Shown: piece after piece, positions 1 to 64,000 of the stretch
Numbering within the stretch: position 1 is the first letter of the stretch
How the letters are laid out: each line of letters opens with the position of its first letter
From: Pseudanabaena galeata CCNP1313
GTDB lineage: Bacteria > Cyanobacteriota > Cyanobacteriia > Pseudanabaenales > Pseudanabaenaceae
Reading direction: 5' to 3'
NCBI RefSeq assembly: GCF_029910235.1
Contig: NZ_CP112874.1
Location: 4,702,501-4,766,500 of the forward strand
DNA length: 64,000 bases
Notes under the pieces: generated by a model
Databases searched by the model: none
Told to the model about the DNA's origin: nothing
Seen by the model: only the letters and a program-made list of their open reading frames with translations
Translations under genes and position numbers: made by a program

Positions 1-365
1 GCTGTAATCGAATTAGGATTGTCGGTACTGAAATTCAACAAGGCACGCAGCGCAGGAACTTCTACGGCATCACTGGCGAGATATTCCTGCATATGTCGCG
101 CAATCTCGGCTTTGCTCTGCAATGCTGGCAAGCAGTCGATCAATCGGAATAACTGCACTCGTAAGCCTTCATTTTCCATCGTCCAAGCCATGAGCTTGTC
201 ATCAAGGCGCAATTCATCCTTAATCTGCGATAATTTTGACCAAAAGGAACCTTTTTCATTGCCACTTAAAATCTTCTTGGCGATTTCCTGTGTCTTCGCT
301 TCATACTTAGAGATATCTAGAGAAGTATCAAAACTTCTACCTACTTGCTTCGTTTGGCTAGCCAC
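1..365 (-). CDS. Bifunctional proline dehydrogenase / glutamate-semialdehyde dehydrogenase (PutA-like), N-terminal part only
   Basis: The minus strand is open from a GTG at 363-365 to the window edge, giving about 121 residues. An in-frame TAA lies just upstream of the GTG, so this start (or one inside) is the only choice. The peptide contains KLMAWTMENEGLRVQLFRLI followed by DCLPALQSKAEIARHMQEYL, which I recognise as the N-terminal helical region of the long (about 990-residue) cyanobacterial PutA/PruA-type enzymes that oxidise proline to glutamate through P5C. The catalytic barrel and aldehyde dehydrogenase domains lie outside the window, so the function is inferred from this region only. 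It is divergent from the CHAT-TPR gene. No clear Shine-Dalgarno is visible. Confidence 0.72.
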   Translation of the reverse strand, partial: MASQTKQVGRSFDTSLDISKYEAKTQEIAKKILSGNEKGSFWSKLSQIKDELRLDDKLMAWTMENEGLRVQLFRLIDCLPALQSKAEIARHMQEYLASDAVEVPALRALLNFSTDNPNSIT

Positions 366-648
366 GACTTTTTATCCATAATCCTTGCAATCAATTAGTA
401 TAGCTAGCAACCATCCTGAACTTATTTTAAGCTTTTTTAGTTAAAGTCAGAAACTTAGAGGTATTGATTCGCTCTCTACAAGGGTTAGCAACGATCGCGA
501 TAGTTTAAAAGTTAAGTTGAATTGTAGAGAAGCCATGACAAAAATTGGTGTGTAATGCCGATCGCAGATTTGCTTGTGAAAACTGCGTAGCCTTGTAATT
601 ATTTAAGAAATTAATCATAATTGGTTTAGTCAGATAATATTTACCTTT

Positions 649-3024
649 ATGACCGATCCTTTAGCCGAAAAACTTGGTATTAACGTTCAAGGTGGAACGG
701 TAAATGTTCAAAACCTCAACATTGGTATTGCGGCAAGACTTGAACAGTCGGGTGATCGCGTTAGGATTTTGGTGGTAGCAGCTAATCCGTTAGGATCGTC
801 GCCTCTGAAGTTAGACCATGAGGTAAAAACCATCCAAGAGGCATTAAGGCGATCGCGCAAACGTGATAATTTCGTGGTGGAATATCGTCTGGCGGCTACC
901 CCTTCAGAATTGCGGCGTGCTTTGTTGGATTTGGAACCCCATGTTTTGCATTTTAGTGGTCACGGTTCGGGAGAGCAGGGTTTGCTATTTGTGAGTGATG
1001 AGTCGGCGGGGGCGATCTATCGTTCTAATAGTGGTGAGGTGAGATCGCGTTCGACTAATTCTAATGAAATTAAATTTGTTCCCGCGCAACCACTGGCAAA
1101 TTTGTTGCAACTTTGCGATGAACATCTGGAATGTGTGGTGTTGAATGCTTGTTATTCAGATGTACAGGGTGATGCGATATCAGCAAATATTTCCTTTGCG
1201 ATTGGAATGCGTGATGTGGTTGAGGATAATGTGGCGATTAAGTTTTCGCAGGGGTTTTATGATGCGATCGGGGCGGGGAAAGGTTATGAAAGTGCTTTTA
1301 AATGGGGAAAGGCGGCGATCGAGTTCGATCTCGCTAATGATGAAGCAACCAAGATTCTCATTTTAAGAAAGAGAGGAGAAATTATTGAACATGCAGTAAT
1401 CAATGAACAAGCAACTATAAAAAAAAAATTAAATAAAATTTTTATAGTTGTAATTATTGTAGTTGTAGTTTTGATTGTATTTTTAGCGGCTGCCTTTGTT
1501 ATGCCTGCTCAGCCTAAGTCTGCTCCTATTATTATTACACCCGAAGAATACTTTAAAAAAGCAGAGTCTGCCCTCAACAAAGGGAACAGGCAAGGAGCGA
1601 TCGCTGACTACAACGAAGCCATCCGCCTCAATCCTAATTTAGTTCTTGCTTATGCTAAACGTGGTTTAGCCTTCAAACTTCTTAACGAAAAAGATAGTGC
1701 TGATAGAGATTTTAAAACAGCAATTAATTTGCAAGTTAAGACGGCTGAAGATTATCGCGGTAGAGGTATTGCGAAGTATGGATTAGAAGACAAACAAGGA
1801 GCGATTGCCGACTACAACGAAACTATCCGCCTCAATCCTAAAAACGCTGATGCTTACCTTTTGCGCGGGGCAGTTAAATATGAATTAGGAGATAAACAAG
1901 GAGCGATCGCCGACTACAACGAAGCCATCCGCATCAATCCTAAAAAAGCTGATGCTTACACTGGTCGTGGGAATGCAAAGGATGACTTAGGAGACAAACA
2001 AGGAGCAATTGCCGACTACAACGAAGCTATCCGTCTCAATCCTAATTATGTTAATGCTTATTTCAATAGAGGGATTACGAAGTATAGCTTAGGAGACAAA
2101 CAAGGAGCGATCGCCGACTCCAACGAAACTATCCGCCTCAATCCTAAAAACGCTGATGCTTACCTTTTGCGCGGGGCAGTTAAATATGAATTAGGAGATA
2201 AACAAGGAGCGATCGCCGACTACAACGAAGCTATCCGTCTCAATCCTAATTATGTTAATGCTTATTTCAATAGAGGGATTACGAAGTATAGCTTAGGAGA
2301 CAAACAAGGAGCGATTGCCGACTACAACGAAACTATCCGCCTCAATCCTAAAAACGCTGATGCTTACCTTTTGCGCGGGGCAGTTAAATATGAATTAGGA
2401 GATAAACAAGGAGCGATCGCCGACTACAACGAAGCCATCCGCATCAATCCTAAAAAAGCTGATGCTTACACTGGTCGTGGGAATGCAAAGGATGACTTAG
2501 GAGACAAACAAGGAGCAATTGCCGACTACAACGAAGCTATCCGTCTCAATCCTAATTATGTTAATGCTTATTTCAATAGAGGGATTACGAAGTATAGCTT
2601 AGGAGACAAACAAGGAGCGATCGCCGACTACAACGAAACTATCCGACTCAAGCCTGATTATGCTGATGCTTATTTCAATAGAGGGATTACGAAGTATAGC
2701 TTAGGAGACAAACAGGGCGAGATCGCCGACTACAACGAAGCCATTCGCCTCAATCCAAAAAATGCTAATGCTTATTACGGTCGCGGGAATGCGAAGGTTG
2801 AATTAGGAGACAAACAAGGAGCGATCACCGACTACAACGAAGCCATCCGCATCAAGCCTGATTTTGCTTTTGCTTACAACAATCGCGGGAATGTGAAGTC
2901 TGCACTAGGAGACAAACAAGGAGCGATCGCCGATTATCAAGAATCAGCACGGCTTTATCAACAGCAAGGCAAGACCGCAGATTATGAAGATGCTCAAAAT
3001 CAGATTAAGAAACTAGGAGGCTAA
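649..3024 (+). CDS. CHAT-domain, transmembrane, TPR-repeat protein
   Basis: 791 residues in three parts. Residues about 35-240 form a CHAT (caspase-like) domain: the His motif LHFSGHG places His105, and VVLNACYSD places Cys168, the expected catalytic pair. Residues about 264-286 are a strongly hydrophobic Ile/Val helix (IFIVVIIVVVVLIVFLAAAF) preceded by lysines, so a single membrane span. From about residue 300 to the end are roughly fourteen 34-residue TPR units with the consensus GDKQGAIADYNEAIRLNP. CHAT proteases with TPRs are known as signalling or defence effectors, but no substrate is evident here. Several TPR units are almost identical in DNA, and five consecutive units (510 bp) are duplicated. 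The N-terminus (about 25 residues, GGTVNVQNLNIG) may be a small adaptor segment; I cannot name it. Confidence 0.88.
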   Translation: MTDPLAEKLGINVQGGTVNVQNLNIGIAARLEQSGDRVRILVVAANPLGSSPLKLDHEVKTIQEALRRSRKRDNFVVEYRLAATPSELRRALLDLEPHVLHFSGHGSGEQGLLFVSDESAGAIYRSNSGEVRSRSTNSNEIKFVPAQPLANLLQLCDEHLECVVLNACYSDVQGDAISANISFAIGMRDVVEDNVAIKFSQGFYDAIGAGKGYESAFKWGKAAIEFDLANDEATKILILRKRGEIIEHAVINEQATIKKKLNKIFIVVIIVVVVLIVFLAAAFVMPAQPKSAPIIITPEEYFKKAESALNKGNRQGAIADYNEAIRLNPNLVLAYAKRGLAFKLLNEKDSADRDFKTAINLQVKTAEDYRGRGIAKYGLEDKQGAIADYNETIRLNPKNADAYLLRGAVKYELGDKQGAIADYNEAIRINPKKADAYTGRGNAKDDLGDKQGAIADYNEAIRLNPNYVNAYFNRGITKYSLGDKQGAIADSNETIRLNPKNADAYLLRGAVKYELGDKQGAIADYNEAIRLNPNYVNAYFNRGITKYSLGDKQGAIADYNETIRLNPKNADAYLLRGAVKYELGDKQGAIADYNEAIRINPKKADAYTGRGNAKDDLGDKQGAIADYNEAIRLNPNYVNAYFNRGITKYSLGDKQGAIADYNETIRLKPDYADAYFNRGITKYSLGDKQGEIADYNEAIRLNPKNANAYYGRGNAKVELGDKQGAITDYNEAIRIKPDFAFAYNNRGNVKSALGDKQGAIADYQESARLYQQQGKTADYEDAQNQIKKLGG
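1788..2629 (+). repeat. 510-bp duplication inside the TPR array
   Basis: Bases 1788-2119 and 2298-2629 read as identical over 332 bp, at an offset of exactly 510 bp (five 102-bp TPR units). The identity ends where TCC at 2119-2121 corresponds to TAC at 2629-2631. This suggests recent unequal recombination or gene conversion. Confidence 0.9.
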
Positions 3025-3138
3025 TTGAAAGGAAAAAGGAAAAAAATTTGAAATAGTAAGCAAATTAGAGAAAAGTTTAAAATAGCTGTCAAATTAGCGA
3101 ATATTAAATAGCTAAGAAAACTTAAAAAGCGCAGGTTA

Positions 3139-3202
3139 AGATCCCCGACTTTTTTTGTGAATTTGTAAATTGTCCTTGCTTGCTGAGAAAAAGTCGGGGA
3201 TC
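3139..3202. repeat. Inverted repeat between CHAT-TPR and Rpn genes
   Basis: The sequence AGATCCCCGACTTTTT occurs near 3139 and its reverse complement, AAAAAGTCGGGGATCT, near 3187, separated by about 30 bp. This is a dispersed cyanobacterial style of inverted repeat. It could fold as a terminator for either convergent neighbour. Confidence 0.75.
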
Positions 3203-3293
3203 TATGCATTTACAGGTTTCTTTTGATGACCGACATAGGAGGTTAACCCATACAAATTACTATTGAAACACCCGATGAACTCAGCATGTGAAA

Positions 3294-4184
3294 CTATTTC
3301 TTCTTGCTAAACCAAAGCTCCAAATCCGCAAGACTCTGAAAATCCAAAATCGCTTCAGCAAGACTCTCTAAGCGAGGGATATGTAATCGCGTAATTCTAG
3401 TATGCAGCTTTGGCGGCAAAGTTCCAAACTTGTGGGTTAGCAATCTTAAAACAATCGCAACTAAACCTTCCTTGCGACCTTCCTTGCGACCCTCTTGGCG
3501 ACCTTCTTGACGACCTTCTTGGCGACCTTCTTGGCGACCTTCTTGGCGACCTTCACGAAGAATTGCTTGATATGTCACTGACTCGCGCATGATATCTCTC
3601 CTCAAAATTTGCTTAATGATATTTTCTTCTAAAACCAGACCAGCCAAAACAAAAGTTGCGGCTCCAATAGTTTGACGTGTTTTTTGCTCAGGGATTTCAT
3701 CAATTTTTTGAGCAATATCTTGTAATAAGCGCTCTTTATTACCCGCATTTACAAGTATAGCAAAGGGTAACATACCCGTAAATTCTAAAAAATTAGCAAG
3801 GGGTTGTTCCCATAGCCTGATCACTTCAAATGCGTGGTGAGTTGTGCTTTCCTCAAACTTGTCTTGAAAAACCACATCTGAACTTGTTTCCTTCAGGTAA
3901 ATTACAACTTGACGCATCTTTTTATCAGGAAAGCGCCTTTTGCCACGCACCCAATAGTCCAACATTCTAAACGGAATTTGTGGATCGGCTTTGGTTTGAA
4001 ATTCTAAATGTAGTAGTAATCCTTCCGCTTCTAGCAAGATCAAACTATCGGCACGAATTGGCTCAACCGCTAACTCTTGTGGTTGGACTTGGGCAAGTGG
4101 GATTGGCTCACCGAAAAGCCATGAGGCAATGTCGGCAGAATAAGTTTCAGCAAGAAATTTACAAATATTATCAAACATCACCAA
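3294..4184 (-). CDS. Rpn-family PD-(D/E)XK nuclease-like protein with DUF4351 C-terminus
   Basis: 296 residues. Near residues 45-75, DSLILLEAEGLLLHLEFQTK followed by DPQIPFRMLDYWVR is the hallmark of the Rpn / transposase_31-like family common in cyanobacteria. The acidic residues and the ExQxK-type end are consistent with a PD-(D/E)XK core. The C-terminal 60 residues (LLTHKFGTLPP...IPRLESLAEAILDFQSLADLELWF) match DUF4351. Between them is a low-complexity run of GRQE units. Family members are proposed to promote recombination or act in conflict systems; the activity here is inferred. Confidence 0.85.
   Translation of the reverse strand: MVMFDNICKFLAETYSADIASWLFGEPIPLAQVQPQELAVEPIRADSLILLEAEGLLLHLEFQTKADPQIPFRMLDYWVRGKRRFPDKKMRQVVIYLKETSSDVVFQDKFEESTTHHAFEVIRLWEQPLANFLEFTGMLPFAILVNAGNKERLLQDIAQKIDEIPEQKTRQTIGAATFVLAGLVLEENIIKQILRRDIMRESVTYQAILREGRQEGRQEGRQEGRQEGRQEGRKEGRKEGLVAIVLRLLTHKFGTLPPKLHTRITRLHIPRLESLAEAILDFQSLADLELWFSKKK
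3466..3553 (-). repeat. 12-bp tandem repeat encoding EGRQ units
   Basis: About seven copies of a 12-bp unit (CTTCTTGGCGAC on the plus strand) encode REGRQEGRQEG-type repeats in the Rpn-family gene. The unit length is a multiple of three, so copy-number change would keep the frame. This is typical of slippage-prone linkers in this family. Confidence 0.9.
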
Positions 4185-4240
4185 ATATTAGCATTGCAAT
4201 AAAGCAAGTTTGAGAAGCTAGCGATCGCCCCTATTCTCAA

Positions 4241-5056
4241 TTAGACTAAATACGAACACCAATCGCTCCAACTTCCTGCATAGAGTCTGCCTGTCTCAAT
4301 TCCCGCAAGCTTCAGTGATAGAAGATTCACGCAAGCTGTCACACCTGAACCGCAATAGACGATCGCTTCTTGAGCATTTTTCACGTCCTGCCAGCGATCG
4401 CTTTGATTCTCAATTACAAAACCTTGCTCATTGGTAACTTCCATCCAAGGATAATTGACTGCACCTTCGATATGACCAGCGATGGGATCGATCGGTTCGC
4501 GCTCACCCCGATAGCGATCGCCTTCTCGCGAATCAATTAAAACTACTTCTGGTAAATCTTTTCTTGCTTTGACTGTTTCGATATCAACAACCCATTCAGT
4601 TTGTAATTTGGGGGTAAACTTCCCAACTCTTTGTTGAGGAATCTCTGAGCTAACGGAATAGTTTAGGGATTGCCATCCTGCAAAGCCTCCATCTAAAACT
4701 GCTACTTGCTCATGTCCCATATATCGCAAAAGCCACCAAAGTCTTGAAGCAAAAGCAAATCGTGAGTCATCATAGACAACCACCATAGTTTCGCTTGAAT
4801 TTACACCTATTTGCGAAAGCTTTTTGGCAAGTTTGTCAAAATCGGGCAGAGGATGTCTGCCACCATGTTTTTGAACAGGACTAGACAAGTCAAGATTAAG
4901 ATCAAGATAATAAGCACCTTCGATGTGCTTCTCTTGATATTGTTTACGACCTAGTTCTATATCTATTAACGAAAACCGACAATCCACTACAACCACTTGG
5001 GGATCGTGAAGATTTTCGTGAAGCCATTTAGCAGAAACAATATGTAGATCATTCAT
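4241..5056 (-). CDS. sseA: 3-mercaptopyruvate sulfurtransferase (two-domain rhodanese)
   Basis: 271 residues with two rhodanese domains: an inactive N-terminal domain (about 5-130) and a catalytic C-terminal one (about 150-270). The active-site loop is CGSGVTA with Cys235. That loop is typical of mercaptopyruvate sulfurtransferases, whereas thiosulfate sulfurtransferases usually have CRKGVTA. EGAYYLDLNLDLSSP and HGGRHPLP are also characteristic. It lies 17 bp downstream of gpsA on the same strand, so the two are probably cotranscribed. It likely transfers sulfane sulfur from mercaptopyruvate to thiol or cyanide acceptors in the cytoplasm. Confidence 0.9.
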   Translation of the reverse strand: MNDLHIVSAKWLHENLHDPQVVVVDCRFSLIDIELGRKQYQEKHIEGAYYLDLNLDLSSPVQKHGGRHPLPDFDKLAKKLSQIGVNSSETMVVVYDDSRFAFASRLWWLLRYMGHEQVAVLDGGFAGWQSLNYSVSSEIPQQRVGKFTPKLQTEWVVDIETVKARKDLPEVVLIDSREGDRYRGEREPIDPIAGHIEGAVNYPWMEVTNEQGFVIENQSDRWQDVKNAQEAIVYCGSGVTACVNLLSLKLAGIETGRLYAGSWSDWCSYLV

Positions 5057-5073
5057 AGTTTTAAGATAAGTAT

Positions 5074-6033
5074 CTAATTCTCTGGTTTGAGATCGCGTTC
5101 CATTAGTCCTTCAACTGCTTGTTGTAAGGTAATTTCTCCTTGCAGTAACCGATAAACATAACGTGATACAGGTACGCTAATTTTTTCTCGATCGCTAATT
5201 TCGATTAACACATTCGCCGTATTTACACCTTCAGCCGTACCTTGCACATTTGTGATCGCCTCTTCGAGGCTTTTACCCTGCGTGATCGCATAGCCCACTT
5301 GATAATTACGACTGAGATTGCTATTGCAAGTTGCTAAGAGATCGCCTAAGCCAGACAAGCCCCAAAATGTTTCAGGTTGCGCCCCAAAGTAAACGCCAAC
5401 CCGAATAATTTCAATCAGCGATCGCGTAATTAATGCAGATTTGGCATTTGTACCGAGGTTTAATCCATCACAAGCACCAACGGCGATCGCAATCACGTTT
5501 TTGAGCGTACCGCCCAACTCCACCCCGATGGGATCGGAATTTGTGTAGACCCTGAAATTTCTAGATGCAAAAATATTTTGAATAAATTGGGCGGCAGATG
5601 CATCGGTACTTGCCACCACCGTTGCCGCAGGTTGTCCCATCATAATTTCTTTAGAAAGATTTGGTCCTGATAACACTACAAGCGGATGATCGGGAATTAG
5701 CGATCGCCAAATTTGTGATGGGGTTTGTCTAGTAACTGGCTCCAGCCCCTTAGTGGCACTGACTAAAACCGCATGGGGCTGAAGTTTTGCTGTTTTTAAT
5801 TTTTCGGCGATCGTTCTTACTCCTTTGATCGATACTGCGGAGACAATGGCATCACTATTACTAACCATTTCTGCTAAAGATAATTGACTTTGGCGAGACC
5901 AAATTTGCACATGATGTTGATTGGTTTGAACTAAAGTTGCGAGTGCCGATCCCCACGCACCAGAGCCAATGATCGTCACATTTTTTACGTCTGATTTCAT
6001 GTTTTTGTTAGTTGATTGGATAGCAATTGCCAT
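5074..6033 (-). CDS. gpsA: NAD(P)-dependent glycerol-3-phosphate dehydrogenase
   Basis: 319 residues from the first ATG. The Rossmann motif GSGAWGSALA is at residues 23-32, and VLSGPNLSKEI, GVELGGTLKNVIAIAVG and GLSGLGDLLATCNS are signature GpsA blocks. It reduces dihydroxyacetone phosphate to sn-glycerol-3-phosphate for membrane lipid synthesis. Met12 (ATG ending at 6000) would place the Rossmann fold closer to the N-terminus and is an alternative start; no clear Shine-Dalgarno separates the two. A perfect 33-bp-arm palindrome begins 8 bp upstream of the first ATG. Confidence 0.93.
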   Translation of the reverse strand: MAIAIQSTNKNMKSDVKNVTIIGSGAWGSALATLVQTNQHHVQIWSRQSQLSLAEMVSNSDAIVSAVSIKGVRTIAEKLKTAKLQPHAVLVSATKGLEPVTRQTPSQIWRSLIPDHPLVVLSGPNLSKEIMMGQPAATVVASTDASAAQFIQNIFASRNFRVYTNSDPIGVELGGTLKNVIAIAVGACDGLNLGTNAKSALITRSLIEIIRVGVYFGAQPETFWGLSGLGDLLATCNSNLSRNYQVGYAITQGKSLEEAITNVQGTAEGVNTANVLIEISDREKISVPVSRYVYRLLQGEITLQQAVEGLMERDLKPEN

Positions 6034-6040
6034 AGTGCTT

Positions 6041-6109
6041 CAACCCAAATAAGAAAGAATTTAAAACCGTGGCTTTGCCACGGTTTTAAATTCTTTCTTA
6101 TTTGGGTTG
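6041..6109. repeat. Perfect palindrome, 33-bp arms, TTT loop
   Basis: The arms 6041-6073 and 6077-6109 are perfect reverse complements around TTT. The core is CCGTGGC-TTT-GCCACGG. It is one of the window-wide palindromes and sits in the gpsA 5' region rather than at a gene end. Confidence 0.95.
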
Positions 6110-6247
6110 CATCCGTCGAGATGAGTATTAAAGGATCGGCAACTTAATAAAGAAACCATTTTATGGCGGGCAGCAAAACCGCCCATCATAAAAGTCAAGC
6201 ACTAGCAAAAACAAGACTAGCAGCCAAACTCCAGATCACGACGGTGA

Positions 6248-6253
6248 TATAAT
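6248..6253 (+). promoter_or_regulatory. Possible -10 element upstream of the BFN gene
   Basis: A consensus TATAAT hexamer lies about 134 bp upstream of the ATG at 6387. A weak CAAACT at 6225-6230 would be the -35 with 17-bp spacing. This is supported only by sequence resemblance. Confidence 0.35.
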
Positions 6254-6386
6254 AGCGTGCAGAAGCCTCTCAAGCACTAAAACCCTTGCTAGATAGATAT
6301 TGATCGTCTTTAATTATCAATATCACATCAAGAGCTTTGATGGATGAGGGGTACTTTCGCTCATTTCTTGAGGAAGGCTAGCAACA

Positions 6387-6884
6387 ATGATCGAAATGAA
6401 TGTGGCTGGGATTGCTATTGATGCTGTGAGCCGTAATCCTATCGTCCTATTACGAGACACTTTAGAACGGAGAGCATTGCCAATCTGGATTGGTGAAGCT
6501 GAAGCTAAAGCAATCATTGGGGCGCTAGATGGCAGACCTCTAGAGCGCCCAATGACCCATGATCTCATGCTAAATTTCTTGGATGCGTGGGGCATAACAG
6601 TTGAGCGAATAGTCGTTCATGCACTTAAAAACAGTACTTTTTATGCTGTAATTACGGTTTCTCAGGGAGATATAAAAAAAGAAATAGATGCCCGTCCTAG
6701 TGATGCGATCGCGATCGCAGTGCGGGCAAAATGTCCAATCTGGGTGATGGAGGAGGTCATTCTCGAAGCCTCGATTCCTGTAGATCAGGATGCAGATGAA
6801 GCCGAAAGAAGAGCATTTCGTGAATTTTTGGCAAAGCTTACGCCCGAAGAATTAGTTAAAAAAAGTGGGCTTGAGAGCAATTAA
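6387..6884 (+). CDS. Bifunctional nuclease family (BFN/DUF151) protein
   Basis: 165 residues. NPIVLLRDTLERRALPIWIGEAEAKAI at the N-terminus and IDARPSDAIAIAVRAKCPIWV in the middle are the defining BFN/DUF151 blocks. The C-terminal acidic segment ending EFLAKLTPEELVKKSG is typical of the cyanobacterial branch. Plant and mycobacterial relatives are reported nucleases or regulators; the role in cyanobacteria is unclear. The ATG is preceded by TTGAGGAAGG, an adequate ribosome binding site. A strong hairpin begins at the stop codon. Confidence 0.9.
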   Translation: MIEMNVAGIAIDAVSRNPIVLLRDTLERRALPIWIGEAEAKAIIGALDGRPLERPMTHDLMLNFLDAWGITVERIVVHALKNSTFYAVITVSQGDIKKEIDARPSDAIAIAVRAKCPIWVMEEVILEASIPVDQDADEAERRAFREFLAKLTPEELVKKSGLESN

Positions 6885-6931
6885 AAAAGCCAATAAAAAA
6901 CCTTGCAAAGCAAGGTTTTTTATTGGCTTTT
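6885..6931 (+). terminator. Hairpin terminator after the BFN gene
   Basis: Perfect 22-bp arms (6885-6906 and 6910-6931) around AAA start at the base after the TAA. The ascending arm ends with TTTT. Core: CCTTGC-AAA-GCAAGG. Confidence 0.85.
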
Positions 6932-7066
6932 GGTTTTAGTTATAGCAAATCCTAGAAGAATCGTTAGAGGCTAAGGCTCATAACAAGGGGCTTAATTTTT
7001 TCTCCTGATAGATGATTTAGGATTGCATTAATTACTCGAATTTCTATTAGACATTACATCTACGAG

Positions 7067-8119
7067 TCAACGTAACCTCACATCATTAGATCTGGTATTA
7101 CTGGCTTGATTAGTCCCAAATAATCTTTCTGCGACTTCACCTTCCTTTCCTAGTACTTTAATTGGTTGATTGTTATAGCTAAGAGCTACCGACGATGCAT
7201 TACCAGCGCGGATGGAAATTTGGCGATCGCCTGACCAAGATAACTTTTTACCTTCATTAAGTACACCCTCAAACTCGGTCTGCCCATCAACGGTAATCCT
7301 TAGCCAAGATTCACCTTGCATGACAATACCGACATTAACGGGCTTATTCCCCACAAATTCAAAATTACCATTGGCGATCGTAGTGCTATTGGGAGAGAGA
7401 TTATCTGATACAAAACTGCTGTTTGCCCAAGCTGAGAGCATATTGTTGAGGTTTGGGTTTGTACTCCCAAAGTTATTTGCAGACTGCGGATTATTGAGAA
7501 TATCTGTGGAAGTATCTGGTTTTTTGACTCCTATCGGTACAGTAAGCATTGGATTTGATGCAGTTGTTACCATTGCAACCGATGCTGTCTGACGCAAAAC
7601 TTCTAAACCACCAGTTTGGGGTAACAAAACTTCTGTCGGTTCAATTGCCTTGTTTAGTTTCGCAGAACTTATTTGAGCAGCATCCCCAAAATTAGTTTGA
7701 TTGTCATTAATCTTGTTAGCGTCAGGTGAGTTGAGGAATGTTGCTAACAAACTGACTGCTCCTGCGATCACACCAACATACAGTGCATACAGATGCAGGG
7801 GACGAAGTTCGGCGGCGGCACTACCAGCCCATTTTTGTTCAGGTAAAACAGGGTTTAAAGGAAAATCTTCTGAAAGATCTCCAACCCCTAAAGCATCACC
7901 ATACTTACGGATAAATCCACGCACATAAACGGGTTCAGGTAATGAATCCATTTGACCATCTTCGATCGCTCGCAAATAGCGCTCAGAAATTAATGTAGTT
8001 GCAGTTAGATGTGGAATCGATAGCTCCTTATCTTCTCGAATTCGCTTAAATTGCGCTCCGATTTCTGCTAATTTCTCTGCTTGCTTCGAGGTTGTAATAT
8101 TCACAATACTCACAGACAT
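7067..8119 (-). CDS. RodZ-like HTH membrane protein (HTH_25 plus DUF4115)
   Basis: The N-terminal part (FKRIREDKELSIPHLTATTLISERYLRAIEDG...LPEPVYVRGFIRKYGDALG) is an HTH_25/RodZ-type helix-turn-helix. One membrane span follows (LHLYALYVGVIAGAVSLLATFL), then a Ser/Asn-rich linker, then a C-terminal beta domain (WLRITVDGQTEFEGVLNEGKKLSW) matching DUF4115. This order is that of RodZ, which links MreB to the elongation machinery, but cyanobacterial homologues are divergent. I chose the ATG at 8119; the frame stays open to a GTG at 8179, which would add 20 residues. Confidence 0.8.
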   Translation of the reverse strand: MSVSIVNITTSKQAEKLAEIGAQFKRIREDKELSIPHLTATTLISERYLRAIEDGQMDSLPEPVYVRGFIRKYGDALGVGDLSEDFPLNPVLPEQKWAGSAAAELRPLHLYALYVGVIAGAVSLLATFLNSPDANKINDNQTNFGDAAQISSAKLNKAIEPTEVLLPQTGGLEVLRQTASVAMVTTASNPMLTVPIGVKKPDTSTDILNNPQSANNFGSTNPNLNNMLSAWANSSFVSDNLSPNSTTIANGNFEFVGNKPVNVGIVMQGESWLRITVDGQTEFEGVLNEGKKLSWSGDRQISIRAGNASSVALSYNNQPIKVLGKEGEVAERLFGTNQASNTRSNDVRLR

Positions 8120-8402
8120 GTAGGAAGAGATTGGACTGACTGACTTCAAGTTGGCTTTCAGTCGAACTTGGACAACCACAAGTTCTATGTAGAGCGTCGT
8201 TGGCGATTTAATTAATCTGATGTAATTATATTACCTAACCTAAAGTAATATAACATTCTGCAAAGTTTTCACAGCAGATTATTGCACCTCTGAATTATAT
8301 ATCAAGGGCTATATTGCCTGTCGTTATTTGTCCTGATACAAAAACAATCTTTCAACAATCAGAAAAATAAAGCAATCCATAAGTAGCTCACGTTAATTAA
8401 AA

Positions 8403-8557
8403 CCTAAAACCTAGAAAGCTGTCCCGCCCGCGTAGCGGGCGGGACAGCTTTCTAGTAGACTGCCAAAGGAAATTTGCGGGGTTATCGAAACGAGCTTTGC
8501 TCGTTTCGATAACCCCCAACTAGTCAAAGTTCTAGTGGCGGACTACTAGGTTTTAGG
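8403..8557. repeat. Compound nested palindrome
   Basis: CCTAAAACCTAG (8403-8414) is mirrored by CTAGGTTTTAGG (8546-8557). Inside are two independent perfect hairpins: 8411-8455 (21-bp arms, core CCCGC-GTA-GCGGG) and 8478-8516 (18-bp arms, core CGAGC-TTT-GCTCG). Confidence 0.9.
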
Positions 8558-8588
8558 TCTAGCTACTTAATTGCTATAGCGACTATAA

Positions 8589-8623
8589 GGTTTGTTTCCC
8601 AGCCGAAAGCTGGGAAACAAACC
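8589..8623. repeat. Hairpin with 15-bp arms
   Basis: GGTTTGTTTCCCAGC at 8589-8603 pairs with 8609-8623 across CGAAA. Confidence 0.85.
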
Positions 8624-8685
8624 CTTACCTCACAACCCATTTAGGATTGCTATAGCGCTCCTAAATGAGTTGTAAGATTTTGAGT

Positions 8686-8724
8686 GTTGTGAGAGTGTGC
8701 CCCTTCGGGGCGCACTCTCACAAC
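8686..8724. repeat. Hairpin with 18-bp arms
   Basis: GTTGTGAGAGTGTGCCCC (8686-8703) pairs with 8707-8724 around TTC, with one G-T type mismatch. Confidence 0.85.
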
Positions 8725-8753
8725 CTATTTAGAATTGCTATATATATAACGGA

Positions 8754-8820
8754 TTGCGCTCAAATCCAAACCAAGAAAATTGTTGAAAGTGTTGCTTTGC
8801 AAGTCTCAAAAATTTTCTTG
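8754..8820. repeat. Palindromic element of the 'AAACCAAG' family, copy A
   Basis: TTGCGCTCAAATCCAAACCAAG is the conserved leader (quoted in part: CAAATCCAAACCAAG), followed by an imperfect stem with TTGAAAGTGTTGC and a TTT core, ending CTTG. Related copies lie near 19369, 38111 and 45457. Confidence 0.75.
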
Positions 8821-8895
8821 TTATTTGTTTAACGTGAGTTCGATATAGCCATTTGCGTCGAACTGACGTTCGTTTAAGGGTAAAGGACTGTATGT

Positions 8896-9624
8896 CTATC
8901 TGCTTAATGTCTTGATCTCATGATCGCTCAATAGTCGATAAGCTCCTGATTCGAGCGGAGCTAGGTTGATCGAGCCGATCGCTACACGGTGTAAAGCTAA
9001 AACAGGATGCCCCAACTGCTCAGCAACGCGCCGAATTTGGCGATTACGACCTTCTGACAAAATTATCTGTAATTGAGTACGTGGGGTGGGATATTTATTC
9101 CGTTCAATTTGCAGAATCTTTACAGTTGCGGGGAGAGTGAGTTTGCCATCTAGCATAATTCCTGTTTGCCATTGTTGGATGAGCTGATGGCTGGGGATAT
9201 CCTTGACCCAGACTTCATAGGTTTTGGCGACATGGTGGCGAGGATGCATTAGATAGTTTGCAAAATCTCCATCATTAGTCAAGATCAAAGCCCCACTACT
9301 GTTGTAGTCCAACCTTCCCACTGGATAAACCTGTTGATATTGTGGTGGCAGAAAGTCTAAAACCATCTTTCTCCCTTGGGGATCAGCGCAGGTACTGACT
9401 ACACCTATGGGCTTATTTAGTAATAGATATAAAAACTCTGGGGCTTTAGTTTGGAGTAACTTGCCGTCAACTTCAATGCGATCGCGTTCAGGATCAGCTT
9501 TCGTTCCTAATTCAGTAATAGTTCTTCCATTTACCGCAACTCGTCCTGCCAAAATTATCTGTTCTGCTTCTCTTCGCGAAGCAATACCATGTCTAGACAG
9601 AATTTTTTGAAGGCGATCGCTCAT
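8896..9624 (-). CDS. RsuA/RluB-family 16S/23S rRNA pseudouridine synthase
   Basis: From ATG 9624 the protein is 242 residues: an S4 domain (MSDRLQKILSRHGIASRREAEQII) followed by a pseudouridine synthase domain with GRLDYNSSGALILTNDG, catalytic Asp106, and the C-terminal block SEGRNRQIRRVAEQLGHPV. It isomerises a specific uridine in rRNA. The frame is open 15 codons further upstream, but that stretch lies in a palindrome (9636-9672), and S4 domains of this family begin right at MSxRLQK, so the internal ATG is chosen. Substrate choice between RsuA, RluB and RluE types cannot be made by eye. Confidence 0.9.
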   Translation of the reverse strand: MSDRLQKILSRHGIASRREAEQIILAGRVAVNGRTITELGTKADPERDRIEVDGKLLQTKAPEFLYLLLNKPIGVVSTCADPQGRKMVLDFLPPQYQQVYPVGRLDYNSSGALILTNDGDFANYLMHPRHHVAKTYEVWVKDIPSHQLIQQWQTGIMLDGKLTLPATVKILQIERNKYPTPRTQLQIILSEGRNRQIRRVAEQLGHPVLALHRVAIGSINLAPLESGAYRLLSDHEIKTLSR

Positions 9625-9635
9625 AAACGAATAAT

Positions 9636-9672
9636 AAGATGAAAGGCGGCACATCGTGCCGTCTTTCATCTT
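9636..9672. repeat. Hairpin upstream of the pseudouridine synthase
   Basis: AAGATGAAAGGCGGCAC (9636-9652) pairs with 9656-9672 around ATC, with one G-T type mismatch. Confidence 0.85.
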
Positions 9673-9743
9673 AAGAAAAATGCAAGTACTTATGCGGTTA
9701 ACGCATTAAACTATTGCAATTATTAAATAAAGTTTAAAAATAT

Positions 9744-9757
9744 GTAGTTTCTTATAC
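9744..9757 (+). promoter_or_regulatory. NtcA binding site of the nitrate operon
   Basis: GTA-GTTTCTTA-TAC is a perfect GTAN8TAC NtcA box. It is followed after 22 bp by TAGTGT (9780-9785), a TAN3T -10 element. This spacing is the canonical class II NtcA-activated promoter. Transcription would start near 9792, leaving a leader of about 100 nt before nirA. The inference is activation under nitrogen limitation through NtcA and 2-oxoglutarate. Confidence 0.88.
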
Positions 9758-9779
9758 GAATCGGGATCGAAACGTTAAG

Positions 9780-9785
9780 TAGTGT
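9780..9785 (+). promoter_or_regulatory. -10 element of the nirA promoter
   Basis: TAGTGT fits TAN3T and lies exactly 22 bp after the NtcA box, replacing the need for a -35. Confidence 0.75.
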
Positions 9786-9895
9786 AAATCCTATACAAAG
9801 TCGAAATAGAGCTTGAGAACTGGAAATTTAGGATTTCGCTACATTTAGCGATCGCTAAACCTAGACTTCGCAAGTATGAGCCAAGGATAAATTAC

Positions 9896-11458
9896 ATGGC
9901 AAACAAAATTGAAGCACTTAAAGCAGCGAAAGATGGACTTGCCCTCAAAGCCGAAATTGCTCGCTTTGCCGAAATTGGTTGGGAAGCGATCGACGATGAC
10001 GATTTGCAACATCGGTTGAAATGGCTAGGTGTATTCTTTCGTAAAAGTACTCCTGGTCGCTTTATGGTCAGAATGCGTATCCCCAATGGCTTACTGAATA
10101 GCGATCAGATGCGTGTTTTGGCTTCGGTAATCGAAAAATGTGGTGAGCATGGCGTTGCTGATATCACTACCCGCCAGAACATTCAGATGCGCGGTATTTT
10201 GATCGAAGATGTTCCTGAAATGTTCGATAAGTTCCGATCTGTTGGTCTGACTAGCGTGCAGTCAGCTATGGATAACATCCGTAATATTACAGGTTCCCCT
10301 GTGGCGGGTATTGATGCCAATGAGCTTTACGATACCCGCGAGTTAGCTATCCAAGTTCAAAATTTACTTACTAATAATGGAGAAGGCAATCCTGCCTTTA
10401 CGAACTTACCACGCAAATTTAACATTGCGATCGCGGGTTGTCGTGATAACTCCACCCATGCCGAAATCAATGATTTAGCCTTTGTGCCTGCCTTTAAAGA
10501 CGAATCGCAAGAAACTTTTGGATTTAATGTTTTGGTTGGTGGTTTCTTCTCATCAAAGCGGATTGCTGCTGCTATTCCCTTAGATGTTTGGGTCGCTCCT
10601 GAAGATGTAGTTGCTCTTTGTGAATCTCTGCTGATTGTGTTTCGAGACAATGGATTACGCGAGAATCGCCAAAAATCTCGCTTGATGTATTTAATTGATG
10701 AGTGGGGAATTGAGAAATTCCGCTTTGAAGTTGAGAAGCAAATGGGAAAGCCTTTAGCCGCCGCCGCCGCTAAGGACGAAATTGAATGGGAAAAGCGTGA
10801 CCATATCGGTGTTCACCAGCAAAAACAAACAGGATTAAATTATGTTGGACTGCAAATTCCTGTCGGACGCATGTATGCACCTGATATGTATGAATTTGCT
10901 CGTCTTGCCGAAACTTACGGTAATGGCGATATGCGCCTAACGGTTGAGCAGAATCTTCTGATTACCCATGTTAGTGATGAAAAAGTCACTGCACTTCTGC
11001 AAGAACCACTACTTCAGAAGTTCCCCGTTGCGCCCGATAACCTGATGCGTGGGCTGGTTTCCTGTACGGGTAATCAGTTCTGTCCTGTAGCGATCGTGGA
11101 AACCAAAAATCGTTCTCTTGCCCTCACCAGACAACTCAGTGCTGCATACGACTTACCGAAAGTAGTACGGATTCACTGGAGTGGTTGCCCCAATTCCTGC
11201 GCCCAGCCACAGGTCGCCGACATTGGCTTTACGGGTTGCAAAGCCCGTAAAGATGGCAAGGTGGTTGATGGTGTAGACATCTACATGGGCGGTACGGTAG
11301 GCAAAGATGCTCACCTTGGCACTTGTGTTATGGAAAAGGTTCCCTGTGAGGATCTGTATGAAGTGGTCGGCAAATTGCTTGTCGATCGCTTCGATGCAGT
11401 TCCCAAACAGAATGGGGCAATGATCACTAACTCTGCCGAATTAGTTGCCGTTGGCTAA
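9896..11458 (+). CDS. nirA: Ferredoxin-nitrite reductase
   Basis: 520 residues. It catalyses the six-electron reduction of nitrite to ammonium with reduced ferredoxin. Two ferredoxin-like half domains and two NIR_SIR domains are recognisable. DITTRQNIQMRG is a siroheme-binding block, and the Cys ligands of the 4Fe-4S/siroheme centre are in CTGNQFC (Cys390, Cys396) and GCPNSC (Cys431, Cys435). AAGGATAAATTAC before the ATG gives a Shine-Dalgarno at suitable distance. It is the first gene of the NtcA-controlled operon. Confidence 0.97.
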   Translation: MANKIEALKAAKDGLALKAEIARFAEIGWEAIDDDDLQHRLKWLGVFFRKSTPGRFMVRMRIPNGLLNSDQMRVLASVIEKCGEHGVADITTRQNIQMRGILIEDVPEMFDKFRSVGLTSVQSAMDNIRNITGSPVAGIDANELYDTRELAIQVQNLLTNNGEGNPAFTNLPRKFNIAIAGCRDNSTHAEINDLAFVPAFKDESQETFGFNVLVGGFFSSKRIAAAIPLDVWVAPEDVVALCESLLIVFRDNGLRENRQKSRLMYLIDEWGIEKFRFEVEKQMGKPLAAAAAKDEIEWEKRDHIGVHQQKQTGLNYVGLQIPVGRMYAPDMYEFARLAETYGNGDMRLTVEQNLLITHVSDEKVTALLQEPLLQKFPVAPDNLMRGLVSCTGNQFCPVAIVETKNRSLALTRQLSAAYDLPKVVRIHWSGCPNSCAQPQVADIGFTGCKARKDGKVVDGVDIYMGGTVGKDAHLGTCVMEKVPCEDLYEVVGKLLVDRFDAVPKQNGAMITNSAELVAVG

Positions 11459-11539
11459 ACCAATTCCTTCTAGCATTCTGCTAGAGAGAATCAAATATTT
11501 AAAACATCAAAACAAATCAAACAAACAGGAATTTAAACC

Positions 11540-12877
11540 ATGGGAATGTTCTCTCGCCGTAAATTTTTGACCACTGCTGGACTTTCTACTGTAGGTGCGA
11601 TCGCTCTCAATGCTTGTAGTAGCGGTGAAACCCCTACGGCTACAACCACAACAGACGCTAGCCCCGCCGCTACTTCTACGGCTGCTCCTGTCAATGCTGC
11701 TGATGCTCCTGAAGTTACTAAAGCGAAGCTAGGATTCATCGCTCTTACCGATGCTTCGCCGCTAATCATTGCCCAAGAAAAAGGCTACTTTGCTAAATAC
11801 GGCATGACTGGTGTCGAAGTTCTCAAACAAGCTTCTTGGGGAACGACTCGCGACAATATCGTGCTTGGCTCCGATGCTGGTGGCATTGATGGCGCTCACA
11901 TCTTAACGCCCATGCCTTACCTGATTTCTGAAGGCAAAATTACCAATGGTAAAAAAGTGCCAATGTACATTTTGGCTAGGCTGAATACCAATGGACAGGG
12001 GATCTCAGTTGCCAATAATTTCAAAGATGACAAAATTGCACTGAAGAGTGATGTACTCAAAGAAACTTTTGCCAAGCAGAAAGCCGCAGGGAAAGAACTC
12101 AAATGTGCGATGACTTTCCCTGGAGGAACCCATGACTTGTGGATTCGTTATTGGCTAGCAGCTAATGGCGTTGATCCAGACAAAGATGTTTCTACAATTG
12201 TGGTTCCACCAGCACAAATGGTTGCCAACATGAAGGCTGGTAACATGGAAGCATTCTGTGTGGGTGAGCCTTGGAATGCACGTCTAGTTGCTCAGGACTC
12301 TGGTTACACCGCCCTGATTACAGGTGAACTTTGGAAAGATCACCCTGAAAAAGCGTTCTCTCTCCGTGCAGATTGGGTAGATAAGAATCCTAAGGCAGCG
12401 ATGGCTCTCCTCAAGGCTGTTCTCGAAGCTCAAGTATGGTGTGAAGATCCAGCCAACAAAGAAGAAATGTGTAAAATCGTCGGCGCTGATAAGTGGCTAA
12501 AAGTTCCTGCAATCGAAATTTTGGGTAGACAGCAAGGTAAGGTTGATTATGGTGATGGACGTACTCTTGAAAGCACAGATTTGTCGATGAAGTTCTGGAA
12601 AGATAATGCTTCTTATCCTTTTAAGAGCCATGATCTTTGGTTCCTTACAGAAGATATCCGTTGGGGGTATTTTGAAGCGACTTTAGACTCTAAGGCTTTA
12701 GTCGATAAGGTAAATCGTGAAGATCTTTGGAAAGAGGCTGCCAAGGCGATCGGCAAGGAAGCCGATATTCCTAAGAGTACTTCTCGCGGTATTGAGACTT
12801 TCTTCGATGGTGTGAAGTTTGATCCTGAGAATCCTAAAGCTTATTTGGAAGGACTCAAGATCAAGAAGATGGCATGA
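11540..12877 (+). CDS. nrtA: Nitrate/nitrite ABC transporter substrate-binding lipoprotein
   Basis: 445 residues. The N-terminus FSRRKFLTTAGLSTVGAIAL has a Tat-like SRRKFL motif, followed by a lipobox ending LNAC, so Cys26 is the likely lipidated residue. A Thr/Ala-rich tether precedes the NMT1/NrtA-type binding domain (AKLGFIALTDASPLIIAQEK, GGIDGAHILTPMPYLISEG, WIRYWLAANGVDPDKD, FCVGEPWNARLV). It captures nitrate and nitrite outside the plasma membrane for NrtBCD. It follows nirA by 81 bp. Family length is typical. Confidence 0.96.
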   Translation: MGMFSRRKFLTTAGLSTVGAIALNACSSGETPTATTTTDASPAATSTAAPVNAADAPEVTKAKLGFIALTDASPLIIAQEKGYFAKYGMTGVEVLKQASWGTTRDNIVLGSDAGGIDGAHILTPMPYLISEGKITNGKKVPMYILARLNTNGQGISVANNFKDDKIALKSDVLKETFAKQKAAGKELKCAMTFPGGTHDLWIRYWLAANGVDPDKDVSTIVVPPAQMVANMKAGNMEAFCVGEPWNARLVAQDSGYTALITGELWKDHPEKAFSLRADWVDKNPKAAMALLKAVLEAQVWCEDPANKEEMCKIVGADKWLKVPAIEILGRQQGKVDYGDGRTLESTDLSMKFWKDNASYPFKSHDLWFLTEDIRWGYFEATLDSKALVDKVNREDLWKEAAKAIGKEADIPKSTSRGIETFFDGVKFDPENPKAYLEGLKIKKMA

Positions 12878-12912
12878 ACCATTTAAGGATTAATTTCGGC
12901 GGTCAAAGACTC

Positions 12913-13002
12913 TAAGAGATCCCCCTCAATCCCCCTTGACAAGGGGGAAGAAGAAAATTTAATTTATTCTCCCTTTTTTTAAGCGGGCTGGTGGGGATCT
13001 AA
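12913..13002. repeat. Imperfect inverted repeat between nrtA and nrtB
   Basis: AGATCCCCCTCAATCCCCC near 12916 is mirrored by GGCTGGTGGGGATCT near 12985-13000. An inner CCCCCTTGACAAGGGGG hairpin sits near 12932. It resembles dispersed cyanobacterial MITE-like or REP-like repeats, and lies inside the operon rather than at its end. Confidence 0.75.
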
Positions 13003-13098
13003 TCCTGAAGACACAGACAGCGAGTCGATTAACAAGGGGCTTACGCCTCTTGTCATCATTTCAAATATTCATCTTTAACGTTTTAGGAGACACCCAAA

Positions 13099-14028
13099 AT
13101 GGCGGCAGGAAGCTTAAGTTCTAAATTTACCCCTAACAAGATCGGTGAATGGTTTCAACAACAAGCAAAATATCTTATTCCGCCAGCGATCGCCTTAATA
13201 TTTCTATTAGGTATCTGGCAAATTCTCTGTTCTGGCGCTAAGCCTCCTTTGCCACCACCGACAAAGGTTTGGCAAGAGACACAACCGTATATCTGGCATC
13301 CATTTTTTGATCGCAACTACTTTGATGTCAACGAGAAAGAAAAGATTGATAGCCCTGCACGTCAAGCCCTCAAGGAGAAAGTCACTATTGAGCAAGGCTT
13401 AGGCGTAAAAACTATGACCAGCTTGCGCCGTGTGGCAATTGGCTACACCGCTTCCGCCATAATTGGGATCGCCTTTGGGATTGCGATCGGCACAAATGTT
13501 TTTTTATATCGAGCCTTTGACCCAATTTTCCAAGTTTTACGGACAATCCCCCCCCTTGCATGGCTACCGATCGCCATGTCCGCCTTCCAAGGTGTCAACG
13601 AATCTCTCAAATCGGTCGGTTTAGATGTTACGGAAGCGGCAGCGCTATTCGTGATTTTTGTAACTTCGATTTGGCCGATCTTAATGAATACGGCTGTGGG
13701 TGTACAGCAAGTCCCTCAAGACTATCGCAACGTATCGAGAGTACTTCGTCTTAGTAAGTTTGATTACTTCATTACCATTCTGATGCCATCGGCGGCTCCT
13801 TACATTTTCACAGGGTTGCGTATTGCGGTTGGTCTATCATGGCTAGCGATCGTGGCTGCGGAAATGTTGACAGGTGGTGTAGGTATTGGCTTCTTTATTT
13901 GGGACAGCTACAACAGCCAAAAAAGCAGTGAATTGATTCTTGCCCTATTTTACATTGGTGTAGTTGGCTTCCTATTAGACAAATTGATCTATTACATTAG
14001 CAAGTTTACGGTTCAGTCGGATTCTTAG
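13099..14028 (+). CDS. nrtB: Nitrate ABC transporter permease
   Basis: 309 residues with about six hydrophobic segments, starting with LIPPAIALIFLLGIWQIL. The EAA-loop region VPQDYRNVSRVLRLSKFDYFITILMPSAAPYIFTGLRIAVG is typical of NrtB/SsuC/TauC permeases. It forms the transmembrane channel for nitrate with NrtC and NrtD. TTTAGGAGACACCCAAA before the ATG gives a strong Shine-Dalgarno (AGGAG). Confidence 0.95.
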   Translation: MAAGSLSSKFTPNKIGEWFQQQAKYLIPPAIALIFLLGIWQILCSGAKPPLPPPTKVWQETQPYIWHPFFDRNYFDVNEKEKIDSPARQALKEKVTIEQGLGVKTMTSLRRVAIGYTASAIIGIAFGIAIGTNVFLYRAFDPIFQVLRTIPPLAWLPIAMSAFQGVNESLKSVGLDVTEAAALFVIFVTSIWPILMNTAVGVQQVPQDYRNVSRVLRLSKFDYFITILMPSAAPYIFTGLRIAVGLSWLAIVAAEMLTGGVGIGFFIWDSYNSQKSSELILALFYIGVVGFLLDKLIYYISKFTVQSDS

Positions 14029-14058
14029 CTAATAGCTATTAGCTATTAGCTATTAGCT
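14026..14058. repeat. 7-bp tandem repeat (TAGCTAT/AGCTATT)
   Basis: Four to five copies of a heptamer AGCTATT begin at the nrtB stop codon. They belong to the STRR class of cyanobacterial heptanucleotide repeats. Confidence 0.85.
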
Positions 14059-14113
14059 TTCAAGAATTTTTAACCTAGCTGTTCCAAAAAACTAGCCTTT
14101 ATTTACCTACTAA

Positions 14114-14214
14114 ATAGCCAAAAGCTAAAAGCTAAAAGCTAAAAGCCAAAAGCTAAAAGCTAAAAGCTAAAAGCTAAAAGCTAAAAGCCAAAAGCCAAAA
14201 GCTACCCCCCCCCC
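14114..14214. repeat. 7-bp tandem repeat (GCTAAAA) followed by a C10 run
   Basis: About twelve copies of GCTAAAA with GCCAAAA variants fill 14114-14203, and a run of ten C follows at 14205-14214. The array ends 21 bp before the nrtD ATG. A and G content means it cannot supply a standard Shine-Dalgarno. Confidence 0.9.
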
Positions 14215-14235
14215 TCTAAACTCATCAAATTTCCT

Positions 14236-15072
14236 ATGCAGACACTAGATATTACCGACAACGATCAGAAACACCATCAAGATCCATTTCTAGTTATTGA
14301 TGGTGTTTCCAAAGTCTATCCAACTCCTCGTGGTCCCTATACGGTATTAGAGGATGTCAATCTCACAGTCTATGAAGGTGAGTTTATTTGTGTGATCGGT
14401 CACTCTGGCTGTGGCAAATCTACTCTCCTAAATATGGTCGCAGGGTTTAATCGACCCACTGCTGGCGAAATTTGTTTGCGATCAAAGCCGATCCTGCGCC
14501 CAGGTCCCGATCGCATGGTGGTATTCCAAAACTATTCCCTACTACCTTGGATGACCGCGTTTGAGAATGTCTATCTTGCGGTTAAGCAGGTTTATACAGA
14601 TAAGTCCAAGGAAGAGAAAATCAAGATTGCCAAAAACAGTCTAGAGATGGTGGGCTTGGCAGAAGCAATGCACAAAAAACCGAAGCAACTCTCTGGGGGA
14701 ATGCGTCAGAGAGTCTCGATCGCCCGTGCTTTGTCAATTCGTCCTGAAGTATTGATCCTTGATGAACCCTTCGGAGCCTTAGATGTGATGACTCGTGAAG
14801 AACTTCAAGAAGAATTACTGGCAATCTGGCGCGAACATCGCGTGACAGCCCTAATGATCACTCACGAAATCGATGAAGCATTATTTCTCGCCGATCGCAT
14901 TGTGATGATGAGCAATGGCCCCGCCGCCCACATCGCCGAAATCATAGATGTCCCCTTTGCCCGTCCCCGCGATCGCAAAGCGATCGCCGACGATCCACGC
15001 TATTACACACTCCGTAACTACATTCTTGAATTTTTGTATAACCGTTTTGCCCTAGCTGATGAAGCAGAGTAG
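14236..15072 (+). CDS. nrtD: Nitrate ABC transporter ATP-binding protein (single-domain, NrtD type)
   Basis: 278 residues, the length of NrtD. Walker A is GHSGCGKST (near residue 55), the signature is LSGGMRQRVSIARAL, Walker B is LILDEPFGALD, and the H-loop is MITHEIDEA. It lacks the C-terminal binding-protein domain of NrtC. It energises nitrate import with NrtC. It stands before nrtC here, whereas the well-studied operons of Synechococcus and Synechocystis are ordered nrtC-nrtD. No Shine-Dalgarno is visible before the ATG. Confidence 0.93.
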   Translation: MQTLDITDNDQKHHQDPFLVIDGVSKVYPTPRGPYTVLEDVNLTVYEGEFICVIGHSGCGKSTLLNMVAGFNRPTAGEICLRSKPILRPGPDRMVVFQNYSLLPWMTAFENVYLAVKQVYTDKSKEEKIKIAKNSLEMVGLAEAMHKKPKQLSGGMRQRVSIARALSIRPEVLILDEPFGALDVMTREELQEELLAIWREHRVTALMITHEIDEALFLADRIVMMSNGPAAHIAEIIDVPFARPRDRKAIADDPRYYTLRNYILEFLYNRFALADEAE

Positions 15073-15112
15073 ATCAAGGAAAAAGGAAAAGGGAAAAAGG
15101 AAAAAATTATAA

Positions 15113-15166
15113 TCAATCCCCAATCCCCAATTACCAATTACCAATCCCCAATTACCAATTACCAAA
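15113..15166. repeat. 7-bp tandem repeat (CCAATTA/CCAATCC) between nrtD and nrtC
   Basis: About seven heptamers of CCAATTA and CCAATCC type (STRR). The array ends only 5-6 bp before the nrtC ATG, so it forms the whole translation initiation region. Confidence 0.88.
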
Positions 15167-15171
15167 CCACC

Positions 15172-17190
15172 ATGTCTAAATTTCTAGAAATTGACCATGT
15201 AACTCGTACTTTCAAAACTAATAATGGACAGCCCTATGTGGCGGTGAAAGATGTTTATTTTGAGATGAAGGAAGGTGAATTTGTCTCGATTATTGGACAT
15301 TCTGGTTGTGGTAAATCCACGGTTTTGAATATTTTGTCTGGCTTAGATAGGGCTAGTGCTGGCGGTATTGTTTTGGAAGGTAGGGAAGTCCGTGAACCGG
15401 GTCCCGATCGCATGTTGGTGTTCCAAAACCATTCGCTGTTGCCTTGGCTAACGGTGCGTCAAAATATTGGGCTAGCGGTCAATCGGGTGTTAAGAGATCA
15501 ACCCAAGCAAGAACGCGATCGCATTATCCAAGAACATATTGATCTAGTGGGCTTAAGTCATGCTGCGGATAAATATCCTCGTGAGATTTCAGGTGGAATG
15601 AAGCAGCGGGTGGGAATTGCCCGTGCTTTATCTATTAAACCGAAAATCCTCTTGTTAGATGAGCCTTTTGGGGCTTTGGATGCCTTGACTAGAGGTCGCT
15701 TACAAGAAAAGTTAATGCATATTTGTGATGAAAGCAAAATCTCGGCGGTAATGATTACCCATGATGTGGATGAGGCTCTGCTGCTAAGCGATCGCATTGT
15801 GATGATGACCAATGGTCCAGAAGCAAAAATCGGACAGGTTCTCACTGTTGATTTGCCCCATCCTCGCAAACGAATGGAAGCGGTTAATCATCCTAATTAC
15901 TATCGACTTAGGGGTGAAGTTGTTAATTTCCTCGATCGCCAGAAGCAAATCAAGCTAGAAAAGGCGAAGATGAAGAATAAAGCGGCGATTAGTCTTGGTA
16001 GTATCGAGAAAACTAATCTTACGATTGGCTATATTCCTCTCACCGATTGCGCTCCCTTTGTAATTGCTCAAGAGAAAGGATTATTTGCTAAATATGGTCT
16101 AGACGTTACATTGTCAAAAGAAAATAGCTGGAACGATCTAGCAGAAGGAATTCGCGAAGGTCGTCTGGATGCGGCTCAAATGGTTACAGGAATGCCACTG
16201 GCGATTAGCCTAGGTATGGGTAATAAGATTCCTGTGCCTGTAGTTACTTCTTTAACCTTGAGTCGTAATGGCAATGCAATCACCCTTAGCAATAGACTCC
16301 ATGATGAGGATGTGCACGATCTCGCTTCCCTAAAAGCCTATATTGATCGATTTTCAGATGCGTACAACCCTGCCATAGGCATGGTACACCATGCTTCAAT
16401 GCATAACCTGTTGTTGCGGCATTGGCTGTCTAGTGGGGGCATTCAACCCGATCAGGATGTAGATGTCATCGTGATTCCACCGCCACAGATGGTTTCTAAC
16501 TTGATGGCAAATAATATCATCGGTTACTGTGTGGGCGAACCTTGGAACGTGCGTGCGGTCAATAGTAATGTCGGCTTTGTGGTGGCGACGGATCTCGATA
16601 TTTGGCGTGGACATCCAGAGAAAGTATTGGGAGTTCGTAAAGATTGGGCTGAACAATATCCTCATACGCATTTGGAGCTAGTCAAGGCTCTATTAGAAGC
16701 ATCACAGTTCTGTGAACCTTTGGAAAATCGTGATGAAGTGGTACTAACTTTGGCTAGCCCCAAATACCTCAACCTTGATCCTGTATATATTCGTCCAGGA
16801 TTTGCAGGTCCCTATCGCATCAATACGATGGAAGCAAAGTATGAGCAAGATTTCTGTCAATTTGGTGTCGGTAATATGCCATCACGGAAGGAGCAGTTAT
16901 GGGTGCTGACGCAAATGGCGCGTTGGGGATTAGTCACCTTCCCAGAGAACCACGCAGAAGTTATTTATAACCTGTTGGCTACGAGTGTCTATCAGCAAGC
17001 TGCGAAGGAGCTAGAGATTCCCATTATCGAAGAAGATAAATCGCCAATTGTTTTAGCCGATGGTTCAGTCTTTGATCCAGCCGATCCGATCGCCGCTTTG
17101 CAATCCATGCCCTACTCACAATTCACGGAAACTAGCTATTTTGACCCCATTAAAGGTTTTGCCTCCAAAAAAGTAGCTGTTCGCCAATAG
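15172..17190 (+). CDS. nrtC: Nitrate ABC transporter ATPase fused to an NrtA-like domain
   Basis: 672 residues. Residues 1-260 are an ABC ATPase (GHSGCGKST, ISGGMKQRVGIARAL, LLLDEPFGALD, MITHDVDEA). A basic linker (KQIKLEKAKMKNKAAI) leads to residues about 285-660, homologous to NrtA (NLTIGYIPLTDCAPFVIAQEK, LRHWLSSGGIQPDQDVDVIV, YCVGEPWNVRAV). The C-terminal domain of NrtC is known to mediate ammonium or nitrate-related inhibition of uptake in Synechococcus elongatus. Because the fusion is unambiguous, the gene assignment does not depend on operon position. Confidence 0.95.
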   Translation: MSKFLEIDHVTRTFKTNNGQPYVAVKDVYFEMKEGEFVSIIGHSGCGKSTVLNILSGLDRASAGGIVLEGREVREPGPDRMLVFQNHSLLPWLTVRQNIGLAVNRVLRDQPKQERDRIIQEHIDLVGLSHAADKYPREISGGMKQRVGIARALSIKPKILLLDEPFGALDALTRGRLQEKLMHICDESKISAVMITHDVDEALLLSDRIVMMTNGPEAKIGQVLTVDLPHPRKRMEAVNHPNYYRLRGEVVNFLDRQKQIKLEKAKMKNKAAISLGSIEKTNLTIGYIPLTDCAPFVIAQEKGLFAKYGLDVTLSKENSWNDLAEGIREGRLDAAQMVTGMPLAISLGMGNKIPVPVVTSLTLSRNGNAITLSNRLHDEDVHDLASLKAYIDRFSDAYNPAIGMVHHASMHNLLLRHWLSSGGIQPDQDVDVIVIPPPQMVSNLMANNIIGYCVGEPWNVRAVNSNVGFVVATDLDIWRGHPEKVLGVRKDWAEQYPHTHLELVKALLEASQFCEPLENRDEVVLTLASPKYLNLDPVYIRPGFAGPYRINTMEAKYEQDFCQFGVGNMPSRKEQLWVLTQMARWGLVTFPENHAEVIYNLLATSVYQQAAKELEIPIIEEDKSPIVLADGSVFDPADPIAALQSMPYSQFTETSYFDPIKGFASKKVAVRQ

Positions 17191-17204
17191 CTCAATAACT
17201 GTCT

Positions 17205-19361
17205 ATGTCTCCTATGCCTGCCTCAACCACACCCCAAATCGTTAAAACCCTCTGTCCTTATTGTGGTGTTGGTTGCGGTTTGGAAATTGTGGAAACCACT
17301 AATCAACCTACAGCTAAATTTCCCGATCGCTTCAAAGTCAGAGGCGATCGCAGCCATCCTTCAAGTCAGGGCATGGTCTGCGTCAAGGGCGCGACAATTG
17401 CCGAATCAATTCAAAAGGATCGGCTATTGCATCCCATGATGCGCGATCGCCTCGATGATGAATTTCGCCAAGTCAGTTGGGATGAAGCTCTCGATGCGAT
17501 CGTCAAGCGGATGCAGCAGGTAATCGCTACCAAAGGTGCTGATGCTCTCTGTATGTATGGTTCGGGACAATTTCAAACTGAGGATTATTACATTGCTCAG
17601 AAATTATTTAAAGGCTGTTTGGGAACTAATAATTTTGATGCTAATTCGCGACTTTGTATGTCGTCGGCAGTTTCGGGCTATGTCAAAAGTTTTGGCTCCG
17701 ATGGACCTCCCTGTTGCTATGAAGATTTAGATGTAACCGATTGTTTATTTGCGATCGGCACAAATACCGCCGAATGCCATCCCATTATTTTCAATCGCTT
17801 CCGTCGGCATCATAAAAAGAATCCCCATGTAAAACTGGTAGTCGTCGATCCGCGTCGTACCCAAACCGCTGAAGTTGCAGATCTCCATTTAGCGATTCAA
17901 CCGGGGACGGATATTGATTTACTAAATGGTATCGCCCATTTGTTATTGCAGTGGGGAAAATGCGATCGCCAATTTATCGATCAACACACCAATGGATTTG
18001 CCGAATTTGCGGAAATCACGCAACTCTACACACCCGAATTCGTGGCGCGTCGCTGTGGCATCAATGTTGACGATTTGGAACTAGCCGCTAAATATTGGGC
18101 TGAGTCACCACGAGTTCTCTCCATTTGGTCAATGGGAGTCAATCAATCCACTCAAGGCACAGCCAAAGTTCAGTGCATCATTAACCTCCATTTGCTAACT
18201 GCTCAAATTGGCAAAGCTGGTGCTGGTCCCTTCTCATTGACTGGTCAACCCAATGCGATGGGAGGTCGTGAAGCAGGTGGCTTAGCTCATTTACTGCCAG
18301 GCTATCGATTTGTGACTAATCCCCAACACCGTGCTGAATTGGAAACATTTTGGGGTTTACCTTCTGGACAAATTTCTGCCCAAGTCGGGCGCACGGCATG
18401 GGATATGGTTCGCGGATTAGAGAACGATGAAGTAGATTTTCTCTGGATTGCGGCGACAAATCCCGCAGTTAGTTTTCCCGATCTGGAACGCACCAAAGCG
18501 GCTCTAAGGCGATCGCCTTTTACCGTTTATCAAGACGCATATTATCCAATCGAAACCTCAGCATATGCCCATCTGCTACTCCCCGCAACGCAATGGAGTG
18601 AAAAGACTGGCACAATGACCAATTCCGAGCGCTGTGTCACTCTCTGTCAAGCCTTTCAAACTCCCCTCGGTGAGGCTCGTGATGACTGGGCAATTTTTGC
18701 TGAAGTCGGTCGCCGCCTTGGTTTTAATGACAAGTTCCAATTTCAAACTTCTGCCGAAGTTCATGCGGAGTTTGTGCAAATCACTCGCGATCGCCCCTGT
18801 GATATGACAGGTATTAGCCATGCAAAGCTGGTGAACCTAGGCGTAATGCAATGGCAAGCTTCCGATCAAAATCCTGAACAAGACCAAATTCACAATAAGC
18901 GTCTCTATACCGATCTTCAATTCCATACCAGCGATCGCAAGGCAAGATTTGGTGCTTATCATTCCCAAGGTGTATTTGAAATTCCTGATGAGCATTATCC
19001 ATTTATTCTCACCACTGGTAGGCTATACGGGCATTGGCATACACAAACCCGTACAGGTCGCATTGACAAAATCCGTCAGATGCATCCCAATCCTTTTGTC
19101 GAAATTCACCCTAAGGATGCAAATAAGTTTGGTATTAATAATGGCGATCTAGTAGAAGTGCGATCGCGGCGCGGTTCTTCCAAATTTCCTGCAATGGTAA
19201 CTGAGGCGATCGCCCGTGGTGTTCTATTTGTACCAATGCATTGGGGAATGCTCTGGGCAGATAATGCAGAGGCAAATGCGCTCACTCATCCTGAAGCTGA
19301 TCCTGACTCAAAACAACCAGAGTTAAAGGCTTGTGCGGTCGCGATCGTCCTAGTTAATTAG
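17205..19361 (+). CDS. narB: Ferredoxin-dependent assimilatory nitrate reductase
   Basis: 718 residues. The N-terminal CPYCGVGC plus GMVCVKG supplies Cys17, Cys20, Cys24 and Cys59 for a 4Fe-4S cluster. Molybdopterin-guanine-dinucleotide blocks follow ([47 protein letters not shown], and C-terminal [14 protein letters not shown]). It reduces nitrate to nitrite, feeding NirA. It starts 14 bp after nrtC and closes the operon. The stop is followed by a complex palindromic element. Confidence 0.96.
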
Positions 19362-19368
19362 TAGTATT

Positions 19369-19462
19369 ACAGCGCTTTGCGCTTAAACGAGTCACAGGAA
19401 AAGTTTTGCTTTGCAAAGCTTTCAAAACTTTTCTTGGTTTGGGGTTGAGTGCAAAGCGCTGT
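19369..19462. repeat. Palindromic element of the 'ACAGCGCTTTGC' family, copy B
   Basis: The ends ACAGCGCTTTGC (19369) and GCAAAGCGCTGT (to 19462) are perfect inverted repeats. Inside is a second stem (AAAAGTTTTG...CAAAACTTTT type) around a TTTGC core. It could terminate the nitrate operon. Confidence 0.85.
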
Positions 19463-19470
19463 AAAATCAC

Positions 19471-19533
19471 GTTAGTTCGATATAACCATTTGTGGCGAGC
19501 TTCGCACGCCGCAAATGGCTATATCGAACTAAC
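19471..19533. repeat. Palindrome of the 'GTTCGATATA' family
   Basis: GTTAGTTCGATATAACCATT and the following TGTGGCG pair with the arm ending at 19533, with a few G-T type differences, around an AGCTTCGCA centre. A similar GTTCGATAT/GCCATTTGCGGCG motif occurs near 20901-20945 and near 8838. Confidence 0.85.
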
Positions 19534-19649
19534 ATTAAAATCGGTTTCATAATGAGAATTGCTGGTTTGTAGATACTCTTTGATTTGGCGAAGGTATTGT
19601 CCTGTATAATTCATCCATATTTGAATAGCTTAATTTATAGCTTATTTCT

Positions 19650-20726
19650 ATGGTTACTAACCTTGTAAAACCACTAGCAGAAAACTTTTGGAGCGAATAT
19701 AACATTCGTCTAGAGCCTTGGAGTATGGGCTATGATGCACCAGTCAGCATCAATCCCGAAGAAATTCCCACTAGTGACAAGGTAAATACTGAAGTTGAAT
19801 TCAGTAATGGTGAATGGCAATCGATCCGTGCGGCGATCACCCCTGAGATTCCCAATCAAATTTTGTTTATTGATGGGCGTTTGCGCCTTGATGCAAGCTT
19901 TCTGGGGCGGCGTGATGATGAGATTTTGTATGGTGCTTTTGCAACAATTTCGGTGGGAGCAGTACTAGTTGATCGCACGATCAGTAGAGCTAAATGTGTG
20001 GCAACAGAAGTAACAAGAATTATTGCTCTGGGAGGGAATTTGACTCCTCCTGTTACATCTATTCCTTGTCCAATTAGTGGGCGCGGTGATTTGAAATACG
20101 ATCGCTGTCTGACCAGTTGTAATAATCAGCCAGATACTCCTTCTCAACTAGTTCAAGGAGAAATGCTTGATGAAGAATTACGAATTGCTAATGCACTCTC
20201 ATTAAACAAAGAACTAATTAAAGAGAATACGCTGATCGTCCGTGATGGTCCCTTACTCTATCGAGTTTATCAAACTCCTCACGATACGATTGGCTATGTG
20301 AAAACGATGGGTAAAGCTTATCTCAAAGGAGATAATGCTCAAGTTATGCGATCGCTAAAGGTAGGAGAGCGCACCCCAATTTTTCGGATTTCTAATAGTA
20401 ATGGCTCGAATCTTAGTTGGTATTTGCGATCGGGCAGTATTGATTTGAACTATAAAAAGCTTGGCTATCACGATTTACATGGGATTATTCGCATCGATTT
20501 GGATGGCGCAATTCCCCTTGAACGGGCCAAGGCGATCGCTGATCAAAGTACCTATTTAATTCCTCAATATGCTTCGCATCCAACCCGCGACCCCCGTGCG
20601 CCGCAAAATCTTACCCCAGTGGGAGCCTTAGAAAAAGAGCTTGGGCGAAGAATGGGAAGTCGCGAACTAATTTCTCGGCGCTTACGTAATTTTTTAGCTG
20701 ATTCTGCTAATTTTCAGGCAATCTAG
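19650..20726 (+). CDS. NurA-like nuclease domain protein
   Basis: 358 residues, not firmly recognised. FIDGRLRLDASFLGRR near residues 74-90, TLIVRDGPLLYR near 192-203 and a C-terminal PVGALEKELGRRMGSRELISRRLRNFL resemble the NurA domain, whose acidic residues bind metal in a 5'-3' nuclease. In archaea NurA works with the HerA ATPase; no HerA partner lies nearby. No signal peptide or membrane span is seen. It may instead be a conserved cyanobacterial protein of unknown function. It lies downstream of narB but beyond two palindromes, so it is probably a separate unit. Confidence 0.55.
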   Translation: MVTNLVKPLAENFWSEYNIRLEPWSMGYDAPVSINPEEIPTSDKVNTEVEFSNGEWQSIRAAITPEIPNQILFIDGRLRLDASFLGRRDDEILYGAFATISVGAVLVDRTISRAKCVATEVTRIIALGGNLTPPVTSIPCPISGRGDLKYDRCLTSCNNQPDTPSQLVQGEMLDEELRIANALSLNKELIKENTLIVRDGPLLYRVYQTPHDTIGYVKTMGKAYLKGDNAQVMRSLKVGERTPIFRISNSNGSNLSWYLRSGSIDLNYKKLGYHDLHGIIRIDLDGAIPLERAKAIADQSTYLIPQYASHPTRDPRAPQNLTPVGALEKELGRRMGSRELISRRLRNFLADSANFQAI

Positions 20727-20765
20727 GTTTCGTTATACCAATGCAATGAAATATGACGATAATTT

Positions 20766-20818
20766 AAGGGTTGTAAAAACACAAAATGGCTACGCCATTT
20801 TGTGTTTTTACAACCCTT
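20766..20818. terminator. Perfect palindrome between convergent NurA-like and eno genes
   Basis: 25-bp arms (20766-20790, 20794-20818) are perfect around TAC; the core is AATGGC-TAC-GCCATT. The location, about 40 bp after the stop, suits a terminator, although the arms contain no long T run. Confidence 0.8.
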
Positions 20819-20857
20819 GCTGGGTTTGCTTCTTAATTTAATTTCAGTTCTACGAAA

Positions 20858-20902
20858 GCGAAAAATGGTAAGAATCGCTAAGCGATTCTTACCATTTTTC
20901 GC
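20858..20902. repeat. Perfect palindrome, 22-bp arms
   Basis: GCGAAAAATGGTAAGAATCG and two more bases (20858-20879) pair with 20881-20902 across a single A. Confidence 0.9.
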
Positions 20903-20935
20903 CATTTGCGGCGTGCAAAGCACGCCGCAAATGGC
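20901..20935. repeat. Perfect palindrome, 16-bp arms, AAA loop
   Basis: GCCATTTGCGGCGTGC (20901-20916) pairs with 20920-20935. It overlaps the previous hairpin by two bases and is followed by CGATATCGAACTC, linking it to the element at 19471. Confidence 0.9.
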
Positions 20936-20959
20936 GATATCGAACTCAAGTTCAGTTAC

Positions 20960-22264
<1,305 letters not shown>

Positions 22265-22374
22265 TTAAGTAAAGCTAGTCGCAACAATCTTACAGTTTTG
22301 CGTTGTCCCATTTCTCAAATGTTAGGTGTTCATCAAAAAAATTGACAAAATTCACTTTTTGGTGTGCTTTATAG

Positions 22375-22431
22375 CTCCAAGCCAAAAGAGAATGGCGGCG
22401 CGAAGCGCCGCCATTCTCTTTTGGCTTGGAG
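22375..22431. repeat. Perfect palindrome, 27-bp arms, GAA loop
   Basis: 22375-22401 pairs perfectly with 22405-22431; core GGCGGCGC-GAA-GCGCCGCC. Confidence 0.95.
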
Positions 22432-22449
22432 AGTGAAACGCTGAGATTT

Positions 22450-22546
22450 GGGCTTGGAAACCAAGCCCGTACCTTTACAAATATGTAGGGGCTTGGTTTC
22501 CAAGCCCGTACCTTTACAAATATGTAGGGATTTGGTCTCCAAATCC
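22450..22546. repeat. Tandem 39-bp repeat of small palindromes
   Basis: Two 39-bp units (22450-22488, 22489-22527) differ only at the centre of the small palindrome: GGCTTGGAAACCAAGCC versus GGCTTGGTTTCCAAGCC. A third, partial unit at 22528-22546 is GGATTTGGTCTCCAAATCC, with both arms changed together. Confidence 0.9.
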
Positions 22547-22600
22547 TCTTTTTAAGATGACATGCCTATCTTTGTTCTACGTAGCATAAGTAAGAATCAA

Positions 22601-22637
22601 TTTTTTGGTGACACGGCTTTGCCGTGCCATCAAAAAA
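22601..22637. terminator. Hairpin after the ABC ATPase gene
   Basis: TTTTTTGGTGACACGGC (22601-22617) pairs with 22621-22637 around three bases, with two mismatches of G-T type. On the minus strand the transcript would end in a T run just after the stop at 22640. Confidence 0.75.
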
Positions 22638-22639
22638 CT

Positions 22640-23320
22640 CTAACTGCGTTCTATCAATACTTGTTTTAAACGCATGGGATCGCCTTGATCAATAACTTTG
22701 CCATGCTCTAATAAAAATGCACCATCAGCATAATCCAACTCATTTAACCGATGCGTAACCCATAGAGCAGTCAGATTTTTTTGTTTGACCAATTCGCGCA
22801 CCGAGGCAACCAGATCGGTTTGGTTTTCGCCATCTAATAAGGCAGTGGGTTCGTCTAGTAATAAAACTTCCGCATGACGCGCGATCGCTCCTGCGATCGC
22901 CACCCGTTGTTTTTGACCACCACTGAGAGCATAGATGGGGCGGCGGAGCATTTGCTCCAGATTCACCGCGCTCAAGGATTCTTTGACTCGATGCAAAGTT
23001 TCTATGTAGGAGAGATTTTCGGATGCTAAGCCAAAGGCAATATCTGCACCGACCGTTGGCATCACTAATTGATGATCGGGATTTTGAAATACAAAGCCAA
23101 TGCGGGAGACGATCTCAATATCGCCAGAACTGGGTTTGAGCAAACTTGCAAGGAGCCTAAGCAAAGTCGATTTGCCACTGCCGTTAGTACCCAACAGCAT
23201 CCAAAATTCCCCTTTTGGCACAGATAAGGTGCAGCGATCGAGGACGGTTTCGCCTGAAGCCCATGCAAAGCTAAGATCGCGAACACTGATGGCGGTGGTT
23301 ACAGATTGATCGGTGGGCAT
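22640..23320 (-). CDS. ABC transporter ATP-binding protein (ECF/CbiO-like)
   Basis: 226 residues from ATG 23320. Walker A is GTNGSGKST, Q-loop FVFQNPDHQLVMPTVGADIAFGL, signature ALSGGQKQRVAIAGAIA, Walker B LLLDEPTALLD and the H-loop WVTHRLNEL. The Q-loop sequence NPDxQ...TVxxDIAFG is typical of the energy-coupling factor and CbiO/cobalt-type ATPases. No permease or binding component lies nearby, so the substrate is unknown. A longer start at 23356 would add MIFCTSSYLQLT; the internal ATG is preferred by comparison with family length. Confidence 0.85.
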   Translation of the reverse strand: MPTDQSVTTAISVRDLSFAWASGETVLDRCTLSVPKGEFWMLLGTNGSGKSTLLRLLASLLKPSSGDIEIVSRIGFVFQNPDHQLVMPTVGADIAFGLASENLSYIETLHRVKESLSAVNLEQMLRRPIYALSGGQKQRVAIAGAIARHAEVLLLDEPTALLDGENQTDLVASVRELVKQKNLTALWVTHRLNELDYADGAFLLEHGKVIDQGDPMRLKQVLIERS

Positions 23321-23362
23321 TGTTAATTGCAGGTATGAACTTGTACAAAAAATCACTCAAAC

Positions 23363-23399
23363 CCTTAGAGTTGCGCCCCTGCGGGGCGCAACTCTAAGG
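23363..23399. terminator. Perfect palindrome between the UPF0367 and ABC ATPase genes
   Basis: CCTTAGAGTTGCGCCCC (23363-23379) pairs perfectly with 23383-23399 around TGC. It ends one base before the UPF0367 stop codon. Confidence 0.85.
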
Positions 23400-23400
23400 A

Positions 23401-23658
23401 TTAGCCACGGATAAAGCCTGCGCCCATATTCGCAGAAGCCCCTGACTTCTCAGAAACCTGCACAGCCGAGATTTCGCTGGCAAGTACCGAGACTTTCTTG
23501 CCTTCCTGTTTTTCGCAGGTTAATTCCAAGATTTTGGTGTTACCGTCAGCGATCGCATTAGCGATTTCACGATAAAGCGCCTCAGCATTTTCTTGCTCCT
23601 TGCGCTGTACAGACAAAGCGATCGGATTATTTTTGAGGGTGATTTCAACTGTATACAT
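23401..23658 (-). CDS. UPF0367 family protein
   Basis: 85 residues from ATG 23658. MYTVEITLKNNPIALSVQRK followed by ALYREIANAIADGNTKILELTCEKQEGKKVSVLASEISAVQV is the recognisable UPF0367 pattern, restricted to cyanobacteria and plastids. Function is unknown. The protein is soluble by composition. It lies upstream of the ABC ATPase on the same strand with 80 bp and a strong hairpin between them. An alternative start two codons upstream exists. Confidence 0.85.
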   Translation of the reverse strand: MYTVEITLKNNPIALSVQRKEQENAEALYREIANAIADGNTKILELTCEKQEGKKVSVLASEISAVQVSEKSGASANMGAGFIRG

Positions 23659-24004
23659 CAGCATTGATTCGGTTGTCCTGCCTAGAAATGAAAGGTAGAT
23701 AGAGTCGTTACAAGGTTTAGCGCAGATGCATTAGTGATTTGCATACCTGTTTATTACCTTCAGTATGCCATTGCATAGACAATCAAGGTGAGGTTTGTGC
23801 AGTAGAGCATCCCGTAATAAGTACTTGTGCAAAATAAATTACCAAAACCCATAAAGTTGCGCCTCGCAGGGGCGCAACTTTATGGGTTTTATGTCCTAAC
23901 AAGAATGGCGACAGCTATAAAAACCTTGGGGGGGCTTTACATCAAGAGATGAAAATCTTGGAATAAGATACATAATAAGAACTGAAGCAAAATTAGCTGC
24001 GTTT
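23659..24004. other. Intergenic region between divergent UPF0367 and rodA
   Basis: It contains the UPF0367 5' region, a hairpin at 23844-23890 followed by ATGTCCTAAC, and AT-rich sequence before rodA. No gene was seen. Confidence 0.65.
23844..23890. repeat. Palindrome, 20-bp arms
   Basis: AAAACCCATAAAGTTGCGCC (23844-23863) pairs perfectly with 23871-23890. The right flank ATGTCCTAA is shared with the element at 26332-26437. Confidence 0.9.
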
Positions 24005-25261
24005 ATGATCGTAAAAGGTTTAGAACTGCCCAACTGGGAAAATATTAAACGGGAGTGGCGTGATGCCGACCCTTTACTACTGGTTTTCCCGATCCTATTG
24101 ATGATTCTTGGTGGCGTTGCCATCTACAGTTCAGACTTTCGCGCTCAGCGCACTGAATGGTGGCAACATTGGGTCACAGGAGTAGTAGGGCTGGGAGCTA
24201 TGTTTGCGATCGCCCGTTTTCACTACGATCAGTTATTGAGGTTGCACTGGATCACCTATGCAATTACTAATATCTCTTTGATATTGGTGATGATTATTGG
24301 GACAACGGCGCTTGGTGCAGAACGTTGGATTTCGATCGGCGGGTTTAATATTCAGCCTTCAGAATTTGCCAAGGTCGGTACTATCATTTCCTTGGCTGCG
24401 GTGATGCATGATCGCCCGATCCAAAATCCAATCGATGCTTTTAAAGTGGCTTGGGTAACAGTACCTCCTTGGGTATTGATCTTTTTACAACCGAACCTTG
24501 GTACGTCTTTGGTATTCGCCGCGATTACGATTGGAATGCTCTATTGGGCGGGTGCTAGTTTAGGGTGGTTGGTACTCATATTTTCGCCAATTGTGTCGGC
24601 AGTCCTATTTTCACTTTATTTACCTGCTTGGATTGTTTGGGTAATCCTGATGGGTGTGGCGGCTTGGGTGTCATTGCCTTGGTTTCGGATTGTCAGTACG
24701 GTGATTGCGGTGGTAGTAAATTTGGTGTCTGGACAAGCAGGAATTTTATTGTGGAATATTCTCCATGATTATCAAAAAAAGCGCCTATTGCTATTTATCG
24801 ATCCTAATCAAGATCCTCTCGGCGCTGGCTATCACGTCATCCAGTCCAAAATTGCGATCGGTGCTGGTCAACTCTTTGGTCAGGGTTGGCTCAAAGGTAC
24901 ACAAACGCAATTAAATTTTATTCCTGAACAACATACTGACTTCATTTTTTCAGCGATCGGAGAGGAGTTTGGCTTTGCTGGTTGCCTTTGCGTTTTGTTG
25001 TTGTTTTTGGGAGTTTGTTGGCGCTTGTTGGTGGTTGCGGTAAATGCACGGGATAACTTTGGTTCACTCTTGGCGATCGGTGTATTTTCTTTCATCCTAT
25101 TTCAAACCTTTGTCAATATTGGTATGAATATCAATGTTGCACCAGTAACAGGAATTCCTTTGCCTTGGCTCAGCTACGGGCGCTCAGCACTACTTGCTAA
25201 TTTTATGGCGATCGGTTTAGTTGAGTCTGTAGCAGCCCATCGACGCACAATCAAATTCTAA
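24005..25261 (+). CDS. rodA: Rod shape-determining SEDS glycosyltransferase RodA
   Basis: 418 residues, about ten membrane spans. GAERWISIGGFNIQPSEFAKVG is the SEDS (FtsW/RodA/SpoVE) signature, and IPEQHTDFIFSAIGEEFGF plus GIPLPWLSYGRSALLANFMAIGL are the C-terminal signature blocks. It polymerises lipid II into peptidoglycan with a class B PBP during elongation. The motif order and N-terminal length favour RodA over FtsW. A terminator hairpin overlaps the stop. Confidence 0.93.
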   Translation: MIVKGLELPNWENIKREWRDADPLLLVFPILLMILGGVAIYSSDFRAQRTEWWQHWVTGVVGLGAMFAIARFHYDQLLRLHWITYAITNISLILVMIIGTTALGAERWISIGGFNIQPSEFAKVGTIISLAAVMHDRPIQNPIDAFKVAWVTVPPWVLIFLQPNLGTSLVFAAITIGMLYWAGASLGWLVLIFSPIVSAVLFSLYLPAWIVWVILMGVAAWVSLPWFRIVSTVIAVVVNLVSGQAGILLWNILHDYQKKRLLLFIDPNQDPLGAGYHVIQSKIAIGAGQLFGQGWLKGTQTQLNFIPEQHTDFIFSAIGEEFGFAGCLCVLLLFLGVCWRLLVVAVNARDNFGSLLAIGVFSFILFQTFVNIGMNINVAPVTGIPLPWLSYGRSALLANFMAIGLVESVAAHRRTIKF

Positions 25262-25297
25262 AAGAAGAAGGCGCAAAGCGCCTTCTTCTTTTTTTAG
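25261..25297 (+). terminator. rodA terminator
   Basis: AAAAGAAGAAGGCGC (25261-25275) pairs perfectly with 25279-25293 around AAA and is followed by more T residues. It begins in the stop codon. Confidence 0.88.
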
Positions 25298-25337
25298 CTT
25301 TTACGCTTTAACTTTATCTAGACTCAGCTTTAAAATC

Positions 25338-26282
25338 ATGCCGACACAAATTCAAGATTATCGATCGCCTAAAGTCACCGTTATTGGTGCGGGTAATGTC
25401 GGCGGTATGCTCGCCCAGCGTATTGCCAAACAAAATTTGGCAGATGTGGTGCTATGCGATGTTGTCCAAGGAAAACCACAGGGAATTGCCCTCGATCTTG
25501 CCCAAGCGCATACCATCTCCAATCACGATCGCCAAATTATCGGCACTAACGACTATAACGACACCAAAGACTCGGATGTCATCGTGATTACCGCAGGCTT
25601 GCCACGCAAAGAAGGGATGAGTCGTAATGATCTGCTGAAAATTAATGCATCAATTATCAAGGAGGTTGTGCAGAAGGCGATCGCTCTATCTCCCAATGCA
25701 ATTTTGTTGATTGTGACTAATCCTCTTGATGTGATGACCTATCTCGCATGGCAGGTAAGTGGGTTACCACCGCAGAGAGTAATTGGGATGGCGGGAGTGT
25801 TAGATGCGGCAAGATTTCAAACTTTTATTGCGATGGAATTAGGGATTTCCACTGCGGATATTTACACCACGGTTTTGGGTGGGCATGGGGATTTGATGTT
25901 GCCTTTACCACGACTATCGACGGTAAATGGGATACCGATTACCGAGCTATTGTCAGAGGAGGCGATCGCTAGACTCGTAGAGAGAACTCGTAATGGTGGA
26001 GCCGAAATTGTTAAGCTACTCCAAAATGGAAGTGCCTATTTCGCGCCGTCGGCCGCCGCCTATGTAATGGTGGAAGCTATTATTAGCGATCGACATCGAA
26101 TATACCCTGCGGCGGCTCATCTTACGGGTGAGTATGGATTAAAAGATATATTCATGGGTGTACCAGTGCAAATAGGACGACAGGGTGTCGAGAAAGTGAT
26201 TGAGCTGAAACTTACAGACGATGAACTTGCTGCACTCCATGCATCAGCAGCATCGATCCAAAAAAGTATTGATCTGTTGTAA
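25338..26282 (+). CDS. mdh: NAD-dependent malate dehydrogenase
   Basis: 314 residues. Rossmann GAGNVGGMLAQ near residue 16, DVVQGKPQGIALDLAQA, the catalytic loop GLPRKEGMSRNDLL carrying the malate-selecting Arg, IVTNPLDVMTYLAW, GMAGVLDAARF and the catalytic His in VLGGHGDLMLPL are all present. It interconverts malate and oxaloacetate. The lactate-dehydrogenase-like subfamily is normal for cyanobacteria. Confidence 0.94.
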   Translation: MPTQIQDYRSPKVTVIGAGNVGGMLAQRIAKQNLADVVLCDVVQGKPQGIALDLAQAHTISNHDRQIIGTNDYNDTKDSDVIVITAGLPRKEGMSRNDLLKINASIIKEVVQKAIALSPNAILLIVTNPLDVMTYLAWQVSGLPPQRVIGMAGVLDAARFQTFIAMELGISTADIYTTVLGGHGDLMLPLPRLSTVNGIPITELLSEEAIARLVERTRNGGAEIVKLLQNGSAYFAPSAAAYVMVEAIISDRHRIYPAAAHLTGEYGLKDIFMGVPVQIGRQGVEKVIELKLTDDELAALHASAASIQKSIDLL

Positions 26283-26331
26283 TAATCTCTTCCTAGTCCA
26301 ATAACAACCTGAGGTTAGTTATATAGCAACG

Positions 26332-26437
26332 CAAGAGATAGATAGGACAAATCAAAACCAAAAAGATGAGTGGCGGCACGAAGCGCCGCCACTCATCTTT
26401 TTGGTTTTATGTCCTAAGCAAAACTTACGTTGCTATA
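26332..26437. repeat. Nested palindromic element (family 'TAGGACA')
   Basis: Three nested layers are present: TATAGCAACG near 26333 mirrored by CGTTGCTATA (26428-26437); TAGGACA (26343) mirrored by TGTCCTA; and perfect 24-bp inner arms 26354-26377 and 26385-26408 around ACGAAGC. A second copy of the inner design is at 29562-29628. Confidence 0.9.
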
Positions 26438-26519
26438 GAAAAAATTTGGTAGCGATCGCTCTATAATCAGCAATCGGTTAACCTAAGACTAGCGATCGCC
26501 AAAACTTTAAAAGAGCATC

Positions 26520-29372
26520 ATGACTTCAAGCGCACAAAACCACCCCACATTTTTACTTGTTGACGGACATTCCCTTGCGTTTCGAGCCTTTTATGCCTTT
26601 GGTAAGCATCCCGAAGGCGGCTTGCGAACCTCCACAGGAATCCCTACTAGTATCTGTTTTGGCTTCTTGAAAGCATTAATTGAGATGCTCGATCGCGAAA
26701 AACCCACTGCTGTTGCGATCGCCTTTGACCTCGCCACACCCACATTTCGCCATGAGATTGACGATACTTACAAGGCAAATCGTTCAGAAACCCCTGAAAG
26801 TTTTATTCCTGACATGCAGAACTTACAGAAAGTTTTAGCAGCGATGAATTTGCCAGCTATTACTCAGGCGGGTTTTGAGGCGGATGATGTGCTGGGAACA
26901 CTATCACAGGCGGCGAGTGCTGAGGGTTACACCGTTAAGATATTAAGTGGCGATCGCGATTTGTTTCAGTTGATTGATGCAGATAAGCGGATTTCAGTGC
27001 TGAACATTGGTCAAAAAGATAAGATTGTGGAATACCATGCTGATCAGGTGAAAGAGAGGCTAGGAGTATTACCCACGCAGGTTGTGGACTATAAGGCTTT
27101 ATGTGGTGATGCTTCGGATAATATTCCGGGGGTGCGCGGAATTGGTGAGAAAACGGCAATTAAATTAATTGAGGAATATGGCAGCTTAGAGAATGTTTTG
27201 GCAGCCGTGCCGAAGATGAAGGGGGCAGTTAAAACTAAGCTGGAGCAGGGAATTGAAGCTGCTAAGCATTCGCAGTTTATGGCGACGATCAAAACTGATG
27301 TGCCGCTTCCCATGGCGATCGCTGATTGCCAATTAACAGGTTTTGATACCGCAGAGTTAATTCCTTTATTAGAAGAGCTTGAGCTTAAAGCCTTTGTGAA
27401 TCGAGTTGATCAGATTCAAGCGAAGTTGTCGGGGAATTATGATAAGAAGCCCTCACCCCCAGCCCCTCTCCCTAAGGGCGAGGGGAGTGAGATATCGGCT
27501 CAACATGGGGAAGATGAGGAGTTGTGGTTTGACTTTGCTAAGCAGGAAAATGATCAGGCGATCGCAGCGACTGCTTCGCTCAAGTTAGATGTGCAGATTA
27601 TAGACACAATTCCCAAATTAGAGCAGTTAGTGGAATCTTTCCGCAGTACTAAACAACCTATAGCATGGGATACGGAGACTTCAGCGCTAAATCCCTTTGA
27701 GGCGGAACTAGTGGGAATTGGCTGCTGTTGGGGAGACTCGATTAGTGAAATTGCTTATATTCCCTTGAGTCATAGTGAAGGGGAAAATCTAAAATGGGAA
27801 GAGGTGAGAGAAATTGTCAAACCTATTCTCGAAGATGCTAGTTATCCAAAATACTTACAGAATGCTAAGTTCGATCGCTTGATGTTTAAGTCGGCAGGAA
27901 TTGAACTAGCGGGTGTTGTATTCGATACGATGATCGCTAGTTATGTGATTGATCCTGAAGCTAGTCATAAGCTTGATGATATGGCGATGGAATTGCTTCA
28001 GATTCGCACTGTCTCTTATAAAACTCTAGTTGGTAAGCGCAAATCGATCGCTGAAGTAGATATCCCATCGGTTGCCCAATATTGCGGCATGGATACATAT
28101 ATCACCTATCACATTCGACCGATTTTGCAAGAGCAATTAACTGCGGTTCCCGAACTTTGGGATTTATTCCAAAATGTGGAAATAGCTTTAGAGCCGATTC
28201 TTGCCGAGATGGAATGGCGTGGGATTAGGATCGACAGAGGGTTCTTGAGTGCTTTTTCCTTGGAATTAGAGAAAGATTTGGATGCTTTAGCGATCGCTGC
28301 CTATGACCAAGCAGGACAAGAATTTAATCTTAATTCTCCTAAGCAGTTAAGCGAGATTTTAGTAAAAAAACTTGGTGACACATTTACTAAGAAATCACGC
28401 AAAAGCAAGACAGGTTATTCCACCGATGTTGCAGTTCTCAATAAATTAGAAGGTGAAGATCCTCTCATTGATACGATTCTCGAAAATCGCACCCTTGCCA
28501 AACTCAAATCTACCTATGTTGATGCTTTGCCATCGCTGATTCAGCCAAAGACTGGGCGCGTACATACTGATTTTAATCAAACCGTAGCCTCAACAGGACG
28601 TTTGAGCAGTTCTAATCCTAACTTGCAAAATATTCCCATTCGCACAGCTTTTAGTAAGCGGATCAGAGCAGGATTTTTGCCTGAAGAGGGTTGGATATTA
28701 ATGTCGGCGGATTATTCGCAGATTGAACTGCGGATTCTTGCTCACCTGAGTCAAGAGCCTGAATTGATGAGGGCTTTTAATGCGGGTGAAGATGTGCATA
28801 CTGTCACCGCCCAACTGCTCTTAGAAAAAGAAGAAGTAACTAGTGATGAGCGACGCTTAGCGAAAATCATTAACTACGGTGTGATCTATGGCATGGGAGC
28901 ACAGAAATTTAGCCGTGATATTGGTGTGCCTGTAAAAGTAGCGAAGCAGTTTATTGAGAAATTCAAGGAGCGCTACGAAAGAATATCTACTTATATGCAA
29001 AGTGTGGAAGTAGAAGCAGAACGTGATGGCTTTGTCAAAACTATATTAGGAAGACGGCGCTATTTTCATGGGATTAGCCAGATTGGTGGTTACCAAAAGG
29101 CGGCGCTGTTGCGATCGGCGGTCAATGCTCCGATTCAGGGAACTAGCGCCGATATTATTAAAATTGCGATGTTGCGGGTGGATGAACTTTTGCGAGGTTA
29201 TCAAGCGCGATTATTATTACAAGTCCATGATGAACTTGTGTTTGAAGTCCCACCCGATGAAGTTGCCGAATTACAACCCAAAATCAAAACGGCAATGGAG
29301 TCAGCGGTGGAGCTTTCAGTCAAGTTGGAAGTGGATGTACATACTGGCAAAAACTGGATGGAAGCTAAATAA
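26520..29372 (+). CDS. polA: DNA polymerase I with 5'-3' and 3'-5' exonuclease domains
   Basis: 950 residues. Residues 8-300 are the 5' nuclease (DGHSLAFRAFYAF, GFEADDVLGTLS, SGDRDLFQLI). A 3'-5' exonuclease begins near 380 with an intact WDTETSALN (DxE). The polymerase palm has motif A SADYSQIELRIL (about 730), motif B RRLAKIINYGVIYGMG (about 780) and motif C QVHDELVFEVP (about 902). Residues about 310-325 (KKPSPPAPLPKGEGSE) are encoded by a dispersed palindromic repeat inserted in frame between the nuclease domains. It acts in Okazaki fragment processing and repair. Confidence 0.97.
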   Translation: MTSSAQNHPTFLLVDGHSLAFRAFYAFGKHPEGGLRTSTGIPTSICFGFLKALIEMLDREKPTAVAIAFDLATPTFRHEIDDTYKANRSETPESFIPDMQNLQKVLAAMNLPAITQAGFEADDVLGTLSQAASAEGYTVKILSGDRDLFQLIDADKRISVLNIGQKDKIVEYHADQVKERLGVLPTQVVDYKALCGDASDNIPGVRGIGEKTAIKLIEEYGSLENVLAAVPKMKGAVKTKLEQGIEAAKHSQFMATIKTDVPLPMAIADCQLTGFDTAELIPLLEELELKAFVNRVDQIQAKLSGNYDKKPSPPAPLPKGEGSEISAQHGEDEELWFDFAKQENDQAIAATASLKLDVQIIDTIPKLEQLVESFRSTKQPIAWDTETSALNPFEAELVGIGCCWGDSISEIAYIPLSHSEGENLKWEEVREIVKPILEDASYPKYLQNAKFDRLMFKSAGIELAGVVFDTMIASYVIDPEASHKLDDMAMELLQIRTVSYKTLVGKRKSIAEVDIPSVAQYCGMDTYITYHIRPILQEQLTAVPELWDLFQNVEIALEPILAEMEWRGIRIDRGFLSAFSLELEKDLDALAIAAYDQAGQEFNLNSPKQLSEILVKKLGDTFTKKSRKSKTGYSTDVAVLNKLEGEDPLIDTILENRTLAKLKSTYVDALPSLIQPKTGRVHTDFNQTVASTGRLSSSNPNLQNIPIRTAFSKRIRAGFLPEEGWILMSADYSQIELRILAHLSQEPELMRAFNAGEDVHTVTAQLLLEKEEVTSDERRLAKIINYGVIYGMGAQKFSRDIGVPVKVAKQFIEKFKERYERISTYMQSVEVEAERDGFVKTILGRRRYFHGISQIGGYQKAALLRSAVNAPIQGTSADIIKIAMLRVDELLRGYQARLLLQVHDELVFEVPPDEVAELQPKIKTAMESAVELSVKLEVDVHTGKNWMEAK
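27450..27491 (+). repeat. Repeat element inserted in frame in polA
   Basis: CCCTCACCCCCAGCCCCTCT begins at 27450, then CCCTAAGGGCGAGGGG gives the hairpin. The same sequence type occurs in the intergenic region at 36244-36342. It translates as PSPPAPLPKGEG. Confidence 0.9.
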
Positions 29373-29573
29373 GAGATTATGTTAGAAGTCCTGATTTGGC
29401 ATGAATTTCTACATTTACTCCTCTTAATCGCATCTTGAAAAGGGAGAAAATGCAAATCTTCCTTTTCAAGCTACTTTTAACGCGAGTTAGGAATAATTTA
29501 AAACGGGATTTGAGAGATGGTTTGCTTAACCCGTACTCCACTAGACTGATAAACGCTATATCTAGGACAAATA

Positions 29574-29628
29574 AAAGCCCAAAAGATAAGTAGTGGCACG
29601 AAGCCCCGCCACTTATCTTTTGGGCTTT
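29574..29628. terminator. Palindrome between convergent polA and acyltransferase genes
   Basis: AAAGCCCAAAAGATAAGTAG followed by TGGC (29574-29597) pairs with the arm ending at 29628 around ACGAAGCC, with minor mismatches. Its flank TAGGACAAAT matches that at 26343. Confidence 0.82.
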
Positions 29629-29638
29629 CATCTAGTTT

Positions 29639-30679
29639 CTAGTTACGCAAAGTGTTTGTAGTAAACAACTTAAATCTTTTGTTGATTTGTGAACATAAAT
29701 ACTCGATTAATAGAACTGATAAAAGTGTTTTAGCTACTAGTAAAGCAAAAATAAGTGGTGACCATTTAGGGAAGAAAGTAAGATCTTGCAGGTAATAAAT
29801 GGCGAAAAATGAATGGACAAGCCACATCTGAAAAGAATATTTACCTAGATAAGCAAATACTTTAGATAGGTAATTGGTTTCAACTAATCTAATCGAAAAG
29901 TAGATAAATAAAGGCGTTAAAGCAAAGTCATAGTCTGGGACAAAGTTGACTATAAACTTAATTATAAAAATTCCTGTCAATCCTAAAACAATCCAAATCC
30001 CGCTTAAATCTTCCAGCTTTTTGATTATCTTACTAGAAAAAAAGTTATGTTTGGCGCATAGCATCCCCAATGCAAAAGATGTCTGTCTAACTACAAATGC
30101 CATTAAGCCGTATTGACCAACATCACGATTAAAATAATATAGAGTCAGACTCAAAATTATTAGGGCAATGCTATTTCGTTGAATTATTATTGTGTAGAGT
30201 GGAAATAAGAACACAATTATGATGGCAAACATACTAACAAACCACCAGTCTAGATTGTAAGTAGTATTGAATCCCAAAAGATTTTTGAAAACAATAGTTG
30301 ATTTTGTAGAATAATAAATTCCAATCGGATCGAGAGCACTTAGGTCTTCAATGACAAATAATCCAAATGGCACAAATATAAGCAAATAAAGCCAATAATT
30401 TATATAAAGGTCTTTAAGCTTAGTAATAGCATAGTTAAAGACATTGTTTGGAGACTTTTGAGAACCTATATACATTCCATATCCAGATAAAAATAGGAAA
30501 ATAGATACACATATATTTCCAAAGTTTCCTAAGTAATATTCTGCATTAAAAAAGGGAATTGTTGGGATAAATGTATTGCCATTTATAAGACGCTCTTCAA
30601 AAGTATATAAATGAAAGGCAAGCATTAGACATATGGCAATACCCTTGGCAATGTTAGTTTTTTCTTTAGTGAATTCCAT
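29639..30679 (-). CDS. Acyltransferase 3 family membrane protein
   Basis: 346 residues from ATG 30679 (MEFTKEKTNIAKGIAICLML). About ten hydrophobic spans, with the family hallmarks of an N-terminal His-containing segment (LAFHLYTFEE), VSIFLFLSGYGMYIG and LDWWFVSMFAIII. Such enzymes O-acylate polysaccharides or lipids in the plasma membrane; the acceptor is unknown. The gene is clearly more AT-rich than its neighbours, suggesting horizontal gain. The frame is open 29 codons further upstream, but the added segment is atypical. Confidence 0.82.
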   Translation of the reverse strand: MEFTKEKTNIAKGIAICLMLAFHLYTFEERLINGNTFIPTIPFFNAEYYLGNFGNICVSIFLFLSGYGMYIGSQKSPNNVFNYAITKLKDLYINYWLYLLIFVPFGLFVIEDLSALDPIGIYYSTKSTIVFKNLLGFNTTYNLDWWFVSMFAIIIVFLFPLYTIIIQRNSIALIILSLTLYYFNRDVGQYGLMAFVVRQTSFALGMLCAKHNFFSSKIIKKLEDLSGIWIVLGLTGIFIIKFIVNFVPDYDFALTPLFIYFSIRLVETNYLSKVFAYLGKYSFQMWLVHSFFAIYYLQDLTFFPKWSPLIFALLVAKTLLSVLLIEYLCSQINKRFKLFTTNTLRN

Positions 30680-30852
30680 TTGATTAAGCCTGTTGTAATT
30701 TGCAAATACGGAAAGTAAAAATATGAAGCAGAGATACTTAAACTTAAAAAATAAAACCTTAAACAACTTTTGAGAGAATGGAAATGTTAAAGACTTTGGT
30801 TTCGCTTAGGCAACGTGGACTATTAGGGACTTGCGATTAATTAAAGTACCTG

Positions 30853-30900
30853 TGGCTTCGACTTCGCTCAGCCAACGTTGGCTGAGCGAAGTCGAAGCCA
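30853..30900. repeat. Perfect palindrome, 24-bp arms, no loop
   Basis: 30853-30876 and 30877-30900 are exact reverse complements with centre CCAAC-GTTGG. The wider flanks GGGACTTG (30828) and CAAGTCCC (30930) are also inverted. Confidence 0.95.
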
Positions 30901-30992
30901 TATAAACTCAGTGGTACATTTTTTCTCGTCAAGTCCCTTAGCTAAGCAGAACTGACTCCTCTCGTATTGTTTAGGAATGCTCTATATTTACT

Positions 30993-31220
30993 CTATGTAT
31001 TGTCAGCCTGACTAATTTGCTGGCGAAAACCATGCAGAAAATTGGCTCGATCTACCATCCCTAGTTGTAATAAGTTGCCGACAACTTCATTAGTTACGCT
31101 CAATAAATCGGGAGTTACCAGTTCTGGATTCATCGAGAGGATATCTTCTATCCTCGGTGGATGGCAATGCAATAGAGCCTGAATCAAGATCAGGCTTTTC
31201 TCATATTCTGTTTTAGACAT
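30993..31220 (-). CDS. Small hypothetical protein
   Basis: 75 residues, helical and without membrane spans. HPPRIEDILSMNPELVTPDLLSVTNEVVGNLL and ANFLHGFRQQISQ resemble the short N-terminal helical segment seen before TPR/CHAT regions in many large cyanobacterial proteins. Here it stands alone. It could be a remnant or an independent small adaptor. Function is unknown. Confidence 0.6.
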   Translation of the reverse strand: MSKTEYEKSLILIQALLHCHPPRIEDILSMNPELVTPDLLSVTNEVVGNLLQLGMVDRANFLHGFRQQISQADNT

Positions 31221-31448
31221 AATTAATCTGGACTAATCTTGGCAAAAGGATTATTTTCCGCGTAACTAGAATGAAGAGATACTTAGTCACGCAATGGAAA
31301 TGATACTTAAGGCAAGATTAGGGTGGACAAGCACCACTGGCAAAGAGGCGATCGCAAAGTACTAATGTGAGACAGTCGTTCATGGCTTGAATATAGACTT
31401 GTGGATCTTTTTAAGTTATAACATCATTTCCACAAAAATCGTTACAAA

Positions 31449-31925
31449 ATGAAATTTCCCATAACTTCTCAAACTTGTATATCTTCAAACTTTCCGATTG
31501 ACCAGTTACCCGCATTAAATACCGAAGACGGCAAAAAACTCAAAGACCATAGCATTACAACCACTCGCGCTTTGCTGCAAAAGGCAGGTCGTACCAAAGC
31601 CCAAAAAGAAGAATTAGCGATCGCACTTGGTGTGAGATTTCAGCTATTAACAAAATGGATAGCTTTCGCAGATTTGGCACGTATCCCTGCGGTAGGTTGT
31701 CAACATTGCGGAGTGATTGTGCATAGTGGCATTGTTTCGGTGGAACAACTTGCCCAGACTCCTCTCGATAAACTCCACAAACAAATTATGCGTTTACAGG
31801 TACAAAATTTTAACCGTGCTGATTTATGTCCTGATATTGGGGAGATGTCAATCTGGATCAAGCAAGCTCAACAACTTATAACCAAGAAAACACATAAAAA
31901 TCCAGAAAAAATTCTGCCAGATTGA
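31449..31925 (+). CDS. DUF4332 domain protein
   Basis: 158 residues. LPALNTEDGKKLKDHSITTT, ARIPAVGCQHCGVIVHSGIVSVEQLAQTPLDKLHKQI and NFNRADLCPDIGEMSIWIKQA match the DUF4332 pattern, which has helix-hairpin-helix-like repeats. A CxxC-type Cys pair (GCQHCG) could bind metal. Nucleic-acid binding is an inference from the fold. It is not obviously in an operon. Confidence 0.78.
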   Translation: MKFPITSQTCISSNFPIDQLPALNTEDGKKLKDHSITTTRALLQKAGRTKAQKEELAIALGVRFQLLTKWIAFADLARIPAVGCQHCGVIVHSGIVSVEQLAQTPLDKLHKQIMRLQVQNFNRADLCPDIGEMSIWIKQAQQLITKKTHKNPEKILPD

Positions 31926-31996
31926 TCATTACTACCTACTCTAGTCCAAATGATGATGAAATTTTGCAATCTCTAGCTATGACAATATCCTAAAGC

Positions 31997-32034
31997 GATC
32001 GCTCCACAAATCATGACTCACGGTAATAGCGATC
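31997..32034. repeat. 38-bp direct repeat, copy 1 (left of TA island)
   Basis: GATCGCTCCACAAATCATGA at 31997 and the following 18 bases are repeated exactly at 33520-33557. The two copies bracket the two toxin-antitoxin loci. Confidence 0.93.
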
Positions 32035-32126
32035 TCCACAGTCCTATCATCGCTAACATCTCCTACTTCCACAAAGATGAAGTATTAATTTGAGGTAGAA
32101 TGTACTTAGTGCTACAGCCTATAGCT

Positions 32127-32387
32127 ATGACTATTAAAGAACAAATTATTCAAGAACTTGATCGCATTCCTGAGTCTTATCTGGAGAAGGTGCTGAGTTT
32201 TTTGTATTTTTTAGAAACTCCATTGACTCATGATGTTGAACAGTTAAGCAAGGCGGAAGCAATTATCCAAAACGGATTAAATACTGCGCTATCTAAGCCA
32301 AAGCGATCAGCCTCAGAAATTTGGGCAGAGTTTGCGGCTATTCGCAACAGAATTTCTGAAAGCGTTGCCAATGAGCAGCATTTGTAA
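32127..32387 (+). CDS. VapB-like / DUF2281-type antitoxin
   Basis: 86 residues from ATG 32127. MTIKEQIIQELDRIPESYLEKVLSFLYFLE is the usual start of the short cyanobacterial antitoxins paired with PIN or RelE toxins. The C-terminal region (SASEIWAEFAAIRNRISES) would bind the toxin. The downstream PIN toxin is decayed, so this is probably an orphan antitoxin. A start nine codons upstream is possible but less like the family. Confidence 0.7.
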   Translation: MTIKEQIIQELDRIPESYLEKVLSFLYFLETPLTHDVEQLSKAEAIIQNGLNTALSKPKRSASEIWAEFAAIRNRISESVANEQHL

Positions 32388-32392
32388 GCAAG

Positions 32393-32673
32393 ATATTAAA
32401 AGTTGTTGTCGATACATCTGTATTTGTTTCTGCTCTACTATCCAAATCTCAAGTAAGCTCTCCGTATCTGGTTTTACAAGTGGGGCTTATGAGGCTACTA
32501 AATTAGATGCGATCGACCCAGATGACAATAAATTCTTGGCTGCCGTTTTTGAAACAAAGGCTGATTACCTTATTTCTTTAGACAATCATTTACTTTCTAT
32601 TAAGTACTATCATGGCACTCAAATATTGACTCCCCGTCTATTCTTGGAAGCAATAGGAATTGCTAATTATTAA
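32393..32673 (+). pseudogene. Decayed PIN-domain toxin (COG1569 type)
   Basis: The reading frame starting at 32393 encodes (I)LKVVVDTSVFVSALLSKSQV followed by SSPYLVLQ, the exact N-terminus of PIN-family toxins, but the expected ATG is ATA and the frame stops at TAG 32504-32506. A different frame then encodes LDAIDPDDNKFLAAVFETKA and DYLISLDNHLLSIKYYHGTQ, ending in TPRLFLEAIG: the C-terminal half with its acidic residues. About 60 central residues are missing at the junction. So the gene lost its start codon and carries an internal deletion plus frameshift. Confidence 0.85.
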
Positions 32674-32675
32674 AC

Positions 32676-32770
32676 TTAGGACTTACGCAAAAGAACCAAA
32701 CGTAAGCGCAATTCATGAATTGCCCCTACGTTTGAATCACGGTTTCAAGTCCTTTTTTCATAAGTCCTAA
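32676..32770. repeat. MITE-like 95-bp element
   Basis: Terminal inverted repeats TTAGGACTTA (32676) and TAAGTCCTAA (to 32770) bound a non-coding element containing GCAATTCATGAATTGCCCCT. The same core and the GACTTAC...AAAAGAAC leader recur at 43121-43170. It begins 3 bp after the PIN pseudogene stop. Confidence 0.8.
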
Positions 32771-32941
32771 AACTAAGTGATGACCTATGTAATAGAGATC
32801 GCCTTTAGAAGATAGATTGTTGGAGCGATCGCCTGATTTGTTGATGTGTGAGGGTTTGGGGATTGATATGCCACTATAATTCAGGCAATAGAAAATAATT
32901 TTTGCTAAATTTATGAATAACACTTAAGGAAACTGACACCT

Positions 32942-33169
32942 ATGCTAACTTTACAAATTACAAAAGATCAGGTCTTTACTTTGATCGATCAACTTTCACT
33001 TAATGAGCAGCAAGAAGTTTTAAAATATTTAGTCGAAAAAACTCGTGAGGATCTTGATGAGACCCCTGATGATATTGTTGTCGAGGGTATTAAACAAGGT
33101 CTCAAAGAGGCGATGAGGGGTCAAACTATTCCTCTATCTCAAATGTGGGAGGGAATTGATGTCGAGTAA
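32942..33169 (+). CDS. Antitoxin of a RelE/ParE-type module
   Basis: 75 residues. MLTLQITKDQVFTLIDQLSL followed by NEQQEVLKYLVEK is a short helical dimerisation region, and an acidic middle (DLDETPDDIV) precedes VEGIKQGLKEAMRGQTIPLSQMWEGID, the usual toxin-neutralising tail of cyanobacterial RelB-like antitoxins. TTAAGGAAACTGACACCT provides a Shine-Dalgarno. The toxin gene overlaps its end by 11 bp. Confidence 0.8.
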   Translation: MLTLQITKDQVFTLIDQLSLNEQQEVLKYLVEKTREDLDETPDDIVVEGIKQGLKEAMRGQTIPLSQMWEGIDVE

Positions 33170-33506
33170 TTCTATCGAAATTTTTCTGACTTCCCGTTTT
33201 AAAAAAGATCTTAGTCAATTAGCTAAACGTTATCGTTCAATTCGTAAGGATCTAGAACCTCTGCTTGAGCAGCTTAAATCAGGAGAAGTTCTAGGCGATC
33301 AAATTTCTGGTTTGAATAATCAATTATTTAAGGTTCGTCTCAAAAATAGCAATATTCAAAAGGGAAAAAGTGCTGGTTATCGGGTTATTTATTATGTGAA
33401 AACTGAAGCCAGTGTGGTTTTGGTGACGATTTATTCTAAGTCTGACACATCAGATATAGAGAATATTGTGATTGAAAAAATTATTAAAGAATTTGTGGAG
33501 GAATAG
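33159..33506 (+). CDS. RelE/ParE-family toxin
   Basis: 115 residues from ATG 33159, overlapping the antitoxin by 11 bp, typical for translationally coupled type II modules. IFLTSRFKKDLSQLAKRYRS and GKSAGYRVIYYVKTEASVVLVTIYSKSDTSDI follow the RelE fold pattern with the core R-(x)-YRVIYY and the final strand. RelE toxins cleave mRNA at the ribosome and ParE toxins poison gyrase; which applies cannot be told by eye. The gene appears intact. Confidence 0.85.
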   Translation: MSSNSIEIFLTSRFKKDLSQLAKRYRSIRKDLEPLLEQLKSGEVLGDQISGLNNQLFKVRLKNSNIQKGKSAGYRVIYYVKTEASVVLVTIYSKSDTSDIENIVIEKIIKEFVEE

Positions 33507-33519
33507 GTATCGTTGACGA

Positions 33520-33557
33520 GATCGCTCCACAAATCATGACTCACGGTAATAGCGATC
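33520..33557. repeat. 38-bp direct repeat, copy 2 (right of TA island)
   Basis: Identical to 31997-32034. It lies 14 bp after the RelE/ParE toxin stop. Confidence 0.93.
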
Positions 33558-33657
33558 GCCTTAAAAAGATAGATTGTTGATGCGATCGCTAAGTTGATTG
33601 ATGACTCGCTAATCCACGACAAAAGCGGAAATTGGCGCTAAAACAGATTTATCGCCC

Positions 33658-35310
33658 TTAGATTTCTGAACTTCGATTAGCACTTTCCCTTAAGGCTTCA
33701 AGGCGATCGCCTGTCATATGTACTCCATCAAACTTCTGTAATCGTAAACGACCGAGCCTTTCCTTTACTTGAGCCGTATTGGTAATAATCCAAACTTGGC
33801 GATCGCGACCAACTGCATCTAACACAATTGTCTCCACTGCCAGCGCCGCCGTTACCCCGATCGTAGGTACTTCGCTAAGATCGAGAACGATCGCTTGATA
33901 ATCTTGGACAATGGACATCCTTTGAGACATCGTTTTTGCGGCTCCAAAACTCAAGGGGCCACCTAATTGAAACAGCAAAATCTCTCCATTGGATTTGGTC
34001 ATAATTTCCTGCTCTTCCCCAGTGAGGTTATGAGCGGCTGTGGGATCGGTGGTTGCTTGCAGATTTTGACTTTGGATGTCGGTAAGGCGCTTGATTGTCA
34101 GCAGGTTGGCAATAAATGCGCCAACGACTACCGCCGTAATCAAGTCCACAAATACGGTCAGAAATAGCACCAAATACATCAAGCCTGTCCCCTTGAAGGA
34201 AAGATGATGGGCGCGTTTGAGAAACTGCCAATCGATAATGTCAAAACCCACTTTCAGCAATAGCCCTGCCAGTACCGCATTGGGGATCACGGCGGTCAGA
34301 GGGGCGGCCACCAATACCACCAACAGTAAAACTACGGCATGAATCATGCCCGATAAGGGCGTTTTGCCTCCCGCCTGCACATTCACCACTGTTCGCATCG
34401 TGGCTCCTGCACCAGACAAGCCGCCGAATAGTCCTGCAAACACATTACCGATCCCCTGCCCAATTAGTTCGCGATCGGAGTCATGCTGGGTGCGGGTGAT
34501 ACTATCAGCGACAAGGGAAGTCAACAGGGAATCGATCGCCCCTAAAAATCCTAGGGTCACACCATAGCGCAACATATCGATTAACTGATTTGCGGCAAAG
34601 GTGGGGAAGCGGAACTTCGGTAATTCGCTAGGAATCGCACCAATGCGGGAAATATTCGCATCTTTAAAGAAAATGACTGAGACTAGGGTACAGACCACTA
34701 AAGCGAGTAAGGGAGAAGGTAAAACTCGATTGAGTTTAGGCGGTGCAAAGAAAACAACGATCAGAGTTAGCAGCCCCAATCCCAGAGCAATAGGATTCGG
34801 ATTTGTAATATGGCTTTGCAGCATCTTCATCGTGTCAATTACTGCGCCCGAACCTGCATAACCTAATAGTGGCGGCAATTGCAAAATGACGATAATCACG
34901 CCGATGCCTGACATGAAGCCCGAAATCACGGTGTAGGGCATCAGGGTAATGTACTGCCCTAGCTTCATTACTCCCAATAAAATCTGAAATAAGCCGCCGA
35001 GCATAACTACGGTAAAGGCGATCGCTAGTCCTGTTTCGGGATTATCTTTATAATTTGCTAAGACCGAAGCAATCACCGTCGTAATCACTACGGTCATCGG
35101 TCCCGTTGGTCCTGAAACTTGGGCAGGAGTGCCACCACAGAGCGCCGCAAAAAAACCGACAAAAATCGCGCCATAGAGTCCCGCGATCGCCCCTGCACCA
35201 GAGGCAACCCCAAAGGCAAGGGCAAGGGGCAGGGCGACGATCGCTGCCGTAATTCCCCCAAACAAGTCTCCGCGCCAGTTCCGAAGATGGATTTTGTTAA
35301 TGATTTGCAT
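33658..35310 (-). CDS. bicA: SulP-family Na+-dependent bicarbonate transporter
   Basis: 550 residues. Ten or more membrane spans followed by a C-terminal STAS domain (about 430-545). The N-terminus NKIHLRNWRGDLFGGITAAI followed by VALPLALAFGVASGAG, then GPTGPMTVV, MPYTVISGFMSGIG and DSLLTSLVADSITRTQHDS closely follows BicA of Synechococcus PCC 7002 as I recall it. It imports bicarbonate as part of the CO2-concentrating mechanism. It starts 5 bp after the UspA stop, so the two are cotranscribed. Confidence 0.92.
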   Translation of the reverse strand: MQIINKIHLRNWRGDLFGGITAAIVALPLALAFGVASGAGAIAGLYGAIFVGFFAALCGGTPAQVSGPTGPMTVVITTVIASVLANYKDNPETGLAIAFTVVMLGGLFQILLGVMKLGQYITLMPYTVISGFMSGIGVIIVILQLPPLLGYAGSGAVIDTMKMLQSHITNPNPIALGLGLLTLIVVFFAPPKLNRVLPSPLLALVVCTLVSVIFFKDANISRIGAIPSELPKFRFPTFAANQLIDMLRYGVTLGFLGAIDSLLTSLVADSITRTQHDSDRELIGQGIGNVFAGLFGGLSGAGATMRTVVNVQAGGKTPLSGMIHAVVLLLVVLVAAPLTAVIPNAVLAGLLLKVGFDIIDWQFLKRAHHLSFKGTGLMYLVLFLTVFVDLITAVVVGAFIANLLTIKRLTDIQSQNLQATTDPTAAHNLTGEEQEIMTKSNGEILLFQLGGPLSFGAAKTMSQRMSIVQDYQAIVLDLSEVPTIGVTAALAVETIVLDAVGRDRQVWIITNTAQVKERLGRLRLQKFDGVHMTGDRLEALRESANRSSEI

Positions 35311-35315
35311 ATTTA

Positions 35316-36173
35316 TTAGCGAAATACCAATACAGGAATATTACTGCTACGCAGAATTTGGGCGGTCGTACTACCGATGACTAGATGGCGAATACGGCTA
35401 TGTCCGTATGCTCCCATCAACAATAAATCAATATTGTTTTGCGTAGCATATTCACCGATCGCTGTTTCTGATTTACCAGCGACCACACTGCATTGCGCGG
35501 CGATTCCCGTTGTCTGCGACCATTTTTGCGCCCCTGACAAACGGGCGATCGCCTTCTCGTCAGTCACGTTTTTGGACACAGCAATGATATGCAGTTCTAA
35601 ACCTTGAAAGAGCGCTGAATTTGTCAAAAAGTCGAGAATCTTGCGACAACTTGCGCCGTCATCATAGGCAATGAGAATCTTGGCGATCGGCTTAAATTGG
35701 CGAGAAGTAACTAAAATTGGCTTTTTGCTGGATCTCATAATCCGTTCCACATTCGCACCCAAATGTCCCGAAGCAAACTCGGCATTTTCACCGCGCTTAC
35801 CTAAAATTACAAGATTCGCATCAGCTTCCAATTCTTGAAAACAATCCACTAGGAATCCGTCTCGATGGATTGTTTTCACAGATTCCACGCCATTGCTCGT
35901 TAAAACCTGATGCGCCTCATCCAAAATTTGCTTCGCCCTTTGACGATTGAGTTTGGCTTTTTTATGTTCTAACTCCACCAACTCATCCATCAGCGCATCA
36001 GAAGCTCCTAAACCAATGCTGCCACTGAAATTACGACTAGCAGTTTGCGATCGCAGATCAGTCACATACAGCACATTCACCACTGACTGAATGCGATTTG
36101 CCAACCAAGCCGCATATTGATAGCTGCTTTGTCCAAAAATCGAGCCATCAGTGCATAACAAAATATTTTTCAT
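35316..36173 (-). CDS. Tandem universal stress protein (two UspA domains)
   Basis: 285 residues with two UspA folds (1-150 and 160-285). The first has LCTDGSIFGQSSYQYAAWLA and GKRGENAEFASGHLGANVERI; the second carries the complete ATP-binding motif G-x2-G-x9-G-S (MGAYGHSRIRHLVIGSTTAQ). It is soluble and probably ATP-binding. Its location between two SulP transporter genes, with a 5-bp gap to bicA, suggests a role in their control, by analogy with other transporter-linked Usp proteins; this is inference. Confidence 0.9.
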   Translation of the reverse strand: MKNILLCTDGSIFGQSSYQYAAWLANRIQSVVNVLYVTDLRSQTASRNFSGSIGLGASDALMDELVELEHKKAKLNRQRAKQILDEAHQVLTSNGVESVKTIHRDGFLVDCFQELEADANLVILGKRGENAEFASGHLGANVERIMRSSKKPILVTSRQFKPIAKILIAYDDGASCRKILDFLTNSALFQGLELHIIAVSKNVTDEKAIARLSGAQKWSQTTGIAAQCSVVAGKSETAIGEYATQNNIDLLLMGAYGHSRIRHLVIGSTTAQILRSSNIPVLVFR

Positions 36174-36243
36174 AGTTAATTCTCTAGATTGACGGCTTTG
36201 AGTTGGGGATTATCTACTAATGTTTACAGAGAAGTTCCCAAGA

Positions 36244-36342
36244 CCCTCACCCCTAGCCCCTCTCCCAAAAGGGGAGAGGGGAACAAGAAATTAATTTTAC
36301 TCCCCTTCTCCCTTAATGGGAGAGGGGGTTGGGGGGTGAGGG
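36244..36342. repeat. CCCTCACCC palindromic repeat between SulP and UspA genes
   Basis: CCCTCACCCCTAGCCCCTCT (36244) and the mirrored GTTGGGGGGTGAGGG end (about 36342) bound a 99-bp element containing inner CCTCTCCC/GGGAGAGG hairpins. It is the same family as the insertion in polA. Confidence 0.88.
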
Positions 36343-36366
36343 TTTCATTAACATCATTTACTGAGC

Positions 36367-37815
36367 TTACTTAGCATCAGATAGCCGTTCAACTAGTGTG
36401 GCGCTTGCCTGATTCATTCCCAATAGGTCCACATCGGCTCCATTACGACGGAATTTCAGCACAATCTGATCGATCGCCACCACGGCTGCCTGATCCCAAA
36501 GATAGGCATGGGTGAGATCAATGGTCACTTTTTCCACAATTTCTTGAAAATCAAATTTCTCGATCAAGTCATCGACAGACACAAAGAAAATCTGTCCCGC
36601 CACGCTGTAGGTGCGGTGAGTGCCATCGTCAGTCAAAACTTTATCCACAAAGACAATCTGGGCAATTTTGCTAGAGAAAAAGACCGTACTCAAGGCAATA
36701 CCCGTAACTACTCCCACAGCCAAGTTGCGTGTTAAAACCGTAATCAATACCGTTGTCAACATCGCCGCCGTTTCAGTACGGGGAATTCTGCGGATATTGA
36801 CAATTGACTTCCAGTTAAATGTACCGATGGAAACCATGATCATCACCGAAGCCAACGCCGCCATCGGGATTTGCTTCACCCAATTACCCAGCAGCAACAT
36901 AAATACCAATAGCAATATGCCTGCGCTAAAGGTAGAGAGACGACCGCGCCCCCCTGACTGCACATTAATTACCGACTGCCCAATCATGCCGCAGCCCGCC
37001 ATGCCACCAAAGAGATTCGAGACAATATTGGCAAGTCCTAGCCCCTTAGCTTCCTGATTTTTATCGCCTTGGGTATTGGTGAGATCGTCAACGAGGGAAG
37101 CCGTCAGTAAAGTGGCAAGCAGTCCCACGATCGCCAAAGCGATCGAGTAAGGCAGAATGATCTGCAAGGTTTCCAAATTTAGCGGCACATCGGGCAAGCC
37201 AAAGGTGGGCAGCGCTGACGGTAACTCGCCCTTATCGCCAACTGTTGGCACTTTAATATTGCCAAAAATCGATACGGCGGTCGTCACCACGATCGCCACG
37301 AGGGAAGATGGCACAACTTTAGTCACCAAGGGCAACAAATAAATAATGCCAAGGGTGAGAGCCGCTAAGAAATAAACGGCGATCGGCACATTTGTAAATT
37401 CGGGCAACTGCGCCATAAAGATCAAAATTGCCAAGGCATTAGCAAAGCCAACCTTCACAGCACGCGGCACATATTTCATCTGTTTGCCTAGCTTTAGCAA
37501 ACCAAAGATGATCTGCAAAATCCCCATCAAAATCCCTGCGGCAAAGAGATAATTGAGCCCATGATCCTTAACCAAGTTGACCATGATCAGTGCTGTCGAA
37601 GCGGTTGCCGCCGAAATCAAAGCGGGGCGACCACCAAAGATCCCCGTAATCGCGGCAATGATAAAGGAAGCGTACAAACCAACTTTAGGATCAACCCCTG
37701 CGATGATCGAAAAAGCGATCGATTCTGGAATTAGAGCTAGAGCGACCACTGCGCCCGATAAAAGGTCAGCCGATACGTTGGAAAACCATTCTTGTTTTAT
37801 TTTTGTAAGGTTCAA
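36367..37815 (-). CDS. SulP-family anion transporter with STAS domain
   Basis: 482 residues. [20 protein letters not shown] at the N-terminus, [40 protein letters not shown] and a C-terminal STAS-like domain (about 385-480, [20 protein letters not shown]) mark a SulP transporter distinct from BicA. Sulfate, bicarbonate or another anion may be carried. The start is TTG 37815: AGGAG at 37821-37825 stands 5-7 bp upstream, so translation from TTG is well supported. It is the first gene of a SulP-usp-bicA cluster. Confidence 0.9.
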
Positions 37816-38306
37816 TTTATCTCCTAAGTATTTCGTAACCCGTAAGTTCTTTACTGATTCATCTTTAGATCAAAACTTTTTTAGATCAGAACTTTTTGAG
37901 CAGTCGTTGATTGTGATGTGTAATTTTTTGATCCGAACCTAGACAGGATTGAAAGCAACTAAAACGCTTGATTCGATCTGTTTTAAGCATCCATTGAAAA
38001 GACAAGCCACTTTTAGGGTGGACAGGGTTGCTTGAAACTAGTCTTTAAGGTGCTTACAGTCATTAACATATCGGATATCGCCGACTTCTAACGCATTGAA
38101 ATTAAGTCTTACAGCGCTTTGCACTCAAACCCAAACCAAGAAAATTCTTGAAAGCGTTGCTTAGCAACGCTTTCAAGAATTTTCTTGTAGTTCGTTTGAT
38201 CGGTAATTGCTGTAGATTATTTATTGAACCATATCACAGAGAAAAGTGGTAGTGATCTAGATGTAAGGATAGGCGGCGCTTTGCGCCGCCTATCCTTACA
38301 TCTAGA
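37816..38306. other. 491-bp intergenic region upstream of the SulP gene
   Basis: It contains the SulP 5' region (two TTTAGATCA-type repeats near 37866 and 37881), about 200 bp of unremarkable sequence, then a palindromic family element (38111-38213) and the hairpin that ends the phosphoribosyltransferase gene. No gene is seen. Confidence 0.65.
38111..38213. repeat. Palindromic element of the 'ACAGCGCTTTGC' family, copy C
   Basis: The leader ACAGCGCTTTGCACTCAAAC then CCAAACCAAG precedes perfect 24-bp arms (38137-38160 and 38164-38187) around TTA. The outer right end is ATTGCTGT. Confidence 0.92.
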
Positions 38307-38309
38307 TCA
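38253..38309. terminator. Perfect palindrome, 27-bp arms, overlapping a stop codon
   Basis: Arms 38253-38279 and 38283-38309 are perfect around TTT (core GGCGGCGC-TTT-GCGCCGCC). The last three bases are the TGA stop of the phosphoribosyltransferase gene on the minus strand. Confidence 0.95.
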
Positions 38310-38807
38310 AGTTTGTAGTTCACTTGGATTTAGCTTTTCGTATTTCTCAAAAGGTTGATGAATCCAAGGATTGTCGTCTAAAAAGTCCACATAATAGTCA
38401 GGTTTTGCTACTGAGCAAGCCTTAAACCATAAAACAGCCGATCGCACTTCCGTAATTGCAAATTCTTCATGCTGCTGGAGCCATTCGATAATCCGCATCA
38501 GGGTTACACCTGAATCCACCAAATCATCTACTAACAAGATCCTTTTGCCAAGCGTCGCCGTAGTCATGGTGATATTACTAGCGATCGTTAATTTGCCCCT
38601 TTCCTGAAAATCTTTGCCGCCATAGGAAGAAGTCGAGAGAATCGCCAGAGGCTTGTTATAAATCCTCGAAAGCATATCACCAATGCCTAACCCCCCCCTT
38701 GCAAGACAAAGGATTTGATCGAATTCCCACTGAGATTGATAGATTTGAACTGCCAATTTCTCGATACTGGCATGATATTCTTCCCATGAAACGTAAAGGT
38801 CTGACAT
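38307..38807 (-). CDS. Phosphoribosyltransferase (xanthine/hypoxanthine-like)
   Basis: 166 residues. The PRPP-binding motif ILLVDDLVDSGVTL is unambiguous. FDQILCLARGGLGIGDMLSRI and DNPWIHQPFEKYEK resemble Gpt/XPRT-like enzymes that salvage purine bases into nucleotides. The exact base is not predictable by eye. It ends within a perfect palindrome, and no partner gene is adjacent. Confidence 0.85.
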   Translation of the reverse strand: MSDLYVSWEEYHASIEKLAVQIYQSQWEFDQILCLARGGLGIGDMLSRIYNKPLAILSTSSYGGKDFQERGKLTIASNITMTTATLGKRILLVDDLVDSGVTLMRIIEWLQQHEEFAITEVRSAVLWFKACSVAKPDYYVDFLDDNPWIHQPFEKYEKLNPSELQT

Positions 38808-38977
38808 AGTGGGGATTTAGGTGATAATCCAGAAGTTGGGTAAAGTTGTTTAGGGTAGCACCTAATTTTTAGGTGTTAGATAACCTCTTATAGTATCAAT
38901 TAGTACATCTAATTGGACTTGTCGAAAAGTAAGCATTAGACTGGAGATAGTTGAAAATCAGATAGAGAAACAAGATC

Positions 38978-40726
38978 GTGGTAGCTGCTATTGAGATTCC
39001 TTCTATTGTAAATGTTTCTGAGAAGTCGGTTGAACGCCGACTCACCATCCAAGTTGCTGAAATTGCGGCGGACACGACCACCATTCGATCGCTTGATTGG
39101 GATCGCGATCGCTTTGATATCGAGTTTGGTTTGCAAAATGGTACGACCTATAACTCCTATATCATTCGTGGCGAAAAACTAGCTTTAGTTGACACATCCC
39201 ACGCTAAGTTTCGTGAGCTATACCTCAATACTTTAAAAGAGCAAATCGATCCTGCACAGATTGATTATTTGGTAATTAGTCATACCGAGCCAGACCATAG
39301 CGGCTTGGTCAAGGAAATATTAGAATTAGCCCCCAATGTCACGGTGGTGGCGACAAAGGTAGCTTTGCAATTTCTCGGTGAGCTAATTAATCAGCCATTT
39401 AAGCAGCAAGTTGTCAAAAATGGCGATCAGGTTGATCTAGGGAATGGTCACATTTTACAGTTTGTGAATGCGCCGAATTTGCATTGGCCAGACACGATGA
39501 TGACCTTTGATTTGGGGACATCGATTTTGTACACCTGCGATATTTTTGGAATGCACTATTGTAGTGATGCAATTTACGATGAAAATTTAAAAAGAATTGC
39601 GCCCGACTATCGCTTTTATTATGAATGCTTGATGGCTCCTAATGCGCGATCGGTCATTTCGGCAATGAAGCGGATGGATGACTTGCCACAGGCGGAAATC
39701 GTGGCCAATGGACATGGCCCTTTACTGCGCTATAACGTCAAAGAACTAACGGAAAACTACCGCCAATGGAGCCAAGCGCAAACTAAAGGCGAAACTAACG
39801 TTGTGGTTTGCTATGTGTCTGACTATGGCTATTGCGATCGCCTCTCCCAAGCGATCGCACGCGGAATCGCGAAAACTGGTGTAGCTGTAGAAATGGCAGA
39901 TCTTAAAGCGATCGATTTACAGGAATTACGCGAACTTGTCGCCCATGCATCAGGTTTAGTCGTCTGCACACCGCCAGCATCGAATACCCATGTGGAAACA
40001 GCGATCGGTGCGATCCTTGCCGCAGCTAGCGAAAAGCAAGTAATTGGGCTATACGAACCGCACGGCGATCAAGATTCATCCATTGATTTGTTGAATAACA
40101 GATTTAAGGATTTGGGTGTAGTCACCGCTTTCCCAGCCATCAAGGTACGTGAAAATCCCAACGAAGCTACTTATCAAACCTGTGATGAAGCGGGTACTGA
40201 CTTGGGACAATTGCTAACTCGTAAGCAAAATATTAAACAACTCAAGGCGATCGACGCGGATCTTGATAAAGCTTTGGGACGTTTAGCAGGTGGTTTGTAT
40301 ATCATCTCAGCCGCCAAAGGCGGCGCACGCAGCGCCATGTTAGCTTCTTGGGTTGCCCAAGCTAGTTTTAAACCATTAGGCTTTACGGTTGCCGTGGCAA
40401 AGGATCGGGCGATCGAGTCGTTTATGCAAGTAGGCGATCGCTTTGTTTTGAACGTGCTTGAAGATGGCAATTATTCCAAATTGATGCAGCATTTTCTCAA
40501 ACGATTTGCTCCAGGGGCTGATCGCTTTGAAGGTGTCAAAACTCAGCTATCGAGCTTTGGCGCACCAATTCTTACTGATGCTCTTGCCTTTATCGAGTGT
40601 GAGGTCATGAGTCGGATGGAATGTAGCGATCACTGGATTATCTATGCGATCGCTGAGGAAGGTCGAGTCTCAAAACCTGAATCTCTCACCGCCGCTCACC
40701 ACCGCAAAGTTGGTAATCATTACTAA
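38978..40726 (+). CDS. Flavodiiron protein with flavin reductase domain (Flv3-like)
   Basis: 582 residues. Residues 30-270 are the metallo-beta-lactamase-like diiron domain with canonical ligands: HTEPDH, NLHWPD, CDIFGMHYC and NGHGPLL. Residues about 280-420 are a flavodoxin domain (VVCYVSDYGYCDRLSQAI), and residues about 440-582 a flavin reductase domain (AAKGGARSAMLASWVAQASF). The three-domain layout is specific to oxygenic phototrophs. The ligands are complete, as in Flv3/Flv2, whereas Flv1/Flv4 lack some. It reduces O2 to water with electrons from photosystem I. Confidence 0.92.
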   Translation: MVAAIEIPSIVNVSEKSVERRLTIQVAEIAADTTTIRSLDWDRDRFDIEFGLQNGTTYNSYIIRGEKLALVDTSHAKFRELYLNTLKEQIDPAQIDYLVISHTEPDHSGLVKEILELAPNVTVVATKVALQFLGELINQPFKQQVVKNGDQVDLGNGHILQFVNAPNLHWPDTMMTFDLGTSILYTCDIFGMHYCSDAIYDENLKRIAPDYRFYYECLMAPNARSVISAMKRMDDLPQAEIVANGHGPLLRYNVKELTENYRQWSQAQTKGETNVVVCYVSDYGYCDRLSQAIARGIAKTGVAVEMADLKAIDLQELRELVAHASGLVVCTPPASNTHVETAIGAILAAASEKQVIGLYEPHGDQDSSIDLLNNRFKDLGVVTAFPAIKVRENPNEATYQTCDEAGTDLGQLLTRKQNIKQLKAIDADLDKALGRLAGGLYIISAAKGGARSAMLASWVAQASFKPLGFTVAVAKDRAIESFMQVGDRFVLNVLEDGNYSKLMQHFLKRFAPGADRFEGVKTQLSSFGAPILTDALAFIECEVMSRMECSDHWIIYAIAEEGRVSKPESLTAAHHRKVGNHY

Positions 40727-40822
40727 AAAAGAGGGCGCAAAGCGCCCTCTTTTTGCAATAGGAAACAAGGGCGCAAAGCGCCCTTGTTTCAATAGGAACT
40801 AAAGGCGCTTTGCGCCTTTAGT
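40726..40822. repeat. Three consecutive hairpins after the flavodiiron gene
   Basis: Three palindromes with the same GGGCGC/AAGGCGC-AAA or TTT-GCGCC core stand in a row: 40726-40754, 40762-40790 and 40798-40822. They are separated by AATAGGAA. The first overlaps the stop codon and ends in TTTTT, so it is a likely terminator; the third ends 3 bp before the convergent DUF29 gene. Confidence 0.92.
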
Positions 40823-40824
40823 GT

Positions 40825-41304
40825 TTAGTTGGGGTAAAAATCTTGATTAAAAACTTGAACGAAAGTATAAGGACATTCTGACGGTAAATCATTTTTATCC
40901 AATGGTGTCTCTTTAACGACTAGTGCGATCGCTTGTTTATAGGATTTAGCGATCGCTTCTTCTAGATATGGCTTGAGGCTAGGATTTTCACTAACCAGTT
41001 CGAGTATTTCCTCCCGTTGCAAATCAATAGTAATTCTCCAACTTTTACCCCGCAGAGATGGCTGATATTCCCACTTGAGCAAATGCCCAATTAAAACTCC
41101 AAACCGATTTCGCAATTCCTGCTTTTGCTGTTTACCCAAAGACTCTATTTCCTCCGCGAGATTTTCGAGATCTAGCCCTTCTAGCTTGCCGAGTCTAAGT
41201 AATTGAGCTTGTTCCTGTGTCCATGCGTAGAAATCTTGCTCGTATTGATCTTTAGCTTGTCTAGTTAACGGATAAACATCATTTAACTTGCTTATATTCA
41301 GCAT
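40825..41304 (-). CDS. DUF29 family protein
   Basis: 159 residues. YEQDFYAWTQEQAQLLRLGK followed by LDLENLAEEIESLGKQQKQE and LIGHLLKWEYQPSLRGKSWR are the DUF29 signature. The family is abundant in cyanobacteria and often occurs in several copies; function is unknown. It is soluble and helical. Confidence 0.9.
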   Translation of the reverse strand: MLNISKLNDVYPLTRQAKDQYEQDFYAWTQEQAQLLRLGKLEGLDLENLAEEIESLGKQQKQELRNRFGVLIGHLLKWEYQPSLRGKSWRITIDLQREEILELVSENPSLKPYLEEAIAKSYKQAIALVVKETPLDKNDLPSECPYTFVQVFNQDFYPN

Positions 41305-41375
41305 TTTTATTCTCCCATGACAGGATGTGTAGCGCGACGGGCTTTCTATGCTTACACTATAGCGTTTTTGATTTC

Positions 41376-42119
41376 CTACACTTTACCAAAGCGCCGATCG
41401 CGTTCTTGATAATCAATCAGCGCTCGATGAAACTCATGGCGATCAAAATCTGGCCAAAGTGTATTGGTAAAATACATTTCCGTATAAGCCATTTGCCAAA
41501 GCAAAAAATTACTCAAACGCATTTCACCACTAGTCCGAATTAAGAGATCAGGATTATGGTTTCCTGCGGTGTAGAGATGTTGCTCAAACACATTTTCATC
41601 AATATTTTCAGGCTGAATTTCCCCCGCTAAAGTTGCTTCAGCAATTTGGCGGCAAACTCTGACGATTTCACGACGACTGCCATAGTTGATCGCGACAGTA
41701 AAATGAATAGCCTGATTATTAGCTGTAGCCGTTTGCGATCGCTCTATTTCATTTCGCAAGGACTTAGACAAAGAATCAAGATCACCCACAAAGGAAATGC
41801 GTACTCCTTCACGGCACATTTCCTCCAATTCACGACGCAACATTCGCTCAAATAAGACCATCAAGAAATCAACTTCTTGAGCGGGTCGGCTCCAATTTTC
41901 CGTGGAAAAAGCATAGACCGTCAGTGCTGCAATTCCCCAATCTTTGCAACAGCGCAATAAATCCTTCAAGGCATCCACACCCTGACGATGACCTGCAATT
42001 CTGGGCATTCCCTTTTGCTTTGCCCAGCGTCCGTTACCGTCCATAATTACGGCTACGTGTTTAGGCAATCTTTGACGATCTAGGTCTGGAGGCAAGGTTT
42101 GTAATAGCTTTGCAGTCAT
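41376..42119 (-). CDS. uppS: Isoprenyl transferase (undecaprenyl diphosphate synthase)
   Basis: 247 residues from ATG 42119. [20 protein letters not shown] is the cis-prenyltransferase signature with catalytic Asp; [22 protein letters not shown] and [19 protein letters not shown] are present. It makes the C55 lipid carrier for peptidoglycan and surface polysaccharides. The ATG overlaps the TGA of cdaA (ATGA), fixing the start and implying translational coupling; the longer upstream frame lies inside cdaA. Confidence 0.95.
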
Positions 42120-43003
42120 TTCTTTTCTGACGATTTTCGACTTACCATATTTTTGAAAATTGAGTTTGACCAGAGCCAATTAAAGCGTGGCACTGTTCCA
42201 CCTAGGGTCGTTGGACGATAATTACCTAGTTTAGTTTCTAATATTTCTCGTAGGCGACTACTGGAAATTGGGCGATCTAAGATGCCATTTTCCGCGATCG
42301 CAATTGATCCTGTTTCTTCTGAAACAACTATACAAAAACAATTTCTAACGCGATCGGTGATGCCCATTGCTGCTCGGTGTCTAGTACCAATTTCTCGTGA
42401 GGCGGCTCGTTCCGAAATTGGCAAAATCACCCCAGCCGCCAGAATGCGATCTTCTCGAATCAAGATGGCTCCATCATGCAAAAGCGTTGAAGTTTGAAAA
42501 ATTGTATGCAATAGCTCTTTTGATAATAAAGCGTTAAGTCTCACCCCTGGTACTGAAAAATCACGATCATCGATCGGTTCACCCGTCTCAATAATCATTA
42601 ATGCACCAGTACGATTTTGCGATAGCTCAATTACAGCATCATTAATTTCTTCAATTACTGAGTCAGTTTCGACAGGCGATCGCCGATTGGTTGTCGGTTG
42701 AATTAACGATAGTAAATCGCCGCGTCCCAGACGTTCTAAAAATCGCCTTAGCTCTGGTTGCAAAATTACTGCCATCGCCACGGCTGCACCAATTAATAAC
42801 TTATCAAGGACAAAATTGAGCAATCGCATACCAAGGCGATCGCTCAATACACTTGCAATTAGTAAAAAGATGATCCCCCGCACCATCAATAGGGTGCGAC
42901 GATCGTTGCTGAGGGACAGCATGAAATAGATCAATCCCAATACCGCAAGGATATCGATCGCTCTCATAATGAATGCAATTGAGTTGATATTAAACCACTG
43001 CAT
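42116..43003 (-). CDS. cdaA: Diadenylate cyclase (c-di-AMP synthase)
   Basis: 295 residues. Three N-terminal membrane spans (about 12-80) precede a DAC domain with the catalytic DGA motif ([11 protein letters not shown]) and RHR motif ([10 protein letters not shown]). This is the CdaA type, membrane-bound. c-di-AMP controls osmotic and potassium balance and, in cyanobacteria, night survival and carbon handling. It is cotranscribed with uppS. Confidence 0.95.
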
Positions 43004-43120
43004 TCATCGTCCTCTCATTCACAACTGAACTCCAACTACTTGTAATGCCAAAACATAAAGCGGCTTAGCTATCTTATGTTTTTGAAAACCCATACTGGGT
43101 TTGGTTTTTTAAAAACATAA

Positions 43121-43170
43121 GACTTACATAAAAGAACGAAATTAGGGGAAATTCATGAATTGCCCCTACA
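43121..43170. repeat. Second copy of the MITE-like core
   Basis: GACTTACATAAAAGAACGAA at 43121, then GGGGAAATTCATGAATTGCC followed by CCTAC. It matches the 5' half of the element at 32676-32770. Confidence 0.75.
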
Positions 43171-43197
43171 GAAAAATGAGGCTTTCAGAACATTTTT

Positions 43198-43256
43198 GCT
43201 TTAGCTAACCAAATAAAGAAATGGCTACGCCATTTCTTTATTTGGTTAGCTAAAGC
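43198..43256. terminator. Perfect palindrome, 28-bp arms, downstream of lysA
   Basis: 43198-43225 pairs perfectly with 43229-43256 around TAC; core AATGGC-TAC-GCCATT, the same core as at 20766-20818. Confidence 0.92.
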
Positions 43257-43293
43257 CCTTAGTGGGTTTGGTTTTTAATTCACAAAACTGTCA

Positions 43294-44733
43294 TCACACT
43301 TTTGTGAATTGGTGTAATCTCTCAGGTAGACAATCTTGACGCAATAGATCCTCGCGAGTTTCTCGTTTGATGATCAAACTAGATTCACCACTCCCCACAA
43401 CCACTGCCGCAGGCTTTGGCAAACGATTGTAGTTGGAAGCCATGCTGTAATTGTATGCGCCTGTACCAAATACCACGAGAATGTCGCCAGCCTTAGTCTC
43501 AGGCAATTGAATATCTTTAATCAAAATATCACCTGATTCGCAATGCTTACCTGCGATCGTTACAGTTTGCGACAAGGATGAACTCATCTGATTTGCCACC
43601 ACAGCCCGATATTTTGACTGATAGGTAATCGGACGAGGGTTATCCGACATGCCACCATCCACAGTGATGTAGGTACGAATATCAGGAACCGTTTTGCTTC
43701 CGCCGATTGTATAGGCAGTTACACAGGTCGCGCCAACAAGCGATCGCCCTGGTTCACAGAGTAGTTTGGGTAGCGCTAATCCTGCGGTAGCAAAAGCATC
43801 GGTTACACCCGCACTGACAGTTTTGATCCAGTCTTCGATACTAGGAGGATCATCAGACTCTACATAGCGAATTCCGAGACCACCACCAATATTTAGCTCA
43901 GAAAATTTCAATCCATACTTGTCACCTGCAAGTTTAAACCACTGCACCATCACGCCACCAATATCTTGATGTGGCTGCAACTCAAAAATTTGCGAACCAA
44001 TATGGGCGTGGATACCAACGCAGTTGAGACTAGACTCAGCAACAAAAGCAAATACCGCTTCTATTTCATTGGGATCAAAGCCAAATTTACTGTCAATATG
44101 TCCTGTCTGAATATATTCATGGGTATGGCATTCAATTCCAGGGGTTAACCGCAACATTATGCGTGGTGCATTAAAGCCCACTTCAAGGGATTGCTCTTGA
44201 GCGAGATGAGCCAAAGTTTTTAGCTCATGCCAGTTATCTACGACAATGGTGCAGCCTGACTCTAGGGCATAGCTCAGTTCATCGGCAGATTTATTATTGC
44301 CATGAAAATAAATCAAGCTCGGCGAAACACCAGCCCGTAAAGCGGTCAAGATTTCACCTGCTGAAACAACATCAATGCCTAGCCCTTCAGAACCCACGAT
44401 CGCACAAACCGCTAGACAACTCCAAGCCTTAGAAGCATATAAAACCTGAGCCTGTCCTTGATAATGCTTTGCAAAGGCATCTCGATATTGCTGGCAGGCT
44501 GTTCTAAGACTGACTTCATCCAAAATATAGAGCGGTGAACCATATTGGCTCACTAAGTCCACTACATCACAACCACCTATTTCCAGATGATCTTTAGAAT
44601 TGACTATGGCAGTTAAGGGCAGAAGTTGCTGATTAGGAGACAGACTATCTAAGCTTGAAGTCTTATTTTGTAGTGAGTTCGGCTGAATTGTCGAATTAGT
44701 CTCTTGTCTGAGACTGGGTAAAACGGTAGTCAT
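43294..44733 (-). CDS. lysA: Diaminopimelate decarboxylase
   Basis: 479 residues with an N-terminal extension of about 50 residues. The PLP Lys is in VLYASKAWSCLAVC; FHGNNKSADEL, LNIGGGLGIRYVESDD, CEPGRSLVG and GAYNYSMASNYNRLPKPA are typical of this alanine-racemase-fold decarboxylase. It converts meso-diaminopimelate to lysine, the last step of lysine biosynthesis. The extension (rich in Ser, Asn, Gln) is common in cyanobacterial LysA. Confidence 0.95.
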   Translation of the reverse strand: MTTVLPSLRQETNSTIQPNSLQNKTSSLDSLSPNQQLLPLTAIVNSKDHLEIGGCDVVDLVSQYGSPLYILDEVSLRTACQQYRDAFAKHYQGQAQVLYASKAWSCLAVCAIVGSEGLGIDVVSAGEILTALRAGVSPSLIYFHGNNKSADELSYALESGCTIVVDNWHELKTLAHLAQEQSLEVGFNAPRIMLRLTPGIECHTHEYIQTGHIDSKFGFDPNEIEAVFAFVAESSLNCVGIHAHIGSQIFELQPHQDIGGVMVQWFKLAGDKYGLKFSELNIGGGLGIRYVESDDPPSIEDWIKTVSAGVTDAFATAGLALPKLLCEPGRSLVGATCVTAYTIGGSKTVPDIRTYITVDGGMSDNPRPITYQSKYRAVVANQMSSSLSQTVTIAGKHCESGDILIKDIQLPETKAGDILVVFGTGAYNYSMASNYNRLPKPAAVVVGSGESSLIIKRETREDLLRQDCLPERLHQFTKV

Positions 44734-44817
44734 AAAATATCAATAACCATAAATTTGAGCAAAGTTTTCCTAATCTATTATAAAAAATAGCGGCAATTTT
44801 ATTTAAAAAGCAGCAAT

Positions 44818-44858
44818 AAAGAGTAATAGGGTGGGCATTGCCCACCCTATTACTCTTT
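44818..44858. terminator. Perfect palindrome overlapping the CCB gene 3' end
   Basis: AAAGAGTAATAGGGTGGGC (44818-44836) pairs perfectly with 44840-44858 around ATT. The right arm encodes the last two codons and the stop of the CCB2/CCB4 gene. Confidence 0.9.
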
Positions 44859-45374
44859 ATCTATTTTTTCTAGGTTGAGCGATCGCTGTAACTCTTCGAT
44901 CTCATCTTTATGAGCGCGTACTTTCAGTCTTGTCTCAGGTAAAAGTTGCAAACTAACTAAACGTTCGCGAGGAGTACCGCGCCAATAAAACACACCCGCG
45001 ATCGGCGAAAAGATTAGCAGCCATAACCAGAGATTCTCTAAGTCAGGGATTAAAATACCCAACACTACACCCAGACAAATTAAGCCAACTGCTGCGAGTA
45101 TTGTCATAAATATTGCCAAAAAAAGACTTGGCTTGACTTGCCCAGAGAGGGTCGCTACATCTCGCGCAGGATCAATCTCAATTACTTTGTAAGCTCTCTG
45201 CTGAAAATGGTCGCGCACTTGCTTCAATAGGCGATCGTCCGTAATTTCTTCGACAGTGAATAGTGCATCAGTTGTGCGATCGCGGATGGAGCCACGTAAA
45301 AAAGAAATTAATCCAAAAAATAACAGGATTGTTAAGAACAAGGTAGAGTATATTGTCGGAATAGTTGCAGGCAT
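44850..45374 (-). CDS. Cofactor assembly of complex C (CCB2/CCB4) family protein
   Basis: 174 residues. One N-terminal membrane span (STLFLTILLFFGLISFLRGS), a soluble stretch (LLKQVRDHFQQRAYKVIEID), then two spans (PSLFLAIFMTILAAVGLICL and LWLWLLIFSPIAGVFYW) and a C-terminal KVRAHKDEIEELQ tail. This layout matches CCB2/CCB4, needed for covalent attachment of heme ci to cytochrome b6 in the thylakoid. The C-terminus is encoded within a palindrome. Confidence 0.83.
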   Translation of the reverse strand: MPATIPTIYSTLFLTILLFFGLISFLRGSIRDRTTDALFTVEEITDDRLLKQVRDHFQQRAYKVIEIDPARDVATLSGQVKPSLFLAIFMTILAAVGLICLGVVLGILIPDLENLWLWLLIFSPIAGVFYWRGTPRERLVSLQLLPETRLKVRAHKDEIEELQRSLNLEKIDKE

Positions 45375-45456
45375 TCGGGCTGAGATGTTATGGGGTTTGG
45401 TTGCAGTCTAATCAATCACTTATATTATAAGTATTATTAAGTAAGTAGACATACTT

Positions 45457-45533
45457 ACAGTGCTTTGCGCTTAAACCCAAACCAAGGGATGTTTTGAAAG
45501 TGTTGCCAAGCAACACTTTCAAAACATCCCTTG
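45457..45533. repeat. Palindromic element of the 'ACAGCGCTTTGC' family, copy D
   Basis: Leader ACAGTGCTTTGCGCTTAAAC then CCAAACCAAG, followed by perfect 24-bp arms (45483-45506, 45510-45533). The stem differs from copy C at about ten positions, each matched on the opposite arm. Confidence 0.92.
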
Positions 45534-45624
45534 AGGTTCGGCAAATGCAATAGACTTCGCTAGAGAGAATTGCTGATACTCAAATTATAAATTTGATATA
45601 TCATCCTGATTTTGATATAAAGAT

Positions 45625-45660
45625 TAACGATTAAACGATTAAGAGTTTAACGATTAAAGC
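45625..45660. repeat. Clustered ACGATTAA repeats before the tyrosine kinase gene
   Basis: Three exact ACGATTAA copies plus one degenerate (AGAGTTTAA) in 36 bp, ending 19 bp before the ATG. They may be a regulator site or a slippage product. Confidence 0.6.
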
Positions 45661-45679
45661 TACTTAGGTAAAAACAACG

Positions 45680-47884
45680 ATGACTGAATATCCTAAAGCT
45701 ACCTATGTAGGCAAGTATGTCGATGATTCGTTTAAGCTTGCCAAATTTTTCAGAGTACTCCGCAAGCGTTGGATCGTCATCGTCGCTGTTTCTGTCTCTG
45801 TATTTGCGGGAAATACTTACTATACATTTACCAGAACTCCACAATATCGCTCAACCTCTTCGCTCCTAGTTAACTCGACGATCGCTATATCAGATATTCA
45901 ACTTCCGGGATTATCCACTAGCTCTCTGGTTAATCTCAGTACAGAGGTCGCTATTCTGGAAAGCCGCCCTCTCATTGAAATTGCTGTTTCTAAAATGCAG
46001 CAATCTCCATCGTCAGTATCCTACAAAGATATTGATCCATTGACGATTATGAATGGATTAGACATCCGTCCCGAAAAAGATACGATGGTTTTGCGTCTTA
46101 CCTACACAGATAGCGATCCCAAGCGGGCGCGAGAAGTTTTAAATGCATTAACCCAAACTTACGTTGAATATAGCTTAAAAGATCGCCGTACTAAGTCCAG
46201 TACTGCGATTAAATTTATCCAAGATAAGCTGCCACAGGTTAAACAGCAGCTTGATAAGTCAGCTCTCGCAGTTACCCAATTCCGTAAGACTTACAATATT
46301 GTCGATCCTGACACCTATGCAGCCTCTGTTTATAAAATGCGCGAGGCACTCGAAAAGCAAGCTCAAGAATTACAAATCAAAATCGCCCAAGTTCAACAAC
46401 AGTATGAAGCCCTTAGCCGTCAAGTTGGCAAATCTCCTGAAGCGGCGATCAGTAGCGCAATTTTGCAACAAGATACGCCCTATCAATCCTTAGTTAAACA
46501 ATTTCAAGAAGTTGAAACTAATTACTTTTTAGAGCGCACTCGCTTTCGAGAAGATCACCCTACTGTGATCGCCCTTAGAGATCGTCGAGATGAACTCTAT
46601 CGATTGCTGGAGACTCGCGCTCAATCAGTAGTTGGCGTGAGAGGCAGTACGACAAATATTGCTAACGAGCCGAATAGTGCAATTCAGCAAAATTTAGCTT
46701 CCCAGTTATTTGATGCTCAAACTAACCTTGCTGTTAGCCAAGCTCAACTAGAGAGCATTCGTAATGCCCAGACTGAAGTTGCTACCGCTTTTTCTAAGAT
46801 CCCCCAGATTCAGCAAAGGTATGTAGAAATTCAAAGACAACTTGCCCTTGACACTTCAACCTACAACAAGTTGAGCGAAAAATTAGAAGAATTAAGAATC
46901 TCAGAGGCTCAAGAAATTTCATCATGGAAAATCTTGGAGCCGCCTCTTATTCCCATTAAACCATCTTCTCCAGATATCGAGAGGAGTTTGATTACTGGAG
47001 CGATTTCTGGAATAGCACTAGGAATCTTATTTGCTTTGTTACTCAATCGACTAGATCAGCGAATTCGTGAGGTGGAGGAGTTAAGGGAAATGATTGATAT
47101 CCCTCTACTTGCTTCCATCCCGATGACAGAAGTAGCCTCTTTAGTTCCCACAAATAGCCAAGGTATATTGCCATCTAGTAGTTATTATGCTTTTAAAGAG
47201 GCGCTGGGTTCGCTGGCTTTAAATTTGCGTTACTTGGGTACTGACGACACGATGAAAGTGATTGCTTTCACCTCGTCCGTACCTTCAGAAGGTAAGAGTA
47301 CTTTGACCTATAATCTTGCTAACATTTTAGCGGCTCTGGGTCATAGAGTTCTCTTAGTTGATGCTGATATGCGAAAACCAACTATTCATAAATTAGCGAA
47401 GCTAGGTAATAAAGTTGGATTGTCCACAGCTTTAGCTACGCTTAGTTCATGGCAGGATCTAATTCAGGCAGGGGATGAGCTTGGAAATCTGCATGTTTTA
47501 ACTTCAGGCTCTCTTCCTCCTAATCCTATGTTATTACTAGAGTCTAGTAAAATGGCTGCGCTATTACAGGAATGGAGACAAGAGTATGACTATGTTTTGG
47601 TTGACACTCCACCTGTGATTGGCATAACTGACGCTCAATGTCTGACATCAAAGGTAGATACATTTATTTTGGTAGCAGCGATTAATCGTTCAACTAGAAG
47701 TGGAATTTCCCGTGCATTAGAGATTTTATCGACAGCCAGAGCTAATGTTTCTGGTTTGTTGATTAATATGATTGGCTCATCGGATAGTGAGTATCACTAT
47801 GGTTACTATAATCACTACTACCTGAATGCCTCAGAAGCCGAAGAACAGGAATCTGATGCGGAAGTAGAAGTTATCGAAAATTAA
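45680..47884 (+). CDS. Wzc-like polysaccharide co-polymerase / bacterial tyrosine kinase
   Basis: 734 residues. A Wzz domain with TM1 (RWIVIVAVSVSVFAGNTYY, about 31-50), long coiled coils (about 190-400), and TM2 (about 434-456). The C-terminal BY-kinase has Walker A TSSVPSEGKSTLTYN (about 531-545), Walker A' VLLVDADMRKP and Walker B YDYVLVDTPPVIG. The tail EYHYGYYNHYYLN is a tyrosine cluster for autophosphorylation. It controls chain length and export of exopolysaccharide. No polysaccharide gene cluster follows; the next gene is convergent. Confidence 0.92.
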   Translation: MTEYPKATYVGKYVDDSFKLAKFFRVLRKRWIVIVAVSVSVFAGNTYYTFTRTPQYRSTSSLLVNSTIAISDIQLPGLSTSSLVNLSTEVAILESRPLIEIAVSKMQQSPSSVSYKDIDPLTIMNGLDIRPEKDTMVLRLTYTDSDPKRAREVLNALTQTYVEYSLKDRRTKSSTAIKFIQDKLPQVKQQLDKSALAVTQFRKTYNIVDPDTYAASVYKMREALEKQAQELQIKIAQVQQQYEALSRQVGKSPEAAISSAILQQDTPYQSLVKQFQEVETNYFLERTRFREDHPTVIALRDRRDELYRLLETRAQSVVGVRGSTTNIANEPNSAIQQNLASQLFDAQTNLAVSQAQLESIRNAQTEVATAFSKIPQIQQRYVEIQRQLALDTSTYNKLSEKLEELRISEAQEISSWKILEPPLIPIKPSSPDIERSLITGAISGIALGILFALLLNRLDQRIREVEELREMIDIPLLASIPMTEVASLVPTNSQGILPSSSYYAFKEALGSLALNLRYLGTDDTMKVIAFTSSVPSEGKSTLTYNLANILAALGHRVLLVDADMRKPTIHKLAKLGNKVGLSTALATLSSWQDLIQAGDELGNLHVLTSGSLPPNPMLLLESSKMAALLQEWRQEYDYVLVDTPPVIGITDAQCLTSKVDTFILVAAINRSTRSGISRALEILSTARANVSGLLINMIGSSDSEYHYGYYNHYYLNASEAEEQESDAEVEVIEN

Positions 47885-47890
47885 ACCTAA

Positions 47891-47929
47891 AGAGAATGTC
47901 TGCGGCGCAAAGCGCCGCAGACATTCTCT
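47891..47929. terminator. Perfect palindrome between convergent Wzc-like and CobO genes
   Basis: AGAGAATGTCTGCGGCGC (47891-47908) pairs with 47912-47929 around AAA. It starts 7 bp after one stop codon and touches the opposite one, as expected for a bidirectional terminator. Confidence 0.9.
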
Positions 47930-49062
47930 TAAAAATCTACACCACGTTTGAGGTCTACGCCTTTTTCAGCGTAGTGCTTGTGACAGACCATTTCTGAATG
48001 AACGGATGCAAGGTCAAAGTAAGCGGGCTGGTTGAGACAACGCCCTGTAATGATCACTTCAGTATCGCGGGATTTTTTGAGCAATGCTTGGCAGATTGGC
48101 TCGACGGGTAGTAAATCCAGATCAACAGTGGGATTGAGTTCGTCAAGGATGATCGTTTTGTAAAGTCCTGAAGCGATCGCTGCCTGAGCGATTTCCCAAC
48201 CACGTTGCGCTTCGATGCAGTCCATTTCCTGTTGTTGACCACGCCAGACGATCGCATCACGTCCACAGCGCTGATGATCGATTACATGGGGATAGCCACG
48301 TTTGAGAGCAGCGATCGCTGCATCTTCGGTATAGCCAGCACCACCCTTGAGCCATTGCATGATCAGCACACGATGGGATAGATCTCGACTAATGCCTGTA
48401 CCGATCGCCTTAAGCGATCGCCCCAAAGCCGAGGTGCTTTTGCCTTTACCAGCACCTGTATAAATCTCAATTCCCGTCACATCATATTTCTCAGCATGGG
48501 CATCATCATGCGATCGCATTTCCGAGTGTAGATCAGCGATATCAATTAATGCTTGAGGTGCACCGCGTCCTGTGCAGATTACTTCGAGATGGGGTGGTTT
48601 ATGCTTTAAATCTTTGACAACGCGATCGACGGGGATTAGTCCTAAATCAAGAACAGGATTAATTTCATCTAAAACCACTACGGAGTAAAGCCCTGAAGCC
48701 ATTGCCCCTTTAGCGATCGCCCAACCTCGTTCGGCTTCTTGGCGATCGAAGGGTGTGACATGTTCAGCATCAAAAAATTCAGAGCGACCAGTCCGCACAT
48801 GATCGATTAAGTGAGGAAATCCTTGTTGCAATGCGGAAATTGCGGCATCTTCTGAATATTCACGCTCCGAACCTTTGAGAAAGCGCAATAACAAAATTCT
48901 TGTGCCGAAGGGTGATGTGTCGGACATGCCTAAGCCAAGCGATCTCAAAACTACGCCCAATGCTGCCTGTGATTTGCCTTTGCCTGTGCCGTCATAAACA
49001 TGGATTTGTCCGATCTCACGTTCGGGACGCACCTGTGCGGTCATGATGCCTATCGCTGCCAT
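47929..49062 (-). CDS. Tandem CobO/BtuR-like P-loop protein
   Basis: 377 residues made of two homologous halves, each a BtuR/CobO-type ATP:cob(I)alamin adenosyltransferase fold. Half 1 (about 15-190) has P-loop DGTGKGKSQAALG and VVVLDEINPVLDLGLI; half 2 (about 200-370) has TGAGKGKSTSALG and IILDELNPTVDLDLL. Both retain the P-loop and DE(I/L)NP motif, so both may bind ATP. BtuR itself is about 200 residues, so this is a fused duplication. Activity in cobalamin metabolism is inferred. Met7 is an alternative start. Confidence 0.85.
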   Translation of the reverse strand: MAAIGIMTAQVRPEREIGQIHVYDGTGKGKSQAALGVVLRSLGLGMSDTSPFGTRILLLRFLKGSEREYSEDAAISALQQGFPHLIDHVRTGRSEFFDAEHVTPFDRQEAERGWAIAKGAMASGLYSVVVLDEINPVLDLGLIPVDRVVKDLKHKPPHLEVICTGRGAPQALIDIADLHSEMRSHDDAHAEKYDVTGIEIYTGAGKGKSTSALGRSLKAIGTGISRDLSHRVLIMQWLKGGAGYTEDAAIAALKRGYPHVIDHQRCGRDAIVWRGQQQEMDCIEAQRGWEIAQAAIASGLYKTIILDELNPTVDLDLLPVEPICQALLKKSRDTEVIITGRCLNQPAYFDLASVHSEMVCHKHYAEKGVDLKRGVDF

Positions 49063-49213
49063 GTCTTTATCTAAGCTCTTTCATTTCTCATTCACTGTGA
49101 TTATATCGAAAACCCAAAACATAAAGGTACTCACTTCAATATGGCATAGGCTAGCGATCGCAGTATGATATTTAGAGTATGGTTCCAAGATTTTTTCGCG
49201 AGGCATTGATTGC

Positions 49214-49537
49214 ATGAACTCAAGTCTTAAAATTAATAATCCCCCATCTCAGAAAAATCGTATTGTCTTTCTGGATAAGGCTCGAATTGCAATTGACTTT
49301 TTGCCAAGTAAAGATAAAGAGCAAATCGTCAATACAGTCAAATGCTTAGAAGATTTCCCTGTTTGCACCAAAGCTAAGATCTATAAACTTAATCCTTCTG
49401 TCCCCAACCACTTCATTGCCAGAGGAAGAGGTGATTATCGAATTGTGTTCAAATCACAAGATAGAGAGATCACTATTGTGGATGTAGTTAGTCGTAGTCG
49501 TCTTGAATTTCTGTTTGGGGATGCAAAAAATCATTAA
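49214..49537 (+). CDS. RelE-like toxin-fold protein
   Basis: 107 residues. IVNTVKCLEDFPVCTKAKIYKL and HFIARGRGDYRIVFKSQDRE followed by ITIVDVVSRSRLEFLF follow the RelE/HigB fold pattern, with the Arg-rich YRIVF strand and final aromatic. No antitoxin precedes it: upstream of the ATG is an ordinary gap. The TAA overlaps the ATG of the Shedu-like gene by one base (TAATG), so the two are translationally coupled. It may be a toxin whose partner is the nuclease-like gene, or a structural module of a two-gene defence system. Confidence 0.68.
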   Translation: MNSSLKINNPPSQKNRIVFLDKARIAIDFLPSKDKEQIVNTVKCLEDFPVCTKAKIYKLNPSVPNHFIARGRGDYRIVFKSQDREITIVDVVSRSRLEFLFGDAKNH

Positions 49538-50184
49538 TGACAAAAATAGATTCATTTAAATTAGATATTAGCCAGTGTTTTGCTGAACTTCAAGAGTTTG
49601 AAAATTTACTCATTGCAAAAGATGAACTATCTGAAACTAAAGACATATTGCCATTTTTCAAGTCAAGATTACATCTATCAGCATTCATTGCCTACTACGC
49701 TCCCAGCATGATCACATTTGATCGTATTAAGCATGAGTTTTCATTTTTTGGCGATTTTCGTGCAGATTTAATCGTTGGAGATTCTACACATCATACGTAT
49801 TGCTTTATCGAATTTGAGGATGCCACTAAAAACAGTATTTTTACACGCAAAAAAGGAAAAAGCACATCAGAATGGTCGCCAAGATTTGAACATGGTTTTA
49901 GCCAAATTGTTGATTGGTTTTGGAAAATTGATGATCTTAAAAACACTGATTCGGCACGCAACATTTTTGGTAACAGTAATATAGAAATTTATGGAATTAT
50001 CGTTATTGGTAGAGATAAGTTCTTGTCAGAACTTGATAACAGTAGATTAAAGTGGCGTTTGAATAAAGTTGTAGTTGATTCCAGAAAGATAATTTGTATA
50101 ACCTTCGATCAGTTAGCCAAAGATATAAGAGATCGCCTCAACCTATATCAAACAATTTACGAAGCAGAACCTGAAAGCGAATAG
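49537..50184 (+). CDS. Shedu-like (SduA/DUF4263) nuclease-fold protein
   Basis: 215 residues. FFGDFRADLIVGDSTHHTYC followed by FIEFEDATKNSIF, then EWSPRFEHGFSQIVDWFWKI and GIIVIGRDKFL resemble the Shedu C-terminal nuclease domain. Asp77 and Glu92 would fit a PD-(D/E)XK core, with Gln123 in the usual following helix; the third position is Glu94 instead of Lys, an oddity. Shedu proteins are single-gene anti-phage systems. This one is short and lacks a recognisable N-terminal sensor, unless the overlapping RelE-like gene plays that part. Assignment is by motif memory only. Confidence 0.65.
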   Translation: MTKIDSFKLDISQCFAELQEFENLLIAKDELSETKDILPFFKSRLHLSAFIAYYAPSMITFDRIKHEFSFFGDFRADLIVGDSTHHTYCFIEFEDATKNSIFTRKKGKSTSEWSPRFEHGFSQIVDWFWKIDDLKNTDSARNIFGNSNIEIYGIIVIGRDKFLSELDNSRLKWRLNKVVVDSRKIICITFDQLAKDIRDRLNLYQTIYEAEPESE

Positions 50185-50423
50185 TTTTTTTGGTCAGAAT
50201 GCTAAAATCTATGTCTTAGAGCCAATATATTTGTGTCATGAGAAAATTTGCAACGCGATCGCTCAATTTACATAAATTCATGCTTTATACCCAATCGTAA
50301 ACAAAAAGGTACTTTCTAGAGCCGCGATCGCCCCTGAAACTAACTGTCCTAACTACCCCTTTCTTTGCTGTGGCATAGCCATTTTATGTTTTGCTATAAC
50401 ATATAGTCCATAAGGTAATCAGG

Positions 50424-51560
50424 ATGCAGCAAATTCTTGTAATTGATGACGATCTTGTCATGCAAATGATTCTGAAAAATACACTGCAAGCACAAAAATA
50501 TGAAGTAATTGTCGCAAAGAATGGAAAGGAAGGAATATCATTAGCCAAACAATATCAACCAGCCTTAATCATCTGTGACTGGATGATGCCAGACATAGAT
50601 GGATTAGAAGTCTGTCATCAAATTAAGCTGGATGATAATTTGTCTTCAACGATCTTTATTTTATTAACTTCCAAAGGTGCTGTCGAAGATAAGGTGAAAG
50701 CTCTAGATAATGGAGCTGATGATTTTTTATCTAAACCGATCGATAAGACTGAATTAATCGCTAGTGTCAGAGCGGGTTTAAGAATCTATCAACTTAATAA
50801 AGACTTACAATCACAAAAGCAGTTACTAGAGGCGGAATTTGCGGAGGCAGGAGAATATATAAGAGCTTTGTTGCCTTTGACTTTAGAAGGTGTAGTAAAC
50901 ATTACGGCTGAGTTTATTCCCTCTAGTCAACTGGGTGGAGATTGTTATGACTTTTATTGGTTAGATCCTGATCATTTAGCTATTTATTTGATCGATACTT
51001 CTGGGCATGGCGTAGGTTCAGCATTATTATCCATTTCAATTTTAAATCTCTTGCGATCACAGTCCTTTGGGAAAGAGAAGTTTTATGAGCCTAGCGCAAT
51101 TATGACAGAGCTTAATCGGGCTTTTCAGATGAGTCAGCACAATGGACGCTATTTCACAATGTGGTATGGAGTCTACGAGCGATCGCAACGTAAGCTGATC
51201 TATGCTAATGCTGGACATCCGCAAGGAATTTTGATTTCTGGAACTCCTGAAAGTCCTCAGATTCAAGAACTTCCTAGTCTAGATATGCCTATAGGATTTT
51301 TCCCTGATGTGGATTACACTAGCTCGGAACTATCGATAGCGCCAGACAGTAAGCTTTATATTTTCAGTGATGGCATTTTTGAAGTTATGCAAGAAAATGA
51401 CAAGATATGGGGAATGCCTAAGTTTTTCAATTACTTAGTAGAAAAATTCTCGTTGAGTGAAGAAATTAGTATAAATTCAGTTATGCAAAAAATCCAGAGC
51501 CAAACGCCAAACGCCAAATCTGGTGATGATGTTTCGCTATTACAAATTCACTTCCCATAG
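50424..51560 (+). CDS. Response regulator with PP2C/SpoIIE phosphatase output
   Basis: 378 residues. Residues 1-125 are a receiver domain with acidic pair DDD near residue 8-10, phospho-acceptor in ICDWMMPDIDG (about Asp53), Thr/Ser in LLTSKG and Lys in DDFLSKPID. A short coiled linker (about 125-155) leads to a SpoIIE-type phosphatase (about 165-378) with SSQLGGDCYDF, LIDTSGHGVGSALLS, YANAGHPQG and SDGIFE. Such RsbU/IcfG-like proteins dephosphorylate anti-sigma antagonist proteins. A histidine kinase partner is not nearby. Confidence 0.92.
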   Translation: MQQILVIDDDLVMQMILKNTLQAQKYEVIVAKNGKEGISLAKQYQPALIICDWMMPDIDGLEVCHQIKLDDNLSSTIFILLTSKGAVEDKVKALDNGADDFLSKPIDKTELIASVRAGLRIYQLNKDLQSQKQLLEAEFAEAGEYIRALLPLTLEGVVNITAEFIPSSQLGGDCYDFYWLDPDHLAIYLIDTSGHGVGSALLSISILNLLRSQSFGKEKFYEPSAIMTELNRAFQMSQHNGRYFTMWYGVYERSQRKLIYANAGHPQGILISGTPESPQIQELPSLDMPIGFFPDVDYTSSELSIAPDSKLYIFSDGIFEVMQENDKIWGMPKFFNYLVEKFSLSEEISINSVMQKIQSQTPNAKSGDDVSLLQIHFP

Positions 51561-51562
51561 TG

Positions 51563-51593
51563 GTTTTGATTTTGCCTTAGGCAAAATCAAAAC
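51563..51593. terminator. Hairpin after the response regulator gene
   Basis: GTTTTGATTTTGCC (51563-51576) pairs perfectly with 51580-51593 around TTA, 3 bp past the stop. Confidence 0.8.
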
Positions 51594-51607
51594 TCAAACC
51601 CCTTGGA

Positions 51608-51952
51608 CTAATATTCAATCGTCATACTTTCATAGGTTGCGCCACGGATTGTTTGAATACGCTCTGTAGGCTTAGCCTTAATTTTATTAACAAACTGTGC
51701 CTCGGTCATCTCTGCACTTACAGCGTTATTCTCTACATCTAGATCTAGTTGCGCGAGATTGCGATCAAGCTCGGCAAGACGATTGACTATTTGTTGCTGG
51801 CGATCGCATACTCGTACCAATTCTTCCTGTAGTCGCTCTTTCTCATTGGCGAGTTGATGCATCTGGATGTATAGTGCCGAAGGGGTTTTCCGTAGAGGCA
51901 TAGAACGCAATTTCGGCTGGATTGGTCTACGAGATGCACGAGAAATAGTCAT
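51608..51952 (-). CDS. Small basic coiled-coil protein (possibly GvpV-like)
   Basis: 114 residues. A basic N-terminus (SRASRRPIQPKLRSMPLRKT) is followed by a heptad-rich helix (LANEKERLQEELVRVCDRQQ followed by QIVNRLAELDRNLAQLD). This shape reminds me of the GvpV-like gas-vesicle accessory proteins, but no gvp genes are in the window and similar coiled coils are common. It lies 68 bp downstream of another small gene on the same strand. Function unknown. Confidence 0.6.
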   Translation of the reverse strand: MTISRASRRPIQPKLRSMPLRKTPSALYIQMHQLANEKERLQEELVRVCDRQQQIVNRLAELDRNLAQLDLDVENNAVSAEMTEAQFVNKIKAKPTERIQTIRGATYESMTIEY

Positions 51953-52020
51953 AGGAGTTAGTCCTGATAGACATTTAGTTTTAGATATAAAAATCTCTAC
52001 TGTGTAAAGATTTTTATTAT

Positions 52021-52380
52021 TTATTTTGTTGGGCTTGGCTCAAAGAATACTTTGTACAAAATAAACCCGACTAGCGCCATAATGCCGATGGAAATGGCTA
52101 GTGATACTAGTTTAAATACAAAACTCAGAATTGTAAATGAAACTAGCCCGATCGCCACGATCGCGGCAACTTTGGTTGCTCCAGTTAGGCTATTTACCCA
52201 AGCAATAAGACTACTTAAGCCAGTTTTAGCAGCCTCTACGCTTTGCCCAACAGCCACAAATTCTGGTTCAGCGCGTTTGTTTGGATCATGGGGTTGTTGG
52301 CTACTCGTTTGTTGCTTATTGCCCATCACTTCGCGCTCTAGCTCACGAAAGCGTTCTTCTAGGTTATCGGTTTGACTCAT
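52021..52380 (-). CDS. Small membrane protein of unknown function
   Basis: 119 residues. An acidic/polar N-terminal half (MSQTDNLEERFRELEREVMG, then Gln/Pro-rich) precedes two adjacent hydrophobic segments (VAAIVAIGLVSFTILSFVFK and LVSLAISIGIMALVGFILYK). No domain recognised. Probably coexpressed with the coiled-coil gene that follows. Confidence 0.65.
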   Translation of the reverse strand: MSQTDNLEERFRELEREVMGNKQQTSSQQPHDPNKRAEPEFVAVGQSVEAAKTGLSSLIAWVNSLTGATKVAAIVAIGLVSFTILSFVFKLVSLAISIGIMALVGFILYKVFFEPSPTK

Positions 52381-52708
52381 AGCAGCAATGAATAAAAATC
52401 TATGGCTTATTCTACTGCATACCTTGAAATCAAGAAAACCCTGAAAGCGAGGGTGATCGCTACTAGCATGATTGCAGTCTAGCTATCAGCAATCCCTAGA
52501 AAATTTGTATGATACCTGTGCAGATAGCTTCGCAGAGGTAATCACGGTTGTAGTAAAGAACCAGAAGAGAGATATCTCTATGACCATAAAAAAAATTAAG
52601 TTGAACTAATTTTGAGAGATTAGAAATGTAATTTTGTGTAAATGACATGCTAGTTCGACTAAAATCACATTAATTTAGTGTGATTTTTCAGTCTTTTTAG
52701 TTTGTTTT
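52381..52708. other. 328-bp divergent promoter region upstream of the RM gene
   Basis: It is AT-rich with no coding ORF. A 9-bp-arm inverted repeat, AAAATCACA (52661-52669) and TGTGATTTT (52679-52687), lies 21 bp before the restriction-modification gene and could be an operator. Confidence 0.6.
52661..52687. promoter_or_regulatory. Possible operator before the RM gene
   Basis: AAAATCACA-N9-TGTGATTTT is a symmetrical dyad adjacent to the start. Its position would allow control of translation or transcription of the enzyme. No regulator gene is adjacent. Confidence 0.4.
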
Positions 52709-55700
52709 ATGTCCTTAGAAAATTTTCAAGCTGAAATTTTGCGTTTAGTGGTTGAATCTGAGCAAATGCAGCGATCGCCGCGAGAGGGTAAACCTGAAGA
52801 AGCTACCAAAAGCCGTTTATTAGAGCCTTTGCTCACTGCTTTGGGCTATACGCCTGAATGTCGCACACCAGAGGGAAAGATCAAAAGCCTGATTCGGACT
52901 ACGACTTGGGTTGATTATTTACTCAAACCTGATGCTGGTGCTAGACCTGTGCTGATGTTTGAGGCGAAGAGTCTGTGGGATAAGGATATTTGGGAAAGCA
53001 ATAAGCAACAAGTTCTAGATTATTTGCGCGATTACAGCTTAGATATTGCCAATGATCAGCCTGTATTGTGGATAGTTTTATCCAATTTTCGAGAATGGTA
53101 TGTATTGCGTTTACAGGATAAGACACCATTTTGGCAGTTTAAAATTGAAGATTTGCAAAATGATCCTGAATTAAGGGAACGGCTTTATGGTTGTTTGGCT
53201 AGGGAGAATTTACGCGGCGATCGCTTAACAGCTTATTACACAGAAAATACTAGGGAAGGTCTAGGGGCTAGGTTTTTAGCGGATTTAAAAATTTGGCGGG
53301 CGATTCTGGCGAACGGAATTAAAGCTTCGCAACCTGAACTAAGTTTAGATAGAATTCGAGAAGCTTCGCAGGTAATTCTTAATCGTTTTTTGTTGATTCG
53401 ATTATTGGAAGCTTTTAGTTCGGAAATGCCCTATAACTATTTAGGAAGAATTTATTACAATTGGCAGGAGACTTTTGCTGATTTACCTTTTATCGAAGAA
53501 CTGCGTAAGGGGTTTCGGAATACTTGGGTGGGTTATAATACAGAACTTTTTCATCTGTCATGGGTGGATGAGTTGGATATTGAGAGTGATTATTTAGAGC
53601 CATTGATTATCGTTAATGCAGTACCTAAAGATGGGTTTCTGTATGCGATCGCAGGAACTTTAACGGAATATCGCTCAATTTATAATTATGATTTTACGAC
53701 TCTAACTCAAGATATTTTAGGAACTGCTTATGAGCAGTTTTTGGCTCACCAATTAATTGAAGATGGAAATCAAGTCAAGATTCTCGAAAACCAACAAACT
53801 CGCAAGCGTGAGGGGGTTTTCTATACGCCTGAATATATTGTGCGGCGGATTGTTTATCAAACTTTGCAGCCTTTAGTTGAAACAAAAATTGATCAAGCGA
53901 TCGCTTTACTGCAATCCCATAATTTTACCGAAGCATATAACGTAGCTAGTTCAGTTTTAGAAATCACTGTTTGCGATCCTGCCTGTGGTTCAGGGTCATT
54001 TTTATTGGGAGCCTTTGATTATTTATTAGAAGAGTTAAAGCGCTATAACAAGGCTTGTGAAAATCCTAACTTGACTTCGGGTAATGGTGATTTATTTAGT
54101 CACGCGGCGGCAATTCCAATTAATAATATCGAAGAAAGTATTGTTGTGAAAATGCTGCATGGTGTGGATCTCGATCCACAAGCTGTACTTTTAGCGAAAT
54201 TATCATTATGGACAAGATTGCTTCGCGCTCGTCCTAATGTTTATGGTAAACGAAAAACACTTAATTCTAAGTTGCCTGCTTTGGCTTTAAATATTCGGGT
54301 TGGTAATAGTTTGATTCATTCGCCTGCTAATTTAGAGTCTGTATCTGTGCAGTTAGCAAAGGCGGCGGATTTAGCGATCACAGCTAGAAATGTGACTTTA
54401 TCAGAACGCGATCGCGCTCAAGCAGTGACAAATTTAGAGCGTTGTATTACGGAGATTAATCAACAAGTTAATCCAGTATTGACGGCTTTTTTTGCTAGTG
54501 ATGAGAGTTTGCAAGAAGCGATTAAATCAATCAAAAATCGAAATTCTAATGAAAAGGAAATTATCGCTATTCGTTTGTATCTTACCTCAGAATCTCTAGA
54601 AAATGGAACAAGGGGCTTAAGCCCCTTGCCTGACTGGACAGTTACTGAATTTGAGCGATTGAAATCGCAACTAATGTTAATTCCTACGGCTTTAGAAGAA
54701 GCGATCATAAAGCGTCCCTTTAACTGGCAAGTGGAATTTCCCCATGTTTTCGATCTACGTTTACCAGCAGATCAAAGGGGATTTGCGGCGATTATTGGGA
54801 ATCCACCTTATTTTAGTGTTGATGCTACGTTTGGTAGAGGTGCATCAGAATTGTTATGGTTAAAGACAGTTTATGCTGATATTTACAATGATAAAACTGA
54901 TATTTTATTTTACTTTTTGCGCTGGGGCTATGAATTGCTCAAACAATCAGGAACGTTAAGCTTTATTGTTTCACGTGCTTTTATTCAGGGTGACAAGTCA
55001 AAAAATTTACGCGAATTTCTAAGCCAAAACACAAAAATCACCTATCTCCTTGATTTCTTAGGTCATAAAGTTTTTAATGCTGGAATTGCTACTTGTATTA
55101 TTCAATATCAAAAACAGGTTCCTGATGATGAAAGTAATTTTGTAACTGATTACGTTCTCGATTTTGATAAAGCTAAAACTGCAATTACTAAAAAATTAGA
55201 ACTATCTATTCACAATGGTTTTGCTAAAGTTAAGATTAACCAAGAAAATTTAAAATCTGATAGATGGGAAATTTCTCCTTATAGTCATATCTTTAGTGAA
55301 ATTGATCTAAGCGGAATAAAGATAAGGGAAACAAACTATGTCAAATATATGGAGGGAATTACTACGGGCAAAGATGCTATTTTCGAGGGGAGCTTTACAC
55401 GCAAATTTCCAAAAGATTTTTTGTGTTCAAGAGTATCAATATCTTCAATTCAGGCTTTTGGTCATAAACCATCTGAAACACAGTTAATTTATTATACTCA
55501 CAGCACAAAATGGAATGATATTCCTACATCATTGAAAAAATATCTTGAGTCAAAAAGACAAGATTTAGAAAGTAGAGATGTTTTTAAAAATAGAACAAGT
55601 AGTTATGAATGGTTTCAATTACATAGACCAAGAAACGGGTTACTTGCACCAAAAATATTCTTCCCTCGCCGCGCCAATTCTAATAAATTTGCTGTGGATG

Positions 55701-56599
55701 AAGATGGATCATTAGGTTTTAAAAGTGATGTTGCTGGCTTTGTGAAAGCTGAAAACACGAATATAGAGACCCTTTATTATATTTGTGCTTTGCTCAATTC
55801 CAAACCATTAGAATTCCGTTACAGAGCTTTAGGAGGTATCGGTAAACTCACAGGGAAAGGGATGTTTGAATACTTTGAGAATCAAGTTGGTGATATACCG
55901 ATTCCTGTATTTGAGCAACCAGAAGATAATCCAGACTTTCAAGAACTAGCACAACTTGGCAAAGAAGCCCATCAAATTTGGCGCGATCGCTACTCGATTA
56001 TCACTACCTACCAAGCCAAATCCTCAGCGATCCCATATACCGAAGTCTCCGCCACCTATTACCACAACATCACAGGCGACTATGGTGCAGATATCGAATA
56101 TGAAAGTCTCAACCCAAACCGTGAAGGACATTTACTCTCACTAAAAATAGAACCAACCATTGATGGTTATCGCCTCTGGGGCGAAATTACCGAAGATGAA
56201 GATTGGAAAGAAGGCGATCGCGAATGGGTCGAACTTGTCACCGTGAGAATTCGTAATAACTTCCTGCGCCGCTATTTACTAGCTAGACTAATTTATTTAA
56301 TTGAATTTGATCAAGATTTTCGCCGTAAACAAAAGCTTACCCGTGATATTAGCAATTTGGGAAACTCCGCCTTTGTAGCACTTAAAGTTTATCAATATGA
56401 TCTCGATCGCATTAGTAACTTGCGTGTACTCGAAGTCATCGAGCAACGAGTTCAACAAGAAGCAGGGCGATCGGATTTAGAAAATATTTTGCTGCGACAA
56501 GCAGAAATTCAAAATCAAATTGATCAAATTGCCTATAGATTATATGGAGTAACAGAATATCAAGAAGTAATCGAGCAAGCGCTAAAAGTTGTTCTTTGA
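52709..56599 (+). CDS. Type IIG-like restriction enzyme and N6-adenine methyltransferase
   Basis: 1296 residues. The N-terminal nuclease region has Asp69, Glu85 and Lys87 (VDYLLKPDAGARPVLMFEAK), a PD-(D/E)XK pattern. The methyltransferase core has motif I CDPACGSGSFLLGAF (about 421) and motif IV IIGNPPYFS (about 696). After it comes a TaqI-like specificity region (EITPY/EISPYSHIFSEIDL; LLAPKIFFPRRANSNKFAVD) and a C-terminal helical domain. One polypeptide would methylate and cut its own target. A GGGGCTTAAGCCCC palindrome is embedded near 54612. The target sequence cannot be deduced. Confidence 0.9.
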   Translation: MSLENFQAEILRLVVESEQMQRSPREGKPEEATKSRLLEPLLTALGYTPECRTPEGKIKSLIRTTTWVDYLLKPDAGARPVLMFEAKSLWDKDIWESNKQQVLDYLRDYSLDIANDQPVLWIVLSNFREWYVLRLQDKTPFWQFKIEDLQNDPELRERLYGCLARENLRGDRLTAYYTENTREGLGARFLADLKIWRAILANGIKASQPELSLDRIREASQVILNRFLLIRLLEAFSSEMPYNYLGRIYYNWQETFADLPFIEELRKGFRNTWVGYNTELFHLSWVDELDIESDYLEPLIIVNAVPKDGFLYAIAGTLTEYRSIYNYDFTTLTQDILGTAYEQFLAHQLIEDGNQVKILENQQTRKREGVFYTPEYIVRRIVYQTLQPLVETKIDQAIALLQSHNFTEAYNVASSVLEITVCDPACGSGSFLLGAFDYLLEELKRYNKACENPNLTSGNGDLFSHAAAIPINNIEESIVVKMLHGVDLDPQAVLLAKLSLWTRLLRARPNVYGKRKTLNSKLPALALNIRVGNSLIHSPANLESVSVQLAKAADLAITARNVTLSERDRAQAVTNLERCITEINQQVNPVLTAFFASDESLQEAIKSIKNRNSNEKEIIAIRLYLTSESLENGTRGLSPLPDWTVTEFERLKSQLMLIPTALEEAIIKRPFNWQVEFPHVFDLRLPADQRGFAAIIGNPPYFSVDATFGRGASELLWLKTVYADIYNDKTDILFYFLRWGYELLKQSGTLSFIVSRAFIQGDKSKNLREFLSQNTKITYLLDFLGHKVFNAGIATCIIQYQKQVPDDESNFVTDYVLDFDKAKTAITKKLELSIHNGFAKVKINQENLKSDRWEISPYSHIFSEIDLSGIKIRETNYVKYMEGITTGKDAIFEGSFTRKFPKDFLCSRVSISSIQAFGHKPSETQLIYYTHSTKWNDIPTSLKKYLESKRQDLESRDVFKNRTSSYEWFQLHRPRNGLLAPKIFFPRRANSNKFAVDEDGSLGFKSDVAGFVKAENTNIETLYYICALLNSKPLEFRYRALGGIGKLTGKGMFEYFENQVGDIPIPVFEQPEDNPDFQELAQLGKEAHQIWRDRYSIITTYQAKSSAIPYTEVSATYYHNITGDYGADIEYESLNPNREGHLLSLKIEPTIDGYRLWGEITEDEDWKEGDREWVELVTVRIRNNFLRRYLLARLIYLIEFDQDFRRKQKLTRDISNLGNSAFVALKVYQYDLDRISNLRVLEVIEQRVQQEAGRSDLENILLRQAEIQNQIDQIAYRLYGVTEYQEVIEQALKVVL
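54611..54628 (+). repeat. Intragenic palindrome in the RM gene
   Basis: AAGGGGCTTAAGCCCCTT, followed by GCC, encodes RGLSPLP in the linker between motif I and motif IV. The 21-base pattern is of the dispersed GGGGCTTAAGCCCC type and is in frame. Confidence 0.7.
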
Positions 56600-56648
56600 G
56601 CTATTACACTCAATTTCTACTCTCCGTATAGCTAAGGGGAATCATCTT

Positions 56649-56703
56649 TAGGCTTAAGTTTGTAAAGATCTCTTTTAGTGAGAGCGTTACAAACTTAAGC
56701 CTA
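56649..56703 (+). terminator. Hairpin downstream of the RM gene
   Basis: TAGGCTTAAGTTTGTAA (56649-56665) pairs perfectly with 56687-56703 across a 21-base loop. Confidence 0.75.
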
Positions 56704-56781
56704 GAGAGCTATCCCGAATCTTGTTACAAATTGTTAAAATAATCTATACATTAAGTCTACAGATAAGTCTACAAAAATACT

Positions 56782-58740
56782 ATGCCCGTAACCAAACCAG
56801 ACTTTAAGTTAGATCGTTATGATATTGACGCGATCGCAAACTACTACCGCAACCAACCTTTGCGGGTCTGGTGGCGCTGCATAGTGATTTTTGTCCCCCT
56901 GATCTGGTTGATTTTGAGACTACGCCTCAGCGCTAAAGCCTCAGCCACAGAATTAAAAAAATTAGCGATCGAATCGCGAAAGTTATTAACCCGTTTGGGA
57001 CCAGCCTTTATCAAAATTGGTCAAGCTCTCTCGACCCGTCCTGACATCGTGCCACCCGTGTTCATGGACGAACTCGCCGAACTGCAAGATCAACTGCCAC
57101 CATTTCCCAATGAAATTGCTTTCCAATTTATTCGCGATGCATTGGGAGCCGATCCTTCGGAAGTTTATGCCGAAATCTCCGACAACCCGATCGCGGCTGC
57201 TTCATTAGGTCAAGTCTATAAAGGCAAACTCAAAACAGGCGAACTCGTTGCCATCAAAGTCCAACGTCCTGACATTGCCGCAGGTATTGCTCTTGACATG
57301 TATATCCTGCGCGGTATTGCCACATGGCTCAAGAAGACTTTCAAGTTTGTGCGTACTAACTTAGCCGCGATCCTTGATGAGTTTGCGAGTCGTATTTTTG
57401 AAGAGATGGACTATACCTTTGAAGGTCAGAACGCCGAAAAATTCGCTGAATACTATGGTGGATTGGACGGAATTTATGTTCCCAAAATCTATTGGCAATA
57501 CACCGCTAAACGGGTATTAACGATGGAATGGATTGAAGGTATTAAGTTAACCAATGTGCAGGGAGTCAAAGAGGCTGGCTTTGATAGTCGTCACATCATC
57601 GAAGTTGGCGTGCAATGCTCCTTGCGTCAATTGCTTGACTATGGCTATTTTCACGCCGATCCACACCCCGGCAACCTATTAGTCATGGGTGATGGTAGAC
57701 TTGCCTACCTCGACTTTGGCATGATGAGCCAAGTTTCCTCAGAGCAACGCTTTGGACTAATCGAAGCGATCGTACATCTAGTCAATCGTGATTTTATTGC
57801 GCTCTCTAAAGACTATGTGCGTTTAGGATTTTTGACTGAAGATATCGACTTTGATGCGATCGTCCCCGCACTATCGGAAGTTTTTAATCCGCCTGATGGA
57901 CAAAGCTTGACGCAAATGGATTTTAAAGACATGACTGATCAGTTATCGCAGATCATGTATGACTATCCCTTCCAAGTTCCTGCTTACTATGCGCTAATTA
58001 TCCGATCGCTTGTCACTTTAGAAGGCATTGCCTTCAGCGTCGATCCTAAATTCAAGGTTTTAGCAGTCGCCTATCCCTATGTCGCCAATCGTCTGCTGAA
58101 TGATTCTGCGCCAGAGTTAAGAATGGCTCTCAAGGATTTACTCTTCCGTGATGGTGAATTCCGATGGAATCGTCTAGAGAATTTGCTCAGCAATGCTCAA
58201 ACCAATCCTGACTACAACTTGAATGGAACCCTCGACAAAGGAATCGATTTCTTACTTTCCGATCGCAGTGAATTTATGCACGATCGCATCATCGATGAGA
58301 TCGTCAAAGGCATCGAAGTTGAGGCAAGCAAGCGTTTACCTGAAAGATTTCGCACGTCACCAATTAGCAATATCGTGATTGATCCGCAAGTCAAAGAAAC
58401 AATTGCTAAAACTGAAACTCCATCGAGTTTAGGCTACATTGCGAGACTATGGACAATCCTCCAGAAAGACAAGGCGATCGCACCCACCGACATTTTGCCT
58501 TTAGCTACTCGCATTCTCACTAAGCGTCAAACTCTCACATTCGGTCGTGATGTTATTTCTAAACTTGCCCAGCGATCGTTAGTGCGAGTAGTCCGTGAGG
58601 TGTTATTACGCGATGAGCAAAAATATCAAGATGATAAACAGCAGGATTTAATCAATAATGCTATGAGCAATTTTCAAGGCGAAGAGCGCGAATTGGTTGG
58701 CTCTGGCTTAAGGCGATCGGTAAACGGTCGCAGTTGGTAA
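56782..58740 (+). CDS. ABC1/UbiB-family atypical kinase
   Basis: 652 residues. The family motifs are KxGQ (FIKIGQALSTRPDIVP), an Ala-rich loop AAASLGQVYKG, catalytic HADPHPGNLLV and DFGM (AYLDFGMMSQ). One hydrophobic segment (WRCIVIFVPLIWLILRL) sits near the N-terminus. Such proteins act on prenyl-lipid (plastoquinone/tocopherol) homeostasis in membranes and thylakoids. The C-terminal 150 residues are a conserved helical extension. A terminator hairpin follows. Confidence 0.92.
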   Translation: MPVTKPDFKLDRYDIDAIANYYRNQPLRVWWRCIVIFVPLIWLILRLRLSAKASATELKKLAIESRKLLTRLGPAFIKIGQALSTRPDIVPPVFMDELAELQDQLPPFPNEIAFQFIRDALGADPSEVYAEISDNPIAAASLGQVYKGKLKTGELVAIKVQRPDIAAGIALDMYILRGIATWLKKTFKFVRTNLAAILDEFASRIFEEMDYTFEGQNAEKFAEYYGGLDGIYVPKIYWQYTAKRVLTMEWIEGIKLTNVQGVKEAGFDSRHIIEVGVQCSLRQLLDYGYFHADPHPGNLLVMGDGRLAYLDFGMMSQVSSEQRFGLIEAIVHLVNRDFIALSKDYVRLGFLTEDIDFDAIVPALSEVFNPPDGQSLTQMDFKDMTDQLSQIMYDYPFQVPAYYALIIRSLVTLEGIAFSVDPKFKVLAVAYPYVANRLLNDSAPELRMALKDLLFRDGEFRWNRLENLLSNAQTNPDYNLNGTLDKGIDFLLSDRSEFMHDRIIDEIVKGIEVEASKRLPERFRTSPISNIVIDPQVKETIAKTETPSSLGYIARLWTILQKDKAIAPTDILPLATRILTKRQTLTFGRDVISKLAQRSLVRVVREVLLRDEQKYQDDKQQDLINNAMSNFQGEERELVGSGLRRSVNGRSW

Positions 58741-58742
58741 GC

Positions 58743-58778
58743 AAAACAAAAGGAACGCTTTGCGTTCCTTTTGTTTTT
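58743..58778. terminator. Hairpin between convergent ABC1 and nucleotidyltransferase genes
   Basis: AAAACAAAAGGAACGC (58743-58758) pairs perfectly with 58762-58777 around TTT and is followed by T. It overlaps the opposite stop codon. Confidence 0.9.
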
Positions 58779-59649
58779 AGAAAAAAAGTTCTATCCCTGA
58801 CTCTGTACAAGCAGTCTCCAACAAATCACTGAGACTAAGTTCCTCAGCCCATTTTTGTAAATATCCAAAATCAAGGCGATCGCCTTGAATCTTTAGCACT
58901 CCCAAAACATCGCGCCATTGTCTCTGCGACTCATTCTTAGTCATCCGATACCCAACTAATTTTTGTAAAATAATATCTTCAGGAGTGGGTAATACCAACA
59001 TTTGATCGGGATTTTGTCTCACTAGTTGCGATCGGCGACGTTGAAACTCAATTTGAGGAAAAGGGTTATCTTTAAGCACAAAAATATCTATTTTCCCCAG
59101 AGAATCATTGTCGATTAGATTAAAGGAACGTTTGAACCTAATTGCATCTCTAACTGCATCTTCAGAGACATAGAATCTGGGTTGCAAAGATTGTAGTAAT
59201 GGAATTAGTTTTTCTATGGTTAAATCAGCAACAATATCCACATCTTCAGTTGCTCGAGGTTCTCCCATTAGCGTACTTGCCACCGATCCACCGACTAAAT
59301 AGGGAATATCTAAACCATTAAAAATTGCGGCTACATCCAGTGCTAGTGAAATTGGATCAGTAAGCATAAGTGGTTGCTCGTATGCAGAAATATTTTGATA
59401 TACAGAATCAGAGAAATTAAGTTTAAGTGTAGCTTTAGCAAACTCGTATCGCAACTTGCTAAAACTTATACTTGGATAGCGCTGCTGAAGACCAACTAAA
59501 TGAAGTTCTAAACATCCTTTTGTCCAACCGCTAACTTTTTCAGCCTTTTGAATTAGTGTCAGAGATTTTAAGCGATTGAACAAGTACATCTCAGCATCAA
59601 TGCTGGTATCAATCGATTGAGTTTTATATCCCGCAGGTGCGCTTAGCAT
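58777..59649 (-). CDS. Nucleotidyltransferase with N-terminal helical domain
   Basis: 290 residues. The second half has the nucleotidyltransferase core (IPYLVGGSVASTLMGEPRATEDVDIVAD; GGS plus DVD) like the AbiEii/MNT-type families. The first about 85 residues (AEMYLFNRLKSLTLIQKAEK followed by VSGWTKGCLELHLVGLQQRY) form a separate helical unit. In other cyanobacteria the two parts often occur as adjacent small genes; here they are one frame. Substrate unknown; a role in toxin-antitoxin-like control is possible. Confidence 0.75.
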   Translation of the reverse strand: MLSAPAGYKTQSIDTSIDAEMYLFNRLKSLTLIQKAEKVSGWTKGCLELHLVGLQQRYPSISFSKLRYEFAKATLKLNFSDSVYQNISAYEQPLMLTDPISLALDVAAIFNGLDIPYLVGGSVASTLMGEPRATEDVDIVADLTIEKLIPLLQSLQPRFYVSEDAVRDAIRFKRSFNLIDNDSLGKIDIFVLKDNPFPQIEFQRRRSQLVRQNPDQMLVLPTPEDIILQKLVGYRMTKNESQRQWRDVLGVLKIQGDRLDFGYLQKWAEELSLSDLLETACTESGIELFF

Positions 59650-59658
59650 TTGATTTTA

Positions 59659-59676
59659 CCTAGCCATCTGGCTAGG
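59659..59676. repeat. Short palindrome in a divergent promoter
   Basis: CCTAGCCATCTGGCTAGG: 7-bp arms, between the nucleotidyltransferase and AlkD starts. Confidence 0.6.
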
Positions 59677-59717
59677 GCAAACAAGGGTTAATATAAACCA
59701 AAAATATCCTGCAAATT

Positions 59718-60446
59718 ATGCTAACACATGCCGATCTTAAGAGTGAGCTAGATGCATTGGCTAGTCCAACCAAAGCAATTATACTTTCTCGATTTTTTAA
59801 AACGGGTAAAGGCGAATATGGAGAAGGCGATCGCTTTTTGGGTGTTACCGTGCCAGAGCAACGGCAATTAGCCAAAAAATTTATCAGTCTTGGTTTTGAT
59901 GCGATAGAAAAACTTCTGCAAACGGACATTCATGAATATCGCCTTACCGCGCTGTTGATTCTCACCTATCAATATCCTAAAGCTGATACTTTTAAACGAG
60001 AAGAAATCTATGCGTTCTATCTCAAACATACCAAATGGATTAATAACTGGGATTTAGTGGATGTCACCTGCCGTCAAATTTTGGGCAGACATTTACTTCA
60101 CCAAGACCGTAATATTCTGCAAGAATTAGCCCGATCGCCCAATTTTTGGGAACAGAGAATCGCGATTGTCTCCACCTTAGAATTTATCAAACATCAACAA
60201 TTTACGGATACTCTCGCCATTGCCACGGTTCTTTTAGATCATCCCCATGATCTCATTCACAAAGCCGTAGGCTGGATGTTGCGTGAAGTTGGCAAGCAAG
60301 ATCGTCAAATTTTAATTGAATTTTTGGATGTTTATTGCCAACAAATGCCCCGCACAATGCTGCGTTATGCGATCGAGCATTTTGATGAACCAAACCGAAA
60401 AGCATATTTATCCAAACCAACTTCATCCAAACCATCTCGAAAATAG
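59718..60446 (+). CDS. AlkD-like DNA alkylation repair protein
   Basis: 242 residues of helical HEAT-like repeats. KGEYGEGDRFLGVTVPEQRQ, NNWDLVDVTCRQILGRHL, FWEQRIAIVSTLEFIK and DLIHKAVGWMLREVGKQD are the AlkD/DNA-alkylation-repair signature. AlkD excises N3- and N7-alkylpurines without base flipping. It is a single gene; its 3' end is convergent with panB. Confidence 0.9.
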   Translation: MLTHADLKSELDALASPTKAIILSRFFKTGKGEYGEGDRFLGVTVPEQRQLAKKFISLGFDAIEKLLQTDIHEYRLTALLILTYQYPKADTFKREEIYAFYLKHTKWINNWDLVDVTCRQILGRHLLHQDRNILQELARSPNFWEQRIAIVSTLEFIKHQQFTDTLAIATVLLDHPHDLIHKAVGWMLREVGKQDRQILIEFLDVYCQQMPRTMLRYAIEHFDEPNRKAYLSKPTSSKPSRK

Positions 60447-60464
60447 AGCGATATTCTATCTTCT

Positions 60465-61229
60465 TTAATGATTGCGGACATCTTGGCAATACTGCTTCAC
60501 AGCCTCCGTAATTGTGCTTTGCAAATCAACATATTTACGAGCAAAGGGAGGCTGCCAATCGGATAAACCTAAAACATCATGAGTCACCAAAATCTGTCCA
60601 TCACAGCCTTGACCAGCACCAATCCCAATTGTAGGGACAGGAATTAGTTCTGTAATTTTGGTCGCTAAATCCGCAGGAATATTTTCTAATAGCAATGCAA
60701 AAATACCAGCTTCCACCAAAGCTTTAGACTGATGTAAAATCTCTTCAGCAGTGTCAGGAGTACTACCTTGAACCCGATAACCAATCCGATGTACCGATTG
60801 CGGGGTTAAGCCTACATGCCCCATGACAGGCATTCCTACTTGTACTAGCTTACGAATAGTTTCAACCATATCAGGATAGCCACCTTCAAGCTTAATGCCC
60901 CGCGCATCGGTTTCTTTGAAAATACGTCCCGCCGATCGCATTGCCTCTTCCGTAGAAACTTGATAGCTGAGAAATGGCATATCAACAATTAGTAAAGCAT
61001 TATCAACACCACGCCCGACCGCTTGAGCATGACGAATCATGTCATCAAGGGTAACAGGCAAGGTATTTTTATAACCAAGCGCCACCATCGCCAAGGAATC
61101 ACCCACCAAGATCATATCCACGCCTGCTTTGTCTAATAGTTTGGCGATCGCATAGTCACTTGCTGTCAACGCCGCGATCGGCTTTTTTTGCTGTTTCCAT
61201 TTTTGTATTTGGGCGATCGACACTGGCAT
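60465..61229 (-). CDS. panB: 3-methyl-2-oxobutanoate hydroxymethyltransferase
   Basis: 254 residues from ATG 61229. [40 protein letters not shown] followed by [15 protein letters not shown] and [20 protein letters not shown] identify PanB, first enzyme of the pantoate branch of pantothenate/CoA synthesis. The frame is open 17 codons upstream, but those codons lie in the palindrome 61253-61285 and start MVWQSHTTT, so the internal [14 protein letters not shown] is chosen. Confidence 0.94.
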
Positions 61230-61252
61230 TGTGGCATTCCTCGTGGGTATAT

Positions 61253-61285
61253 TTGTTGTGGTATGGCTCTGCCATACCACAACAA
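61253..61285. repeat. Perfect palindrome upstream of panB
   Basis: TTGTTGTGGTATGGC (61253-61267) pairs perfectly with 61271-61285 around TCT. Confidence 0.92.
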
Positions 61286-61378
61286 ATTGGTTCTTTATTT
61301 TATAGAGCTAACATCTAATGTAAACTTTTTAAAGCAAACGCAACAGATTAATCGAGTTCGGTACGAGAAGCAAACATT

Positions 61379-61570
61379 ATGCAAGTTGGACAAAAAGTTC
61401 GTGTTCGTAGTTTCAAAGATGGCAGCGGTAAGGCAATTGCTAGCAAAATCGGCGAAATCGGTGTAGTCAAAGAAGAGAAAATGATGGACGGTGGCAAATG
61501 GGGCTATATCGTCAAGTTCTCGGATAGTACCAAGTCTTGGTTCTTTGCCGATGAGTTAGAATCAGCCTAA
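61379..61570 (+). CDS. DUF2862 small protein
   Basis: 63 residues. MQVGQKVRVRSFKDGSGKAI, GEIGVVKEEKMMDGGKWGYI and FSDSTKSWFFADELE are the DUF2862 pattern, a cyanobacterial and plastid small beta-rich family of unknown function. It begins a plus-strand run of four genes (DUF2862, HU, ArsA-type, Ig/propeller). Confidence 0.85.
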   Translation: MQVGQKVRVRSFKDGSGKAIASKIGEIGVVKEEKMMDGGKWGYIVKFSDSTKSWFFADELESA

Positions 61571-61574
61571 AAGC

Positions 61575-61607
61575 ATTAGGATGTTGCGTGTTGCGCGACA
61601 TCCTAAT
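61575..61607 (+). terminator. Imperfect hairpin after the DUF2862 gene
   Basis: ATTAGGATGTTGCG is mirrored by CGCGACATCCTAAT around TGTTG. It stands just before the HU-like gene and may attenuate readthrough. Confidence 0.55.
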
Positions 61608-61621
61608 TACTAATAAGCCCT

Positions 61622-61939
61622 ATGGCAGATATTAACCGTCAAGATATCATTCGGGGCATGATGGCTGAAGTTGATGGGCTAAGCTATAGTATGGCTTCCG
61701 CTAGCCTCGAAGCAGTATTAACCTGTGTTACCAAAGCATTATCCAATCACCAATCCATAACCTTAAGCGGTTTTGGTAAGTTTGGTGTACGCCATCGTCG
61801 CGCCCGTTCGGGAAGTCATCCTCGTACACATCAGCCCATTAATATTCCTGAAGTTATTGTTCCTCACTTCACTCCCAGTCCTCATCTAAAAAAGCTAGTG
61901 CAGAAGCCCAATGAGCCTAATTCTGACATTTCTCGGTAA
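61622..61939 (+). CDS. HU/IHF-family DNA-binding protein
   Basis: 105 residues. NRQDIIRGMMAEVDGLSYSM, LEAVLTCVTKALSNHQSITL and SGFGKFGVRHRRAR followed by a Pro-containing arm (PINIPEVIVPHFTPSPHLKK) fit the HU/IHF fold. It is longer at the C-terminus than typical HU (about 90). The final 29 bp overlap the next gene, so translation is probably coupled. It is likely a nucleoid protein or specialised DNA bender rather than the main HU; this is inference. Confidence 0.85.
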   Translation: MADINRQDIIRGMMAEVDGLSYSMASASLEAVLTCVTKALSNHQSITLSGFGKFGVRHRRARSGSHPRTHQPINIPEVIVPHFTPSPHLKKLVQKPNEPNSDISR

Positions 61940-62972
61940 AGGTGGTGTTGGCAAAACAACGACTGCGATCGCAGTTGCGCGTGCTTTTGCCGCCCAGAAC
62001 AAACAAGTCTTATATGTTGGTCAGCAAGCAGGGGATAGCCTTAGCATGAGGCTTGGTGCTGATTTAACTAACGATCCGCAATTAGTTGCACCCAATTTTG
62101 CCGCTGTACATTTACAGTCAACACTTTTACTTGAACGCTATTGGGACAAGATGAAAGGCTTGGAAACCCAATTTTTGCGGACTCCTTTTTTTAAAGAAGT
62201 CTATGGTCAAGAGCTTGGTATCTTACCAGGAATGGACTCGGCACTAGGTTTAAGCTTTTTGCGCGAACGTGATGCAGAAGGTAAGTATGACGTAATTATT
62301 TACGATGGTGTTGGCGATCTCGAAACATTGAGAATGCTAGGAATGCCAGAGATTTTAGGCTGGTATCTACGCCGCTTTAAACAAGTACTAACAGGTTCAG
62401 CGATCGGGCAAGCAATTTCGCCATTTGTCGAGCCAATTTTAAGGAGTATTCTCCAAGTCTCTAGCACCGATGATATTTCGCAACAAGCAGGAGAAATGTC
62501 ATCGGTATTAACTCGCGGTCAAAAAGCAGTGAACGATCCTAGTCGTGTGGCGGCATATCTAGTCACCACTGGCGATCCCTATGCGATCGCCACAGCAAAG
62601 TATTTATGGGGTAGCGCTCAGCAAATTGGTTTGACCGTTGGTGGGGTAATGGCTAGGGAGCAAATTAATGATGCAGATTTTGAGCCGCTAGCAGTATGTC
62701 AAATCCCCGATCAGGTGACAGAATTAACAATCCCAGATCGTCTTGCTAGTCTTGCCCCAAAACCCATTGAAATTAATGCAGTAACCAAGCAAGTCAAGTT
62801 ATTTTTGCCAACATTTAATAAAAAACAAGTCAAACTAATTCAGCTAGGTCCAGAAGTCACCATCGAAGCAGGCGATCAACGCCGCAATATTTTCTTGCCA
62901 ACTGAGCTAGCTGGCAAACAAGCCACTGGCGCAAAGTTTCAAGATTCTTATTTAATTATTTCATTTGGCTAA
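61911..62972 (+). CDS. ArsA/Get3-type anion-transporting ATPase-like protein
   Basis: 353 residues. The deviant Walker A TFLGKGGVGKTTTAIAVARA is at residues about 6-25 and VIIYDGVGDLETLRML is a switch region. The C-terminal 80 residues (VKLIQLGPEVTIEAGDQRRN, FLPTELAGK) resemble the alpha-crystallin-like tail present in cyanobacterial and chlorobial ArsA homologues. These lack the arsenite Cys triad. Targeting or chaperone function is possible. It overlaps the HU-like gene and is followed 11 bp later by the next gene. Confidence 0.85.
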   Translation: MSLILTFLGKGGVGKTTTAIAVARAFAAQNKQVLYVGQQAGDSLSMRLGADLTNDPQLVAPNFAAVHLQSTLLLERYWDKMKGLETQFLRTPFFKEVYGQELGILPGMDSALGLSFLRERDAEGKYDVIIYDGVGDLETLRMLGMPEILGWYLRRFKQVLTGSAIGQAISPFVEPILRSILQVSSTDDISQQAGEMSSVLTRGQKAVNDPSRVAAYLVTTGDPYAIATAKYLWGSAQQIGLTVGGVMAREQINDADFEPLAVCQIPDQVTELTIPDRLASLAPKPIEINAVTKQVKLFLPTFNKKQVKLIQLGPEVTIEAGDQRRNIFLPTELAGKQATGAKFQDSYLIISFG

Positions 62973-62983
62973 ATTATTCAGCT

Positions 62984-64000
62984 ATGCAACTTAGCCCTCG
63001 CTTTAAATTATTTTCTCAGCCGCTCGATCGCTATGCCATCGGTTTAGTAGCAGTGCTCAGTGTGGCGATCGCCATATTATTGTGGGTGGGCGATCGCACA
63101 GCCCCACAGGTGAGAGACTTTAGTTGGCAAGGACAGAAGATAGATGCCACTAATATCTCTTTTGCCCTAACCTTTAGCCGCCCAATGGATCGGGACAGTG
63201 TTGAACAAAATCTTAAGTTTGTACCACCCCTTCTAGGCAAAATCAGTTGGTCATCTCGGCGGATGTCCTATACGCCCCTAGCACCAGCTAGTTATGGTAA
63301 ATCCTATACAGTTAAGCTAGAAAATGCCTACGATCGCTTTGCTCGCGAATCTGGCGAGAAGCAAGCGATCGAGCCTTTTACAGGAAACTTTACAACACCA
63401 AAACCTTATTTGGCTTATATCGGATCGCAAGGAGAAGATCGGGGTCGCCTTGTACTTTACAATGTGCTACAAAAGGAGAAGCGCGTTTTAACACCTGCAA
63501 ATCTAACAGTTCTAGATTTTCGGATTTATGCTGATCGCCAAAAGATTCTATTTGGAGCGATCGAAGCGGCGGGGCAAAGCCTACTTGACCAAAAAATCTA
63601 TACGGTAACGACAGGGCTTGATCGTGAAGATCGGCTCACGTCCAATCCACCAGATATAAAACTTATACTTGGCAGTGATGACTATCAAAACTTTAAATTC
63701 GATCTCTCGCCCGATGGCAAAAACATCTTGGTACAGCGTCTCAGTCGTCAGCAAGTCGGACGCTATGGACTCTGGCTCATTAAAGAAAATGAACCAGCCA
63801 GATCACTTGATAACCAACCAGGGGGCGATTTTATGTTTACGCCCGACAGCGCATCGGTGGCGATCGCTCAAGGCGAAGGAGTTGCGATTTTGCCCCTTGA
63901 GCCGCAAGCCCCACCGTTGGACTTTCTGCCAAGATTTGGCACGGTTTTAAACTTTGGTCGAAGCGGCACAAAGGCTGCCACAATTAAATTTAATAAAGAC
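62984..64000 (+). CDS. Membrane-anchored protein with Ig-like and beta-propeller-like regions, partial
   Basis: 339 codons are open from ATG 62984 to the window end. An N-terminal span (YAIGLVAVLSVAIAILLWVG, about residues 17-36) anchors it, followed by an Ig-like segment (FSWQGQKIDATNISFALTFS, RPMDRDSVEQNLKFVPPLLG) of the Big_5 (CheW/invasin-type, bacterial Ig) kind and then TolB/WD-like strands (AYIGSQGEDRGRLVLYNV, KFDLSPDGKNILVQRLS). It probably faces the periplasm. It continues beyond the window. Function is unknown; the 11-bp gap to the ArsA-type gene implies one operon. Confidence 0.75.
   Translation, partial: MQLSPRFKLFSQPLDRYAIGLVAVLSVAIAILLWVGDRTAPQVRDFSWQGQKIDATNISFALTFSRPMDRDSVEQNLKFVPPLLGKISWSSRRMSYTPLAPASYGKSYTVKLENAYDRFARESGEKQAIEPFTGNFTTPKPYLAYIGSQGEDRGRLVLYNVLQKEKRVLTPANLTVLDFRIYADRQKILFGAIEAAGQSLLDQKIYTVTTGLDREDRLTSNPPDIKLILGSDDYQNFKFDLSPDGKNILVQRLSRQQVGRYGLWLIKENEPARSLDNQPGGDFMFTPDSASVAIAQGEGVAILPLEPQAPPLDFLPRFGTVLNFGRSGTKAATIKFNKD

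Follow-up and report, generated by a model that had tools for sequence, protein, structure and literature searches.

A gene for a RelE-fold protein followed by the gene of a short Shedu nuclease (SduA) forms a conserved pair in many unrelated bacteria, and the surveys reported here support this strongly. We came to the pair through one stretch of 64,000 nucleotides of Pseudanabaena galeata CCNP1313 (hereafter the window, meaning the whole stretch of DNA that was analysed). The host genome comprises 5.84 Mb, assembled in 6 contigs. The window is GCGATCGC-rich and its nearest relatives are cyanobacterial.

The gene pair and its surroundings

The first gene (49214..49537, + strand, 107 aa), defined as an ORF, by an AlphaFold2 model and by fold and profile searches, encodes the RelE/ParE-fold partner. 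The second gene (49537..50184, + strand, 215 aa), defined by Pfam, PADLOC and its model, encodes the short Shedu nuclease (SduA_C/DUF4263, PADLOC PDLC00379). Both meet in a TAATG junction (49535..49539, + strand), where the stop codon of gene 1 and the start codon of gene 2 overlap by one base, and this arrangement may couple their translation. An earlier note, made from the letters of the window, had given the same coordinates, strand and junction, and all of them were right.

The pair is flanked by a cobO-like gene on the opposite strand and by a response-regulator/phosphatase gene, both named from reading their translations. A type IIG-like restriction-modification gene of 1296 aa with an Eco57I match (window 52709-56599) starts 2.5 kb downstream, as the note had also described. 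No antitoxin-sized ORF was found upstream of gene 1 on the same strand, where there is only a 41-aa frame (49043-49168), so the claim that the RelE-like gene lacks a preceding antitoxin was correct. The scan for promoters and terminators gave no excess over shuffles. An imperfect direct repeat of 15 nt (93%) flanks both genes (window 49117-49131 and 50299-50313) and may be due to chance. Elsewhere in the window we observed a ParE_toxin family match barely above the Pfam cut-off (33180-33443) and, on the minus strand, a nucleotidyltransferase-like ORF with an AbiEii match below threshold (58777-59649). The rest of the host genome holds 25 ParE_toxin matches, and therefore a lone adjacency of a RelE-like gene and SduA could be a matter of chance. 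This explanation was ruled out by the conservation of the pair across phyla.

Conservation and specificity of the pair

An SduA alignment scanned over the GTDB representative genomes gave 78 loci which, by their record titles, span Cyanobacteria, Planctomycetota, Proteobacteria, Desulfobacterota and others; 3 loci from viral contigs brought the number to 81. In 79 of the 81, an ORF of 75 aa or more on the same strand adjoined the start of SduA, adjacency meaning that the ORF ended within -65 to +60 of the start of the SduA match. The mirrored test on the downstream side found an adjacent ORF in 21 of 77 loci. The two loci lacking a partner were L098, where SduA itself is disrupted, and L115, whose match begins at contig base 7, and in two others (L065 and L103) one of two candidate partner ORFs was chosen. 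The junctions are close: measured to the start of the SduA match (n=79), they comprise 30 overlaps, of which 23 are 4 bases long, along with 38 gaps of 0-30 bases and 11 of 31-65 bases.

Clustering at 35% identity sorts the partners into 25 clusters. With leave-cluster-out profiles, the adjacent ORF was matched at E<0.01 in 73 of the 79 loci and was the best match of its locus in 77, the exceptions being L074 and L123. All six misses belonged to one alphaproteobacterial cluster (Methylobacterium, Sphingomonas and Rhodopila). A non-adjacent ORF reached E<0.01 in two loci, L059 and L074. In the latter, a second partner-like protein (5605-6417, profile E 3.6e-15) is followed by a 241-aa ORF unlike SduA, a possible partner swap.

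Among 386 cyanobacterial genomes PF14082 occurred at 26 places, of which 21 were compared, the five omitted being three with a truncated SduA and two that scored under the family cut-off. The partner was present in 14 of 14 family members (window included) against 0 of 7 other Shedu, three of which gave only hits at E 0.2-0.5 that were not adjacent on the same strand. The profile used in this comparison had been trained on family partners, cyanobacterial ones among them, which leaves the leave-cluster-out test as the independent evidence; moreover, the genome-contig loci and the GTDB-search loci come partly from the same genomes, and the two surveys overlap. SduA searches also found 15 plasmid and phage records, and each of the five that were opened had an adjacent partner. 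On a Pantoea plasmid this partner (E 0.00075) matched more weakly than an annotated RelE/ParE toxin some 4 kb off (3.9e-5). In a Vibrio phage the depositor's notes place 'RelE-like' beside 'Shedu SduA', followed by 'Gabija GajB'. The earlier note had proposed a survey of co-occurrence, and actually the two genes are neighbours across phyla.

Three simpler or different arrangements were considered and rejected. A generic operon effect is ruled out by the mirrored downstream test together with the other-Shedu control. A hidden third component was sought on either side of the pair in the 79 loci, and no neighbour was homologous between partner clusters. Finally, a natural fusion of RelE and SduA in one ORF was not seen in the 79 loci, where the partner is always a separate frame or ORF.

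The Shedu protein

Gene 2 belongs to the SduA_C family: it matches Pfam PF14082 with an E of 4.6e-34 and 118.3 bits (cut-off 27) and the PADLOC SduA model PDLC00379 with an E of 7.7e-96 over all 211 positions. Its AlphaFold2 model, built from a 57-sequence alignment, reached a pLDDT of 92.6, and the best matches of this model in both Foldseek and VIA were the solved SduA structures 8ps4 and 8ti9. Foldseek ranked the E. coli and B. cereus SduA first (1.1e-7); VIA-align scored four Shedu entries at Z 13.7, 13.6, 13.3 and 11.9, and the next entry, a nicking endonuclease, at 7.9. Searches of the PDB by sequence with SduA, as a single sequence and as a profile, returned no Shedu chain, which the fold searches alone found. 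Family, PADLOC and model matches thus bear out the description of this protein as Shedu-like.

The 57 SduA sequences, which we picked from the loci, share E33, D77, E92, E94, Q123, D126, G158 and R170 without exception. Over the 79 loci, the putative catalytic Asp D77 (codon 49765..49767, + strand) is kept in 77, E92 in 77, E94 in 78 and the conserved helix Gln, Q123 (codon 49903..49905, + strand), in 79. E92-F93-E94 (codons 49810..49818, + strand) form an E-x-E where E-x-K is usual, and D77, E92 and E94 lie where the note had placed them. Therefore, with respect to the canonical PD-(D/E)XK site (Asp, Glu-x-Lys, Gln), the Asp, Glu and Gln are kept, and 78 of 79 loci have Glu where the Lys would stand. 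The replacement of Lys by Glu94 that had been noted before is real, but since this Glu is fixed, the 'missing Lys' is not decay. BamHI likewise has a Glu at this catalytic position, so an E-x-E need not mean a dead enzyme. In the seven other cyanobacterial Shedu (PF14082), three small ones carry E-x-E and four carry E-x-K. That SduA is a dead nuclease is disfavoured by the invariant residues and by the low dN/dS given below; as judged from its residues, the SduA of the pair is likely the effector nuclease, a prediction in keeping with their fixation.

The RelE/ParE-fold partner

Gene 1 matches Pfam ParE_toxin below threshold (E 0.0084, 17.1 bits, cut-off 23), and a single-sequence search of the PDB with it found nothing. 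For 45 partner relatives, again picked by us from the loci, Pfam at E up to 0.1 gave ParE_toxin in 12, ParE_like in 4, Gp49 in 3, YhaV in 2, YoeB in 2 and HigB in 1. The partner family profile matches the solved Pyrococcus RelE (1wmi) at E 4.7e-7. The AlphaFold2 model of gene 1 (45 sequences, pLDDT 84.6) matches RelE/YoeB structures with a Foldseek E of 2e-5 and a VIA Z of 12.1. By predicted fold and sequence profile, then, gene 1 is a member of the RelE/ParE superfamily, and the RelE-like fold proposed in the note stands in spite of the sub-threshold Pfam score. The fold matches of the model include Cami1, a RelE-domain effector whose structure was determined on the 70S ribosome.

The catalytic residues of E. 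coli RelE are K52, K54, R61, R81 and Y87. When the partners were aligned to this protein in two alignments, the Y87 position was Tyr in 1 or 2 of 79. The R61 position, to which R76 of gene 1 aligns (codon 49439-49441, + strand), is R in 67 of 79, and the K54 position is R or K in 55 of 79. At the K52 position 72 of 79 have V, L, I, A, M or F, and at the R81 position the residue varies (H, R, Q, K and others). The residue set of the ribosome-dependent RNase RelE is therefore not found in the partner of these 79 loci in the two alignments. Nevertheless, basic residues are often kept at the K54 and R61 positions, so that binding of RNA or the ribosome by the partner is possible.

Nor does the partner have what defines a type II toxin-antitoxin system, a cognate small antitoxin adjoining the toxin. 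Small upstream ORFs occur in 26 of the 79 loci, and none of them is homologous between partner clusters at E 1e-3. PADLOC recognised the SduA half of the pair; PDLC00379 is a full-length match to SduA which leaves out the RelE-like protein, and the latter had no match of its own.

Selection, co-divergence and decay

In seven of eight groups the dN/dS of SduA was 0.03-0.41 (mostly near 0.1) and that of the partner 0.09-0.55, so selection acts on both genes. The remaining group, the Dolichospermum loci L054-L058 in which the partner is fused, gave 0.45-1.0 for both genes and may be decaying. Partner and SduA distances are correlated (Mantel r 0.82 over 79 loci and 0.61 over 46 representatives, 0 of 5000 permutations in each), a correlation for which shared descent alone would suffice.

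Regarding the decay of the pair, the partner is open beside a disrupted SduA in ten loci (G002, G042, G087, G127-C20, G155-C77, G048-C155, L049, L057, L099 and L100) and is present with no SduA found in two more (G245 and G103). A damaged SduA with no partner found occurs in L098 and G064. No intact SduA without an adjacent ORF was seen among the loci surveyed, L115 being not judgeable. Three loci with a possibly truncated SduA (L025, L088 and L096) were excluded from this list, and L093 and G155-C77 denote one locus. Were lesions distributed in proportion to gene length (about 2:1), the probability of ten of ten falling in SduA would be about 0.02; the lesions are not all independent. In six of the 12 partner-open cases (G127, G155, G245, G103, L049 and L057) the RelE-like domain forms the end of a longer ORF (about 400 aa) that may remain open for another reason. 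Lesions in SduA beside an open partner speak against the idea that SduA restrains a RelE toxin, and the pattern, as read from the sequences, mildly favours SduA as the dangerous component.

The chromosomal slot

We compared the flanks of the pair in 20 genomes of the genus. The approximate extent of the cassette is 49118..50188 (no strand assigned), and in the same slot of congeners it is missing or substituted by other genes. Between cobO and the conserved downstream block there are only 23-43 bases in G395, G391, G387 and G393. In other congeners the slot contains a Uma2 gene (G392 and G388, and adjoining cobO in G400), AHJR-like and RusA genes (G394) or a SocA/Panacea gene with a 131-aa neighbour (G390), all identified by Pfam on one copy of each. 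With such varied contents, the RelE-SduA pair is one of several exchangeable defence- or toxin-antitoxin-like cassettes at this slot.

The slot itself corresponds to window 49063-50268, and the empty site carries a short hairpin-like repeat whose sequence differs among genomes. A second breakpoint lies at window 50268-50424, the homology to the slot of congeners stopping near 50268, and the response-regulator gene after it has its close homologues located elsewhere. Some Nostocales carry the RelE-like domain at the C-terminal end of a longer ORF (about 400 aa). By Pfam, the fused ORFs of L058 and L048 have an N-terminal AHJR-like nuclease domain, with a RusA gene upstream in L058. In L058 this arrangement lies at 2359-4004, and by ORF length the fusion was also recognised in L048, L049 and L054-L057; two of these, L049 and L057, have a damaged SduA.

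A proposed two-gene variant of Shedu

From the conserved pair, the fixed nuclease residues, the selection on both genes and the exchange of cassettes at a chromosomal slot, together with the modelled RelE and Shedu folds of the two proteins, we lean towards a two-gene variant of Shedu in which SduA would be the nuclease effector and the RelE-fold protein, not itself toxic, would regulate it or act as a sensor in trans. Both genes would form one functional module. SduA would act on DNA through its Shedu nuclease fold, with D77, E92, E94, Q123 and the E-x-E motif, and the RelE-fold protein would be a dedicated regulatory or sensing subunit in trans, not a ribosome-dependent RNase toxin, taking the role of the fused N-terminal domain in long Shedu proteins. 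Encoded first and tightly coupled to SduA, the partner may hold the nuclease off in healthy cells, being perhaps the restraint on SduA, and upon infection it would free or direct it. Physical interaction of the two proteins, nuclease activity, inhibition and release are what this scheme would entail, as well as phage defence by the pair, which family and context evidence suggests. The earlier note had left open whether SduA is effector, antitoxin or both: the effector role is likely and fits the fixed residues, whereas an antitoxin role is disfavoured, because the catalytic Tyr of the partner is nearly always absent and the partner is open in loci whose SduA is disrupted or was not found.

A more specific form of this reading, which we put forward only tentatively, takes the toxin fold as a guard. 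The RelE-fold protein would be an antitoxin-like sensor restraining the Shedu DNA nuclease, and would free it when phage disturbs the usual target of a RelE fold, be it ribosome, mRNA or gyrase. If this were true, a defence system would unite a toxin fold and an antitoxin role in one protein.

We think it rather unlikely that the RelE-like protein is instead an obligate activating or DNA/ribosome-targeting subunit and SduA inert by itself. The near-obligate pairing would suit such a subunit, as would the faster evolution of the partner, which a recognition subunit might show, and the presence of the ribosome-bound Cami1 among the fold matches. However, a lone SduA that is harmless predicts loci with an intact SduA and a broken partner, and none was seen, the numbers being small.

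A usual toxin-antitoxin system, in which the RelE-like protein is a toxin (an RNase, or one acting on gyrase as ParE does) and SduA serves as its antitoxin or as a phage sensor, is in our opinion less probable still. Toxin-first gene order is known from HigBA and gives this reading a precedent, to which the RelE/ParE fold of gene 1 and the Panacea-antitoxin gene with a small neighbour in a congener's same slot can be added. Nevertheless, the partner nearly always lacks the catalytic Tyr, it is still open in loci with a broken SduA or none found, and the nuclease residues of SduA are kept under strong purifying selection. In the available part of PMC11980606, ParE toxins are likewise described without this Tyr, and the first of these objections thus leaves a gyrase-type action of the partner possible. 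A selfish addiction cassette, with SduA as a DNA-damaging toxin, the RelE-fold protein as antitoxin and no role in phage defence, would agree with the occurrence on plasmids, phages and an exchangeable chromosomal slot and with never having seen an intact SduA without an adjacent ORF, but it is improbable in view of the SduA relatives that are anti-phage nucleases (in the part available of PMC12137116) and of the pair that adjoins a depositor-noted Gabija GajB in the Vibrio phage, even if the addiction reading is compatible with defence.

Relation to known systems

Shedu (SduA of E. coli, 8ps4, and of B. cereus, 8ti8/8ti9) shares with gene 2 the DUF4263/SduA_C nuclease domain and the predicted fold. 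The SduA of the window differs from it: it lacks a fused regulatory domain at the N-terminus, is preceded by a separate gene for a RelE-fold protein, and carries E-x-E in place of E-x-K. Shedu Types I and II are single-protein systems according to the available part of a review (PMC12409362), and by gene content alone the loci described here, with their adjacent ORF, are not of this kind. RelE, YoeB and HigB toxins have a common fold and distant sequence similarity with the partner, which is unlike RelE/ParE toxins in having no conserved antitoxin gene, in missing the catalytic Tyr and in being paired with a nuclease-fold protein. The ptuXYZ operon, with its BECR-fold protein, also combines a RelE-fold domain and a nuclease-type gene within a putative defence operon; however, as far as the accessible portion of PMC11980606 goes, it has three genes, including a DUF262 protein and a PtuA-like ATPase, and no Shedu nuclease.

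No literature naming both 'Shedu' and 'RelE-like' was found in our searches, and the broader searches did not name the RelE-Shedu pair among the matches listed. The portions available of PMC12137116, PMC9519451, PMC12948488, PMC12904381, PMC11201134, PMC12409362, PMC12839542 and PMC11980606 contain no description of the pair. We make no claim to a first description, since the text or supplements of Gu 2025, the main Shedu survey, and of Loeff 2025 could mention the pairing.

Shedu has been described as a one-protein system whose specificity is set by fused N-terminal domains. A widespread branch with a separate partner offers a separable, two-component handle on how the Shedu nuclease is held off and triggered, and the RelE fold would gain a non-toxic role.
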